Source: Leuctra nigra (taxonomy: Eukaryota > Arthropoda > Insecta > Plecoptera > Leuctridae). Taken from it: a stretch of 64,000 nt of DNA. Below, in pieces: positions 1 through 64,000 of the stretch. The position numbers and the translations under genes are program-made. Position 1 is the first letter of the stretch. The number at the start of each line of letters is the position of its first letter. The stretch spans positions 21,880,309 through 21,944,308 of the forward strand of contig OW203766.1 of assembly GCA_934045905.1 (NCBI GenBank). Reading direction: 5' to 3'. A model generated the notes under the pieces. That model was not told where the DNA came from and did not search any database. It worked only from the letters and a program-made list of their open reading frames with translations.

Positions 1-60
1 CGTAAATCAATATCAGTGGGACTCGATCCCACGCTCTCCCAGTTGGAATAGTCAAGTTCA
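1..60 (-). repeat. Possible partial tRNA-derived repeat at the window edge
   Basis: On the minus strand, about positions 15-45 read like the anticodon-to-T-arm half of a tRNA-like SINE head (GATCGAGTCCC resembles a Pol III B box, followed by CACTGATATTGATTT). The left part is cut by the window edge. It could equally be chance. No gene is visible between here and position 978. Confidence 0.25.
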
Positions 61-978
61 ATGGGATTACACAACATAGACCAGCTTGAGAGTTCAGAGT
101 TAGAGCAATCAACAAGTGTTCAACTTGAACAGTTTGTCTTACCGAAAACCAATTTTATATTTTAAGAAATGGCGATATATACGTAGTACCTAAATGTTTT
201 GGTATCTTCTGAAAATATAATATCAGTAGGTACCTATAGTCCTTTCGAGAACATGTTTAAATTAAAATATTGTGGTGAACGTAAAATCGGTCTAGTTGTT
301 GGCACAGCAAAGTAATGAAAATGTTGGTGAGCTATCCAGTAATTGGCAATTGCGTTTCAATAAGTATACCCATGACATTTCGTCAATCAATTACATTGAT
401 TGCATTAGTATTGATTGATATGTTGATATGCTTGATAAGTTAGAATAAGTGGCAGATTATAGGTACCTGTAGCAATAATCTATCCTGAAATATTACTTTA
501 TTGTTTTTGAATGAAAGCTCAATCAAGTACTGAGTCAAAATCAATCAATAAATCAATAGATACATCATTAAATAAATAAATATACAAGTAAATAAATAAA
601 AGTAGGTAAATAAATAACTTCACAATTTTTTAAGCGAAATTCTTCAAGTAAAATGTTGTGTTCTTTATATGTTCTCCTCTCAAGTTCTTCAAAGCAGATT
701 TTTTTTCGATAATTCAATTTATTGGATTTAAAAATCCAATACAGGCTTTAGGAATGCATATCTGTTTGTCTTGATTGTAAAAGAAGCACAAACCTAACAA
801 CATAAAACTGCACGAAATCCAATAGAATTTATATGTAAAATCGATGTTGCTCAAAACCCGCATTGCAATAGTATTTGAAACTAATCAGTTATCATGAATG
901 AATGAATGAGTTTATTTATTTATTAAATAAATAAAACAAATAATATAAATAAAAAAACATTGACTAAATATTTCTTAC

Positions 979-1023
979 CAATCCGATGCAGGCGACTGCG
1001 AATAGAATTGTTTTAGCTGACAT
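979..1023 (-). CDS. First coding exon of a minus-strand gene, secreted-protein start
   Basis: An ATG at 1023 reads MSAKTILFAVACIGL and then meets a splice donor, GGATTG|GTAAGAA, whose intron runs leftward from 978. The peptide is a typical signal-peptide start: a short polar and basic N-terminus followed by a hydrophobic core. It is preceded by a transcribed leader rich in CA and by a TATA box and initiator at consensus spacing. The short first exon ending inside the signal peptide is common in insect cuticle, odorant-binding and other small secreted protein genes. The following exons are not in the window, since no acceptor with coding sequence is visible in 1-970. The family cannot be named. 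Confidence 0.6.
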
Positions 1024-1076
1024 CTTCTCTGCTCGTGTTGTGTTCTGTGCTTGACGACTGAACTGAGATGATTGTG

Positions 1077-1106
1077 ACTGATGATTCGTTGCTCTGAGTT
1101 TATATA
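1077..1106 (-). promoter_or_regulatory. TATA box plus arthropod initiator for the minus-strand gene
   Basis: TATATAAA lies on the minus strand at 1106-1099. A TCAGT initiator lies at 1081-1077, putting its A about 27 nt after the TATA start, which is the canonical core-promoter spacing. Transcription from there would give a ~55-nt leader before the ATG at 1023. Confidence 0.6.
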
Positions 1107-3212
1107 CTGCACAGAATCTCGGCAAATGACATGATTTTACCTGAATCTCATTTCATGTTTCATTAGCGATAATATCGAGACTCTTTTTTCATCGTATTGC
1201 AAAGGAAATGCTTTAAAATATCCCCATTTATGATGAATCTATTTCCAGTAGCTTGCACATATCCGTCATTACTTCCGTCCATGATACCAATGATTAAGTG
1301 CAAAACGAACATCATAACAGGAAACAAATCATATTCACATCATCTGTATTTTGAAGGTTACGCATTTCTTCATATGAAATCAAACGTTTTGAAAAATGTT
1401 CCATTTTCAAGCGTCAACCGAATTTTCCCGCCACTGCGGGTTGCGTCAAGTCGTGGGGCAAATAGAAAATCAATAAAGACCTATTCTGAGTAGGAAAACG
1501 TAGCTGGCCTGCCAGTGTGTGTCGGTACAGTGTATTTTACTAATAACTCCACTGATGCTAAGTAAAATACCAGTACTTCGTGTAGATATCCCTACTTGGG
1601 GTTCTGTTGTTATGTGTGTGTAATATTATCAAGTTCCCTCCTGAAACCTGGTCGGCTTTCCGTGTCAAATAGCAGTGGATTTGTCTTCCATATGGCTGCA
1701 CCACCCTTCGTGTGTGACCTTTCATTATGACTGTAAGTATTTATCAACTTTGCTTATTGTTGTCATGTTATTCATGGGTTTAAAATGAGTGGCAGAAAGG
1801 TTAACCAGGAATCCCATACATTTCAATGTTATACCTGGAACCATTCATCATTGGTTTTCACTTCCTCGAAATGTTTCTAAAAAAAAAATGTATTTCAATT
1901 TTCTCTCGTATAGTCATTAAAATCGAATTATTTTTTACCGGATGTTTTAAAAAGTTGATCATTAGAGCATCAAGAGCATATCTAAACATGTTTACGTTAA
2001 GTATTACATAAAAAAAAAAATGAATGCATGAATGATGTTCATGAATATTAATGAAACTAAATATCATACAAACCGAAACTCATAAAGTAATTAAATTAAT
2101 TTTCCTTATAGATGATACCATTGACGTATGCCAACAATTTAACAAAACGAATTTTTACTGCATAACCGAGTGGTCATTTCTTGAGATAGCTTAGTTTAGT
2201 TTATATGTTTAGTTTACTTGATGATAGTGATACTCAATCATTCTAAAAAATTAAATTATTGAATAGTACATTTTTCGTGAGATTTTGTCTAAAATACCAG
2301 AAATTGCTTGAGGTTATCACATTGAGGCCGTGAGTGTTTATTTGTAATTTTACCGAGGAGAGAGGTAATAATCTTCTACCAAATTAATTCATGATCAATA
2401 TTTAAAGAATAAAAAATGATTAATACCAAGCACCGTAGATCTCGACGCACCGTAAAAACCAAACATTCATTCATTCACCAAGCAACCATTCTAAATGTGG
2501 ATAATTTACTTATATCTCTTGTGAAAAAATTTCTGTATAGGTACTGGTGAAATTAAGATTTTCTTAAATTGAAACTGAAGCTTACAAAGGGAGCATATTA
2601 CCATTAATTTAATCTTCAATTAATTAGTCTAAGGTTTAGTTAAACTCCACTTCGCGAAATGTGGTGTATCCCCATTACACTGTGGCATAGCTTAAAAAAC
2701 TGCTGTCAATGTAGCCTGAGGTTAATTTAAACTGGGGAAATAAGCTCTGCAATTAAATTGCAGTTGGTATATGGTAATAAATACAGCGAGTTTCTGAAGT
2801 AGAATTTAAGCTAACTGTAGCTTAAACTAAGGTTTTAGTGTAATAAAACCGAATGGTATCGTCGTTCATCTTGAGCTTTCAAAAGGTTTTAAAAGCTCTA
2901 AGAACGCATATGTTCTCAAGAATTGGAGCTTTTTGCATGGAGTTTTTCATTAAATTTTATTCACAGTATGGAAATTTAAAATAATGTACCTAGGTATTTG
3001 ATTAAAACAGATTTTATAAATTTTGTTCAATCGTTTAATTTCAATTTTCATTTTTTATTTTTCAAATTTCATAATTTTCTACATTCCCACAATAAGTTTC
3101 TTATGATTTATGCAATTTTGTTTATGTCAGACAAAACGTGACTTGAGGAATGAGGACTGTCATTCTAAATGACAAAATATGACATTGAAATTGAATGAAT
3201 GATCGAAATGAA
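1107..3212. other. Intergenic region upstream of VPS13
   Basis: AT-rich DNA with no convincing coding sequence. Around 2615-2845 there is a weak inverted pair (CTAAGGTTTAGTTAAACTCC against the reverse of GCTTAAACTAAGGTTTTAG) that may be an old MITE. Nothing else is recognised. The non-coding first exon and promoter of VPS13 presumably lie here but cannot be located. Confidence 0.4.
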
Positions 3213-3330
3213 TTCTTCTAGGAAAGTCTCGTAACGTGCTACGAGATGTTGTATGCTCCTGTTTTCTTCTAGGAAAGTCTCGTAACGTGTTGTATGTTCT
3301 TGTTTTCTTCTAGGAAAGTCTCGTAACGTG
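3213..3330 (+). repeat. Three direct copies of a 3' splice-site/leader segment
   Basis: TTCTTCTAGGAAAGTCTCGT followed by AACGTG occurs at 3213, 3264 and 3305, spaced 51 and 41 bp apart. Each copy looks like a 3' splice site (pyrimidine run, CTAG|GAAAG). The last copy is only 38 nt before the VPS13 start codon, so it is the likely acceptor of the 5' UTR intron, and the other two are duplicated alternatives. Confidence 0.85.
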
Positions 3331-3351
3331 ACTGGAGTGACAGGACTGAAC

Positions 3352-6300
3352 ATGTTCGAAGGCGTGGTGGCGACGATCCTGAACAAGTACTTGGGCAAGT
3401 ACATTCAGGATCTTGATATTGAGAACTTGAATGTCGGGATATTCGGCGGCGATGTACAACTCACAGACTTGAAGCTCAAGCCGGAAGCTCTGGTAATTAC
3501 TCATTAACATAGAGTCATTAGTGACTATTACCATAGAGGTATGAAGGCTATTACTCGGCTGACAGTAGGCGAGGCGTGGGCTAGAATACCCTGGATGCGA
3601 ACTGACAAAGGGTTCGCTTAAATAAGTAAAATTACCTTTAAAATAGATTAGAAAAAGAGAATGTGTATGGAATTGTGTGGAAAATGCTGGTGAAATATGA
3701 CAAAAGTTCTTCAGTCCAAAAGATTAGGGATGCGGGCATGACAGAAGTTACAGCAGATTGTGACTTAAAAGCTTGTTAACTCCAGTAAACAGGGACTTCC
3801 CAACAGCGTGACAATTTGTTAAGTATTATCCAGGCATCTTATGTTTCATTATATTGCTTTGAAACTTTAGAATTAATGCTTCGGAAATTTCATCCAGTTT
3901 TCTATGTTTTAAAAATAATTATTGATTCACACACATAATTCCACGTTTTAAAATATTCCTCGTAGACCAACATTTTCTTCAAAATTTTACATTAATTCAC
4001 TTAGGTATGTACGTTGGTCTCTGAAGGAAATATTCCAAAATCCAAAACGTGGATCGAAACTGGAAGAGAAGTACAATATTTTTAGAATAGGGTTGTCAAT
4101 ATAAAAATATGTCACGCACAAAATGTAATATAATTATTCAATATAAATTCAATATGATATTAATTTAGCAAAATTTGCTTCTGATAATACTTTTACATTT
4201 ATAACAATTAAATTAAAATTATATTAATCACACTCTCTGCTCTTTTATATAATTAATAAATTCACTTTAAAATTACTAAAGCTAAAATTTCTTATATTTA
4301 ATCAAATCTTGTTATAATCTCTAGACCATTATTAGCAATATATTTACACTTATTACATATAAATGTAAATTATAAAAATATAGATAATAATTAATGAAAC
4401 AATACTGAATCATGATTTTCTTGGCAGTATGAGCTTGACTTGCCTATTGAAGTACGTGTTGGAACGATTGGCAAGATCACGTTGAACATCCCATGGAGCG
4501 GCCTGTACACCCAGTCGGTTGTCGTCAACATCGAAGACGTCTACATCATCGCTGGGCCAACCGTAAGCCGAGAATACGATCCGAAGAAAGAGAAGCGACT
4601 CGACAGAGCAAGCAAAAAGAAGAAATTAGAAGATCTTGAGGGAGAAAATGTTATTGGCACCGGTAAGTCTCTATTACTGTATATTTATAATTATTTTGAT
4701 TTGAAATTTTGGTATTTTCATGATTTATTTGATTTGCAAAATACTTTTCGTGTTTCAGGTCCGCCAGATTCCAAGAACTTTGTGGAGAATCTCTTGACGA
4801 CAATAATCAACAACCTGCAAGTGTTCGTGTGCAACATTCACATCCGATATGAAGATGCTGTCTCCAACAAGGATTGCCCGTTGGCTTGCGGGATTTGCAT
4901 TCAGAACATTTCCGTCGAGACTACAAACAGGTAAACATTAATCACATTAATTTATAATACAAAATAAATTAATAAACCAGTTATAATTTGTTATTAAAAT
5001 GATGTAATATTATTTTTGACCGTGCGATAGCGAAGAGGGGAAAGGGCATGGCATGGATTTGTGTGTACATTTCGTATTTCGATCTGTGCGCCCCGATGTC
5101 GTGACTTATAAATATCTTGGACTTGAAACTTGCCGCGTATGGCAGACGGAAAGGGGCGGGGCGTGTGAGTGACTGAATGGACGTGAATTCATCACGCACG
5201 TGAATACTTTGCATTCAAATTAGTTTCAGTTTTAATTATTTTTTGTAGAATTGTTGAAGATATGAAGAGCTGCATCAAAGGTACTTTTCTACAAATCAAT
5301 TTATTATATTTCATGATTCAAGATAATGCCAATTATTCCATACGTCAAGAATATAATAACCTCTTGGTTAGGAATGCTCACAAGTGTCATTGCGAGAGTT
5401 GTTTAAATTAATATGATATTATTTATTTAATTTTATTTATTATTTATGTATACAATTATACAAAATCAAGTTGTAGATCAACACAGCTAAGATGGCCAAA
5501 GTGATAGTTTCCGATTTCTCGTCCACGATATTACATTTTATGAAACATGTTGCTTTACACATTCCCAACTAGAGCTTCATTCTTCGTTTACATTCGACAA
5601 AAGTTAGCTGATGAGCAAACTTAATTTTTTCGCTCTGAAAAGAGAGCTAGGTATACGTACCTACTGTCAAACTAGAAACTAAGCATCGAACAACAATATT
5701 TCTCTGAAGATTTTACTTGGAAACGAATAACTAGCTACAATTTATTATGGCCGGTCTGCTTGTCGCTCAAAGTAACTACAGTCTACCTACCCTACCAAGC
5801 TGTTCATTCTAACACAATGAAAAATTGTATAGATACTTTTTATTTTGACATTCCCATAGGGTGAGAGAATTGTCACAAATTTAAAAGTCGTCCATGTTTC
5901 AACTATGATGTGTTTTCAGCAAATGGAAGCCGTCGATCACGCCACAAGGAGCAACGGCGCTCTACCAGCTCATCCGAGTCGAGTCCTTCTCCATCTACTG
6001 GAACCCGTCATGCGGCACGGGCGGACTCATCGCGGACTGGGACGGGCTCGGCAGCGCGGCCCCGTACTGGTGGAACGAGATGAGGAAGGGCATCGAGACA
6101 TTCAGCATTAACAAGGAAGACTTCGATTTCAGTACGTTGGGAATTTAATATTATAAACAAAATGTCTAACAAGTGTCTAGTTAAATTCTCTAAAATTGCT
6201 ACATCCAAAAAAAATTGCTTTGTTTGCACTTCTACTACTTACTCTATTTCATATTTGACTTGATACAAACATTCCTTTCCTACCTTTGTATTAATATTAA

Positions 6301-6963
6301 TATTCTTTGTATTTGTTTGTTTGCAGTTGTGAAGCCAATAACAGCCAAGGTGAAAGTAATAATGAATAAGTCGAACGAGGCCCGAGTTCCCAAGTTGTTG
6401 GTGGACTTTGTGCTTCAAGATGCCGCCACGCAGCTCTCCCGACAGCAATATCTTTCAATAATCAGCCTTTCAGAGTCTTTCAAACGGATGAATATCAATC
6501 GGTGAGAGAATGGACTAGAATGCTGGCTAGTGATTAAATCAAGTCTTTATTACTACTATATTATCGCATGTTTTTGTTTTTAGAAACTTTCGTCAATTCC
6601 ATCCCGAAGTTGCTGTGAAAGGCAATATTGAGAAATGGTGGAAATATGCTTACAATTCCGTTCTCGCTCAAAGAGTTCATCCGTACTCATGGCAGCAGGT
6701 CAAGAAGCACAGGTAAATATCTCCATTCATCCACAATCAAAATATCTTCTCAAAATAATGCTGTTGCTAAGCTGTTGAAAAACAATGCTGTTGCTAAGCT
6801 GTTGAATTACTTTTTCAGGGAAAATTATCGGAACTATCGAGCAACGTACAAGAAGACTCTTTTGAGTCCAAATAATACAGAATTAAAACTCGATCTTCAG
6901 AAACTGGAAGACGAGATTGCAATAATTGACATTGTTATTGCGAGGGAACATGCCAAAATTGAG
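3352..6963 (+). CDS. Vps13: VPS13 exons 1-7: chorein N-terminal domain
   Basis: Exons: 3352-3492, 4428-4662, 4759-4930, 5920-6131, 6327-6501, 6584-6712, 6819-6963 (residues 1-403). Exon 1 encodes MFEGVVATILNKYLGKYIQD and continues to GDVQLTDLKLKPEAL. Exon 2 continues with GTIGKITLNIPWSGLYTQ, exon 3 with NLQVFVCNIHIRYEDAVSN, and exon 6 has EKWWKYAYNSVLAQRVHPYS. This is the classic chorein block that caps the lipid-binding groove at the ER side. The start is the first in-frame ATG after the acceptor at 3313 and matches the family start. Introns 1 (3493-4427) and 3 (4931-5919) hold AT-rich DNA with nothing recognised; 4990-5220 is oddly GC-richer, with no coding logic. Confidence 0.95.
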
Positions 6964-9900
6964 GTTTGTTGAAAATAATATAATATTTTATATACGAATT
7001 ACAAAACTTCTGACATTCCCAGTTTGATTATGTTTTTGATTCGTATAATTTTTTTCTGTTAGGGGCATAAACTGTAGGTACATTACCCAATCATGCACAT
7101 ACAAAAAATTATGTATTCCGCGCTCGCATAGTTACAATAATTTCAAATAATATTCATTTGTGAAATCTGAGCTACCTACCTATCCATGTTTTCTAAATTC
7201 CATGTATGTTTTATTTTTTCATACGTGATTTTCTTTGTATCCAGCTCCACCGCGAGGAACCGGAACGTATCATAGTTCGGGAGAATGAAGCTGATTGGTG
7301 GGGAGTGATGAATCAGGAGACATGCGTCGAACTACAAGTTCAGACGGAGAAAGGCAGAGGTCTCTGGGCACAGATGTCAGCTGCTGAGAAGAAACAACTC
7401 TGCGAGACCATCGGCTTCGTCGAGGGTGTCAAAAGACCGGAGAAACCCAAGCAGTACACTGGTGGGTTGCTGACTAATCACAATATATCACAATATATAC
7501 ACTTCACATTTACTGAAACCAATATGTTCCATATATTATTCCATATATTATAATATTCCATATGAAATCAACAAACAAATTTTTGATGACCATTTGCTTT
7601 TCTGAATGCAGTTTGTACAACTTATATCTGAACTCTCAACAGAATGCCATTCTGTTAAGCTGAGAATGACTACATTGCAAGGTGAGCGCGCAAGGAAGTC
7701 TTTCTCGCCCTAAACAGAACAACTGACGAGTGGCTCCGTCTGGTGAGATCTCAGACGTACACTGGACAGACTGTAGAATTCATTTGTATTGAACAGTGTA
7801 TTTGTAATTTTAAAGATTTCTATGCTAAAATTCATGAGCATAAATTATCAGTGAAATTACTAAGTATATACACTATTCGTAATTTCAGTGCTGGTAGTTA
7901 TTGTATTTATTGATCTCTGCATGACTTGCTTGCTACTTGTTCACAGAGCACAAGATCAATTTCACGCTCGCCAACTGTTCTCTGAGCCTCGTCAACCACC
8001 GACGCGAGATCTTGGTCGTCACGCTAACGCAGTTCCTCGCGAGCGTGGAGACAAGGCCATCCGCGCAGGCATTCAAAGTGTCGGCGCGTGCAGAGAGCTT
8101 CGTGGTCGAGGGATCCAGCATGGAGAACGACCTCATTCCAATGATCACGGCTGATAATATACACACAGGTATGGATTTTGTGTTTCCAACTTGTACAATC
8201 ATGATGCCTTCATTAGAATTTATTCTAAAATCTTAATTTTTAATTTTTATAAACAATAAATTGAAAATGTGTTCTGATACTAGGTTTTACTGACACTGAC
8301 AAAAGCTCTTTATGTAGTTTTATGTATATCCAGTGTGATGTTGACCAGCAATTTATGATGCCAATTTATTTGCAGGAAATACCAGCTCAAACTTTCTCGC
8401 TGTTGATTTTGAGAAGAATCCATTGAATTCTGAAGCTGATTTTGGTCTGGGCCTTACAATGGAGCCAGTGGAAATCGTGTATCATGAGGTAATATAAAAT
8501 GACCACTTAACTCATTGGTTCGTGGTCGAGTTCTCTCGCTAACGTCGACTCCTATCTCTTCCAGCACGCGATGTCGGAGATAATCAACTTCTTCCAGACC
8601 AAGTCGATGGCTCTGCAAGAAGTCGTGGAGTTCTCCCGACAGCGAGCCAAGCAAGTGGCCAGCGTCGGTTCCACTCTCGTCAAGTACACCGTCGCTCGAC
8701 ACAAGACATTCAACATCAACATGGATCTGAAGGGACCCTACTTCGTCCTTCCCGAGATGGGATCTGTGCAGAAGTATGTTGATAGGGAATATGCAAAAGT
8801 TTTTTAATTCGGTTAAAGTACAATTTTTCACATTGACAACATAAATGCTGGTAAAACACATTAGTATTTTCAAACTCAAAAGTGTAAATTTTCAATCATA
8901 AATATGACATTTCAATTTACTGGACATTTTGGCAGGAATATAATATTCCTAATGTCGTTTTCGGCTGGCCGCACTGGGGTTGCACTGAGCTGCACTGAGT
9001 GCAAGTGGCGTGTTCGACTGGCAGTGTGCAGTTGCTCTGGGGCAATGTTTTCGTATTCGACTGGGAAGTGGTGCACACTGGGTGCGCACTCAGTGCACTA
9101 TTTCTTGCTCGGAAATATTTGGTAGAGTTGCCCCCTCCACTCCGCCGCACTCCGACAAAATGGCGGCACGAAAAACAAAATTTATGTTGTTACTGGAGGT
9201 TTTCCTTCAAAACACTCGGGAGCTCAATTTCTTCGGTTGCCATTTGAAAATAGCTGTCAGTGTCAAAACACAAAATCAAAACATATCATTCGTATTCGGC
9301 TGAGACCGCACTGGGGGCAGCACTAGGCAGCACTAGGGCAAAACCAGGTTACGACATGACGTCACGATCAAGAACTCAGTGCAACCCCAGTGCGGCCAGC
9401 CGAAAACGACATAACATAACTTAAATGAGTGATGTCATATTTTATTGTAACCATGGCAACATCATTGCTGGTTGATAAAAATTATGTCACTGGTTAGGAA
9501 ATGTCAGGAATACTGTTTTCCTGTCAAAATCTCAACTGTATTTCAATTTCATATTTATGATTAAAAAAAATTTACACTTTTGAGTGTGCTTTAGGTAGGT
9601 ACCTACCAACAAATATGTTGTTTTGTTACCTTTTTTGAAATATGGTATTTAATAAATTTATGCCTATTCCCTATTCATACGTGATTGAATTAAGATGACT
9701 TAACGAGGTTTACCTTCCACCATTATCTTTTGTCTAGTTTTTATTTATCACTTAATTTTTCTGACCATTTCTCCAAAGAATATACATATATGATATTCTA
9801 CCTCCGATCATCAGAAATAAACTGAAGATCTTTAGATCATGGTCTGAGGATGAAAGAATGAATGTGGTTTCTTGTTTTGCAGGGGCGGCAGTGTTCTGGT

Positions 9901-12900
9901 GCTTGATCTGGGCAGAGTCGTGATCCGCAGTGACCTTCAGCCGGAGGGAGCAGCTTTGGAGGACGCCACACAGATGGAGCTGGAAGAAAGACTCTACGAT
10001 CGAGTTCACCTCGATTTCTCCGATTTTCAGCTTTTGTTCTGTGATTCTGGTATGCATTTGGTTTTTTTATTTAAATTAAGGATGTGTTTTTGAAAATAGT
10101 TAATCTAAGTTGTTGCAGGAGAAGAATGGCGCGATGCGAAAAAACGTCAAGACACCGAGCATCATCTGATTCCAAAGATTCGATGTGGCGTGGTGTTTTC
10201 AAACAGTATTAAACCTGAATACAGACAACTTCCGAGGTAACTTAAATATAAGCACAATCCTTGACTAGCATTTTTTACACATCCTTGAGAGTTGCCATGT
10301 TATATTCCAACTAAATATAAGTTATTTATATTGTTTGTCACTGGGCTTAAGCAAGATATTTATGTTCCAGACACAAGTTAAATATTTCCGTATCCAGCTT
10401 CAAGGTCAATCTCTCGGACCGCAAGATCGGGCTAGTATTGGACTTCCTTGACAACCTCCCTCTGCCAACGCCGAACACCGTGCGAGTGTCCGACGTTGAT
10501 GAAGCTATCGAAGTAGCGCCCAGCGAAGTCGACAAGTTCAGCGCCGACACGATATTCCCCGAGTGGGGAGTTAAGCAGCTGGGCAGGATCAAGAAGGCAG
10601 TGGCTTTGGCAGAGGTGTTGAAGATGAGAAGAATTCCGGAAGACTTTGACCGAGTAGCAGCAAAGATGGCCATGTTGGAAGTTGATAAGTGAGTTATGAT
10701 TAACAGTATTGAGTCATCTTTTTCGTGTAGAAAGGGTTCTAATTTATATCGTTATGTTTACAGAAGTTTCATGTCTTCGGAACATAGTGATGAGGAGAAT
10801 GAACTCTGGGCGAGAACTGTCGACCTTCCAGGATTCGATGATAACGTGTCTCCTAGAAATGTTATAACAATGTTGTTAAGATTCATAGTGGGAGAGGTAA
10901 GAATCGAAGATAATCTATATTTTTCTTTGAAATGTAGTAGGTATAGATGTAATTTGAAAATCTACTTGTAAATAGAGGATTGTAAAAATTATATGTCATG
11001 CAATAGTGAGATACTCTATTACATTCTGAGTCAAGAAATTGAAAAGCATTGATGTAAATCATGTTGGTGTCAGGTGGTCGTTCAACTGTCACGCTCCAAC
11101 AATCTCGTGGACAAACCGTACCTGATGCTGCGAGTGAGCAAGATCTGCTGGGACACGGCACTGATGGAATACGGTCCAGCGATTCAAGCCAGCATTGGCG
11201 GAGTTCATCTCATCGACAAGATCCACACCGGGAACTCAGGCGAATATCTCGAGTTGGTGTCTACCGATCCAGCCGAGGACATGGCAACACTGCTCTACAG
11301 AAAGGTAATAATAATAATCCATCCCTGGTTCCAATTTAATGGTTCAGGGGGTGGGTATTCCCACCAACACTAGGGCCCCAGGACTCCTGGAAACCGGCTG
11401 GCCACGCCTGGCGTTTCCTCCTCTTCTTCCTCCTCTTCTTCTTCCACTTCTAATTGTTCCACAAATTCCTTCCACCATGTTCTGTCCTCCCACTGTCTCT
11501 CAGCCTCCAACTCACTCCACCTTCCTCCTCTCTCCAACACATCCTCCTTGATCAGTCCAATCCACCTGTCTCTTGGTCGCCCCACTCTCCGAGTTCCCCC
11601 TGTAGCCGCTTCAAACACCCGCCTTGGCACTCTATCGGTTCCCATCCTCTTCATGTGGCCGAACCACCTAAGCCTCTCTCTTCCCAGCTTGAACACCAAT
11701 CTTTCAACCCCAAGCTCTTTTCTTATCTTCCTACTTCGGATCCTATCCATTCTTGTCACCCCCTTCACACTCCTCAAAAACTTCATCTCAGCTGCCTGTA
11801 GCTGATTCATTTCCTTTCCACCTGCTGACCACGTCACTGCCCCATATGTTAGAATTGGCAGGAAATACATCTTGTACATAATGATCTTGCAGACTTGTGG
11901 AAACTTCTCATTCCACAGCAACTTCCTCACTGCTTGATAAAATGCCTCTGCTTTCTTTCTTCTTTCTTGTATTTCTCTGTCTACTTTAGCCTTGTTGGTG
12001 AGCAGGCTACCCAGATACTTAAACTCTTCCACCTCCTTCAACCATCCCTCTCCAAGCTTGAGCCTAGCATGACCGTGTTTAAGCTTCTTTCTTTCCATGG
12101 ACATTACTTCGCTCTTCTCTTCACTTATTTTCAAACCCATCTTCTCCGTCTCTTCACTCCACTTATTAATCTTTACCTGAACTTCCTCCCTAGTTTCTCC
12201 CCACACCACCACATCATCCGCATAAATCAACGTTTGAGTATCGATCCCCTCATTCGGCTCTGCTTTCTTCAACAACTCGTCCATTACTATGATGAACAGT
12301 GTTGGTGACAGCACACTCCCTTGCCGAAGCCCTTTTCTAATACTAAACCATTCCGATCTCCCCACTCCCGACTGCACACAACTCACACTGTTCTGATACA
12401 TACATTTGATCCGCTCAACCAAGTCCTTGCCTATTCCTCTCTTCACCAAACACTCCCAAACTATTTCCCTTGGCAACCTGTCATACGCCTTCTCCAAGTC
12501 CAAGAAAGCCATATGCATTTCCTGCCCCCTCTCCCACTGCTGCTCCATTATCTGTCGCACTGTGAAAATTGCGTCTATTGTCGATCGCCCTCTCCGAAAT
12601 CCATACTGTTCTTCTCGCAACCCCTCTTCAACATAATTCTTCAATCTCCGTTCCACTATCTTCTCAAACAACTTCGCACACTGACAGAGTAAGGTCACAC
12701 CCCGGTAATTATTACATTTCCTTCGATCTCCTTTCTTAAAAAGGGGAACAATAATCCCCTTTTCCCAATCAACTGGAATTCTCTTCTGTTCCCATGCTGC
12801 TCGGATCACTCTACAAAGCCATCTTCTACCATCCTCCCCTGCAGCTTTTACCATTTCTATGGTAACCTCATCAATACCAGGCGCACGACCATTCTTCATT

Positions 12901-15900
12901 TCCCGCATCACACTACTTACTTCTGCATCACAAAGATCTTCCTCCATCTCACTGTCTTCCATTTCACTTCCAATCTGCAGCTCTTCTTCACCCATTGATA
13001 CATTAAGATCCTTTTTTACATTTAAAAGATTCTCAAAATACTTCCCCCACATCTGGTTTATCTTCATTACATCACTTATCAGATCACCCTTGTCATTCTT
13101 CATACTCTTTAGATCGTCTCGAGTTCCCCTTTTTTCCTTGACTAGTCCATAGATCATCTTTTTGTTGCCATTAAAATCTTCCACCAACTTGTCTGCTAAC
13201 TCCTCCATTGATTTGTCCTTCTCTTCTTCTACAATGCATGCCACATTTCTTCTGCATATTCTGTACTGATGTTTACTTTCTAACGATCTGTCTAATTCGT
13301 ACTTCTGCCATGCTAGTCTTTTCTCCTTCACAGCAACTTTCACTTGTACAAAACTAAATAGTAAATATACTTACGCTATTGACACAAAAGACTAATGGAC
13401 TTTTTAGTGAAGAGACTTATCGTTAAAGATTGCATAAGAAAGTTAATATCTGGATTTTTATTTATTTCTGTAAATGTTTCAGGTCCGGTCTGATTGCCCA
13501 GATTTCAAATCCCACTTCCACAGTGTTGAAAAGTCATTAGTTCTCGACTTTACTTCGATTTCTGTCGTCTTTCACCGAGAAGCGTTCTCCACACTCAACA
13601 AGTACCTACAATATCTCTTGCAAAAGTAAGCTTTTATTCCTTTAATCAACAATCTTTACTACCACATGAAAATTTAGTGCATAACTTACAATTTTGTATA
13701 CACACAGAGACACTAATAATAATATAATAATAATAATGTAATTTATTGAGCACATAAAATAGGTACATAATTGGTCTGTATTCAACAATCGAGTCGTTGA
13801 TCTTCCATACATCCATACATACATTTCCAAGAAGAACACATCATAAAATTTAACAAATTAAACTTCACAATTCACCAAATATAAGAAAATATGATCCGAT
13901 CTATACAATCCCTCTTCAGTGTATTATTTTTCTTCTAATCTGTGTTGACTTCCAGGATGCAGAATCGTGAGACTTACTTGAAGCCGCTGATCCCCGAGTC
14001 TCCAAGACTCATCTCGTGGCTGTTCTCCCCGGAGATCGATCCCCCCATCCCTCCGGGCGCCACCAAGTTCAGTTACTCAAGCCGTCTCGGTGAGATCAAG
14101 GTCCGTCTATGCGACACCGACATCGACTTCCTCGAGATCAAGGTATCCGGATTCGAGAGCGACTGTCTGTTCAAGGCCAACGAGAGGATGGTGCTGAGGG
14201 TTTATCTTACTTCGTTGAACGTCGATGATCTCTCCGATATGACGCTTTATCCCAAGGTATTTATTCATTTTCTACCTTGGAATGGAGAAGCAGAGAGAGC
14301 GAAGCAATGTGAAAAAAGAGACACTCACTTAATGATTTTCGTCTTTTAGATTCTTGGTATCGATGAAGACAAAGCGTTTGAGTTCAAGTACGTCCGACAC
14401 AGCCCGAAGCTCTACACTCGGTCCAACATTGAGTCGAACAAGGACGACGTCAAGTCCGACGGCAGTTTCCGCCTCTATGTCGGTCGCATGCACATCGTGT
14501 TGCTGTACAAGCTGTTGGTAGACCTGCAGCACTTCTTCGAGCCGTTCATTCACCCTGGCGTGGTGGCACAATCACTGCGACTCACGTACAGGTAAGCTAT
14601 CTGAAAGAGAGAGTGAGAGGAGTACGTGAAGTCTGAACCATGAGAATAGAGTATGGGTGTTTAATTATACATTTTAATAGTTTAGTTGTAAAAAGTCCAC
14701 TTGGAATTCTGGTAAACCTGAATGTTACATAGCTTTTTTGGTGCTCAGTTGACTTGGCAACTTAAAAGTTGTTTAAACTTATAAATATTCAAGCGGAGTC
14801 TATTTACGTAGCTTCTATTACTGTATTTCTGTATTTTCGCGGCCGAGCAATTATTTCTTTTCCAAATCATCCACTCTCCAAAGAAAATATTAAATTAGAG
14901 CCAGGCATTTGGTCTGAATTTTATTTTAAATGGGGGGTTCAATAGATGGTTCAAAAGATATGGTTCAAATGATACATAGAAATTAAATACGTTTTATTTA
15001 ACATAAGGATATGATGTACTAGTTACGAGTTTCTCTCGGAGGGAGTTTCCTATATTTTCTGTCATCGTACACAGAGCTATGGAACAACAAGCAGCACAGT
15101 TGAGGGGGTGGAGCACAAAACTGCATCTCTCACTAGACGTCCACGCACCGACACTGTTGCTGCCGCAGAAGACTGCCTCGCCCAATCTCATCATTCTCAA
15201 CATGGGTGAGTTTGTTGTCTTTCAAATACAAGAGGAGTGGAAGTTAACAAGAGTATTTTTAAATTTGAAATAGTTGAAGTGATCTAGGGATCTCTCTAGT
15301 CTAGTGATGTTCGTTCTTGGGTAGGTACTTGTTTTAACTTTTATATTATCAATTAATTATCATGATCTCAAATGTGATGAAAATTCTAATTGTGATCTAA
15401 ATTGTGTACAATAATTTTGCAATGAGATAGCTAAATAGTAAATAAACGAAATATAAAATAACTCTTTAGGGTGCGAAAGGTCATGGAAAGTGGAAATTGT
15501 GTTGTGTATTTCAGGGGACTTGACTGTGGAGAACTTTTTCAAAGAAGTATCGACCAATCAGATGAGCAGCTCGATGACGGCCGAGACGACTCCTATCATC
15601 GACAACGTGTTGGTGCGTCTCGACACGCTGCAGATATGCCGAGCCATCATGACGCTCGCAGGCACTCTGGAGATACAGGTCAGTGCTCGAATGAAAAGCT
15701 ACTCTTTTGAGTGTGAAAATAGTGTGTTTTACCAACATAGGTACTTGTTATTTTGATTAAATGTATTTTAAACACATTAAAAAAATGCGTGAATATTCCT
15801 ATGCAAGAAAAGGTGTCTATAAATAATAATAAGATTATTATTATTTATAGGCTCCTTTTAAAACAACATTTTATAAAAAACAAGTTTTTGCTTGATGTTT

Positions 15901-18900
15901 TCTCCTCCAGGAGCCCATCCTGGAACCGATGAGCATCCGGCTGGACGTGAAGCGAACGCTGGCTTACCACATGACTGTCAGCTCTCTTCCGCCCGCCCCC
16001 GGTCCGTATCTGCAGCCGAGCAAGAGTCTGTTGCTGTACGAGGTGGTCGGCCACATGGACGTCGTCAAGATCAACCTCGGACAGAGAGACCTGTCGACGC
16101 TGCTCGCCGTCTGGTCGGATAATCTGGCAGAGGGACACGCCATCGGTGAGTTCACACACAACAGCTCACTGTTCAGTGCTTTAACTCTGTATAACTCCAG
16201 AGTCAACTTACGTAACTTGCATTATAATGTCTCTGCAGCGGAACTCCGGCCATGCTCCCCGATGCCGACTCCGCTTGAACCTCACACGCCCACCAATCCT
16301 TCAGAAGAAGCGGCCGTGCGGAAACTCCAGGCGTTCTTCTGTCAGAACGAGCAGACCAGACGCGAAGCGAGCGTGAGGCTCACCTTCGAGGGATTGCAGC
16401 TTTTCCTTTTCAACGACATAGATGAGGTATACCAGTCTTGACAAAATCATATCCCTGAAGCATTCATCTAACTTTAGATCAGGGACCCGAACCTTTATTA
16501 ATAAAGGTTCCGGTTCCGGTTCCACAATTTTACTTTATAAAGGTTCGGGTTCCGGTTCCGGTTCTTAAACAAATAATCTTAAAGGTTCGGTTCCGGTTCC
16601 GGTTCCTGCATAAAGGTTCCGGGTTCCGGTTCCGGTTCTCAAATTTTAAATCAAACTAGATTATAACACTTCAGTATTATGTCAAATTTAATGGAATTTT
16701 ATAATTTGGATTTTGTCATATGAATGAAGCACTGGTATAGGGTCTGTAATATGCGTACAGAAGTCACAGGATGGTACGCAGACTAAATCTCAGAGTCAGA
16801 AGAGACAATGGCGGCAATTTTCTCCATAAGACGGCGTAAACATTCATTTTGCCAGAGCTTCATAATTGTCAGCAATGCAGTTCTCATCGCAAAAAATTGA
16901 AAACTCGAGCACCATTTAAAAATGAAGGATTTTCAAGAATTAAAAAAGTCTACAAAAAATACTAATAGAAATGTTATCAAAAAATATTTTTTTTACAACT
17001 TTGCGAAAAATATTCTTTGAAAATATCATAATATTAAAATCCAAATGTTAAAAAATTAAATCGTACATGTTTCTTTTATTAAAAGAAGGAACCTTTAAGA
17101 ACCTCTAAGAACCTAATTGATTATAAAGGTTCGGGTTCCGGTTCCGGTTCTTGGGGAAAAAAGTATAACGGTTCCGGTTCTGGTTCCAAAATTATAAAGG
17201 TTCATACCGGTTCTAGGTTCCGGTTCCGGTTCGGGTCCCTTCTTTAGATTAATTCTATTCCTACTATTTTCTCCATAGTGTACCTAATATTGCTTGAACA
17301 TTTTTACATTTTTACGTATTGGTGTGTTGAGTGCTTAAAATTCAACACAAGTACATATCTACTCTTATTTCCATAACAGCATCACAACGAAATGGTTGGG
17401 TCTGAATCTAATGTCTATGTTTGCTGATCCAGGTTCTGAGCTCCCCCGTTCGGGATCTGACCCATGGTCTGTGCAAGTTGTACGTCGGCGAAGCTGCTCT
17501 CTCGCTCGAGACGTTCACGGACAGAAGCTTCGAACTCAAGTCTTCGCTGCAGTGTATCTTCCTAGAGGACATCCGTCCCGACAACACCATCATTATCAAG
17601 AGGTATAAAAATAACTCCAACATTTTACAAGAACATTGATGAATATTGTGTTTTTAAGAAATTACAATTCTAATGAAAAGAAAAAAATTATGTGATTAAA
17701 AAATCAGTATTTTAGGCAAATACATATCACAAAATGAAACTTTGATACACTAATTTATGATAAAAATATGCTAGCTACAATTTTATAATTTTGATAAAAT
17801 AATTAGAAAAGTAGGTAGGTAGGTACTTACGTGATAATATTCACAAATACTACCTGGGGGCTTATTCTTGAAAAAGTTATCACGTCATAACTCCAAGTTA
17901 TGATGTCATAAGGAAATTTGTCCTATCTCTCACCATGTTAATATTATGACTTTCTTATGAGTCATTACAGTAAAACCTCGTTAAGTCGAAATTGAAGGGA
18001 CCCAAAAAAAAGCACTTCGACTCATGATTTTTCGATTTATAAGTATTTTCATAGAATGATGTTTTCCAGACGTGTAGTAAAGATAAGCCTCGTAAACCTA
18101 CCCCCTCCCCCTGCGCAAGGGTCTAGAGACCACTTGAAGACAGCTGTTTAGTGAAGGGTCAATGCCTCCAATGGTTTATAGGACTCTTATTATTTACGCA
18201 ATTATATATAATCTGCAGACTGGATACTAAACAAATTAATCACACACTTAATTTTTGATAAATCGATTTCACAATTATTATTTATTCAACTACCTATAGG
18301 TGTGGTGTTATTGAAAAAATAAATAATGGAACAGAAACGGAAAGATAATTGTTCGTTGTCATTTATGAATCATCAAAAGATTGAGAAAAAAATTAAATAG
18401 GTGGAAGATTTCTTGAAAAAGTCACTGATTTCAGTTTGTTTTTCAGTCGAAAGAATATTTATTTTATGTGGACATCCATATTAAAAGTAAACATAAGATC
18501 TAGTGGAGCGGTCGCTCCACGCCAGCCAAGTCGTACGGCGCGCGCACACTCTCATATAAAGGCTGGAGCAAACCCACTTTTACTGTAAGCATCAAAGTGG
18601 CATTTTCGGCCTACTGGATCTTAAAATTGAGAAATCTCACATTGTTGCGAAATATCTTAATTTCGAGCTATGGCCCACCCTACAACATATACCAAATTTG
18701 GGAACAATAGTTTACGCCCTTTGCGCGCTAGAGGGCCGTGAAAACAGTGTTTTAGGGCGGTTTTCATAATAATAATCTTAGTAGTAGTAGTAGGCTGGAG
18801 CTAAAATCCGGTAAACAGGCCACAGCCTAAACGGCTGAACCGATTGATCTCACATTTTTACCACGTGTGCACTTTTGGCGTCTGATTTAACCTTGTCCCC

Positions 18901-21900
18901 ATGAATTTTTTGTGCCGCCATTTTGAAACCGGAAGTGACGTCATATCTCGTCAACGGTTGGACCGATCGGAACGAAATTTGCGCCAATCGTTTCAGACGG
19001 TCATCTATATGGATTATCAATATCAAAAGACTGAACATTATTTTAAATAAACCGGAAATGACGTCATGAAATTTGAAATACATCGATTTGCATTTCAGCA
19101 ACAACTGTTGATCCGATTGTCTTGATATTTATGTAACGTTTGTACTTTTGATATTTCATTTGACTTGTTATAAAACCAACCGGAAGCCGCCATTTTGAAA
19201 CCGGAAGTGACATCATGTCTCAAAAACGGCTAAACAGATTAGAACAAAACCAGCGCTAAACGATTTAGACGGTCAACTTTATGTAATCAGTAATATTTGA
19301 TGATTCAAATATCGAAACCGGAAATGACGTCACACATTTTATGACCTATACCGGAAATGACGTCATAAATATGCTAAATGACGCTAAATTCACCACTTTA
19401 TACTTTAAAACAGATATAAGTAAACGTACTTTGTAAATAATTATAAATTCAAGGTTGCAGTGTTCTCGGCGGCCATTTTTAAAACCGGAAGTGACGTCAT
19501 ATATCGTAAACGGTTGTACCGATTGCAACCTAAGTTTGGAAATGTGTTGGACTAATAATTATGAATTCAAGACGACATTATTTTCGGCCGCCATTGTTAA
19601 AACCGGAAGTGACGTCAAATATCGAAAATGGCTGTACCGATTGCAATCAAATTTTGGAAATGTGTTGTACTAATAATTATGAATTCAAGACGACATTATT
19701 TTCGGCCGCCATTGTTAAAACCGGAAGTGACGTCATATATCGAAAATGGCTGTACCGATTGCAACCAAATTTTGGAAATGTGTTGTACTAATAATTATGA
19801 ATTCAAGACGACATTATTTTCGGCCGCCATTGTTAAAACCGGAAGTGACGTCATATATCAAAAACGGCTGTACCGATTGCAACCAAATTTTGGAAATGTG
19901 TAGGAGTAATAATTATGAATTCAAGACGACATTATTTTCGGCCGCCATTGCTAAAACCGGAAGTGACGTCATATATCGAAAACGGCTGGACCGATTGTAA
20001 CGAAACTTAAAGCTATTCTTCTTGGATAATTATTTTAATCTTATATACCAAACGCAACTTTTCTAAGTATCCAAATCGGCATAGGCGTATTTTTTTAAAG
20101 AAATAAGTTCTTGCACGGACACAAGCTGTGCTACAAGCTGTATGAATAAACTAACAAAAGAAGTGATATCCCAGAAAAAAACACTCCGTGTAAAAAAGGC
20201 AGCCAAGTCTCTTTACTTTAAAAAAATTCAACACCGAAAAGGAGTGATATCAAAAAAGGAGCCAAGTCAATGACATTTCCAAATATTTAATCGTATCTTT
20301 GAAATAAAAGTATAAACACCGAGAAATACTTTACAAAAGGACTTGGCGCATCGTTTTTTTAAAGACATTTTTCTATTCATAAGCATGTGCCATTTATATA
20401 CAACCGTCATTTTGAATGTTTAGAATAATAGGGAAACATCTTTCAATTAGGTACATATTATACATACCTTCTGTAAAATATTTTCTATATGAATATATAC
20501 GCTATGAAACTTGTTGTCTATGCTTTCTATAAATATACACAATAGTTATCTTCGTAATATTGTTTCGTGGTGAATATAATTAAGTCTCATCATGCGTTAT
20601 ACCTTCACATCATGTAACAATTTCTATTAATACACATTTTATAAAAATACATTTCACAAAGAAGACAGTCATATTGAATTTCTATTAAAAAATTTAACTT
20701 TATACACTTGACACTTCAAAAATATATAATTGTGTTCCATTAGTTAGTAATTATTTGACAACGTTTCATGATTTCCTTCAGTCAAGATCAAATTATGAAA
20801 AGATACCAGTCTAATATCGCCATATTAACAGTACTGCAAGAATATGTATGAGCCCACTTCCAATTGATATGAAGGGATGTGTGTTGTGAAAAATATCCGA
20901 CCGAACCGGGGCACGAACTTGGGACCTCTCACTTGCCGGGCGAGAGCTCTACCAACTGAGCTACCCGATCGGACGGGCGGACATTAGACACAACACACTG
21001 ATGAGGATCCTGACTCCTGACTCCATGGAAGTTTTCCAAAGAAACCTACATTCTCACCACTTCCAATTGTTATGTAATTCTTTCACCCTTATATTACTTA
21101 TATATTACAGCATAAAATCATGCTTCTATCGCCATTGACAAAACTATAAAATAGTCATTACTAAAAGTAGCTTGATTCATAGATTCTGGCTCTAATAGAA
21201 AGAGGAAAATGTACCTACTTGTAAATTTCTTTCCACTTTTAGGATAGAATGATGTCTTTAAAAAAACGATGCGCCAAGTCCTTTTGTAAAGTATTTCTCG
21301 GTGTTTATACTTTTATTTCAAAGATACGATTAAATATTTGGAAATGTCATTGACTTGGCTCCTTTTTTGATATCACTCCTTTTCGGTGTTGAATTTTTTT
21401 AAAGTAAAGAGACTTGGCTGCCTTTTTTACACGGAGTGTTTTTTTCTGGGTTAAATATTACGCGAATAATAATTCAATGACCAATGTTTATGCCGGCAGT
21501 CAGTTGTTGACTATTTACAGCCCTTTTCAGAGTGACTTTTTGCTCTAATTCTTAGAAACAGGGATTCAACCCTCCACCCGTGTCTGTTTTTTTGTTGAGA
21601 GACCCACTTGTCTTTGAGATAGAGCAGGTAGTGCCAGCTGGGGTGCCGCGGAAAAGGGAGGGAAGTCAGGCGGACATTCTGCTCCAAAAATAGAGGACAT
21701 TTTTGATAGAAATAATCCTGTATTCTCCGAAAATTGTATTATACAAAATAAATACTTCGATTTATAAACTGAAATCACATGTTATATTTCAACTTGGGGC
21801 CAAATATTACTTCGAATTACGACTTACGCAAATTTCGGTTTATAATTTATTTTAACATGTAACAGATTATACTGTGGACGGGACTTGAGTTTACTTCGAT

Positions 21901-24900
21901 TTATGATGGATTTCGGCTAATGGCTGTTCGATTTAAGGAGGTTTTACTGTACTTATGACGTGATAACTATTTCAAGAATAACCATCCTGGTTACGTAGAA
22001 ACATACGGGTTACCTAAATTAAATAAATAATAATACGGCATTTTGAAAATGACTACCTCAACCAGAATCATAATTTATTATTATCACTTTCATATTATTT
22101 TCCCCTACAAATCAGTCCACTACTACTGATCTACTAATGGAGGGATCTGATATTAATTCCAGGATCTTCCAGTCACATGGAGACGAGATGAAGATGGAGT
22201 CCGGTCCAATCATGGTCTCGACGCCCCCGATAGTGGACTTGACATTCCGCCAAGGTCAGAGCGGCGATCGCAACATCGACATCCTAGTTGAGAAGACTCG
22301 TCTGAACCTGTCTGTGCCATTCTTCATGAACCTCGGTCGCTACTTGCTCGACTCGCTGCCAGGGGAGCGACCAAACGAGGGCGGAGTTATCAACCACGGA
22401 TATGTTGGTGACGGCGTGCCGGTAAGAAACACGTCTTTATTATTTAATTTAAAAAAAAATCTGAAAAGTTGGAGTTATAATAAAATGAAAGTTGAACTGT
22501 TGCTCACAGATCAAGGCAGAACGAGATTGTTCAAAGCTGGGTCAACGACCTCCCAGCTCAACTGACAGCACAAGTGGATATTTCTCTTCAGGGGCTTCAT
22601 ACGTTGATGACACTTCAGGTAATAAACCGGAGAAATCAAAATATAACAAATCTTGTTATGTTATCACTTAGTTTATCCTTGATGATATTTAATGCCGGTG
22701 AAAGAACAAGGATGAAGAAAATTAGTAAATTATTCAATCATTCTCATTGTAAAGGGTAGAGGTAAATATTAATCCAAGAGCAGTAATTTATATTTTATTA
22801 TTAAATTACAGTAGTTCATATCACAATAACGTGTTGATTCTGTCCTTCAGGACTGTCCATCTCGATCCAGCTGCGTAAGCCCGAGATCATGCTGTTTGCC
22901 GACCTGTCACAGCTGCGCACACATGCGCTACTGCTGCAGACGGAGTTCCTTGTGGACTACAGCCGTCATCCGGGCAGGGAGTCCCTTGTGTGTTCTTTCT
23001 CCGGACTTCAGGTCAGTCGCCAGATGTTTACGTTAATTTAATAATAATAAATGACGTCTCAAAAGCCGGAAAGATTAGGAAAAGGGGAAAAGGGGAAAGC
23101 CCCTGCTTCGATCGCATCACGGGCCCCTGTCATTTACGGCCTTTTTTCCCGTATTACGGGCCGCTATTTACATTACTGTCGTTTCTCATATTTAACCAGC
23201 ATTTTTACTCATATAAATTTTTTCTATCTCTTATTTATTTTACGGGCCCCTTCACATTTTTATCTAAGCCCTTTGCCTCATCGCATCCCGGTCCTGCTTC
23301 GTTTGTCTAATGACTGTTTGCTTGCAACTTGTTGCAGGTTCTCTCCAAGCTCCAAGGTCACAACAAGCAGCCTCCACATCTGGTGCTTCATCCATGCGAC
23401 ATTGAGTTTGCTAAGAGTTTCAAGAATGTTGAGGAGGGAATCAAGGTGACAGCAATCGTCAGCAAAATCGACGTCCATTTGTCGGCTAGCACCATTCACA
23501 CTGTTTGTAATGTATGTACCAACAATCTTTCTTAAGAAACAAAAGCATATAGCTAGTGTGCGAATTAGCATTCATTTTACATTATTTTTTTAAAAATAAT
23601 TCTATGAATAAAAGTAAACTGTAGAACATTGGTGTGTTTTTAAAATAGTCTGAACATAGTTAAGAATTCATCATTTCCATGATTTGGCTATTCAAAATCG
23701 ATACACAATCTTAGAATTATGTAATCATCAACTCCTTTTATGTTACTCAACAAGTGTTTGATAGAAACTATTTATTTTTATTCCAGGTTATTGAAGATAT
23801 ATCTACCTCTTTGCAAGCCGAAGAATTGGATGCGAATACAAAACTTCAACAGGTCTTAACTGAAATGGAAGATTTGTGGTCTCCGAAGAAGATTCAGCCG
23901 TACATTTTAACAGAAACTTGCGGTAAGAATTTTATATGCTTTATATTGCTTGAAATTTGTATTACCGTTCATAAATTAAGATGATTTCTATAATTATTGT
24001 TGTTTTAGAGAACGTTTCGTACAGTACGCCACCAGATCTGGATGGAAGGCCCAGTGAAATGTTGACTGCAGCGATCCCGAAGATCCGCGTTGTATTTGAG
24101 ATGGAAGACGGAGTCACTAGAACACCAGTACTTGTGTTTAAATCATCGGCAGAGGCCTGCGTTCAAGACTGGTCGAAACAGATGCACATGAAAGGTAAGT
24201 GATTTCTTATGGTGAGAACAAGAATCAGCTCTGGAACGAACCATCTTTATGTCAACTTGGCATGTTTCTAGCGGAGATCCAACTCCAAGCGTCCTATTAC
24301 AACGAGCAAGTAGGCGCGTGGGAGCCTTTGATCGAACCCTCCGTGGATGAGGAGAACGTCTATCGCCCGTGGGAAATGCTCATCAAAGTGTTCCAAGCGA
24401 AGGCGTTCCCGTTATCAAGCAGGTTCGACCACGAGAGAGCGACCGAGACTGAACGAGACTGCTCCAAGATTGAGCGTGTCGCGTCCGAGCCGAAACCGTG
24501 CGACCAATCCGACACCTCGGCTGATGAGACTGAACCGGACAACGGGATGACGTTCATTCGACGACACAATAATGACACATCGTTAGCAGCCAAGAGGAGT
24601 GCGCATAATGGTAAATCAATCAATCGCATCCATTCGTTCAAGAGTTGGCCTTTCTATGTAATGAATAATGATATTGGCTAATACTCGAGGACAATGAGAA
24701 ATTGTTTCTTTTTCGACACTAGTCAGACATTATATTGTGAGCTCCTTGCCCCGAACAAATTATTACCTAAATAGCTAATAATATATCCGAACATTTAAAT
24801 GTTTAAACTAAGATGGGTTTCTCCCATTGAGTGGTTTTGTCAACAACCTATGAAAGCACAAAAAGTAAGTTAATTCAGGCCAATCCAATGTTCAATCTAT

Positions 24901-27900
24901 GAAATCTTTTAATGCTACTTCTTTGGATACTTTTTAATAATATTATTTAATTTATTATGTTCACAGAAAGCGTCAGCATGATTGGATACCCCGATGATTC
25001 CGACTCTGAGAACGAGGAGGGCGTGATGGAGAAGCTGGCCAGTGCCATGAGCCACCTGTTCACGGGGTAAGTGTGCATCGGTCTGACGCACGGCCAACAT
25101 TCTGTCTTCGCATGTGTGACTGAGAGTGACTCTTGCGTTCTTCAGTGACAGCAGCGACGGCGAGGCGAGTGAATCCGAGGACTCAAGTGGAGCCGAGCCG
25201 TCGGTCGAGACGGAAGAAGCCTCAGAGATGACCATGAGCTGCGCCGGCAGTGCCAAAGCCGGGAGAGAGGAGAGGGCTGTCTTTCTCAAGAAACATGGTG
25301 AGTGCCTTTACTCACTGTGTAAATTAGATGATACTGGTATGCTACAGCATTTAGCAATTACTGAATGCCACAAAATCTAAAAATGATTAGCTATGGAGAA
25401 ACTTTAGAGTATTATTGATGCAAGGAAGTACAAATTAAGGCCCAGAAAACATATATATTTTTTTTTTAGCAATGTAACTTAAACAAGACACAACAACATA
25501 TTTTAGTGAAATAGAAGTTTTACAACAATTGATATAGTAGGTAGCTACACGATTTCCTAAAAATCCCATGCATATTAAAAAGTCGTCACATACATAAAAA
25601 GATAATAGTTTCTATCTATTATTCTATAATTCATAAAAACTAACAAGTCACTAATCTACCAACTAATTTTTTTTTTAAATTTCAAAATTTTCTTTCTTAA
25701 GTTTTCTAAGCTGTTGTGAGCCCATCTTGTATTGCAAGAATCCTGTGTCTTGTCTAGACGAGTCCGTGGACTCTGGCGTGGAGGCTGAGGTGCCCGACCG
25801 CCTGGCGACGTACATCATGATGGATGCGCGCGACCGCCTGGAGGTCATGCTCACGCCGGCCGCCCTGCAAGTCCTGCACGACCTCGCGCTGGCGTTCGAG
25901 CGCAACTCCGTGTCGCACGGACAGGTTGCCGCGCTGCGCAGTCTCGAGGCTCCACTCATTCTCAGCAACGACATCGGACCGGGGTCCATCGTTACACTCA
26001 CATCCAAGGCAGAGGTGAACAGAGCTTATGTTAATTATCTCATGTTTATATTAGGTCTGTTTTAAACATTTTAAATTAATTTATTCAATATTGCATGCAT
26101 ATTTATAATTCTTTCTTCTTTCTGCTCCCAGTTGGCTCCCGATGGTAAAGATAAAGTGTTGATGTTCGCGACGTACGACAAGTCCGACTCTCTACCGAGC
26201 AGCCCAGCTTCGACCACAGCTGGTCTGGCAGACGTCAGTCCCACGGAGTCAGATGTGGATATGGAGAGGTGAGACTTCGAGAGAGAAAAAAGTGAATGTA
26301 TTGTGGATACATTATTCCACATTACTCTTTCTGTGATTGGTAGAAGCTTTATCTTCCAATCCATTTAATGAAATGTGATTTTGGACACTTTCATTTGTTC
26401 TCAGTTTCGAGGGCGGCTTCAGCACGTCGAATGTTTTCGCCTCTTCCGGACAAGAACTGAACTCGCCAGTGCTAACTTTCCCCGGAGAAACTGTGACGAA
26501 GCTCTACAAGAAGATCACGGACGAGAGAATCAACATCGACGTAGAAGGTGATGTTTCGAAATGTGACGACGCATTCCTGAGCGTAAAGATGAATTTCAAT
26601 TAATGAGTTTCGTGTCTCTTTTACAGGATTTGACAGCTTGCATGTTTTGGCTCCACAACGTGTTGTTAGCAAACTTCACTTGTTACAACCAATCAAGAAC
26701 AACACAAGATATTACCTCGTTGTCAATAATGACATCCGCCAAGGTCATCGCAGAATTGCAATACGCTCTCCGCTTCAGGTACCAACTGCTTTCTGTAATA
26801 CTAAACCAATGTTTATATAAAATAATTGTGTATCCCTATTTCCTTCACATGTGATCTTGCCAATTTTTACCAAACAAAGAGTTTACATGAATCAGTTCCC
26901 AGAGAGATACTTGGTACCTCAACCTAAAATAAAATGTAGGTTTCATATACCTATATATAATTTCCAGAAGTAATTTTCAAGAAGATGGCTACCTACTGGC
27001 TACTAGTTTTAAAGTTTATAAAAATAACACATTTACATACAAAAGGTATTCCTAATAAAGTTTGAAATATTTCCATGGTTACTGCCATTATTATTTATGT
27101 AACTTATTTAATTTCGGTGTGAAAAATCGATATTAAATGCTATATATTGTATACTGCGTTGCTTTCAATCAACCTTCTTGCTATGCATTGTTATTTCATT
27201 TGACCTTCAGATCAAGAATGAGACGTCGTATGCCATGGGTCTGTACTACAAGAAGCCGGTGTTGGACGGTCTCGGTATCGAACACATCGGCGAGTCGATC
27301 AATCCGTTCGAGGACACAATACGGGTGGCGGTGGTGGAACCGGACGAGACCTTCAACGTACCTCTCTACGTAGCCTACCACTGCAAGCTGCACATCTTGC
27401 CGGCTTATGTCGAGTAAGTCTAGCAACTCAAAGTGACCAATCACGGTGAATGTAAAACCAATCTTCAATCTTTCATAAACCAATTAAGTAATGTAATTGA
27501 CACCTGCTCTTGGTTGTATTTTCCCCACAGCAGCTACAATGTGAGTGAAACCGGGCTCTGGTGGCAAGAGCTGGCATCTGACTTGAACACCCCGCGCGAT
27601 GTGCACTGCGCAGCCAAGGAAGAACACGACGTAACCGTGTTCTCTGTGCGCGCCATGTGCGTGGAAGGCGCTCTGATCAGCCGAGTGTCGCGCTCGATAC
27701 CCAACTATCTGGTGCGTCTTCTGCCGCCCCTGGCGTTCCACAACCGCCTGCCGTATGCCATCGAGATCAAGATACCGGGCATCAAGTACGAGGTGGGTCG
27801 GATAAAACATAGAGTTTTGTCTCTGTGGATTGGTTTGTTGTGAGCGGGACTTCTTGCTACAAAACATGTTTACGTCAGGGTGCTTATTCTTGAGTTTGTG

Positions 27901-30900
27901 AATGTTCATCATGCGGAATTGCACCGCTGCACAATGAATTCATCTAATAATATTTATAAATCAAATAATTTCAATTGATTACACAAGGTTGAACATTTCC
28001 GTTGACTCATTCAAAGAATAAAAAAAAAACTGCTTCCAACTATTGTCGGGTCAGGCGGTGGGATGATCCCACCAATGTTCTAAAGCACTTGTGTTCTCAG
28101 AGCTAACTTGCCAAGTCCGACACTCCACACTTCTTCAATCTCTTCTTCCACTTCTTCAGCATCCTCTCTTTCCACCAGTTCCCTCCATCTCTCTTTCTTC
28201 CCACCACTTCTCTTTTGTCATTACTCCCCAAAACTCTCCTCTTTCTTCAGCGGCTGCGTCTATTCCGTTGATCCATTTAGTTCTATTCAAAGGATATATT
28301 CAAAGAATATGCCATTACATTATTAGACTGTATGAATTGAAAAATTAGACTAGAAAATTAACATTTATACCCTGGCCCCTAAATATAAATTAAGAAAAGA
28401 AAACACAAAAAACCTGTTAAACAGATTGGTGTTGTCCTTAAAAAAAAAAGTAAATGAATAAGGTTTTAGAAGCTAAATAATGTCTTGCCATGAAAACAAG
28501 CCAGTTCTGCACTAACACTTGTTCTGTTGTCAATGGTTAGGTCCGCATTGAGGCTGGCGAGAAGGCGAACGTCTACTTCCTTAACTTGGTGAAGATGCAC
28601 AAGATCAGCATCGAGGTGCCAACATACCTCGGCATCCCGTGGACCGGCTCGTTCAACCTCACCGCCGACCTGGAGGAGAAGACCGTTGCCATGGCGACCG
28701 AGCACGACACTGAAGGCGGCAACAAGCAGCTGGGACTCAGTCTTCACGTGTCACGGACGGAGACGTGCGACGTTTATCTTCATGCCCCGTACTGGATCAT
28801 CAACAAGACGGGCCTGCCTCTGCAGATCAGGGTAAACCATTTGAATCGTTGTAGTTTTGGGCTCAAACTAGTCAGTAAGTACCTAGAATAGCTGATTAAT
28901 GTTAAAAAGTCTTCCTGTCACTGAGTACCTAGGTATTATAATTTATAATATTAGTTTTTGGTCAAAATCAGTCTTGAGAATTTACATATAAAAATTAATT
29001 TACATTACCATATTTTTTAAATTAAATAAATGTTAACTAATGGGAGGTTCACAACGAATTTGCATTTAGCAGACTCTGCAACGCACTCTGCAAAACGCAA
29101 ACCGCTGTAGGGAGCAGTTCAAGTGGTCTTGAAATAACTGGTCTTGAAACAACTGGTCTTGGGACAACTGGTCTTGGAACAACTGGTCTTGGGACAACTG
29201 GTCTTGGAACGACTGGTCTTAGGTTTTCTTGCACAGTGCTGTACAAGAAACATTTAAATAATTTTATTGACAGAATTAAAAATAAAATATCCTCAATTTA
29301 ATTAATATAGCCGATAATCTAGCTGAGCAGCCCTTTTCCTGTATTGTAATAACTGGTCTTAGAAAACTGGTCTTGGAACAACTGGTCTTGGATCAACTGG
29401 TCTTAGAACGACTGGTCTTGAAATAACTGGACTTGGATCAACTGGTCTTAGAACGACTTGTCTTGGAACGACTGGTATTAGAACGACTGGTCTTGAAATA
29501 ACTGGACTTGGACCAACTGGTCTTAGAACGACTGGTCTTGGAACGACTGGTCTTAGAACGACTGGTCTTAACTCTTTTTGCACCGTTCTGTACAAGATGC
29601 ATTTAATTAACTTTATTGACATTAATTAAAAATAAAATAATGTTGTATTTTAATTGGTCTTATTTAGCAGCATTCTTCCTGTCTTCTAACATCAGCCTAG
29701 AGATAGAGAATAGAAACACGCTGCCGAGCCAGAGAATGGGCAGGGGTCGCACATTGTTCGCACATGCTACCTGCTTTTGGGAGGTCTTCAAATGCCACAT
29801 TACACTAACCAAAGTATAAAAATGGCGCAAAAATAAAACCATGGTGTTACAAATGATGATTTACAAGACTCCTGAATAGGAATAGTTACGAGATAAAAGA
29901 GCTGGATTATTTGTTATCTTTTATAATTTTTGGAAATAAGAAAATACCGATTGCCTTTCAAATACAACTACAAAATCTATATACTCAATTTGGTATTGTG
30001 ATTAAATTTTCATAAAATTTCGTAAAATTTACATCAAGGACATAATATGAGGAGCAACATTTCTAATCGCAACTTGTCCAATGGAGTTTTTTTCGAGATA
30101 ATGACCACAAACGAAATTCTGTTTTGTCGCATACATTCAATTTATGCACAACATAAAAATTATAAGAAAATGATGTTTCAAATCTTAACAAGAATAATAC
30201 AAACCTAAAAAAAATATTTAACTAGGAAAACGCTCAGTGTAACGCGTTGATGAGCGAGCATGGGTAGCCTACTTGCAAATTCTCCAACAGGAATTCCGTA
30301 CAAAACGCACAGAAACATACATCCATTGAATTGAAATATGATCCACTCTTGCTGGCTTGCTGGCTTGCTTATCAACGCGTTATACACATAGCCGAGTCCT
30401 ATAGTTTTTATCTCGTCAGACAGAATTTACACATGACTACAGTCTTCCCGCGTTGCACAGGTCTAAGGGCGACATTCACATGATTTTCAGTGGTAAAATG
30501 ACCCTTATCCGACGTAAAAATTCAAAGTTGGCTTTTAAGTTTGTCTGGAAGAGATTTAGGTAGATATTTTCTTACTGATGCACTTTCCTGCAAAAAAAAT
30601 GTGTTTTGTTGTACCTCTTTTATCTGAAATGCTTTGATTAACGGGAATTATCGTTAAAGACCCAAGTTCATCTTTACTATAAAGTCAAGGCTACTCTGTT
30701 GATAGAATGATAATTCCATAAAATCTGAATTATTCCAAGTCATACTAATGACGAAATGATCAAACGGGGCAGTGATTCGTGTAGGGGGAACTTTGGCAGA
30801 GCGAATGAAAAGAGTACGATGTCTAGGTGTATGTCAGAGTCGATTTATAGCCGATTTAGTGATTGATCATTGGAAGGATCGCGCAAAAGTACGCACACGC

Positions 30901-33900
30901 TTCGTAAGCGTGTAAAACGATTTCTAATGATTGATATCGGACACGACGTGTAAAATACGTGTAGACATAGTTGATGGACTTTGGAATCGAGTGTTTCAAT
31001 CCTTAAGTTGCCAACACTTTTAAGGTCTCATGACATTATATAATACGTATTTTAGACTGCATTCGAACGGCCCGGTTAAAAACATTTTGTGTCACTAAGG
31101 GCCAGTTTCTATTCAATTTCTATGCCAATTTCGACCTTACACTCCGACAAAAATTGTGTACATTTAGTTTTTTTATCCTTTAACAGGAGTCTATGAATGT
31201 ATTCATGAATTAATTTGATATTCGAGTAAAGTGATTCTGATTCAATAGTAAGCTAACGTGACCCAACTCAAGGATCTGGGTGCAGAATTACAAGAATACA
31301 TCGCATTTCCCCTTTCGAATTATTCTGTGTTTGTTGCTACCTAGATTCCTGACCCCGCCATGATTCAAACACTGGAAAGAGTAAAGACAAAATGTTAGAA
31401 GATTGGTGTAGAAACCAATAACCATAATGTAAAGATCACTCCGTAAACAGGAATATATTCTTCTACCATGTGTAGAAACTATATAGGTACATAACTATAT
31501 TAGAATAAAGTTTATGCAAAATTATTTATGCAATAATTTTCAAATATTTGTCAAGTTATCGTTCTATCAATCGACATCTCGATCAAAAATCTTAAAAAAA
31601 TAAATTTGAATATTTTAGCCAAAAGGTGTGATTCGTATCGATCGCATCAAGACAGGAAAAAGAGTGATCGCAGAGACAAAAGAGTCAAAAGACAGTAGTC
31701 GCTTATATATAATAGAATATTGTTTTAAAGTCGCACTTTTCAGCAACTAGGTTCATAAAGACGGGTGACTATAAATTGAATACAGGGGAAGAATGAACAG
31801 CTGGAGGGAAGGAGGTGATCGTGACCCTTTTGTGAAACCTTCCCAGCATTTGGCTCTTGACGTTTATCCAATGCCAAGTTTATGCAATAATTTTCAAATA
31901 TTGTCATGTTATCGTTCTGTTGCCCCGGTCTTCGTTACCGGTCTTCGTTACGTAACGTTTTCTTCGTTACCCCGACACAAGAAGTTCCTTCTTACTGGGG
32001 TATAAGAAATCACTGTAAACACAAATGTATTTATTACTAAATAAAAATACTGAATACTGAATACTGTCAATAATAGAATATGTGCGCAACATCTTGATCA
32101 AAATAATTCTTTGCAGCGTTTCCCAATGCATAGTTCAGCAATCAGTATCCTCAAATATCGATGTATAGAATAAAAAATTCCATGCAATACCAATTGGGTT
32201 GGGTAGTATTTGCATATTATACCCTCCAAGCTTCAGCAACACTTGAGAATGATATAAACATTGGACTGCACACTGCAGCTATAATTTTTAAAATAATATT
32301 TGACAAAGTTGGTCTTGATGATGCTGACTTGTCAACCAATTGGGCAATTATCTTCAAAAAAATATACTGCAATATTTTAGCCAAAAGATGTGATTTGTAA
32401 CGATCGCATCAAGAACCAAAAAAAGAGAGATCGCAGAGACAAAAGAGTCAAAAGACAGTTTGTCGCTCATATAATACACCTAATTGTTTTAACGTCGCAC
32501 TTCTCAGCAACTAGGCTCATAAAGACGATAGGTGACTATTAGAGATGATTAAAATACAGGGGAATAATGGACAGCTGAAAGGAAGGAGGTGGTCCTGGCT
32601 TTTTTAGTACACCTTCCCAGCATTGGCTCTTTGACTGAGGGAACTACGCAATCATCATTATTCGAATATATGAGCCCATCTTCCTTGTTATTTCATTCAT
32701 CCATCCTTTTATTACATTCAAACATGAAATCTTTCTTCTATCGCCATTGACAAAATTATAAAATAGCCATTACCAAAAGTAGCTTGATGCATAGATACTG
32801 GCTCTAAAAGAAAGATGAAAATGTACTTGTACATTTCTTTCCGATTTTAGGATAGAAAAATTTCTTTAAAAAAACGATGAGCTATAAGTCCTTTTGTCAA
32901 GTATTTCTCGGTATTTTTACTTTTATTTCAAAGATACGATGAAATATTTGGAAATGTCATTGACTTTGGCTCCTTTTTTCATCACTCCTTTTCGGTGTTA
33001 ATTTTTTTTGAATTAAAGCTTGGCTGCCTTTTTATCACGGAGTGTTTTTTCGGGGTAAATATTACATCAAATGATGTACTCGTAATTTGCTCAGAAAAAC
33101 AAACTGTAGTGAAAATTTTCAAAAAAACGTTTTTGTGAACAAGAAAATGGCGGCTATTTAGCAGATTTGATTTCTACACATAATGTCAAAAAAGTTGGAA
33201 GCTTCAGGAATACCGTAAAAATAATGTAGTTTATATAATTTTCTTCAGAAGTTTTTGGGATAAAAAATGGGAAAGTCCTCGAGTAGTAGAACAATATAAC
33301 CTAATTACATAATTTTCCTTGAAATAAAATTTTATGAAATTTTATGAGTGTAATCACAACTTATTTCCAAAAATTATATAAGTTAACAAATATAATCCAA
33401 CTCTATAATCTCGTAATTATTCCTATTCAGGATAGTCTTGTAAATCATCATTGTAACACCATGGTTTTATTTTGGCGCCAATTTTATACTTTGGTTAATG
33501 TAATGGGGCCTTTGAAGACCTCCCAAAAGCAGGTAGCATGTGCGAACAATGTGCGACCTTCCTATTCTCTGGCTCGGCAACGTGTTTCTATTCTCTCTAG
33601 GCTGATCCAAGACCAGTTATTCTAAGACCAGTCGTTCCAAGACCAGTCGTTCTAAGACCAGTTGTCCCAAGACCAGTTGTCCCAAGACCAGTTGTTCCAA
33701 GACCAGTCGTTCCAAGTCCAGTTGATTCAAGACCAGTTGACCCAAGACCAGTTATTCTAAGACCAGTTGATCCAAGTCCAGTTATTTCAAGACCAGTCGT
33801 TCTAAGACCAGTTGATCCAAGACCAGTCGTTCCAAGACCAGTTTTCTAAGACCAGTTATTACAAGACAGGAAAAGGGCTGCTCAGCTAGATTATCACCTA

Positions 33901-36900
33901 GATTAATTAAATTGAGACTATTTTATTTTTAATTCTGTTAATAAAATTAATTAAATGTTTCTTGTACAGCACTGTGCAAGAAAAGCTAAGACCAGTCGTT
34001 CCAAGACCAGTTGTCCCAAGACCAGTTGTTCCAAGACCAGTTGTCCCAAGACCAGTTGTTCCAAGACCATTTATTTCAAGACCACTTGAACCTCAGCCCC
34101 GCTGTATGTAACTTTACCTTAAAGGTAAAGGTAAATTTAAAGGTTAATGACTGATATGAATGTAATTGAATGTAATTTTAATTTTGGCAATGTAGTATAA
34201 AATAAAATATTAATGATATTGGTACAAAGACATCTACTAACAAACTAACGTGTCCTCATGCCTCCAGGGTTCTTCATCCGACATCGTGTACGAGGCTCAG
34301 GGTGAAGAGCCGCTGCTCTTCTGCTACAAGAAGCACCGTCGTCGCTGCGTGCGTCTGCGCGCCTACCACTCGAGCTGGTCGTCGGCGTTCTCGCTGGACA
34401 CCGCCGGCTGCTCGGGCCTGGTGGTGTGTCAGGACCGGGAGCGCAAGAGGCGCTATCGCATCCTCCTCACCGCAACGCTCTCCCAGCTGTGTCCCCAGCT
34501 CACGAGGATCGTCACGCTCATGCCCAACTTCGTGGTGACCAACGAGTGCAGGAAGCATCTCAGGTTCATGGAGGAGAACGAGCGGGCGGATATGTGGATC
34601 GATCTGGCTCCGGGACAGGTAGGTTCTCTTCCGTCTGTGTTCTTCTGTCGGATGATCTGAAATATTCTCGTCTGATTTTCAAACCCTTTATTGAGAATGT
34701 AGGTTTCTTTGGAAAACTTCCATGGAGTCAGGATGATATGAAATATCATCATATCAATCCCTTCATATCATCATATCATCATATCCCTTCATATCATCAT
34801 ATCCCTTCATATCAAACCCTTTATTATTGGGTATTTTTTTGTAAGTGCAAGTTTCAAAAGAGCAATTGAGATTACAACATCAATACCCATTCTAAGTAAC
34901 TTACATATTATTTTATTCATTGATGCCAAATGCTAAGATTTATTTAAATATTTTTATACATTTTGCAGAGATTTTCATTTTATTGTTTTAATAAGATTAA
35001 GTGGTTTGATTTTTTAAAGTTTTAGGATGTCTACAATGTAGTACATATGAGTGTGTTTTTGTCTGTGCTGACTAGGCATTAGTATGAGTTTTGTGTGTGT
35101 CCAGTGCGTTCCCTTCTGGCCGGAGACGGACTCCATGAAAATGCACGTGAAGTTCCGCGACAGCAAACTCGTGTCTCAGCATTTCCCCATCACGCACAAC
35201 CATCAGACAGTGCTGCGCGTTGACAAGGGCGTAAGTGTACTTGCCTAATTAGTAGGTTCTTAACTTGATCGTTCAATGATCACATAGTTTGTAAAACATT
35301 TGTACTCTCTTCAAGATTATTTTGAGAGAAGAAAGAATGAGAAAGTGACGATTGTGCTCGTACGTATACTAAATTATATATGTGTTACCCTTTCATTGAC
35401 ATCAGACTCAGTTGACTATGTAAGCAAAATCAAAAAAACATTCCAATCTTAACCAAGCCATCATATTTTCATCATCTACTTAACTTGCTATTCAACAAGA
35501 AGATAGACCAACAAACATGTAATTTCAAGTTCAACAATGTGACTTTACATGCTTTAGGGAGGACTCACTGTGAATGTGAACGGTGGCGGCGAGCAACCTT
35601 TCTCTATCGTACTGCGTCACTACTGCGGCGGCGACGCTCCCGTGAGAGTGGACAATCTCTGCGAGGACCTCTTCCTGAAGATCCACCAGCAGGACTGCGG
35701 CCAAGTGGCGCTGCTCAGTCCCTATCAGTCCATGCTGTGTACGTGGGACGATCCCACGAGAGAGCGCGCGCTGCTGTGGAACGTCTACAACAAGAAGTCC
35801 AAGGGATTTGTGGCCGACTTCTGGAAGGATGGCTTCGGACAAGAGAGGGTTAGTTTCCACACGGTGAAGCAGTCGAGTGTGAACTCAGCCGCTGCCGCCA
35901 CCACGCCAACTGTGTCGGCCAAACTGTCGGCTAGTCTGAAGCGCTTGTCACCCAAGTCGCCGGTGCTAGAGGGCAGCAGCAGCAGTGACGATACCGAGTC
36001 CGATGAACAAAAGCCACAGGTAAACATTACATTCTTCCTTCACACAAACATTGACATTTTATGACGAATGTCAGGTTGTACTTGAAAATAATTGAATCAT
36101 TGTCTCTTTAAATCTGAAAACTGCTTCACCCTGTCTGCCTTAATATTGTTGTATATCTTCTTTCAGAATATTTCATGTAATAGGATCTGTCAATGTTGCA
36201 GAATGCTATTTGTAGCAGTTACTTCTCCATTTCTTGAATTGTATTTTGTTTGTTTTGTTTCTTAGTGGTATGGCGGTATTTGATTACAATTACAAACCAT
36301 AACTGTTGGTTTCTAGTACACAGATTTTATCCGTATCTCTTATTCTCATCTCGGCATTAATTTCGAATCCTGTTCTGTTGTTAAATCCCATGCTTCTAGC
36401 CTTCTTTGTGAAATGATTTTCATTATGTATGCACTTGTGTAATCAACTATTGACATTAAAAGTGCATTTGTAGGTTTTAGCTAACAATTAGCTAACTCTA
36501 CTTATCATCTCCCTCACAGCAAATGAAGAAGACGCGCAAGGCCAAGGTCATCGTGTACTGGGTGAGCTTCCTGGAGCACCACCAGCGCGTGCTGCTCTTC
36601 ACGCAGGACGAGCGCGTGGCGTACCGAGCGCGGGCCAAGATAGACGCCGAGAAGAGCAGCATGGAGCTGTTCGTGTCTCTGGCGGGCATCGGCGTGTCGC
36701 TCGGCATCGAGACGCAGCTGTGTCACAAGGAGCTGGCATACGGAAGTGTTTCGGACTCGTCGGCAATGTGGGAGGTAATGATGTCGAGCTTGATCAATTA
36801 AACTTCTCCAGAATATTTATGATTTTGTAGCAAAGGTTTTGCAACTTGAGCATAATCATTTGTTAATAATAAATACTTATACTTTTAATAAATAATAAAT

Positions 36901-39900
36901 GAGTTTTCACCTCATGCTTTGCTAGACTTACTTTTTTTAGGAACACTCTCTGTTTTTTATTTCGATTTTTTAGTAATTTGTTTCATCTAATTTAGGTAAG
37001 TACTTAAAAAATGTCTGTAATAAATGGGTCACTCTCACAACAGATAATAATATCAAAATGAATTCTTTGATATTGTATGAGTATGAACTCTTTTTTTGTA
37101 AATCTTGACCAAAATATTACAATGTGCTCATGAAGTTTGACATGAAAGAGCAATAAACAAAGTACTTCTTCTCTGCCTTGTCCAGGTGATGGTGGCGCAC
37201 CGCTGGAAACTCCTGACACTAGAGCTAGCTTCGTGGATCGAGGACAAGTGGCGGCAGGATCAGAAGAAGGCACAGATGAAGGACTACGTCCACGTTGACT
37301 TTGAGAAGATGCACATGACGAAACCGTTCTACGGCGAGCTGCGACGTCGCTACAACCCCGGACTCTGGCTGCAGTACCGCAAGTCTCACCATCAGACTTA
37401 CGTTCACTGCAAGATCAACAGACTGCAGGTCAGAAGGAGTATATCTAGGTCCTTAGAACTCTTCCTATCTCTTCCTACATTTAATCCTCTTCCTCCATAT
37501 CTGATTTATTGTTCTGTGATTTTTTCATTGATTTTTTCATTAGGTATTGAATAAGTTATTGTGAAAAAATGAATGCTACTAGAATTTAGGGTATAAAAAT
37601 CATTACCTATGTATCTATCACATTTACTCGCCCTTCTACCATTTTTGTAACAACAATTCTTAACTGATCAGCCTTTTCATTTAAATTGGTTTCAGAATAA
37701 GATAATTTACACTATAAACAAGGAATTTCCCAATTTAATTTTTATTACAAATTAATGATTCATAATTTTCTATTGGACGTCTAGATTGACAACCAGATGC
37801 ACGACGCAGTGTTCCCAACCGTTCTCTATCCAACACCGATACCTCAGCACGTAGTTCGTCGGATTGGCACCAAACCCTGCCTGGAGATGGCGTTCATGAA
37901 GCGACATCGGCCAGCTTATAACCAAGACATCTACAAGTAAGAGAGTAAATCATCGTCTAATCATCTTGATATAAAAACATTATGAGGACTTTCTAAGATT
38001 ACATACAAGATTGTTGTGGAGAATAAACACAGGATTTTATTGTTCCTGATTTTGATGTGGAAGTAATTTCATTGTACAAACCAATATTATTGAGCGAGCG
38101 TCACCACCGTACTCTTATGGCACTTTCTCTGTGTGTTTTTTTTTTTTTTTTTTGTAGTCACAGCCTAGGTCAAACCGCTCAAGCAATCGATCTGAAATTT
38201 TGTACACATACTAACGTACTCTATGCGGTCCCTGGGATCGTTTTTGAATGGGCTCCCGCGATTGGTTCAAATTTAAAAAAAAAATCTTTCGATTGGTTGC
38301 TTCGATCAATTTGAAATTTAGCAAAAACATTGCAACCAACATTGTACCCAATCATAAAAAGTTTCAGCCAAATCCTCCTATTGGTTCAAATTTAAAACCA
38401 TTTTTCATGTGATTTTTGACATTTAAACTAGAACAGATTGACCGATCAACTTAAAACTTTGCGTGGTCATTGGTACCAACATTTTAGGTATTTTTGCCAA
38501 TTTTCAGTCTAATCTGTCGTTATTTTCAAAAGTTTTGTCATTTTAAGGTCATTTTATTCATTATCTTGAAAAATTTATAGGGTTGTGCGAACCTTGATTT
38601 TTCAAGTCGAACCGAACCTCGAACCGAACCTTAAAGTGTTCGAACCTTTTCGAACCTTTTCGAACCTTTACAGGTGTATAATCGATTTTTGCTTTCAGTG
38701 CTACCAAACAACTTTCAATGAAATCCAAAGGAAACACACATGAATGGATTTATCATACATACTATTTGCCAGTGTTGAGTAGTAACTTAACGAAAGTAAC
38801 GCGTTACCGGTAACGCGTTACATTTCAGGAACTTTAGTGGTAACTTAGTTCCTTTTTTTCAGTCAGGAACTTTAACCTATAAAGTTCCTTTATTGATGTA
38901 ACGTATACATTACGTTACGTTACTTGCAAAGTTCTTTTTTTCGTCTACTTTTTCAGCAATCTTCCCAAAATTTCCCAGCTTATACTTCCGGAGTAGCGAT
39001 CTGCCATCAAAACAAGCTTTCACTGGCAGTCAGTGCAGCTGCATGAGTCATTGCTGTGGAATGTGCATGCTCTCGCCAGGCCATTGATGATAAGGGTGTG
39101 GGGAGGGGCAGAAGGAGGACCAATGAGAATCACTTTCACTTCACCCCCACATTAGTCCTCACTTGACCTTGGCTTGTTGCAGTGTGACGTACCTAGCAGC
39201 TCATTCTCCCTTCAACCATCGTCGCCATTAGTTGTGCAGAGCATTGTTTATAACCTCTTCTAGTATTTCAATTTCGTTACGTGTGAATTTCTATCCTTTG
39301 TAGATTTATATGGTGATAAAAATACGTGAAAACTGAAACTATTTGCCGTGATACTTTGTGCAGACAAAAATACTACACTACACATATGACATTACGTTTG
39401 AAACCACTATTTCCCTGCCACAATATTCACGTTTTTTTTCCTAAAAATCCATCGCGGTAACTTTGCAAGTTACTTTTGGGTAACTGGTAACTTGTAAGTT
39501 CCTTTTTTCATGAAGTAACTTAACTTTAACTAAGTTCCTTTTATGACCAAGTAACTTAACTTTAACGAAGTTCCTTTTCTCAAGTAACTTACTCAACACT
39601 GCTATTTGCATTTCATTTATAATAGGATGCTGGACAAAATCTTAAAGAAAGTTATGTGTTTAACACGTTCTGGCTGTTTTCAAAATGCTTCCAGATACCT
39701 ATTGCTGCTGACAGAGACAGGTGTTGTTTAAAATTGTAATAAAGTGTTTTTTTATACTATAAATTGTTGTGTTGCAATTTGTTCTTGTAAGCTTGCACCT
39801 TGCCTAAAAACGGTTCTTTGTTTCATCATAGAGATGTTTCATCAACTAATTAGGGAGAGGGAGGAAGGTAACGAAAATGATGTCAATAATTTTATGCAAA

Positions 39901-42900
39901 ATGGGCTAATAGTACTCATCATGACGCGAGACAGAAAATAAATATAACTTATTTAGGATCATCAACATCACTAATATGTACATGTATTTATGACATAATA
40001 ATGTAAATTTCGTGAATAACAAACCTTTGAACTGAAACATAGTTAACTAAAGATTGATTACTACAGAAGAATATACGCGATTTTGCGTGAAAAATGACGC
40101 CATTTGAGGTTAAAATCTCGAATTCAGAAGGCTGTGGTGACGCGCGGGAAAAAGGGCGGGAAGGTTCGAAATGGTTCTATTTCGAACTTCTCATAATAAT
40201 TTTCGAACCTTCAAAACCGGTTCGGTTCGGTTCGGTTTTCGAACCGGTTCGCACACCCCTAAAAATTTATACTAAATTGTCATCCCTGCCTTCTTTAAGC
40301 TTATGTTCCAAGGCAAGGCCTGTAGAGCAGCCAAGCTATCCACAATGTACATTAAAATGAAAGCATTTTTGAGCTAGCGCAGAAAATCGGATGCAGTACG
40401 AAGGCCAAATCCTCTGATTGGTTTAAGTTTAAATAATGTCTTCTGATTGGTCGACAATAAAAATGTTCACATTAAGTTCAAATTTTGCATGGTGATCAAG
40501 ACCAACTTAATATTAAATTTTACATATTGTAAGCCCAATCGGCAATCAGTCAAGTATTACATAATTGTAATTTTACGAGTTTAGTATGGGATGTCACAAG
40601 AGATTTTTGAAGAAGGTATGTTAAGACTTCACGACACAATGGATCTGTTATTCATCCAGAGTATTAGGGAGATTGAAAAATTGCAGAGAAAATCGTCTTG
40701 TGCCGTGTCGTGCATCGTTACTATGGGGATGTTGCATGTTCTGTGCTCGCTCATCAACGCGTTACACTGAGCGTTTTCCTAGTAAATAATAAATATCAAA
40801 TATGTTATTTTTATTACTATGTATTCATTCATTCTCTTTGCTTGTTTCAGGTTCATCAAGATACTGGTGCAGGAGTTCTCTGTCCAGCTTGACAAGGGTT
40901 TCTTATTGTCCCTGTTCGGCATTTGGTCGCAGTGGAACAACGAAGAGAAGCCTTCGCTGAGGATTAGATCGGACATAGCGATGTTACATGCACCAATATC
41001 CTCAATTGTTGCCAAGGTAGACCTCACAGTTGTATCTTTGCCACATGTACTGTGCAATTTGTTCAGTGTTTGGGAAGAATGTCCAATAAAACACAATTGA
41101 AAAAATTAAATACAGACTCATTTATTGTTCCATTCTTGACTTTTCAGACGACAAGTGATGGCCCGAAAGTAGTCATCGAGTATCTGCATCTCTCTCCTGT
41201 TAAGCTTCAATTCAGTTTCTCTCCTCGAGGCACGGTGCATCGTAAAGTTAACGTCCGCTCTTTCAAGGCTGATCTGATCGACTTCTTCCTCAACTCGTTC
41301 GGTGCGACTCTGGCTGAAGTCAAGGGCGTTAAACTCAAGTAAGAATACTTGTAGACTGTAAAGAAAGTACAACACTAGGTTCAAGGTAGGTATATGTGTT
41401 CCATACTCCCTAAATGATGACTAAGTGAACATTTTTCAAGTCCGTTTTAGTGTGACCACTGCACACATAATTGCACTGTTGTGGTAAAATATAATAAATT
41501 CTATGTTTTCGTCTTAACATTGTTTAACTATAAGTTTTTCCTTCAAATAATGAGATTTTGCTTCATATTTTAATGTATGTATCCTGAGTGAAGGAGAATA
41601 GAATGTAGTTAAAACTTCAATATAACTCCATGGTTTATCAGCTTTCTAAGTTGTTAGACGTTGAAGTCTGTTTAATCTGAATGATTGAGCATTTTCTATT
41701 CTTATTGGACTTTTCACGACTTAAGAAACCATACTTTTCAACCATATAAATATCACCAAGAAATGGATCCTTTTTATGTATGCGTTTTCCCTACTCTGGT
41801 GGTACAAATAGGTAGTTGATTCATATGAAACGTAATGTAGTATAGAGGATTGTCTGTGTGTTCTTTTAGAATGGCGTACTTTGAGCAGAGAGGGCACATA
41901 GTGAATCTGGCTCACCAGATGTCGGATGTTTATCGTCACTACGTCAGTCAACTGATCCAACAGTTCCACGTCCTTGTGCTCGGCTTGGATGTTCTCGGGA
42001 ATCCGTACGGACTTGTCACAGACTTCACTGAGGGTTTCGGAGACTTCTTCTACGAACCATTCTTGGTAATTAGTTACTTGCCAGTTTCTTTAGTACATGA
42101 CATTTAGATATGAGGAATAAAATGAGGATTTTTTATAATTTTTCATAGCTCCCATTTTTGTGTAATTATACCCAGATTTTAGTAATGAAGTTAAATTACC
42201 TACTGGTCAGGATTCAGAGAGTAATGTTTTGATTTATGATTAGGCTATGTTTATTGACTGTTATACTAACTTTACATACATTTTGAATTACATTTTTGTG
42301 TATTTAACTTATTGGCCTTGGAACCTTTCCGCTTTGTGCACGAGCATCCAATCGCTCAGCAACAACATTGTTCATCGTAACATCTGCTTGCAGGGAGTGA
42401 TGGAAGGCCCCGAGGAGTTTGCCGAGGGCTTGAGCTTCGGTGCTCAGAGCCTGTTGGGCCATGTGGTCGGCGGCACAGCAGGCTCGGTGTCGCTGATATC
42501 TTCCTCGCTCGGCAATCTTCTCAGCAGTCTCAGCTTCGATGAAGAATACAAGAAGGTGAGGATGAACTTATCATTTATAACAAGCCTAAAAATTCCGGAG
42601 ATGGAATGTTTCATTTCTTTGCCAATAGGCAATTCAATTTAGTATATCAGAAATCAATATTGGTATTGTAAATTTAAGGAAACATTTTTACTGTACCTAC
42701 CTACTAAAAATTGGCAACATTCTGTTCAAAACATGTTATCGAAATCATGCAACACAATGCAGAATATAATTTCAGTAACTATTTTAAACTTTGTAAATGT
42801 TCTGTAAATTTTTCAGTTGTTGCAACCATATTGCTTTGGTTCTAGAGGTTCTAGATAGTGCCATGGATAATGACTTAGGTAATTTTTTTATGATTTTTTA

Positions 42901-45900
42901 CTGAATAGAAGTCGATGAAAAACTTTCTCACAAGATTTCTTGCTGAATCAAGTGAAACAAGTCATTGATAGCTCCACAATACCACCTCTCCGCAAAGCAT
43001 GTTGAATGACTGTCTTTCTGTTCTCCACAGAAGCGGAGATTTGGCCTCCAGCAGTCGAGTGACCTCCCGCAGCTGCTGCTGACTGCCGGCAGGACGTTCA
43101 GCATGGGCGTAGCGCTCGGTCTCTCCGGAGTCATCATGAAGCCCATCATCGGTACGTCGAAACAACACTCGCAGCTTCTCGTCATCTAGGTGCATGCGCT
43201 CATGTTGCAAACCGGAGGCGTTGTTTGGAAGACATTTCATTGTGACAACTTCAATTTCATGCAGAATAGTTGACAGCAGAATATTCAAGTTCGAAAGAGA
43301 GGCAGAAGATTTTTTTTTTTTTTTTTTAAATGATAGGGTAACTTAGAACCATTTTTAAGAGGTATTTATGACTTAAAAATAAACAAAAATAAACAAACAA
43401 TCGACTTATGTCCAGAACAATTAAAAATTATAAATAAGTTCATAATTTATTGCCACTAGGTATAGGTACCATTTTCAGTATTATTGGCACCAAGATGATA
43501 CATTAGTTCAAAATCATGCTGCCTTTTCGAAATAATAGTATTATAATATGCCCCTCTTTCAGCACTTTTCCCATGAAAAGGGTAAACAAAGTTCAAAAAT
43601 CATTGCGTTTTGAATGTTGTTTACAATTTTGGGGGAGTAAAAGCAGGCAGGCAAATTGACGTTTTATTTCGATCCAAACTAGTGACATTATCTGTTACCT
43701 AGTCCCTTGATTGAGAGTTTGCAAGAGAACCCTCTGACCCAAACTCCGGTTTGAAATGTCTGATATTGACTGAACGGCACTAGAGAGCTATGAGTGTCTA
43801 GCCGTGAGTAGCTGCTATGATTGTGGAATGACGTGTATACTAATCCGATTTGACCAATGTTCTCTATTCCTTTTCACACACTCACTCACGTTGCATCAAA
43901 TTTACCTATTGCATCGTGCTTGCTGGGGATGATAGAGAGAGAGTCCACAGGTAAATGATTTTGCATGACTTTACTGTAGTAATTAATAATTATACCAACT
44001 CAATAGGGTTCAATTGTTAAGTCGAACCGAAACCCGAACCCAACCTTTAAAAACTGTAGATTTTTATTCAAATACTGGTTTTTAGTTTTTATTCAGGGAG
44101 GCAATAGTCCAGTAATTCTAGTGAAAAAATCAGCATGACCCACCACTAATTGCAACAGAAGCGTTTTTGGTACCGTTCGATTCAGAAAAATGTCCTCTAC
44201 AACATATCCAAAATTGACCAAAATCGCTGTACGGAAAAGGGGTTTTAATGACTTTTTAAGATAATTTCCCATGTTAATTCCATCTTGCAAAAAAAACTTT
44301 TTTTCATGTAACTTCGATTTTGACGAAACTTGGCAGAATTGTTCACCATCCTAAATGAACACAAATAGCTCTCCAAGCGTATTCCTCTAAATATCATCGT
44401 TTGGGAAATATTGGCTATTGAAAAGTAATATTTTAGTCAGTTTTCGTCGATTTGAGTGTAATTTGACGTTTTGCGAGGTCCATATTTCCCAAACGATGAG
44501 ATTTAGAGGAAAACGCTAAGTGAGCTATTTGTGTTCATTTAGGATGGTGAACAATTCTGCCAAGTTTCGTCAAAATCGAAGTTACATGAAAAAAAGTTTT
44601 TTTTGCAAGATGGAATTATCATGGGAAATTATCTTAAAAAGTCATTAAAACCCTTTTTCCGTACAGCGATTTTGGTCGATTTTGGATATGTTGTAGAGGA
44701 AATTTTTCTGAATTGATTCATGTATTGAAACCTTCTGTTGCAATTAGTGGTGGGTATAATCACAATTACTGGACTACAAGGGAATGTTGAAGTTTCTGTT
44801 TATTAATCATAAAAAAATCATATGTTACAGCGTTACAGGCTAACAATGCTCTTTCACTCTCTTCCCCTAATGTCATGTAATGAGACCAATCAAAATCAGT
44901 GATCTTAATTAATTACAGCAACTAGTTGTAAAAATATTCAATGATATGCTGATGATTTAATCAGGAGTAAATTATCTCATAATTGGCACAAAAATTATTA
45001 AATAGAGGTTTGGCAAGGTTCGAAAAATAAATCTTTAAATCCAGTTCGGTTTTTGAACCACACTGGTTTGCACAGCCCTACAACTCAATATACCAACCTG
45101 CAACATAAAATACTGCACAGTAATTTATTATTTAAGTCACAAATAAAATGGGGTGTCTGCTATCCACTCATCAAAGGAAGTTGTAAATTCATACTGTTAA
45201 TTTAAACCCGTATCTTTGCTCGTATATTAGTACTGGCTGCACAACAAGATATGAGGAAATAATACTACATAAAAAGGCTCCATTACATTGAATTAAGTTT
45301 TCAAACTTTGTTTAGCTTTTCTACTGTCAAAAGTATACTTTGAAGCTTAACTACTCTGGATGGGCCCATTTGTGTACATTTTACTCACTGTCTCTCCTGG
45401 TACAGCTCTCTCTTAGTAAATATCCAACTTGAAATGGCACCACTTCATATTACCCAAGTATCTACACCTACAAATAGTTGAGTCTACAATAAACATGGTC
45501 TGATTTGTGATTAATCACAGATCAGACCATTGTTAATTGTGATTTTCATATTTTTATTTTCAGTTGATGTTGGTGAATTGATGATGAAGTATATTGTTGC
45601 AGGAGCACATCAAGAAGGCGTCGAAGGGTTTTTCAAAGGAGTCGGCAAGGGATTGATGGGGCTGATGACGAAACCGACGGGTGGGGTCGTCGACTGCATT
45701 GCAATGGCTTGCGACGGAATAAAGAGGTAACAGAAGTCACAGAAAACATTTTTGTGAATTCACATTTCTTTAAATAACTATTCATTTTAATGATCCATCT
45801 TCTTACTGACTGGTCTTTCAGATTAATGCTAAAATGTTTAAAATGACACCAGTATCAACACACGTCCGATGTAATCAATAAAACTTTGCTGACTTAATTA

Positions 45901-46367
45901 GTAATTCGTATCTCTAGCTATAAATTGAGATGTCAGAAAATATCCGAATCTAATGTATGGAGGAGGAGACTCTAGGATCTAGGTCAATGAACTACTGGTA
46001 CGTACATTGTCAGTGAAGCATTGCCTTGCCCCTGTGCACAGAGCTGCGGAGATGGGCGAGGACGTGGTGATGCGCACGCGCCTGCCGCGCTTCATGAACC
46101 CGTACACGGGCGTGCAACCGTTCTCCGTCTACCAGGCGACTGGCATGCACTTGCTGAACACGCTGAGCAAGGGGCATTACTCCGACACCGACGTCTACTG
46201 GGCTCACGCGCCGCTCAACGCCGAGGCCAAGTCCAACGTGCTCGTCACACTTCAGTACGTTGTCATAAGAATAAGATATTGATAACATTAGCAGATCTGT
46301 AACCCAATTCTTAAAACTATTACCTACATCATAAGTGTGATTATTTAAATAGACATTATATTAACAT

Positions 46368-46464
<97 letters not shown>

Positions 46465-47259
46465 AAACTGGAAACTGCCTCATGATTGTATCTTGGAGAT
46501 GTGACTTGATAACTCATTAAAGAATAGGGGTTCTGTTTATTGTTATATGCACGACCATTTGTACTTTGGTAAAGCTTTTATAGGCACATTCCTTTGTTCA
46601 CAATTATATTGATTTGTTTTGTACGTTTTCAACTAAATCACATAAATGGACTCAGTAAAGGCTCAATGAAATTAAAATTTATATGGTATTGTGGGATTTT
46701 TGAACCCCATAACTGAAAATTATTTTGGAATAGATTTGTGGAATAGATTTGTGAAATGAACTATAGTAAATTAATCTTTTCAAGTGTCAACAATCTATGA
46801 TCACGTGAATATCTCTTGGTTGCAGGCACGTGTTCCGCGTGGAGAAGTGTCGCGTGTGGGGCTTGTGGGACGTGGAGTGGGTGGTGAGGGTTGACGACAT
46901 CATGGCCGTTCCTCATGTGGCGGACAATAGACTGGTCTTTAAAGTGAGACAGGCAAGTCACAACTTTTACTCTTCATTTCATACTATACTTTAGGGGAGT
47001 AAGTTATTGAAAAAAATTTCGAAGTGTATTCTTTTGTTGAAATGCATGTGAGACACTAGTATATTGTCAATAAATTCTGTACAGAATTCCATTTTTAAGT
47101 TTGTTTCTCCTCTCTCAGGACGAAAGTCTGAACTTCTTCTCGGGCGACGAACGATTCATCGAGTGTCCAGACGTGGGGGTACTGGCTTGGCTGCAGAAGA
47201 AGATCGAAACAGTTCTTATATTGAATATGGAAGACAAACCATGTCCAGGGGAATTATAA
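3352..47259 (+). CDS. Vps13: VPS13 (A/C type) bridge-like lipid-transfer protein, complete coding region in 55 exons
   Basis: VPS13 proteins form a long hydrophobic groove that moves glycerophospholipids between membranes at contact sites (ER with mitochondria, lipid droplets or endolysosomes). Tracing splice sites in phase gives 55 coding exons, 10,602 nt including stop, about 3,533 residues. That lies between human VPS13A (about 3,170) and VPS13C (about 3,750). The first residues MFEGVVATILNKYLG are the family start, and the last exon ends at TAA 47257-47259. All domains are present: chorein N-terminus, RBG/extended-chorein rod, VAB adaptor domain, ATG2_C/APT1-like region and C-terminal PH-like domain. 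The rod without a UBA domain and the N-terminal sequence fit the A/C type rather than VPS13B or VPS13D. Exons are listed in the following block entries. All introns are GT-AG except the last, which is probably GC-AG. Confidence 0.96.
7245..11304 (+). CDS. Vps13: VPS13 exons 8-16: N-terminal half of the lipid-transfer rod
   Basis: Exons: 7245-7461, 7947-8168, 8376-8488, 8565-8773, 9883-10049, 10119-10236, 10371-10688, 10764-10896, 11074-11304 (residues 404-979). They encode alternating beta-strand RBG repeats. Exon 15 (residues about 858-902) holds an acidic stretch, SSEHSDEENELWARTVDLPG, at the place where mammalian VPS13A and VPS13C carry the VAP-binding FFAT motif. No clear FFAT core (E-F-F/Y-D-A) is visible. 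Exon 16 starts VVVQLSRSNNLVDKPYLML and is followed by the LINE-bearing intron 16. Intron 11 (8774-9882) contains two nested TIR elements. Confidence 0.93.
8874..9585. mobile_element. Outer inverted-repeat element (MITE-like) in VPS13 intron 11
   Basis: ACTCAAAAGTGTAAA at 8874-8888 faces TTTACACTTTTGAGT at 9571-9585. The similarity continues inward (ATCATAAATATGA, then GACA, GGAATA and ATATTCCT) for about 80 bp per arm. It has no coding capacity. It was later split by the element at 8952-9412. Confidence 0.7.
8952..9412. mobile_element. TIR element with 37-bp near-perfect termini, nested
   Basis: Termini ATGTCGTTTTCGGCTGGCCG, continuing CACTGGGGTTGCACTGAG, are exactly mirrored at 9375-9412. 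The interior is unusually GC-rich and repeats GCACTGAG/GCACTAG-type words. At 461 bp it is non-autonomous. A target duplication is not obvious. Confidence 0.75.
11345..13360 (-). mobile_element. 5'-truncated LINE (non-LTR retrotransposon), antisense in VPS13 intron 16
   Basis: The element runs right to left. Its 5' end lies near 13360 and lacks the endonuclease domain. The RT ORF is intact. The 3' part has a GAA-rich stretch (11400-11450) and then an imperfect hairpin, GGTGGGAATACCCACC on the minus strand (11365-11350). A related 3' fragment lies at 28041-28300. Intron 16 otherwise holds only short flanks. Being antisense, it does not disturb the host reading frame. Confidence 0.88.
11370..13343 (-). 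CDS. LINE reverse transcriptase ORF (no endonuclease)
   Basis: An open frame of 657 codons. From the N-terminus it has a charged linker, then RT blocks: CNNYRGVTLLCQCAKLFEKI, FRRGRSTIDAIFTVRQIMEQ, MAFLDLEKAYDRLP, GLRQGSVLSPTLFIIVMDEL and the catalytic LIYADDVVVW (YADD). A C-terminal region follows with RLRWFGHMKRM and GRPRDRW, typical of many LINE ORF2 tails. It ends in a run of about ten Glu from a GAA microsatellite. The ATG at 13343 is simply the first Met after truncation, not a native start. The lack of stops points to recent insertion. The clade was not assigned. Confidence 0.9.
   Translation of the reverse strand: MKVAVKEKRLAWQKYELDRSLESKHQYRICRRNVACIVEEEKDKSMEELADKLVEDFNGNKKMIYGLVKEKRGTRDDLKSMKNDKGDLISDVMKINQMWGKYFENLLNVKKDLNVSMGEEELQIGSEMEDSEMEEDLCDAEVSSVMREMKNGRAPGIDEVTIEMVKAAGEDGRRWLCRVIRAAWEQKRIPVDWEKGIIVPLFKKGDRRKCNNYRGVTLLCQCAKLFEKIVERRLKNYVEEGLREEQYGFRRGRSTIDAIFTVRQIMEQQWERGQEMHMAFLDLEKAYDRLPREIVWECLVKRGIGKDLVERIKCMYQNSVSCVQSGVGRSEWFSIRKGLRQGSVLSPTLFIIVMDELLKKAEPNEGIDTQTLIYADDVVVWGETREEVQVKINKWSEETEKMGLKISEEKSEVMSMERKKLKHGHARLKLGEGWLKEVEEFKYLGSLLTNKAKVDREIQERRKKAEAFYQAVRKLLWNEKFPQVCKIIMYKMYFLPILTYGAVTWSAGGKEMNQLQAAEMKFLRSVKGVTRMDRIRSRKIRKELGVERLVFKLGRERLRWFGHMKRMGTDRVPRRVFEAATGGTRRVGRPRDRWIGLIKEDVLERGGRWSELEAERQWEDRTWWKEFVEQLEVEEEEEEEEEETPGVASRFPGVLGP
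13483..17602 (+). CDS. Vps13: VPS13 exons 17-24: middle rod
   Basis: Exons: 13483-13625, 13956-14256, 14350-14591, 15075-15205, 15515-15678, 15911-16145, 16239-16426, 17433-17602 (residues about 980-1504). They encode further RBG repeat strands, for example SVVFHREAFSTLNKYLQYLL (exon 17), DDLSDMTLYPK (exon 18) and HIVLLYKLLVDLQHFFEPF (exon 19), the last being the family block where alpha-helical linkers join repeats. Exon phases are consistent throughout. Introns here are short except intron 23, which holds the hAT element at 16480-17241; 13626-13955 and 14592-15074 show nothing recognisable. Confidence 0.93.
16480..17241. mobile_element. hAT-like non-autonomous element, GGTTCC-rich ends
   Basis: The TIRs are CAGGGACCCGAACC on the left and AAGGGACCCGAACC (reverse complement) on the right. 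They are flanked by the 8-bp duplication CTTTAGAT at 16472-16479 and 17242-17249, the hAT signature. Both ends carry arrays of GGTTCCGGTTCC pointing the same way relative to AAAGGTTC. At 762 bp it has no transposase. Confidence 0.9.
18490..20040. repeat. ETS+CRE tandem-repeat region, possibly Helitron-like
   Basis: Ten occurrences of CCGGAA(G/A)TGACGTCA or a one-base variant occur between 18930 and 19970. From 19440 to 20000 they sit in about five tandem units of 118 bp, each also containing CGGCCGCCATTGTTAAAA and CGAAAACGGCTGTACCGATT. The left boundary has a perfect palindrome, TGGAGCGGTCGCTCCA (about 18503-18518), next to CTAG, which would resemble a Helitron 3' end on the minus strand. That identification is tentative because the other end is not recognisable. 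The open frames across the array are by-products of the repeat. Confidence 0.75.
20171..21449. mobile_element. TIR transposon with ~207-bp arms, non-autonomous
   Basis: CCAGAAAAAAACACTCCGTG and the following sequence to about 20378 are mirrored almost perfectly at 21243-21449, including GGCAGCCAAGTCTCTTTAC and CCAAATATTTAATCGTATCT. The 870-bp centre has no ORF but contains a tRNA-like sequence (20899-20970). A diverged partial copy (right half only) lies at 32640-33060. Confidence 0.85.
20899..20970 (-). pseudogene. tRNA-like sequence (degenerate, Ala-GGC-like)
   Basis: On the minus strand it folds as a 72-nt cloverleaf. The acceptor GATCGGG pairs with TTCGGTC (with G-U pairs). The D arm is GCTC/AGTTGGTA/GAGC, with an intact A box TAGCTCAGTTGGTAGAGC. 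The anticodon stem is CTCGC/GTGAG with loop CCGGCAA (anticodon GGC). It lacks U33, only three of five T-stem pairs form, and the T loop is TTCGTGC. It is probably a tRNA-derived SINE head or pseudogene carried in the transposon rather than a functional tRNA. Confidence 0.7.
22163..26547 (+). CDS. Vps13: VPS13 exons 25-36: late rod with acidic insert
   Basis: Exons: 22163-22421, 22510-22618, 22851-23011, 23338-23511, 23787-23922, 24009-24194, 24272-24610, 24967-25066, 25146-25297, 25758-26014, 26132-26268, 26405-26547 (residues about 1505-2221). Landmarks are VPFFMNLGRYLLDSLPG (exon 25), LQASYYNEQVGAWEPLIEP (exon 31, a hallmark of the family) and a long acidic, Ser-rich stretch in exons 32-33 (residues about 1959-2042, DSDSENEEG and DSSDGEASESEDSSGAEP), likely disordered and a candidate for phosphorylation. 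Exon 34 returns to folded sequence. Introns 27 (23012-23337), 28 (23512-23786), 31 (24611-24966) and 33 (25298-25757) show no recognised feature. Confidence 0.93.
26627..36019 (+). CDS. Vps13: VPS13 exons 37-43: VAB (Vps13 adaptor-binding) domain
   Basis: Exons: 26627-26778, 27211-27413, 27531-27792, 28541-28831, 34268-34618, 35105-35230, 35558-36019 (residues about 2222-2837). The VAB domain is a set of six beta modules, each with a conserved Asn, which bind Pro-X-Pro adaptor peptides and target VPS13 to specific organelles. The repeated Asn signatures are visible: NNTRYYLVVNN, KNETSYAMGLYYKK, HNRLPYAIEI, INKTGLPLQIR and TNECRKHLRF. Exon 43 ends with a low-complexity Ser/Ala tail (SSVNSAAAATTPTVSAKL, then SSSSDDTESDEQKP), a linker before the C-terminal part. 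Intron 40 (28832-34267) is almost entirely the 5-kb palindromic element. Introns 37 (26779-27210), 41 (34619-35104, with a minisatellite) and 42 (35231-35557) hold nothing else recognised. Confidence 0.93.
28041..28300 (-). mobile_element. 3' fragment of a second, related LINE (VPS13 intron 39)
   Basis: The minus strand carries a hairpin GGTGGGATCATCCCACC (28073-28057) and, further upstream on that strand, GAAGAAGTGGAAGAAGAG-type sequence that parallels the end of the RT ORF and 3' tail at 11345-11560. It is a short, 5'-truncated and diverged copy. Confidence 0.6.
31611..32636 (+). repeat. Direct repeat pair of ~260 bp inside the palindromic element
   Basis: TATTTTAGCCAAAAGGTGTG... at 31611-31861 recurs at 32373-32636 with scattered differences. 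Shared words include AGAGACAAAAGAGTCAAAAG and TTCAGCAACTAGG / CTCAGCAACTAGG. The 500 bp between them is AT-rich with nothing recognised. Confidence 0.7.
32640..33060. mobile_element. Right half of the TIR family seen at 20171-21449
   Basis: GAAATATTTGGAAATGTCAT, CTCCTTTTTTCATCACTCCT and CACGGAGTGTTTTTTC match the right arm and adjacent interior of the 20171-21449 element with substitutions and small deletions. The left arm is missing, so it is a truncated older copy nested in the palindromic element. Confidence 0.75.
34740..34815 (+). repeat. Minisatellite in VPS13 intron 41
   Basis: Units of ATATCATCATATCCCTTC repeat four to five times imperfectly just downstream of exon 41. Confidence 0.8.
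36520..43151 (+). CDS. Vps13: VPS13 exons 44-51: APT1/ATG2_C-like C-terminal region
   Basis: Exons: 36520-36774, 37186-37428, 37785-37936, 40851-41016, 41148-41338, 41870-42065, 42394-42555, 43031-43151 (residues about 2838-3332). Landmarks are FIKILVQEFSVQLDKGFLLS (exon 47), VLVLGLDVLGNPYGLVTDFT (exon 49), GPEEFAEGLSFGAQSLLGHV (exon 50) and FSMGVALGLSGVIMKPIIG (exon 51). This amphipathic-helix-rich ATG2_C region binds lipid droplets or mitochondria in the family. Introns 43 (36020-36519), 44 (36775-37185), 45 (37429-37784), 48 (41339-41869), 49 (42066-42393) and 50 (42556-43030) contain no recognised feature; intron 46 holds two nested hAT elements. Confidence 0.94.
38136..38153 (+). repeat. 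T18 homopolymer
   Basis: Eighteen T residues in VPS13 intron 46. The sequence that follows, to 38577, and 40262-40560 share words such as CCAAATCCTC and GATTGGTT, suggesting one unclassified repeat split by the hAT insertion at 38578. Confidence 0.7.
38578..40261. mobile_element. hAT-like non-autonomous element, CGAACC-rich ends (VPS13 intron 46)
   Basis: TIRs TAGGGTTGTGCGAACC and TAGGGGTGTGCGAACC are flanked by the 8-bp duplication AAAATTTA (38570-38577 and 40262-40269). The subterminal regions are arrays of CGAACC/TTCGAACCTTTTCG and CGGTTCGGTTCGG. The element contains a second hAT at 38770-39601. No transposase is encoded. Confidence 0.9.
38770..39601. mobile_element. hAT-like element nested inside the preceding one
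   Basis: TIRs CAGTGTTGAGTAGTAACTTA and CAGTGTTGAGTAAGTTACTT are flanked by the 8-bp duplication CTATTTGC (38762-38769 and 39602-39609). The ends carry repeated GTAACTTAACTTTAAC / AAGTTCCTTTT words. At 832 bp it has no ORF of interest. CAGTGTTG is a typical hAT terminus. Confidence 0.92.
44004..45080. mobile_element. hAT-like non-autonomous element (VPS13 intron 51)
   Basis: Ends TAGGGTTCAATTG and TAGGGCTGTGCAAACC are flanked by the 8-bp duplication CAACTCAA (43996-44003 and 45081-45088). Subterminal GTCGAACCGAAACCCGAACC and GTTCGGTTTTTGAACC relate it to the 38578-40261 family. The centre is the foldback element at 44105-44776. Confidence 0.88.
44105..44776. mobile_element. Foldback element nested in the hAT element
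   Basis: It begins TAGTCCAGTAATT and ends with the mirror image, with arms of about 310 bp (44105-44415 and 44465-44776). For example TTCACCATCCTAAATGAACA (left arm) faces GTGTTCATTTAGGATGGTGA (right arm). Only about 50 bp separates the arms. The RNA would form a long hairpin. Confidence 0.85.
45603..47259 (+). CDS. Vps13: VPS13 exons 52-55: end of ATG2_C region and C-terminal PH-like domain
   Basis: Exons: 45603-45726, 46042-46254, 46826-46952, 47119-47259 (residues about 3333-3533). Exon 52, GAHQEGVEGFFKGVGKGLMG, continues the conserved block begun in exon 51. Exons 53-55 encode the PH-like domain (RLPRFMNPYTGVQPFSVYQA, CRVWGLWDVEWVVRVDD, RLVFKVRQDESLNFFSG, LAWLQKKIETVL), and the protein ends NMEDKPCPGEL. 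Two splice choices are open. An in-frame acceptor 39 nt upstream (45564) would add VDVGELMMKYIVA. The donor of exon 54 can be GC at 46953 (CAG|GCAAGT) or GT at 46944, 9 nt shorter. I chose the forms that keep the family sequence. Introns 52 (45727-46041) and 54 hold nothing recognised. Confidence 0.92.
46371..46462 (+). repeat. (GA)46 microsatellite
   Basis: A perfect GA dinucleotide run of 92 nt in VPS13 intron 53 (46255-46825); the rest of that intron shows nothing recognised. Confidence 0.98.
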
Positions 47260-49957
47260 TCAAGGTAAAAGAAAGGAGTTTTGAATCCAATGATGATATG
47301 AAATTCCAGTGATCTAACAAAGTTGTATTTTTGTGGGGCATTGAGATTGAAGTCTGGAATCATAGCCACAGTAGTACCACATCCTTTCACTATTTAAAAA
47401 CTACTTCTTACATTTCTGTATAGTAATAGTGAATGGAATTACCTTCTACTACATTCATATGATTTTTACTCGTAACTAAAACACGCCAAATATAGAACCA
47501 CCCAATAACAAATCCAATCGATTCTAATATCTGTACCTTACTAAATTCACAAAATTATGTAGAGGTCCCCATTGTTTCTGCATTCGGTATTATGTATATT
47601 TTGACAAGTGTAAGGTTCGCATGCTGTCGTAATCGGTGCCTCAAACATTTTAACCCATCGTATTAAATTGAGCTGCTTTTAAGCCTCTATGATATGATAA
47701 GATAACTTATGCTTGAAATAAGGGATTACTATTTTGTTACAATTACTAATATTTTATTTGATCACTTGCTTGTACTCCAATGAAGTGTGAGACGTTGTAA
47801 ATCGGTGTAGTAACGTAACGTATTGTTGTACTGTGTGCTCTGTACCTAAAAGCAATACTACAATGTACTGGTAAGATCAGGCTCTTCATTCTTGGTTGTT
47901 TAGAGTATTGAAATAATATTCAATACAGGACGTTCTAGTTAAATTAATATTAGAAATACATGTTTATAACAAAATTTACCAAATGTGTTACTCGCTATCT
48001 TACTTTTGGAAATTCATTCTGTCTTTAATTCTGTTCTTTTTATTGTAAACAGAAACTATTTCATTTCATTTGTGAATAAAAATAACAGAAAAATCAAAAC
48101 TGAATGAATTTCAATGAGAATCTGAGTAATAAATTAATACCTACTCTGCTAATCAACAATATTAGGTAATGTAAATGATTTAAATTCTACACAATAACTT
48201 GGTTAAACGATTGTTAGTAAAGGCTATTAATTTCATGGCCATGCCTTGTTTTTTATTGTTGATATTTTGTCATTACATATTCAGATTAATTTATTTTAGG
48301 ATAGGTATGTATTATAATTATTATTGTATCCCTTTTAAGGTGCTATAATGTTTTAATTGTAGATAAATGACAAGAGCTTGTTACCCAATCACTCCATGAA
48401 TTCACAGAATGGTTTGATTTTAATATTAATTAATTACAAAAGTAGGTACCAAAATTGCCGTGATCAGAAATGCTATGTATTTGTGAATTGTGAAGTAAAT
48501 ATCAACTAACATACTTCCCGATGCTTGTGAGTAACTAATGTGAGGAATTATACCTATTGATTGAACTATAATTTAAATTTGCGTGCCTACTACATATAGC
48601 ATACACCGTAGTTGGATGGCAGTAGATGTTCTGTTGCTCATAAACCATGAATAATTATATATTCACATCAGAACTCTATGGATTGTTAAAATAAAATATA
48701 ATATACATTTATTGGAAATTGGTTAAACTTATTCCTCTAAGCTATCTCCCTTCAAACTATCAAATTGTATCAGCACACTCAATATGTTTGTTCGTTTGAC
48801 AAATCCAGTGCCAGTTCGAGCAAGAGCAGGTTCAGAGCAGAACAACATTGGATGATGTCATTTTTAGGCCCGAGCAACTTCGAGCATTTGCTTTTTTGGT
48901 AGCAGATGAACGGACATTTCTTGTTTTAGCGCCATTTGTAAATACATGATTGATTACGGACATATTAATTAATACGTATATTCTGACAGAATATCAAAGA
49001 TATAATTATTAACAATATTACTACTTTGTGTTGAAACAATACTATTACTAAAAGTATGTCGCCACATTACTATCTTTGTAATAATATTTTGTAATTCAAA
49101 TCAAAATCTTCGTACTTCCTGCTCGTGCATTACTCACTCCGGCCAAAAAGTCTGAGTAGGAATATCTGCTCGATCGTTCTCGATTGCTCTGAACCGACCC
49201 TGCTCGATGGCAGCCGAATGACCACGAGCAGGCTGCTCGAAGTTGCTCGAATACAAACGAACGGCCATCGCGTGATCAGTGCTACTCCGAGCAGGCAAAT
49301 GAACAGACCTAATGCTAAATGTGGTACCACCTCAAATCATTGACTACCAAATACTCAAATTCTTTGTGGTGGAAGATTTACAATGCAAAATAGAGAAATT
49401 ATGTAGGTACCTAGTTGTTTACACATTTTTGGAAGTCAAATTATTGTTTCATTTAAAATTTTAAGTGGAAAAATGGTTAGGAATGGAAGTTACTTACTAT
49501 TATACCTCCATGGTTATATTATCATGGATGGTTATATTTTCTGCTAATTGTTCCTCCTCGTATGCATAACGAATTGAATTGAATAGCAGTCCAATCACTC
49601 CTCTCCTCATTATATTCATTGATTGATTCGAAGTGTGTAATGAATGATCTAGATGATCGTAGTCTAGAATCTACGATCAACCTAGAATAGATCGTAGGGT
49701 CACTCTTTCCATGATTTTAAAATATTCCCGCGCGTATGAGTACACACTTTTGACTTCGACGGTATTTCCGTTAATTTAACAACCAACCCAAACCAACCTT
49801 TCAAGTTTCCCATAATTCCCCTCCCTACTTCCGGCTACTTCGTTTGCAACTTTTGTCTTTTGTGGCATCCATTCACAAAGTATCGCGTCATCGTTGTTTT
49901 TCTGGTTTTGAAACTGTTAAAATCAGTGTTTAAAGTAGTACAATCACAAGTTATAAT
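47260..49957. other. VPS13 3' UTR and intergenic region before nonA
   Basis: Non-coding, AT-rich. AATAAA occurs at 48075-48080 and 48690-48695, either of which could be the VPS13 polyadenylation signal. At about 48780-49310 there is a region rich in CTCGA/GAGCA words (TTCGAGCAAGAGCAGG, GCTGCTCGAAGTTGCTCGA) with mirrored edges (GTTTGTTCGTTTG against CAAATGAACAGAC), probably a TIR element. The last 200 bp should contain the nonA promoter and 5' UTR, but no TATA box is evident. Confidence 0.5.
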
Positions 49958-52900
49958 ATGTCTGCTCCGGTTATAGACGTAAAGAAGGACGATTCTGTTG
50001 GTAATGGGCCTAATGCGAAGCCGGGTAATCCAAACAACGTTGGCCGCGGGGCCCAAGGTGGCGGCGGCGGCCGTGGTGGTGTTGGAGGTGGTCCCGGAGG
50101 ACGCCCAAGATATGATAACAACAACATCATGAACAAAGGCGGTCGGGGTGGGATCGGGGGAGGGCGAGGAGGCATTGGCGGTGGTCGTGGAGGCCGTTTT
50201 ACACCGAGAGATGATATCAAACCTCGCGGACCACCCGATGTAAGTTGCTTTGCACTCCATTAATGACGCACCAATTTCTAGGCTTTTCTGTAATGGCGGT
50301 GTCAGTAATTGTACCTATAGGGTGCTTTTTGTACCTATCTTAGTCCGTGGGCGCCCCAATGACCTACGTCCTATGCTTTCACCTACCAAAGTACCTACCT
50401 ACCTATAGGTAAATAGGTAAAGTAAATAGGTACCTACCTATAGGTAGGTACCTATTTACTTTTTATGGATCACTTGTTAAGTTGTAGGTAAGTGAGTTTA
50501 CCTTGGATTTAAGGTAGGCTACTAGATACCCCTAGAGGGAAAAAATCGTGTTTTTGAACTTAAACCCATTTTTAATGCTGCTATTGGCTCTCTTAACTCT
50601 TTGAAGCACAAATTATGACAATTAAAATTCTTTAAGAATTCGTAGATTTTTTCTATATTTTTGTTTATACCTAACGAATTAATTGCAAATTTCCTTAATT
50701 TTTATTTTATTTTTTTTCCAACCCGTTTGGTCAAAATTTTGTGGTATAATTTCTATACCACTGTGCAGGAAGGGACTGGGAATCACTTATAACTGAATTT
50801 ATTTTAGATTTCATAAATGCCAAATATTGTTTCTGAATTGTAAGGAAAGACATGTTTTACCATGTAATTCATCTTAACATGATTTATCTTCGTGTAACTT
50901 ATTAAATTAGTGTATTTAAGTTGGTAATTAATATAATTTTTCAATAATTGCAAAATAATGAAAGGAAAAACCATGGCACCATGTGGCCCCATGGTACCAT
51001 GTGAAAAACCATGGCACAGTGGTACCTTACAAGTAGCACAGGAAAATGCCCGATGAAGTTTCGAATCATTGCAAGGGGAACGACGTCTTCACTATCGCTC
51101 CGCTTCCGTTGTCCACCGTCGCTTCTTCCTCGCTTCTTCCGTCGCTTATTCCTCAGATTCAGATATGCATTCAATAGTTACCTCTGGTTGTCGAGAATCA
51201 TTGGCAACTCACATATATTATAGTTATTCTTTCAATACAAGGGTAGATTATAATTTAAAAAAGTAGGGTTATAGTTCGTGTGGACTGTTCATGCACGGTG
51301 GTATAGTTTCCGAACCACCTTGTTTGATAACAAATTAATTACCTTAATTAATAAATTTATACAATTGACACATCATAATATCAACAAACACCCTTTTATA
51401 CAAATGTTTTTATTGCAATATTGCGTAAAGTTATTACTTAGCAAAAATTATGACGTTTTCACATAAGTCTGCATCAGTTTACAGAAAACAAAAAAAATCC
51501 TTGGTTTCATACAAGGCTGTGACCGCTGTACAAGACCGCACCCTCCCGCCATCTCTCAGGCGCTGTCTGTACTACTTGACTAAGAATATAACGTGGTACT
51601 AAAACCATACCACTGTGCTTCAAAGGTAAAAAATAATTATTTTCAATGTGGTACGTTTTTAATACCACTGTGCTTCAAAGAGTTAAACAAAACAAGAGAT
51701 AAAACTAAAAAAAAATAAAAAATTAATAAATTAATTTTTAATTAATTTTTAATTACAAATATAATGGTATGCTCTTAACATGGATTGCTACGGTTGTGGT
51801 CAAGCTAGACTAATCTTTTAAACTGAATTGTAATCAGTACACATATGCAAATGTTCTGTGAGACCTAATTTGTTAAAATTGGTACCAGACAATTTAAAAA
51901 AAAATCTTAGAATTTGGCGAATCAATTTACAGTTTTTTTGTTATACAAAAACATACAATTGATTTTTTATTAATTTATCAGAAAAAGAAACACAATTTTT
52001 GGGCTCTACAGAACATGATCATTTGTCCACTCTGAAGAACAAAAAAAAAATGATGATTCTTACTTGAAATTTGGTATAGTTTTCTCATGTTAGAAGTTGA
52101 TAGTAATGTACTAAAATACAGTTTTGAGTAAATAACAGTTAGACTACACACTACACTGTTCTAGCCCAAGGTGGTTGAATAGGGGGAGGTAGCCTTGATC
52201 CATGTTAAAGAAAACTAGTGGGCGGAGCTTAGGGTATGACGCGTCTGAAGACTTGGCGCGGCAACTCACGCTCTTCGCCGTGCTAAAGAGCTCATCAAAA
52301 TTCGCTTTTACTTTTATAAGGATACATTTTAATTGACACATTGATATTTTGTGGAATTGTCAACCTATCTGCTGGTTGATAATGAATGAGACTAATGAAA
52401 ACGAGCCTAATACACCAAAGTACAGTGTAGTTTACTTTAGTCAAAAAATCATGCAAATTCAGATACTCGCATGGGAATGTGTCTACTTCCTAATTCTTAC
52501 AAGAGTAATTGATAAATGCTTAGCCCAAGATCCGATTATTAAGCTCTCAGAGTAATTAATTTAGTTATAGAATAATTAATTGTAATATTATTTAGTGTTT
52601 TTCAGAGCAAAATCACCTTTATGAAAGTTTTAAGAGCTTAAATAATTATAATTAATATAATTAATCTATCAATCGTTCCTATGCATTACAATGTTGATTA
52701 ATTGCATTTTTAACTTTAAAAATAATTAAAACTCTATAAATAATAATTAATCTCAGATTCCCAATATAATAATTTTTTTAAGTTTTTCCACAAGGATAAA
52801 TATTGAAATTATACTGAATAGGTATTATCATGCCACTTTAGTATTTTGGTTTAAATTGTAATTAAATTAAGTATTTATTTTGTAATTATTAAATTAATAA

Positions 52901-55900
52901 TTACAAAATCGATTGGGACCATGTCGTGTGACGTATCAAACTGAAGAATGTGGTAAACGCAATATAATTAAAGTGTTTTAAAATGGATCTTTTATTGTTA
53001 TTTGATACAGCAAGTTAATTAGCTAAGCTATACAATAATTAATAGGTACCTAAGTAGGAAAAATGTTTTTGATACTGCGCTGTAATTTTGAGAATTGGAT
53101 TTATATTCATCCAATGACAAAGCCGTAATTTCATGAGGAAAAATCATGCGTCTTAGTCACTTTTATTTGGAATTATAGAGAATGCAAATTTACCCAGGAG
53201 GCCAAGTCTTGAAACTTACGCCTTCAGGACGCAAACGCTCTCGGACGTCATAAAGTCCCATTTACTGTAAGAATGATCGCCATTGAAACATAAAGTCAAG
53301 CCACTTATTTGATTGGCATCCAGTAATCTATTGGAAACAATTTATTAACATTATAATTATAATTACAGATATTATACAGTCATAAAACCTTATTCAAAAT
53401 TAAGCTAAACAGTTCAAGGTAGATTTCAAGGTCATCATTCTTACATTAAATGGGACTTTATGACGTCCGAGAGCGTTTGCGTCCTGAAAGCGTAAGTTTC
53501 AAGACTTGGCCTGACCATAAAAATACAAATATGAGACAAGTTGGTACAACAAATTGCAAGTTGAAATTGTCGTAATTATTGTCGTGGACAGAGAGATAAT
53601 TTGAAGAGATGAAATAAGGATTTAATAAAATTATGTAATGTACCTACTCCACAAATATCATACCTTGTGGTTTATTCTCAATCAAAATTATACATCTAAT
53701 CAGCAATTATTTTTAATTATTGAACAAAATCTAATTTAACCACTACTAATAATAATATAATAATTATGGCATTATGGTATTTGTTACAACCATGATTAGA
53801 TAAATCATGATACATTCATCATAGGTACATAAATTTTGCAGTACCTTTAGCAGGAAAACCGAAGTCTTGATTGATTATAAAATTTACAAGTATTGAGCAA
53901 AATCTATCATTTGAATAATAATACTAATTATAATAACAACTAATTATGACATTGTGGTATTTGGTACAACCATGATTAGTTAAATTTTTGGCCTATTCCA
54001 TGATTTGGAAACCGGTGACATCTATAATGTGCTGATCGTCAGGACTTTTTCTTGTGTTCTGCGAGCTGTTATTGCATAGAACCACTGTACATCGTGTTCC
54101 CGGCATAGTGAAGTATGTACATCATGAATATCTACTATACAAGAATTGTAATACGTAAAAACAACGATTATGAAACACCTCGACGAACTAAGATGCACAC
54201 GGCTAAATGGCGAGACATACAATACAGCGAGCGCTTGACGACCCGCTAGAGACAGGTGGTCCACAGTGACGTCACACGCCCTGAGGCGAGTGGCGCGTAG
54301 TCCCTATGAATCGAAGCAACCTCCCCCTATTCACCGTCCTTGGTTCTAGCCATCGAATTGACTAGTTTCATACGTAGTGCCATCTACAGCGGTGGTCTTG
54401 TCGAAAAGCACTGTACAAAACGCGTAGATATATGGGTCATTCTCCACTAAATGGAATATTGAAGAAGCTAAATAATTTTTTAAATAATATGATTTTTTCT
54501 GCTTTTTATTTCATGGGGTCTTTGAAAATACTTGTTGAAGTATTATTAATTGCTCATCTGAGATCAAAATGAAATAATATAATTTACTGTGTTAATTAGA
54601 TTAGTGAAACATAGGGGAATGACGAAATTTTAGAGCTAGGGGAATGACGTACTGAGTTTAAATATGCTGCCAAATCTCTAGTAATACATTTTATGAGTTG
54701 AAATTTTGAGGTTATGTTTGGGTCACTATTATTATCACGTTTTAATTGCCAAAAAGTATGATTTCAACATAAGTACATAATTATAATCGAATAGGGGAAT
54801 GATGGAGAGAAAACATACGCCCCTGAAAATTGTAGCATTTTTGCTATTATAGCCACAATTATCATTCAAATCACATATTTCGAGTGTTCCTGGCTTGTCA
54901 GCACCATCAAGCTAGTTGCTACACCTTGACACATGTTAAATACCAACTGCAAATTATAATAAAAATATATATTAAAATGGCTTCAGAAAGATGCCAAAAC
55001 TCGGGACACGTTTTAATTACAGTTAAAACATAACATTTTATAAATGAATGTGAATTTGTTACATATGTCAAGATACACTATTAATAAGCTTAACATTCAT
55101 TTTTGGTACATTTAATTAATGTTCTTTAAGATATATGGCAAAATCAATGCTGGAAAACAGGGTGAGGGACAAGCTAGGGGAATGACTTTTGGGGGTATTT
55201 TGGGCTGTGATAATAACCTTACACTATGGCTGTAATTGTCAAGTAGCATCTATATAAAAATAAAAAAAATAAAAGCATAGATATTTTCTTTAATATCTAT
55301 ATTAAAAATGGACAGGACAAGAATATTCCATTTAGTGGAGAATGACCCACATGCACCAATTCCATTTTAGAAATTCTAAATTTTTCCGGGCCTACAAGGC
55401 CCGGACTCACTTTTTCCTAGGGGGTTCACCCCCCCCCCCAGTCCCCCCATATTATTCGCTAACAAATGAACAATTTTTCGGCAGAGGATGTAATACTAAA
55501 TAATTAATTGTAAATTAATTAATTAATTAATTAATTATTGTAAATGTTTAAAACAAAGATGACAAAACAATTAATAATATAGTGTATAAATATGAAAATG
55601 TAATATTTTGGGAAGTTATTGAATTTCTAGGGGTATCTAGTACCTTAAAGGCCTCTGGTGGCGATTTATTACAAATATGAGCTCTTGCTGTCTTGAACGT
55701 CGAGGCTTCATGAATTTTAATATGCATGTATTTTTGGGTCTCGTTAACGTGAACAACCGAGCTGTTCACATGAATTGATTAAAATGTTTAATCCAGTCGA
55801 CCTGTGGCTCTGATCGCAATCACAATGAGCAGCGTCTGACGCTCGGCCTCACGCTCATTAGAAGCTAAATCTGCAAGCATCTGCTGGCTGCATTTATGAG

Positions 55901-58900
55901 CAACTAAACTACTTATTTCAATTTCAAAATTATTCTGATTTCAGGCTCTTAAAATGGAGAAAAGTGCCGAAGGAGGTGACCTTGATGCCAGCCACGGGAG
56001 CCACACAAGCCACGGTGGTGGGATGGGCCGCGGGAGCCGAGGCGGTGGTAACCGTTACCGTGGTGGCGGCATGGGCATGGGAGGTGGAGGACGAGATGAT
56101 AACCGTGGACGGAATCAAGATGTGAGTTGTGTGCTTATTTACTGCTATTCAATAGTACCTTCCGTTGAGGTGTCACCTTGTCGGTGCATTTTTTGGGATG
56201 GATGAAAATGTGTGGAATTGTTATGGAAAAGTACCTTTAGAAAACGTTTATTAGCTTGCAATGATGAAAGCAATTACCGTTTGATAATCGTAGTGATATT
56301 AATGCTGGCTGCATTTATTCTGAGCAACTAGGTAGCCTACTTCATTTAATTTCACAATTAGGTAGTTACTTTTACCTAGGTTAATTAAAAATTTACCTTT
56401 CAATTATTTAGGATCGCTTAAATGAGCGTCTGCAAGCTATTGGCGGCGCCACTCACGATCTCCCACCATTGGATCTCGCGGAGAAAAAGTTTTCTGGAAG
56501 AAACCGACTCTACATCGGCAATTTGACAAACGATGTGTCCGAAGAAGAGATGACACAGCTTTTCCAACCATACGGCGAGATCGCTGAGCTGTTCGTGAAC
56601 AAGGAGAAGAACTTTGCTTTCATTCGTCTGGAGTATCGAGCTAATGCCGAGAAGGCCAAGAAAGAGCTTGATGGCATGATGAGGAAGGGACGGCCAATCA
56701 AGGTCCGATTTGCTCCGCACAGTGCCGCCATCAAGGTGAAGAATCTCACACAATGGGTCACCAACGAGCTGTTGGAGAGGGCTTTCTCTGCCTTTGGGGA
56801 GGTGAGTTCAAACCGATTACAGACCTACAAGGAGATTTCTGAATTTATAAGCAACTTCTTCGATATGGACAGGGACCTATGCACTGTTAACAAGAACTTC
56901 CAATAGTCATTGTTATTCACAGTCATTTTATGCTACCTTATGAAATAGTATGGTAGGTCACTTAAACTGGTTGATATTTTGTTGTACGTTTTGCACTTAA
57001 AAACTGAGACTTTGCAATTCTTTTGATAATGTATCCGATGGCTGGACAATGTATGGAAGAAAATGGGTGGGATTGTTATGAAAAGTATTTAGAAAACTTT
57101 TATTAGTAAGCTTGCAATGATGAAAACAATTACCGTTTGATAACAGTGATATTAATGCTGGCTGCATTTATTCTGAGCACTACTTCATTTAATTTAACAA
57201 TGAGTTACTTTTCCCCCCTTATTTGATTTACCTAATTTTCTACAGCCTTGGATGACTTATTATAACCAATGCTCTTTCAGATTGAACGAGCCATCATCAT
57301 TGTGGATGAGCGCGGAAAGTCGATGGGCGAAGGCATCGTGGAGTTCACCCGCAAGCCGGGAGCGATGCATGCTCTCCGCCGCTGCACGGACGGCTGCTTC
57401 TTCCTCACTGCGTAAGTACACAGCCACATTAGCAACATACCATAAGTTCTTAGAAATTGGTCAAATGAAATTCTATGTCCTTTGGTCTGAAATTTGGTTC
57501 AAAAATATGTTCATACATTTTATGAAGCAATGATGACAGTAATTACCGTTTGATATTTTGGTGATATTACAACTGGCTGTATTTTTATACACTGAGCTTA
57601 AAACGTAAGGTCACCTTTATCTGTGTTCAAAATATTTCAATGTCTACATCAAGTTCTGTTTCTCTTGCAGTTCTCTGCGACCGGTCGTGGTGGAGATCTT
57701 GGATTCTGTGGAGGACTTGGACGGCTATGCCGAGAGGAACTTGCCGAAGAAGACCCCGGACTACTACAAGGCTCGAGAGGTTGGCCCGCGCTTCGCCGCG
57801 CCGGGAAGCTTCGAGTACGAGTACGGCACGCGCTGGAAGCAGCTCTATGAGCTCAAGAAGCAGAAGGAAGAGGCGCTCAATCGCGAGATGAAGATGGAAG
57901 AGGAGAAGCTTGAGGCACAGATGGAATACGCCAAATACGAGCACGAGACAGAGAATCTGCGAGATCGTAAGTTGCGGTTCCTTCTATCCCTTCAAAATTA
58001 CATAATGTTTTTTAATTGCTGTACTATTGCTCATTTCATTTCTGCTTTTTTGTTTCGGTTGGACCTAGCTACAATAAAATTAAAATCTCATTGTTCAGTC
58101 TTCAACATATTTGTAAATGTATATATTCCGATCTCCTATATTTTCTAATGCTCAATTGCATTTAGATGAAATTGAGCTTGCCATAGCCGAATAACATACT
58201 ATTTGAACTTGATCTTTATTAAGCCTCAATCATTCTAATTAGACTGGGTACTTTAATTTATTAAAATTGTGATTGTAATTTACATGCAGTGCATGTTGAT
58301 TGATTTTGCTGACTGAGTGTTCGTTTGACTACAGAGCTGCGTCAGCGCGAGCAAGACCGCGACCGACAGAAGCGGGAGTGGGAGATGAAGGAGCGCCAGG
58401 CAGAGGAGCAGCGACGCAACGACGAGGATCTGATGCGCCGCCAGCAGGAGGAGATGCAACTGCGCATGCACCACCAGGAGGAGGAGCTCCGTCGGCGGCA
58501 GCAAGAGAACACTCTCTTCATGCAGGTGCGTTCCGTCCCCACCTCCCTTCCTCGACGCGTGTCAAGTGATGAGGCTATGATGAAAGTAATTACCGTTTGA
58601 TATCCCCGTGATATTATTACTGGCTGTATTTACTCTGAGCTCAATATAGCAAGTTAATTCTGGATCACCGTAAGCCATTGAAATGATCTTCAATTTCCTG
58701 CTATGTAGCAGTACATTTGTTAGCATTCTTCTTGATTTGGGATTGGGTTCAGAAAATTCATGATGATATCATAAATATAACAGCCTTCTGCCAGTCAATG
58801 AAATTCATGTGAGCATTGGTAGATTAATATAATAATAAAATGATAGGGGTGTGCGAATATTCGAACTTCGAAAATATTTGGTTCAAATATTCGATTTGGT

Positions 58901-60470
58901 ATTCGAAAAAAAAGTACAGTAAACCCTCATTATTTCGAACTTCAATAATTCGAATTTAGGGGTAAATTCGAACTAGGTGGATGGTCCCAGTGTTCAGTAT
59001 AGGCTTTACAATGTTAAATAATTTTGATAAATCGAATTTTAGGTTATTTCGAAATTCGAACTGAATTTTGGTCCCAGCCCATGTTATAACTTGCATACAG
59101 TTGTTTTAATTCGAACTTTGCAAAAGGATTGACAAAATAATCGCGAACAAACTTCGAAAAAACAAACTCAAACTACACATTTCCAATGTTTCCAATAGCG
59201 TCACGTCACAAAGAGAGTAGTCAAACTGCTCTCTGTTGTGTTGGGGTGGGGGAAGTGTAGGTCTAGTCTCTTTAGTATACAGGTTAGCCTACCCTGGAAC
59301 ACTTTAGCCGGGAATATTCAAACTTCATTCAACATTTTGAAAGCATTTGGCCGCGTATATAGTGCGAGTTAGCTTTTGAAGGCAAAAAATAATGAATCAA
59401 CATCGCGTTATATCAAATCAATAGGTATGTACTAAAAAAATAAAAAAATTTTTTTTTTTTTTTTTTTTTTTTATATTTTGAACTTTTTTAATTCGAACTG
59501 GGATTTTTTGGGTCCCCTTGAATTCGAATTAACGAGGGTTTACTGTATTCGAATTTTCGAATCGTTCATGTCTTTTAATTCAAAATAATCCCGCCATTTC
59601 TCATATGGGAGTGTTTTTGCAATGCTGCCAACTGCTGCAAAGTCTAAAACTTCAACCGAAAATTGTCATGGCTGCCATTTTGATTTCGAGGGATATTATT
59701 TGTAGGTTATTGTTCCTCTAGGTAGACCTTCCTCATACGCCATTTGTTCCTAGGTTAATTTAATTTTTGTGATGATTAATGACAACAATATAATCCTAGC
59801 TTATTACATCATAATCAGTACATTCATTTATATGGCCATCTTTCATTCTGGTCACATGAAAAAAGTTTGGTGTCCATTTTTTTATTTTAATGTAGGTTTC
59901 AACTATTCGATATTCGAAATATTTTTGTCAATTATTCGATATTCGTATTCGAAGTCAAAAATCACTATTCGCACACCCCTATAAAATGAATATACCTAAA
60001 TACTCGTCCGGATTTGTGTTCATTACAATATGTAATGGAGGCATGTGTGTGTACACATTATCATTTATCAGCAGTTGATTAAAAATAAAACTACAGCTGA
60101 CATCAAGAAAAGTACTTAAACTTGACAGAATTGTTACTAGATGTATTCTGATGTATATCTTGGTGTAATGTCTGCAGGCTCACCAGCTCAACAGCCTCCT
60201 GGACCAACAGGAGCAAGCCATGCATGACTCTCCCGTCAACGATATCCGTGATCTCGAATACGAACAAGGTCAGTGGAGTAGCCCGTCTCATTAACAACAT
60301 TCCCCATGCTATGATGAAAGTAATTACCGTTTGATTGTCAGTGATATTACAACTGGCTGTATTTTATACACTGAGCTAAGACATCATAGATCAAGTAACT
60401 TGATCAAACTTGATTGGATTTTAATTTTTGTTTTGTTCTTCCAGCCGCAGGACTAAGCAGCATTCCATCG
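49958..60470 (+). CDS. nonA: nonA (DBHS family, NONO/SFPQ/PSPC1 orthologue), first 8 coding exons, 3' end off window
   Basis: Exons: 49958-50239, 55945-56121, 56412-56801, 57281-57411, 57671-57966, 58335-58525, 60178-60268, 60445-60470, all in phase, 528 codons. DBHS proteins are nuclear RNA/DNA-binding dimers acting in transcription, splicing and RNA retention; Drosophila nonA affects vision and courtship song. Residues 1-153 form a Gly/Arg-rich RGG region. RRM1 is about 184-253 (NRLYIGNLTND, NFAFIRLEYRANAEKA). RRM2 is about 259-338 (AIKVKNLTQWVTNELLERAF, SMGEGIVEFTRKP). The NOPS segment is about 339-390 (LDGYAERNLPKKTPDYYKAR, PGSFEYEYGTRWKQLYELKK). A long Glu/Arg/Gln coiled coil follows to about 490. 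Exon 8 is a 26-nt microexon (AAGLSSIPS). The start is the first ATG in exon 1. Introns 2, 3, 4, 6 and 7 carry snoRNA copies. Confidence 0.94.
50240..52160. other. First part of nonA intron 1
   Basis: AT-rich intron. 50390-50465 is a GGTAGGTACCTA low-complexity palindrome. 50965-51030 repeats ACCATGGCACCATGTG-like words. No gene or clear transposon boundary was found. Confidence 0.5.
52161..54349. mobile_element. TIR element of ~2.2 kb in nonA intron 1
   Basis: CTAGCCCAAGGTGGTTGAAT, AGGGGGAGGTAGCCTTGATC at the left face the mirrored right end (GAAGCAACCTCCCCCTATTC, ACCGTCCTTGGTTCTAG). Imperfect arms are about 45 bp. Inside are the MITE at 53200-53511 and an imperfect direct repeat (about 53690-53810 and 53875-53985, sharing TACAACCATGATTAG). 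There is no coding capacity. Confidence 0.65.
53200..53511. mobile_element. MITE with ~80-bp inverted repeats
   Basis: GGCCAAGTCTTGAAACTTAC and ACGCAAACGCTCTCGGACGT with CATAAAGTCCCATTTA at the left are mirrored at the right end, with a single-base indel. At 312 bp it has no ORF and is nested in the 52161-54349 element. Confidence 0.88.
54433..55349. mobile_element. TIR element with GGGGAATGA internal repeats
   Basis: TGGGTCATTCTCCACTAAAT followed by GGAATATT is perfectly mirrored at 55322-55349. The interior contains at least four copies of AGGGGAATGA in one orientation (54611, 54638, 54793, 55167 regions). At 917 bp it has no transposase. Confidence 0.85.
55386..55447 (+). repeat. GC hairpin and poly-C run
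   Basis: A perfect hairpin CCGGGCC-TACAA-GGCCCGG (55386-55404) is followed by GGGGTTCA and a run of about 11 C. It lies in nonA intron 1 and its origin is unknown. A (TTAA)6 run follows at 55513-55536. Confidence 0.6.
55872..55905 (+). pseudogene. Decayed snoRNA 3' half in nonA intron 1
   Basis: GCTGGCTGCATTTATGAGCA and the following AACTA match the 3' half and flank of the intron-2 snoRNA copy (GCTGGCTGCATTTATTCTGA-GCAACTA), but the D box CTGA has been deleted and no C box or guide precedes it. It lies about 40 nt before the exon 2 acceptor. Confidence 0.6.
56256..56327 (+). ncRNA. C/D-box snoRNA copy 1 (nonA intron 2)
   Basis: Terminal stem TTGC (56256-56259) with GCAA (56324-56327). C box ATGATGA 56261-56267. 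Conserved guide AATTACCG, then D'-like TTGA. C'-like GTGATAT. Conserved CTGGCTG.ATTT. D box CTGA 56320-56323. It ends about 84 nt before the next acceptor, a usual distance for intronic C/D snoRNAs. C/D snoRNAs guide 2'-O-methylation by fibrillarin. Not present as an annotated family to my knowledge; the call rests on boxes, stem and five-fold conservation. Confidence 0.85.
57112..57180 (+). ncRNA. C/D-box snoRNA copy 2 (nonA intron 3)
   Basis: Stem TTGC with GCA. C box ATGATGA 57117-57123, guide AATTACCG, TTGA, GTGATAT, D box CTGA 57173-57176. Flanks on both sides (ATTGTTATG..AAAGTA, CTACTTCATTTAATTT) also match intron 2, so introns 2 and 3 share a duplicated segment of about 190 bp. About 100 nt before the acceptor. 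Confidence 0.85.
57526..57598 (+). ncRNA. C/D-box snoRNA copy 3 (nonA intron 4)
   Basis: Stem AGC (57526-57528) with GCT (57596-57598), a compensatory difference from copies 1 and 2. C box ATGATGA 57530-57536, guide TAATTACCG, TTGA, GTGATAT, D box CTGA 57592-57595. Shares TTATACA before the D box with copy 5. It ends 72 nt before the acceptor. Confidence 0.85.
58571..58642 (+). ncRNA. C/D-box snoRNA copy 4 (nonA intron 6)
   Basis: C box ATGATGA 58577-58583, guide TAATTACCG, TTGA, CGTGATAT, ACTGGCTGTATTT, D box CTGA 58635-58638. Flanking GAGGC/GCTC gives a bulged terminal stem. It sits only 45 nt after the donor and about 1.5 kb before the acceptor because a hAT element entered downstream. 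Confidence 0.82.
58844..59981. mobile_element. hAT-like element, ATTCGA-rich ends (nonA intron 6)
   Basis: TIRs TAGGGGTGTGCGAATATTCG and TAGGGGTGTGCGAATAGTG are flanked by the 8-bp duplication TAAAATGA (58836-58843 and 59982-59989). Subterminal arrays of TATTCGAA/ATTCGATATTCG are present. The 1,138 bp includes the nested Tigger-like MITE at 58917-59545. Confidence 0.93.
58917..59545. mobile_element. Tigger/pogo-like MITE nested in the hAT element
   Basis: CAGTAAACCCTCATTATTTC at the left and mirrored GAATTAACGAGGGTTTACTG at the right, flanked by TA (58915-58916 and 59546-59547). At 629 bp it is related by its ends to the 17968-21949 insertion. Confidence 0.85.
60308..60377 (+). ncRNA. C/D-box snoRNA copy 5 (nonA intron 7)
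   Basis: C box ATGATGA 60311-60317, guide TAATTACCG, TTGA, AGTGATAT, AACTGGCTGTATTT, D box CTGA 60371-60374, with short GC-containing flanks that can pair. It ends 67 nt before the acceptor of the microexon. Confidence 0.85.
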
Positions 60471-61724
60471 GTAACGTACCAAATTTTTTATTCGTTTTTA
60501 AATTTTCTTCAGTTTTCTTCAGAAAGTTTAGTTGCTTTGATTTGGAAGGATTTCTGTTTGTGTAACGGATGGCTAATGTGCTAATGTCACATCAGCATAC
60601 AGTGGCAGAAACTCGCAGCGTTTAGCCATTTACCAAAAGGTCTTTGTATATTGTACTGTACTTAGTCAAATTCTCGTGATTTCTCTTACCAAGATCAGAA
60701 ATAGAAACAATGCTGACTAGAACCAAATAGAACACACTAAATTGGGTGCTTCAAGATACCTATGGAAAAACAACGACAGCTACTACGATATAACAATTGA
60801 GTTGAGACTAATTTAATACCGATTCATTTATAGCATTCGGTGTGTTACTAGATTTGTGACCGAGTCAATTCAATTTATATAACACTTGCGAGTGGCTTGT
60901 TTTCATAATACATATCTTGATCTGTATCGAATCAAGCCATCGGGTTGATCAAATTAGTAGTAATTTAACTCGTTAGTATCAAGTAATTCGATTGTGATCC
61001 ACATTGCAATATGTAGGCTGTTCAAATTAAACTCACAAAATAGAACGGGTCACAGATGATTTTTCAAAACAACATGGAGTACCTTTAAGTACTACGTGCT
61101 ACGTAAATAAATAGTGCCTAAATTGCATTATTCTGAATTTTTTATCGTTTTCATTTTTACATACAGTACCTGTATGATCAATTAATTGTAGGTAGATCTA
61201 AAGTGAAGAATTACAAATTAGTGTATTAGTAACACTAAATCTTACTTCTTACGTAGTATCTGAAGTCGGCAGCTTAAGAAAGCTATCTTGGCAATCGCCA
61301 ATCATCTTACCTGTTATACTACTACGTTACATATCTTCGATATAAAATTATTCGTGCTACTTTCCCATCATGACGTACTCTTGGGAACAGATGCACAGTT
61401 TACGACCTGAATTGATGGAGATGTAGAATCTGTGGAGGTTCTCCGCTGTGCAGTGTGAACAAATACAAGTATTCTCTATAGTTTTATCTACATACATACT
61501 TTGAAACGTGTTCCAATATAACTTGTCTGTGACTGTTTTCTGCATCTGTCCAAAAGTGGATACTTTTTCTTTTCATTAAGTTTGACTTGTCTTGTGCTTC
61601 TTGTCAAGAGTGCTTAAATTTTTTGACTATTCTAGATACCTAGTGTCTGCTCTTCCTTTAACGTAAGCCTAAACTCAAAACTTCATACTCGGGTGAAAAC
61701 CTACTTGATCTATGAGCCCATGTA

Positions 61725-62000
61725 TAGTATGTATTCTGCTGGTGATATAGTTACTCCACATGCAGGCTCAGGGTTCGATTCCCGTTCTGGTAGTTTTTCC
61801 ATTTAACATTCTCGAGCTGTGTCCAGCATAAGAGTTATTTTTAAGTTGCCTAGGTAACTGAATTCTAGTCGTATGGTGATGTTTTCCTTCGTCTTTTAGA
61901 GCTGTACAATATTTGACAAGGACATTAATGTAGAATTTAGACTCCCGTTATCGGGAGTGCAGCCACAGCAGTTCAGTAGTTCAGTTCAGCTTAGATTATT
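61725..62000 (+). repeat. SINE-like repeat with Pol III B box
   Basis: CAGGGTTCGATTCCCG (about 61771-61786) is a clean B box/T-loop. It follows a weak A-box-like GGTGATATAGTTACTCC. The body GTATGGTGATGTTTTCCTTC resembles arthropod SINE bodies. The 3' end is unclear. Confidence 0.5.
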
Positions 62001-62247
62001 TTTGGTCTTCAAAATAAAGAACCGGTTAACCTATGCTCATAACCTGGTTAATAGGGTTCATTGTACTCTTGACAAGTAGTAGTCGGGAATACTGTTCAGT
62101 GATTCTGTCCCAACTTGTGACTTGGGCATTCCTAGTCGCAGAAATGCACAATGAGACTGTGAGGAGCTGGGAAACTGCCATATACGTACGATCGTCACAC
62201 ACATAACAAATTAATAATTGCAAGTGAAAATACACAATAAAGTACTT

Positions 62248-62661
62248 GAGGGCTGTGCGAGATTGAAATTTTTCATGTCGAGCGAGATCGAGATTATTTC
62301 ATAAAAGTCGAGCGAGATATTTTACCTTCGAGATCGAGAATATTCGAGCAAGATTATACTTTTTTTAAATATTTTTTTTGGTGGAAGAGAAACACAATGC
62401 AAATTGTCCAGCCACACAAGAATAACATTTGATAGGTATGCAGAACTCTCTACTTTATATATAAAACAATACAAATCAAATTTATGGACGATACAAAGAA
62501 GTTAGCGTGCGTAGTCCTGTTAAAATAACACAAATTTGGAAATCTTGATGGCTCTGTTGATATGCTCGAGACTTGAAAATTCGAGATGGTAATTTGAACA
62601 AACGATCGAGATAGAGTTTCATATTCGAGATTCGAGAACTTTCGAGACTTGCACAGCCCTA
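62248..62661. mobile_element. hAT-like MITE, TCGAGA-rich ends
   Basis: Ends GAGGGCTGTGCGAG and TAGGGCTGTGCAAG are flanked by the 8-bp duplication AAGTACTT (62240-62247 and 62662-62669). Subterminal repeats of CGAGCGAGATCGAGA and TTCGAGATTCGAGA are present. At 414 bp it has no ORF. Confidence 0.9.
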
Positions 62662-64000
62662 AAGTACTTATACGTTGTACTTGCGTTGTCGCCTCGAAAT
62701 TAAATGTGATAAATGACGGAAGGTTTCAGAGCGACTTAGAATATTGCGTCTGGCTTGGATATGACCGGCCATTATTCAGATAATTTTTAATTTTGTGTGG
62801 ACTTATTAGCATAAGTTGGCAGTAATCGTCAAATACGAAATAACCAATAATCAGCACCATAGGCTTCATGCGTCTTTCATTCCCTTCTCCTGCCCTTCCA
62901 CGGGAAATGCTCTGTTCCGATTGAGCCTTTGAAAGCGCGAATGAAGACCAATTGAATGGCGCTATGTACTTTCCAAAGAATACCAACGTTAGAGACAAAA
63001 GTTGGACTTTGCTTTCTTTGATTAACTACCTAGTACATAGTAGTAGGTACTTTTTCGCTGCCCACAGCAACAAATGGCTGTATAATTAACGTCTAAGTAA
63101 TCTACACTGATCGAAGTCTATTATATCAAAACAAGTGTTTGCATGGAGATTAGGAGAAATACAGAACTTTATAGGTACTTTGGTACTACATAATGCCACA
63201 GAGTTTTATATACATACAGCGAGATGGTGAGCTATGCTGATTTATAGCTATAAAATCTACCTAGAAGCAGAAGGCTAGGAATCCATTTCAATGATTCTTT
63301 AGGCAAAGCTTCAAACTAGTATGTCTCCTTTCATCCAATCTTATTTGTAGTGACGACACCAGTCATTTTCAAAGAGAATACATACATAACTGTATTTGTG
63401 GACTTCTAACAATTTGTTCCAAAATTGGTGCAACTAAAATGATACAAGAAAATGTACTTTTCGGGCTTTCTGCTTCTAAGATACAGAAATAATATATTCC
63501 GGTGTACACATGACTTGAAAGAATATGATTAAGATATGATTTTAAAGAAACTTGTTACCATCTTAATTATTTACTCGACGGCCTAACTGGTATAAGTTAA
63601 GAAAGTTTAAAGCCTTCAAAAAATTCTAATCCCAAGGCCAAAATGTAAGAATTGACTATGTATTGTGATTGAGCGAGATCCTAGAATTGACGGAATAAAG
63701 AGTCTGTAAACGTGTTGCAAGAGCAAAGACCAATTACTAAATCGTCCGTTTCATTCTGGAACCTAGTTCTGGGTAAATGGAATTGTGAATTTGCTGCAAA
63801 CTACAAATGGTGTGTGCAATCTTTGATTTGTAGTAGATATGAATGGAGGGGAGTGGGGTCCACTGGGTGTCTAAGCAATCTCGGACTATGCTTGCATGAA
63901 TTGTCGGCAAGTGAAAGCCGATGTATGTAGATTGAAAACTAGTCCCATTCATTTGGGAACATTTTATTCGAACAAATAAGCGATACGTGATGGAGCCACT

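Follow-up and report, generated by a model that had tools for sequence, protein, structure and literature searches.

Can a gene for a DBHS protein act as host to a multi-copy family of box C/D snoRNAs, and if so, what would such a family guide? The question arises at the nonA/hrp65 gene of the insect Leuctra nigra, which lies in the 64,000-nucleotide stretch of contig OW203766.1 analysed here (hereafter, the window). Introns 2, 3, 4, 6, and 7 of this gene carry one copy apiece of the same short module (Table 1).

The host gene and the module

The insect nonA/hrp65 (DBHS) gene of the window was recognized from six predicted coding exons that join into a single reading frame of 422 aa; prediction places the start of another exon at 60445. 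The product contains tandem RRMs (RRM_1, two stretches) and a NOPS domain, all above the cut-off, which is the domain composition of DBHS proteins. Its top database hit, hrp65 from the orthopteran Anabrus simplex, covers 87% of the query at 81% identity. Every splice site used here is a prediction, and our intron numbers count an untranslated exon 1, assumed to lie upstream of 55945.

Table 1 Features of the nonA locus (window positions; copies are numbered 5' to 3').
Feature	Position	Strand	Details
nonA/hrp65 host, coding exons 2–7	55954..60268	+	spliced reading frame; exons 55954-56121, 56412-56801, 57281-57411, 57671-57966, 58335-58525, 60178-60268
Predicted nonA introns with a module			intron 2, 56122-56411; 3, 56802-57280; 4, 57412-57670; 6, 58526-60177; 7, 60269-60444
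Degenerate relic of a sixth copy	55882..55932	+	intron 1; from local alignment with intron 2
Copy 1	56256..56327	+	intron 2; C box 56261, D box end 56323; stem TTGC/GCAA
Copy 2	57113..57179	+	intron 3; C box 57117, D box end 57176; 3-bp stem
Copy 3	57525..57599	+	intron 4; C box 57530, D box end 57595; stem AAGC/GCTT
Copy 4	58573..58641	+	intron 6; C box 58577, D box end 58638; 3-bp stem including a G-U pair
Copy 5	60308..60376	+	intron 7; C box 60311, D box end 60374; 2-bp stem
Transposon-like insert, 1138 bp	58844..59981		intron 6, between copy 4 and the acceptor

Each copy reads, in order, C box AUGAUGA, four nucleotides, the guide AAUUACCGU, D' box UUGA, a variable spacer, and C' box GUGAUAU followed by UA, and then three variable nucleotides, the motif CUGGCUGyAUUU, a stretch of variable length, D box CUGA, and a short terminal stem. 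An earlier, sequence-only reading of this locus had described one such module in each of the five introns. Its C/D box anatomy is retained here, except that the variable spacer is now placed between D' and C'; naming the D' and C' boxes, the target of the guide, and the relic of a further copy goes beyond that reading. The count was also borne out, as the pattern of C box plus guide had five mismatch-free matches in the window, compared with a mean of 0.00 in 100 dinucleotide shuffles. All five copies have the C box AUGAUGA and D box CUGA that characterize box C/D snoRNAs, spanning 63, 60, 66, 62, and 64 nt from C to D in copies 1–5. The internal boxes, D' UUGA (one change from CUGA) and C' GUGAUAU, are likewise identical in 5/5 copies.

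When the five copies were aligned, the mean pairwise difference was 0.000 for the C box, the guide plus D', the C' box, and the D box. It rose to 0.055 for CUGGCUGyAUU, 0.30–0.35 for the remaining pieces, 0.58 for the D'–C' spacer, and 0.67 for the 3-nt link. Invariant boxes and guide set against divergent spacers are what one would expect if selection acted on a C/D RNA. In intron 5 (57967-58334), a covariance model of the five copies had no match, and its three further window matches (18.0, 13.3, and 13.2 bits) were weak, with none in nonA.

Position in the introns and the terminal stem

From the end of the D box to the acceptor, copies 1–5 are separated by 88, 104, 75, 1539, and 70 nt. Splicing-dependent C/D snoRNAs of mammals usually lie at the acceptor distance seen in four of these copies. 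The corresponding claim of the sequence-only reading held for copies 1, 2, 3, and 5 (70–104 nt); copy 4, at 1539 nt, does not fit the usual distance. The C box of copy 4 is located 51 nt past the intron 6 donor, and a transposon-like insert stands between this copy and the acceptor. The insert carries TAGGGGTGTGCGAATA as inverted ends and is accompanied by a target duplication of 8 bp, TAAAATGA, features from which we take it to be hAT-like. Subtracting its 1138 bp still leaves the acceptor of copy 4 393 nt away. A pyrimidine-rich stretch ending in AG is present at 58708, 70 nt downstream of the copy 4 D box; this AG is a possible acceptor, hidden or no longer in use, with which copy 4 would have the usual distance.

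The terminal stems comprise 4, 3, 4, 3, and 2 bp in copies 1–5. Two of four stem positions change on both sides, and 73 of 500 shuffles equalled that value, so that the covariation is not significant. The compensatory stem changes proposed in the earlier reading are weak by this measure, and we dropped them as structural proof because they fall within the shuffle range. RNAalifold predicted seven other pairs in the copies, with the terminal stem absent, and single-sequence folding of the copies returned nothing diagnostic.

A probable target in 18S rRNA

In the insect's own 18S rRNA, the pairing partner of the guide AAUUACCGU is GCGGUAAUU, and the fifth guide nucleotide upstream of D' faces U ~595, a number counted from the estimated 18S start. 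The L. nigra genome holds an 18S with GCAGCCGCGGTAATTCCAGC, and 18S rRNA bearing GTGCCAGCAGCCGCGGTAATTCCAGC was found in three places. Specifically, cmscan identified a partial SSU at positions 138-1303 of the insect's own rDNA locus L032, and within the 9.9 kb of this locus the best D' site was GCGGTAATT for 5/5 copies, with the fifth nucleotide on U. Across six eukaryotic rDNA contigs, the 530-loop site ranked best in 27 of 30 copy-contig pairs; on contig L027, copies 1–3 scored higher at other sites. The guide–18S duplex consists of eight Watson-Crick pairs and one G-U pair. Its length alone is not significant, as 26 of 300 shuffled guides equalled it on the own 18S fragment and 49 of 100 did as well on an 8-kb rDNA contig.

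The partial 18S of L032 (138-1303) shares a 10-kb stretch with a 5S rRNA gene on the opposite strand (9713-9831). This stretch contains N, and four 28S strings had no exact match in the two own-assembly stretches examined.

The snR77/HBII-135 group is listed as guiding 18S Um580 in Arabidopsis, Um627 in human (HBII-135), and Um578 in yeast (snR77) (PMC3511168, PMC8817022), and one of these listings comes from a section devoted to the targets that C/D snoRNAs had in the last eukaryotic common ancestor (PMC3511168). We find the target assignment convincing because the nonA copies share with Rfam snoR77Y both the guide and its register to D', and snoR77Y belongs to a group with a listed 18S target. 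The own nucleotide at ~U595 would be the homologous one, since the register is shared and the 530-loop sequence is conserved; the nonA copies and snR77/snoR77Y/HBII-135 would thus address the same 18S U. As judged from these comparisons, the copies most likely guide methylation of one ancient 18S site.

Relation to the snR77/snoR77Y/HBII-135 group

A comparison with Rfam, which the sequence-only reading had suggested as a check, yielded no snoRNA family at the gathering score anywhere in the window, where the sole gathering match was a tRNA. The snoR77Y model (RF01178; clan CL00057) reached at most 24.1 bits against a gathering score of 52, with an E-value of 0.34 (copy 4, 4801-base scan). In that scan, it was the top match by bits and not by E-value (Vax2os1_2, 0.19; SNORD110, 0.25). 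When copy 4 was scanned alone, the E-value of snoR77Y was 0.0061. For copy 3, snoR77Y (21.7 bits) followed SNORD36 (23.1 bits), both sub-threshold. Other C/D families led for copies 1, 2, and 5, all of them sub-threshold, and snoR77Y was absent among the matches listed for copy 5 scanned alone.

A tRNA-Ala gene was recorded at 20897-20971 on the minus strand of the window (ARAGORN, anticodon printed ggc; Rfam tRNA model, 38.7 bits).

At the level of individual elements, the snoR77Y model has AAUUACCGU-yUGA, with the guide directly upstream of D' as in the nonA copies, and its consensus shares with them CUGGCU upstream of the D box. The nonA copies differ from snoR77Y in lacking the long insertion between the C box and the guide. 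HBII-135, the human member of the group, is also named SNORD65. CUGGCU is also found in yeast snR77, as read from the reverse complement of a published probe (PMC12848939). Chicken GGgCD16 is listed with a 13-nt duplex, as a single copy, and in another host, whereas the nonA family combines a shorter duplex with five copies (PMC2653536). Because the Rfam gathering score was missed and duplex length is not significant, the assignment rests on guide and register and not on formal family membership. Our results suggest that the nonA copies are isofunctional with, and probably orthologous to, the snR77 group, without being members of its Rfam family.

Origin and confinement to nonA

Copies 1 and 2 align together with their flanks (56198-56376 vs 57053-57215; 179 and 163 nt) at a score of 211, compared with a maximum of 25 in 30 shuffles, which indicates that copy 2 is a duplicate of copy 1 with flanks. 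Intron 1 holds a degenerate relic of a sixth copy that corresponds to the 3' part of copy 1 and the downstream flank; its 5' half is absent and its D box is lost. Alignment scores of the relic were 57 vs 26 with intron 2 and 40 vs 33 with intron 3 (controls being the maximum of 30 shuffles), and local alignment with introns 4, 6, and 7 gave no signal. The earlier statement that nothing else is conserved between copies in these introns was wrong for copies 1 and 2, given their shared flanks, and the relic also speaks against it. The relic sits just before the exon 2 acceptor. The remaining copy pairs align over the module or no more than ~30 nt beyond it. Since copies 1 and 2 share flanks and intron 1 retains a relic, it appears that intron segments were duplicated within nonA and that one copy decayed. 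These intragenic duplications apparently happened at different times. More generally, snoRNAs shift between hosts over time, and host genes are typically broadly expressed (PMC3511168).

To search the rest of the genome, we scanned the L. nigra assembly (536,196,549 bases, 144 contigs) for the C box plus guide at one spacing with up to three mismatches; the resulting counts are lower bounds, and a guide at another distance from the C box would escape. At least 47 matches were obtained. Five were exact, and these are the nonA five; the other 42 among the matches listed all differed at three positions, not at one or two. The reversed control pattern gave at least 52 matches, compared with at least 47 for the real pattern. 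The sequence-only reading had named a dispersed repeat as an objection to its own proposal. The only exact matches listed in the genome are these five, and we rejected the dispersed-repeat reading because, among the matches listed, no match beyond nonA stood above the control. Viral contigs scanned for the module and for 18S yielded nothing.

Weighing the explanations

We consider it very likely, on the combined sequence comparisons, that the modules represent a set of five paralogs, intron-encoded box C/D snoRNA genes that are isofunctional with the snR77/snoR77Y/HBII-135 group and probably its descendants. It is quite improbable that they are genuine C/D snoRNAs with another or an additional target, in which case CUGGCUGyAUUU would be a selected D-side guide to 28S rRNA or to an snRNA or mRNA, and the match to 18S rRNA would be incidental. 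Such a role would agree with the conservation of this stretch in all five copies and in the intron 1 relic, and with the shortness of the D' duplex. However, its distance to the D box differs among copies, and a canonical D guide does not tolerate a variable distance to the D box. In addition, a D-side search of three loci (L024 and L028 of the six contigs, and the own L032) found no consistent rRNA target, with the best sites differing among copies. The stretch could alternatively add to the 18S duplex itself, since CUGGC could pair with a GCCAG beside the guide site, with seven Watson-Crick pairs in copies 1 and 2 (equalled in 26 and 23 of 1000 shuffles, respectively). This extra pairing is unsupported for copies 3–5 (627, 491, and 605 of 1000 shuffles) and, with G-U allowed, in every copy (443 to 623 of 1000), and is no more than a weak idea.

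Flanks common to copies 1 and 2 and the relic, together with the documented mobility of snoRNAs (PMC3511168), would also suit a mobile repetitive element or a retroposed snoRNA of which several copies came to lie in nonA by chance. We regard this as barely credible, considering that the genome scan, at its one C-box/guide spacing, found no copy beyond nonA above the control. It is highly improbable as well that the modules are conserved regulatory or splicing elements of the nonA introns, yielding no processed RNA. The presence of one module per intron, near the acceptor in 4/5 cases, is what such an element might show, but C, D', C', and D stand in canonical order, the spacers diverge as they would in a C/D RNA, and predicted intron 5 is without a module. 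As C/D snoRNA genes, the five copies are real, well formed, and probably functional, with a probable ancient target and an unusual host.

For such genes, C/D proteins would bind each intron during splicing of the nonA pre-mRNA, and the debranched intron would be trimmed to an RNA of ~70 nt. The D' guide of this RNA would pair with the 530 loop of 18S rRNA at GCGGUAAUU, and fibrillarin would 2'-O-methylate the U opposite the fifth guide nucleotide (~U595 of the own 18S). The copies would have arisen via local duplication of intron segments, with the intron 1 copy decaying, and five copies per pre-mRNA would probably increase the dose of one guide.

What is new at this locus

The arrangement of several copies in one host is ordinary. 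Among human C/D families with at least two expressed members, 59.5% have all of them in one host gene, a configuration ascribed to cis recombination, and the copies occupy different introns of one gene, as they do in nonA (PMC8178906). The nonA family differs from these in belonging to an insect and in having a DBHS gene as host. In Drosophila, 95% of expressed snoRNAs are intronic, and the intronic clusters in protein-coding genes (Uhg1-8, lola, Arpc2, and dom are among the hosts of intronic clusters) resemble the nonA copies in being intronic (PMC13228274). The word nonA is absent from the main text of that paper, its tables lying outside the word search. The sequence-only reading had held that a DBHS gene as multi-copy snoRNA host was undescribed. 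The literature agrees with it to the extent that, among the matches listed for open-licence papers, a set outside which the two main Drosophila surveys fall, none reported that nonA/hrp65 or any other DBHS gene hosts snoRNAs. The novelty is thus the host gene, for which we found no earlier report.

It is possible, if doubtful, that nonA has come to be the only source in this insect of an ancient 18S guide, amplified in dosage, which would couple DBHS splicing and expression to 530-loop methylation. If true, the expression of a paraspeckle-type DBHS protein would be tied to methylation in the decoding region of 18S rRNA. The locus adds a DBHS gene to the candidate snoRNA hosts and, for an ancient 18S site, provides a candidate insect guide missed by Rfam models at the gathering score. 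Within one gene, it would illustrate the birth of snoRNAs (copies 1 and 2), their maintenance (invariant boxes and guide), and their death (the intron 1 relic).
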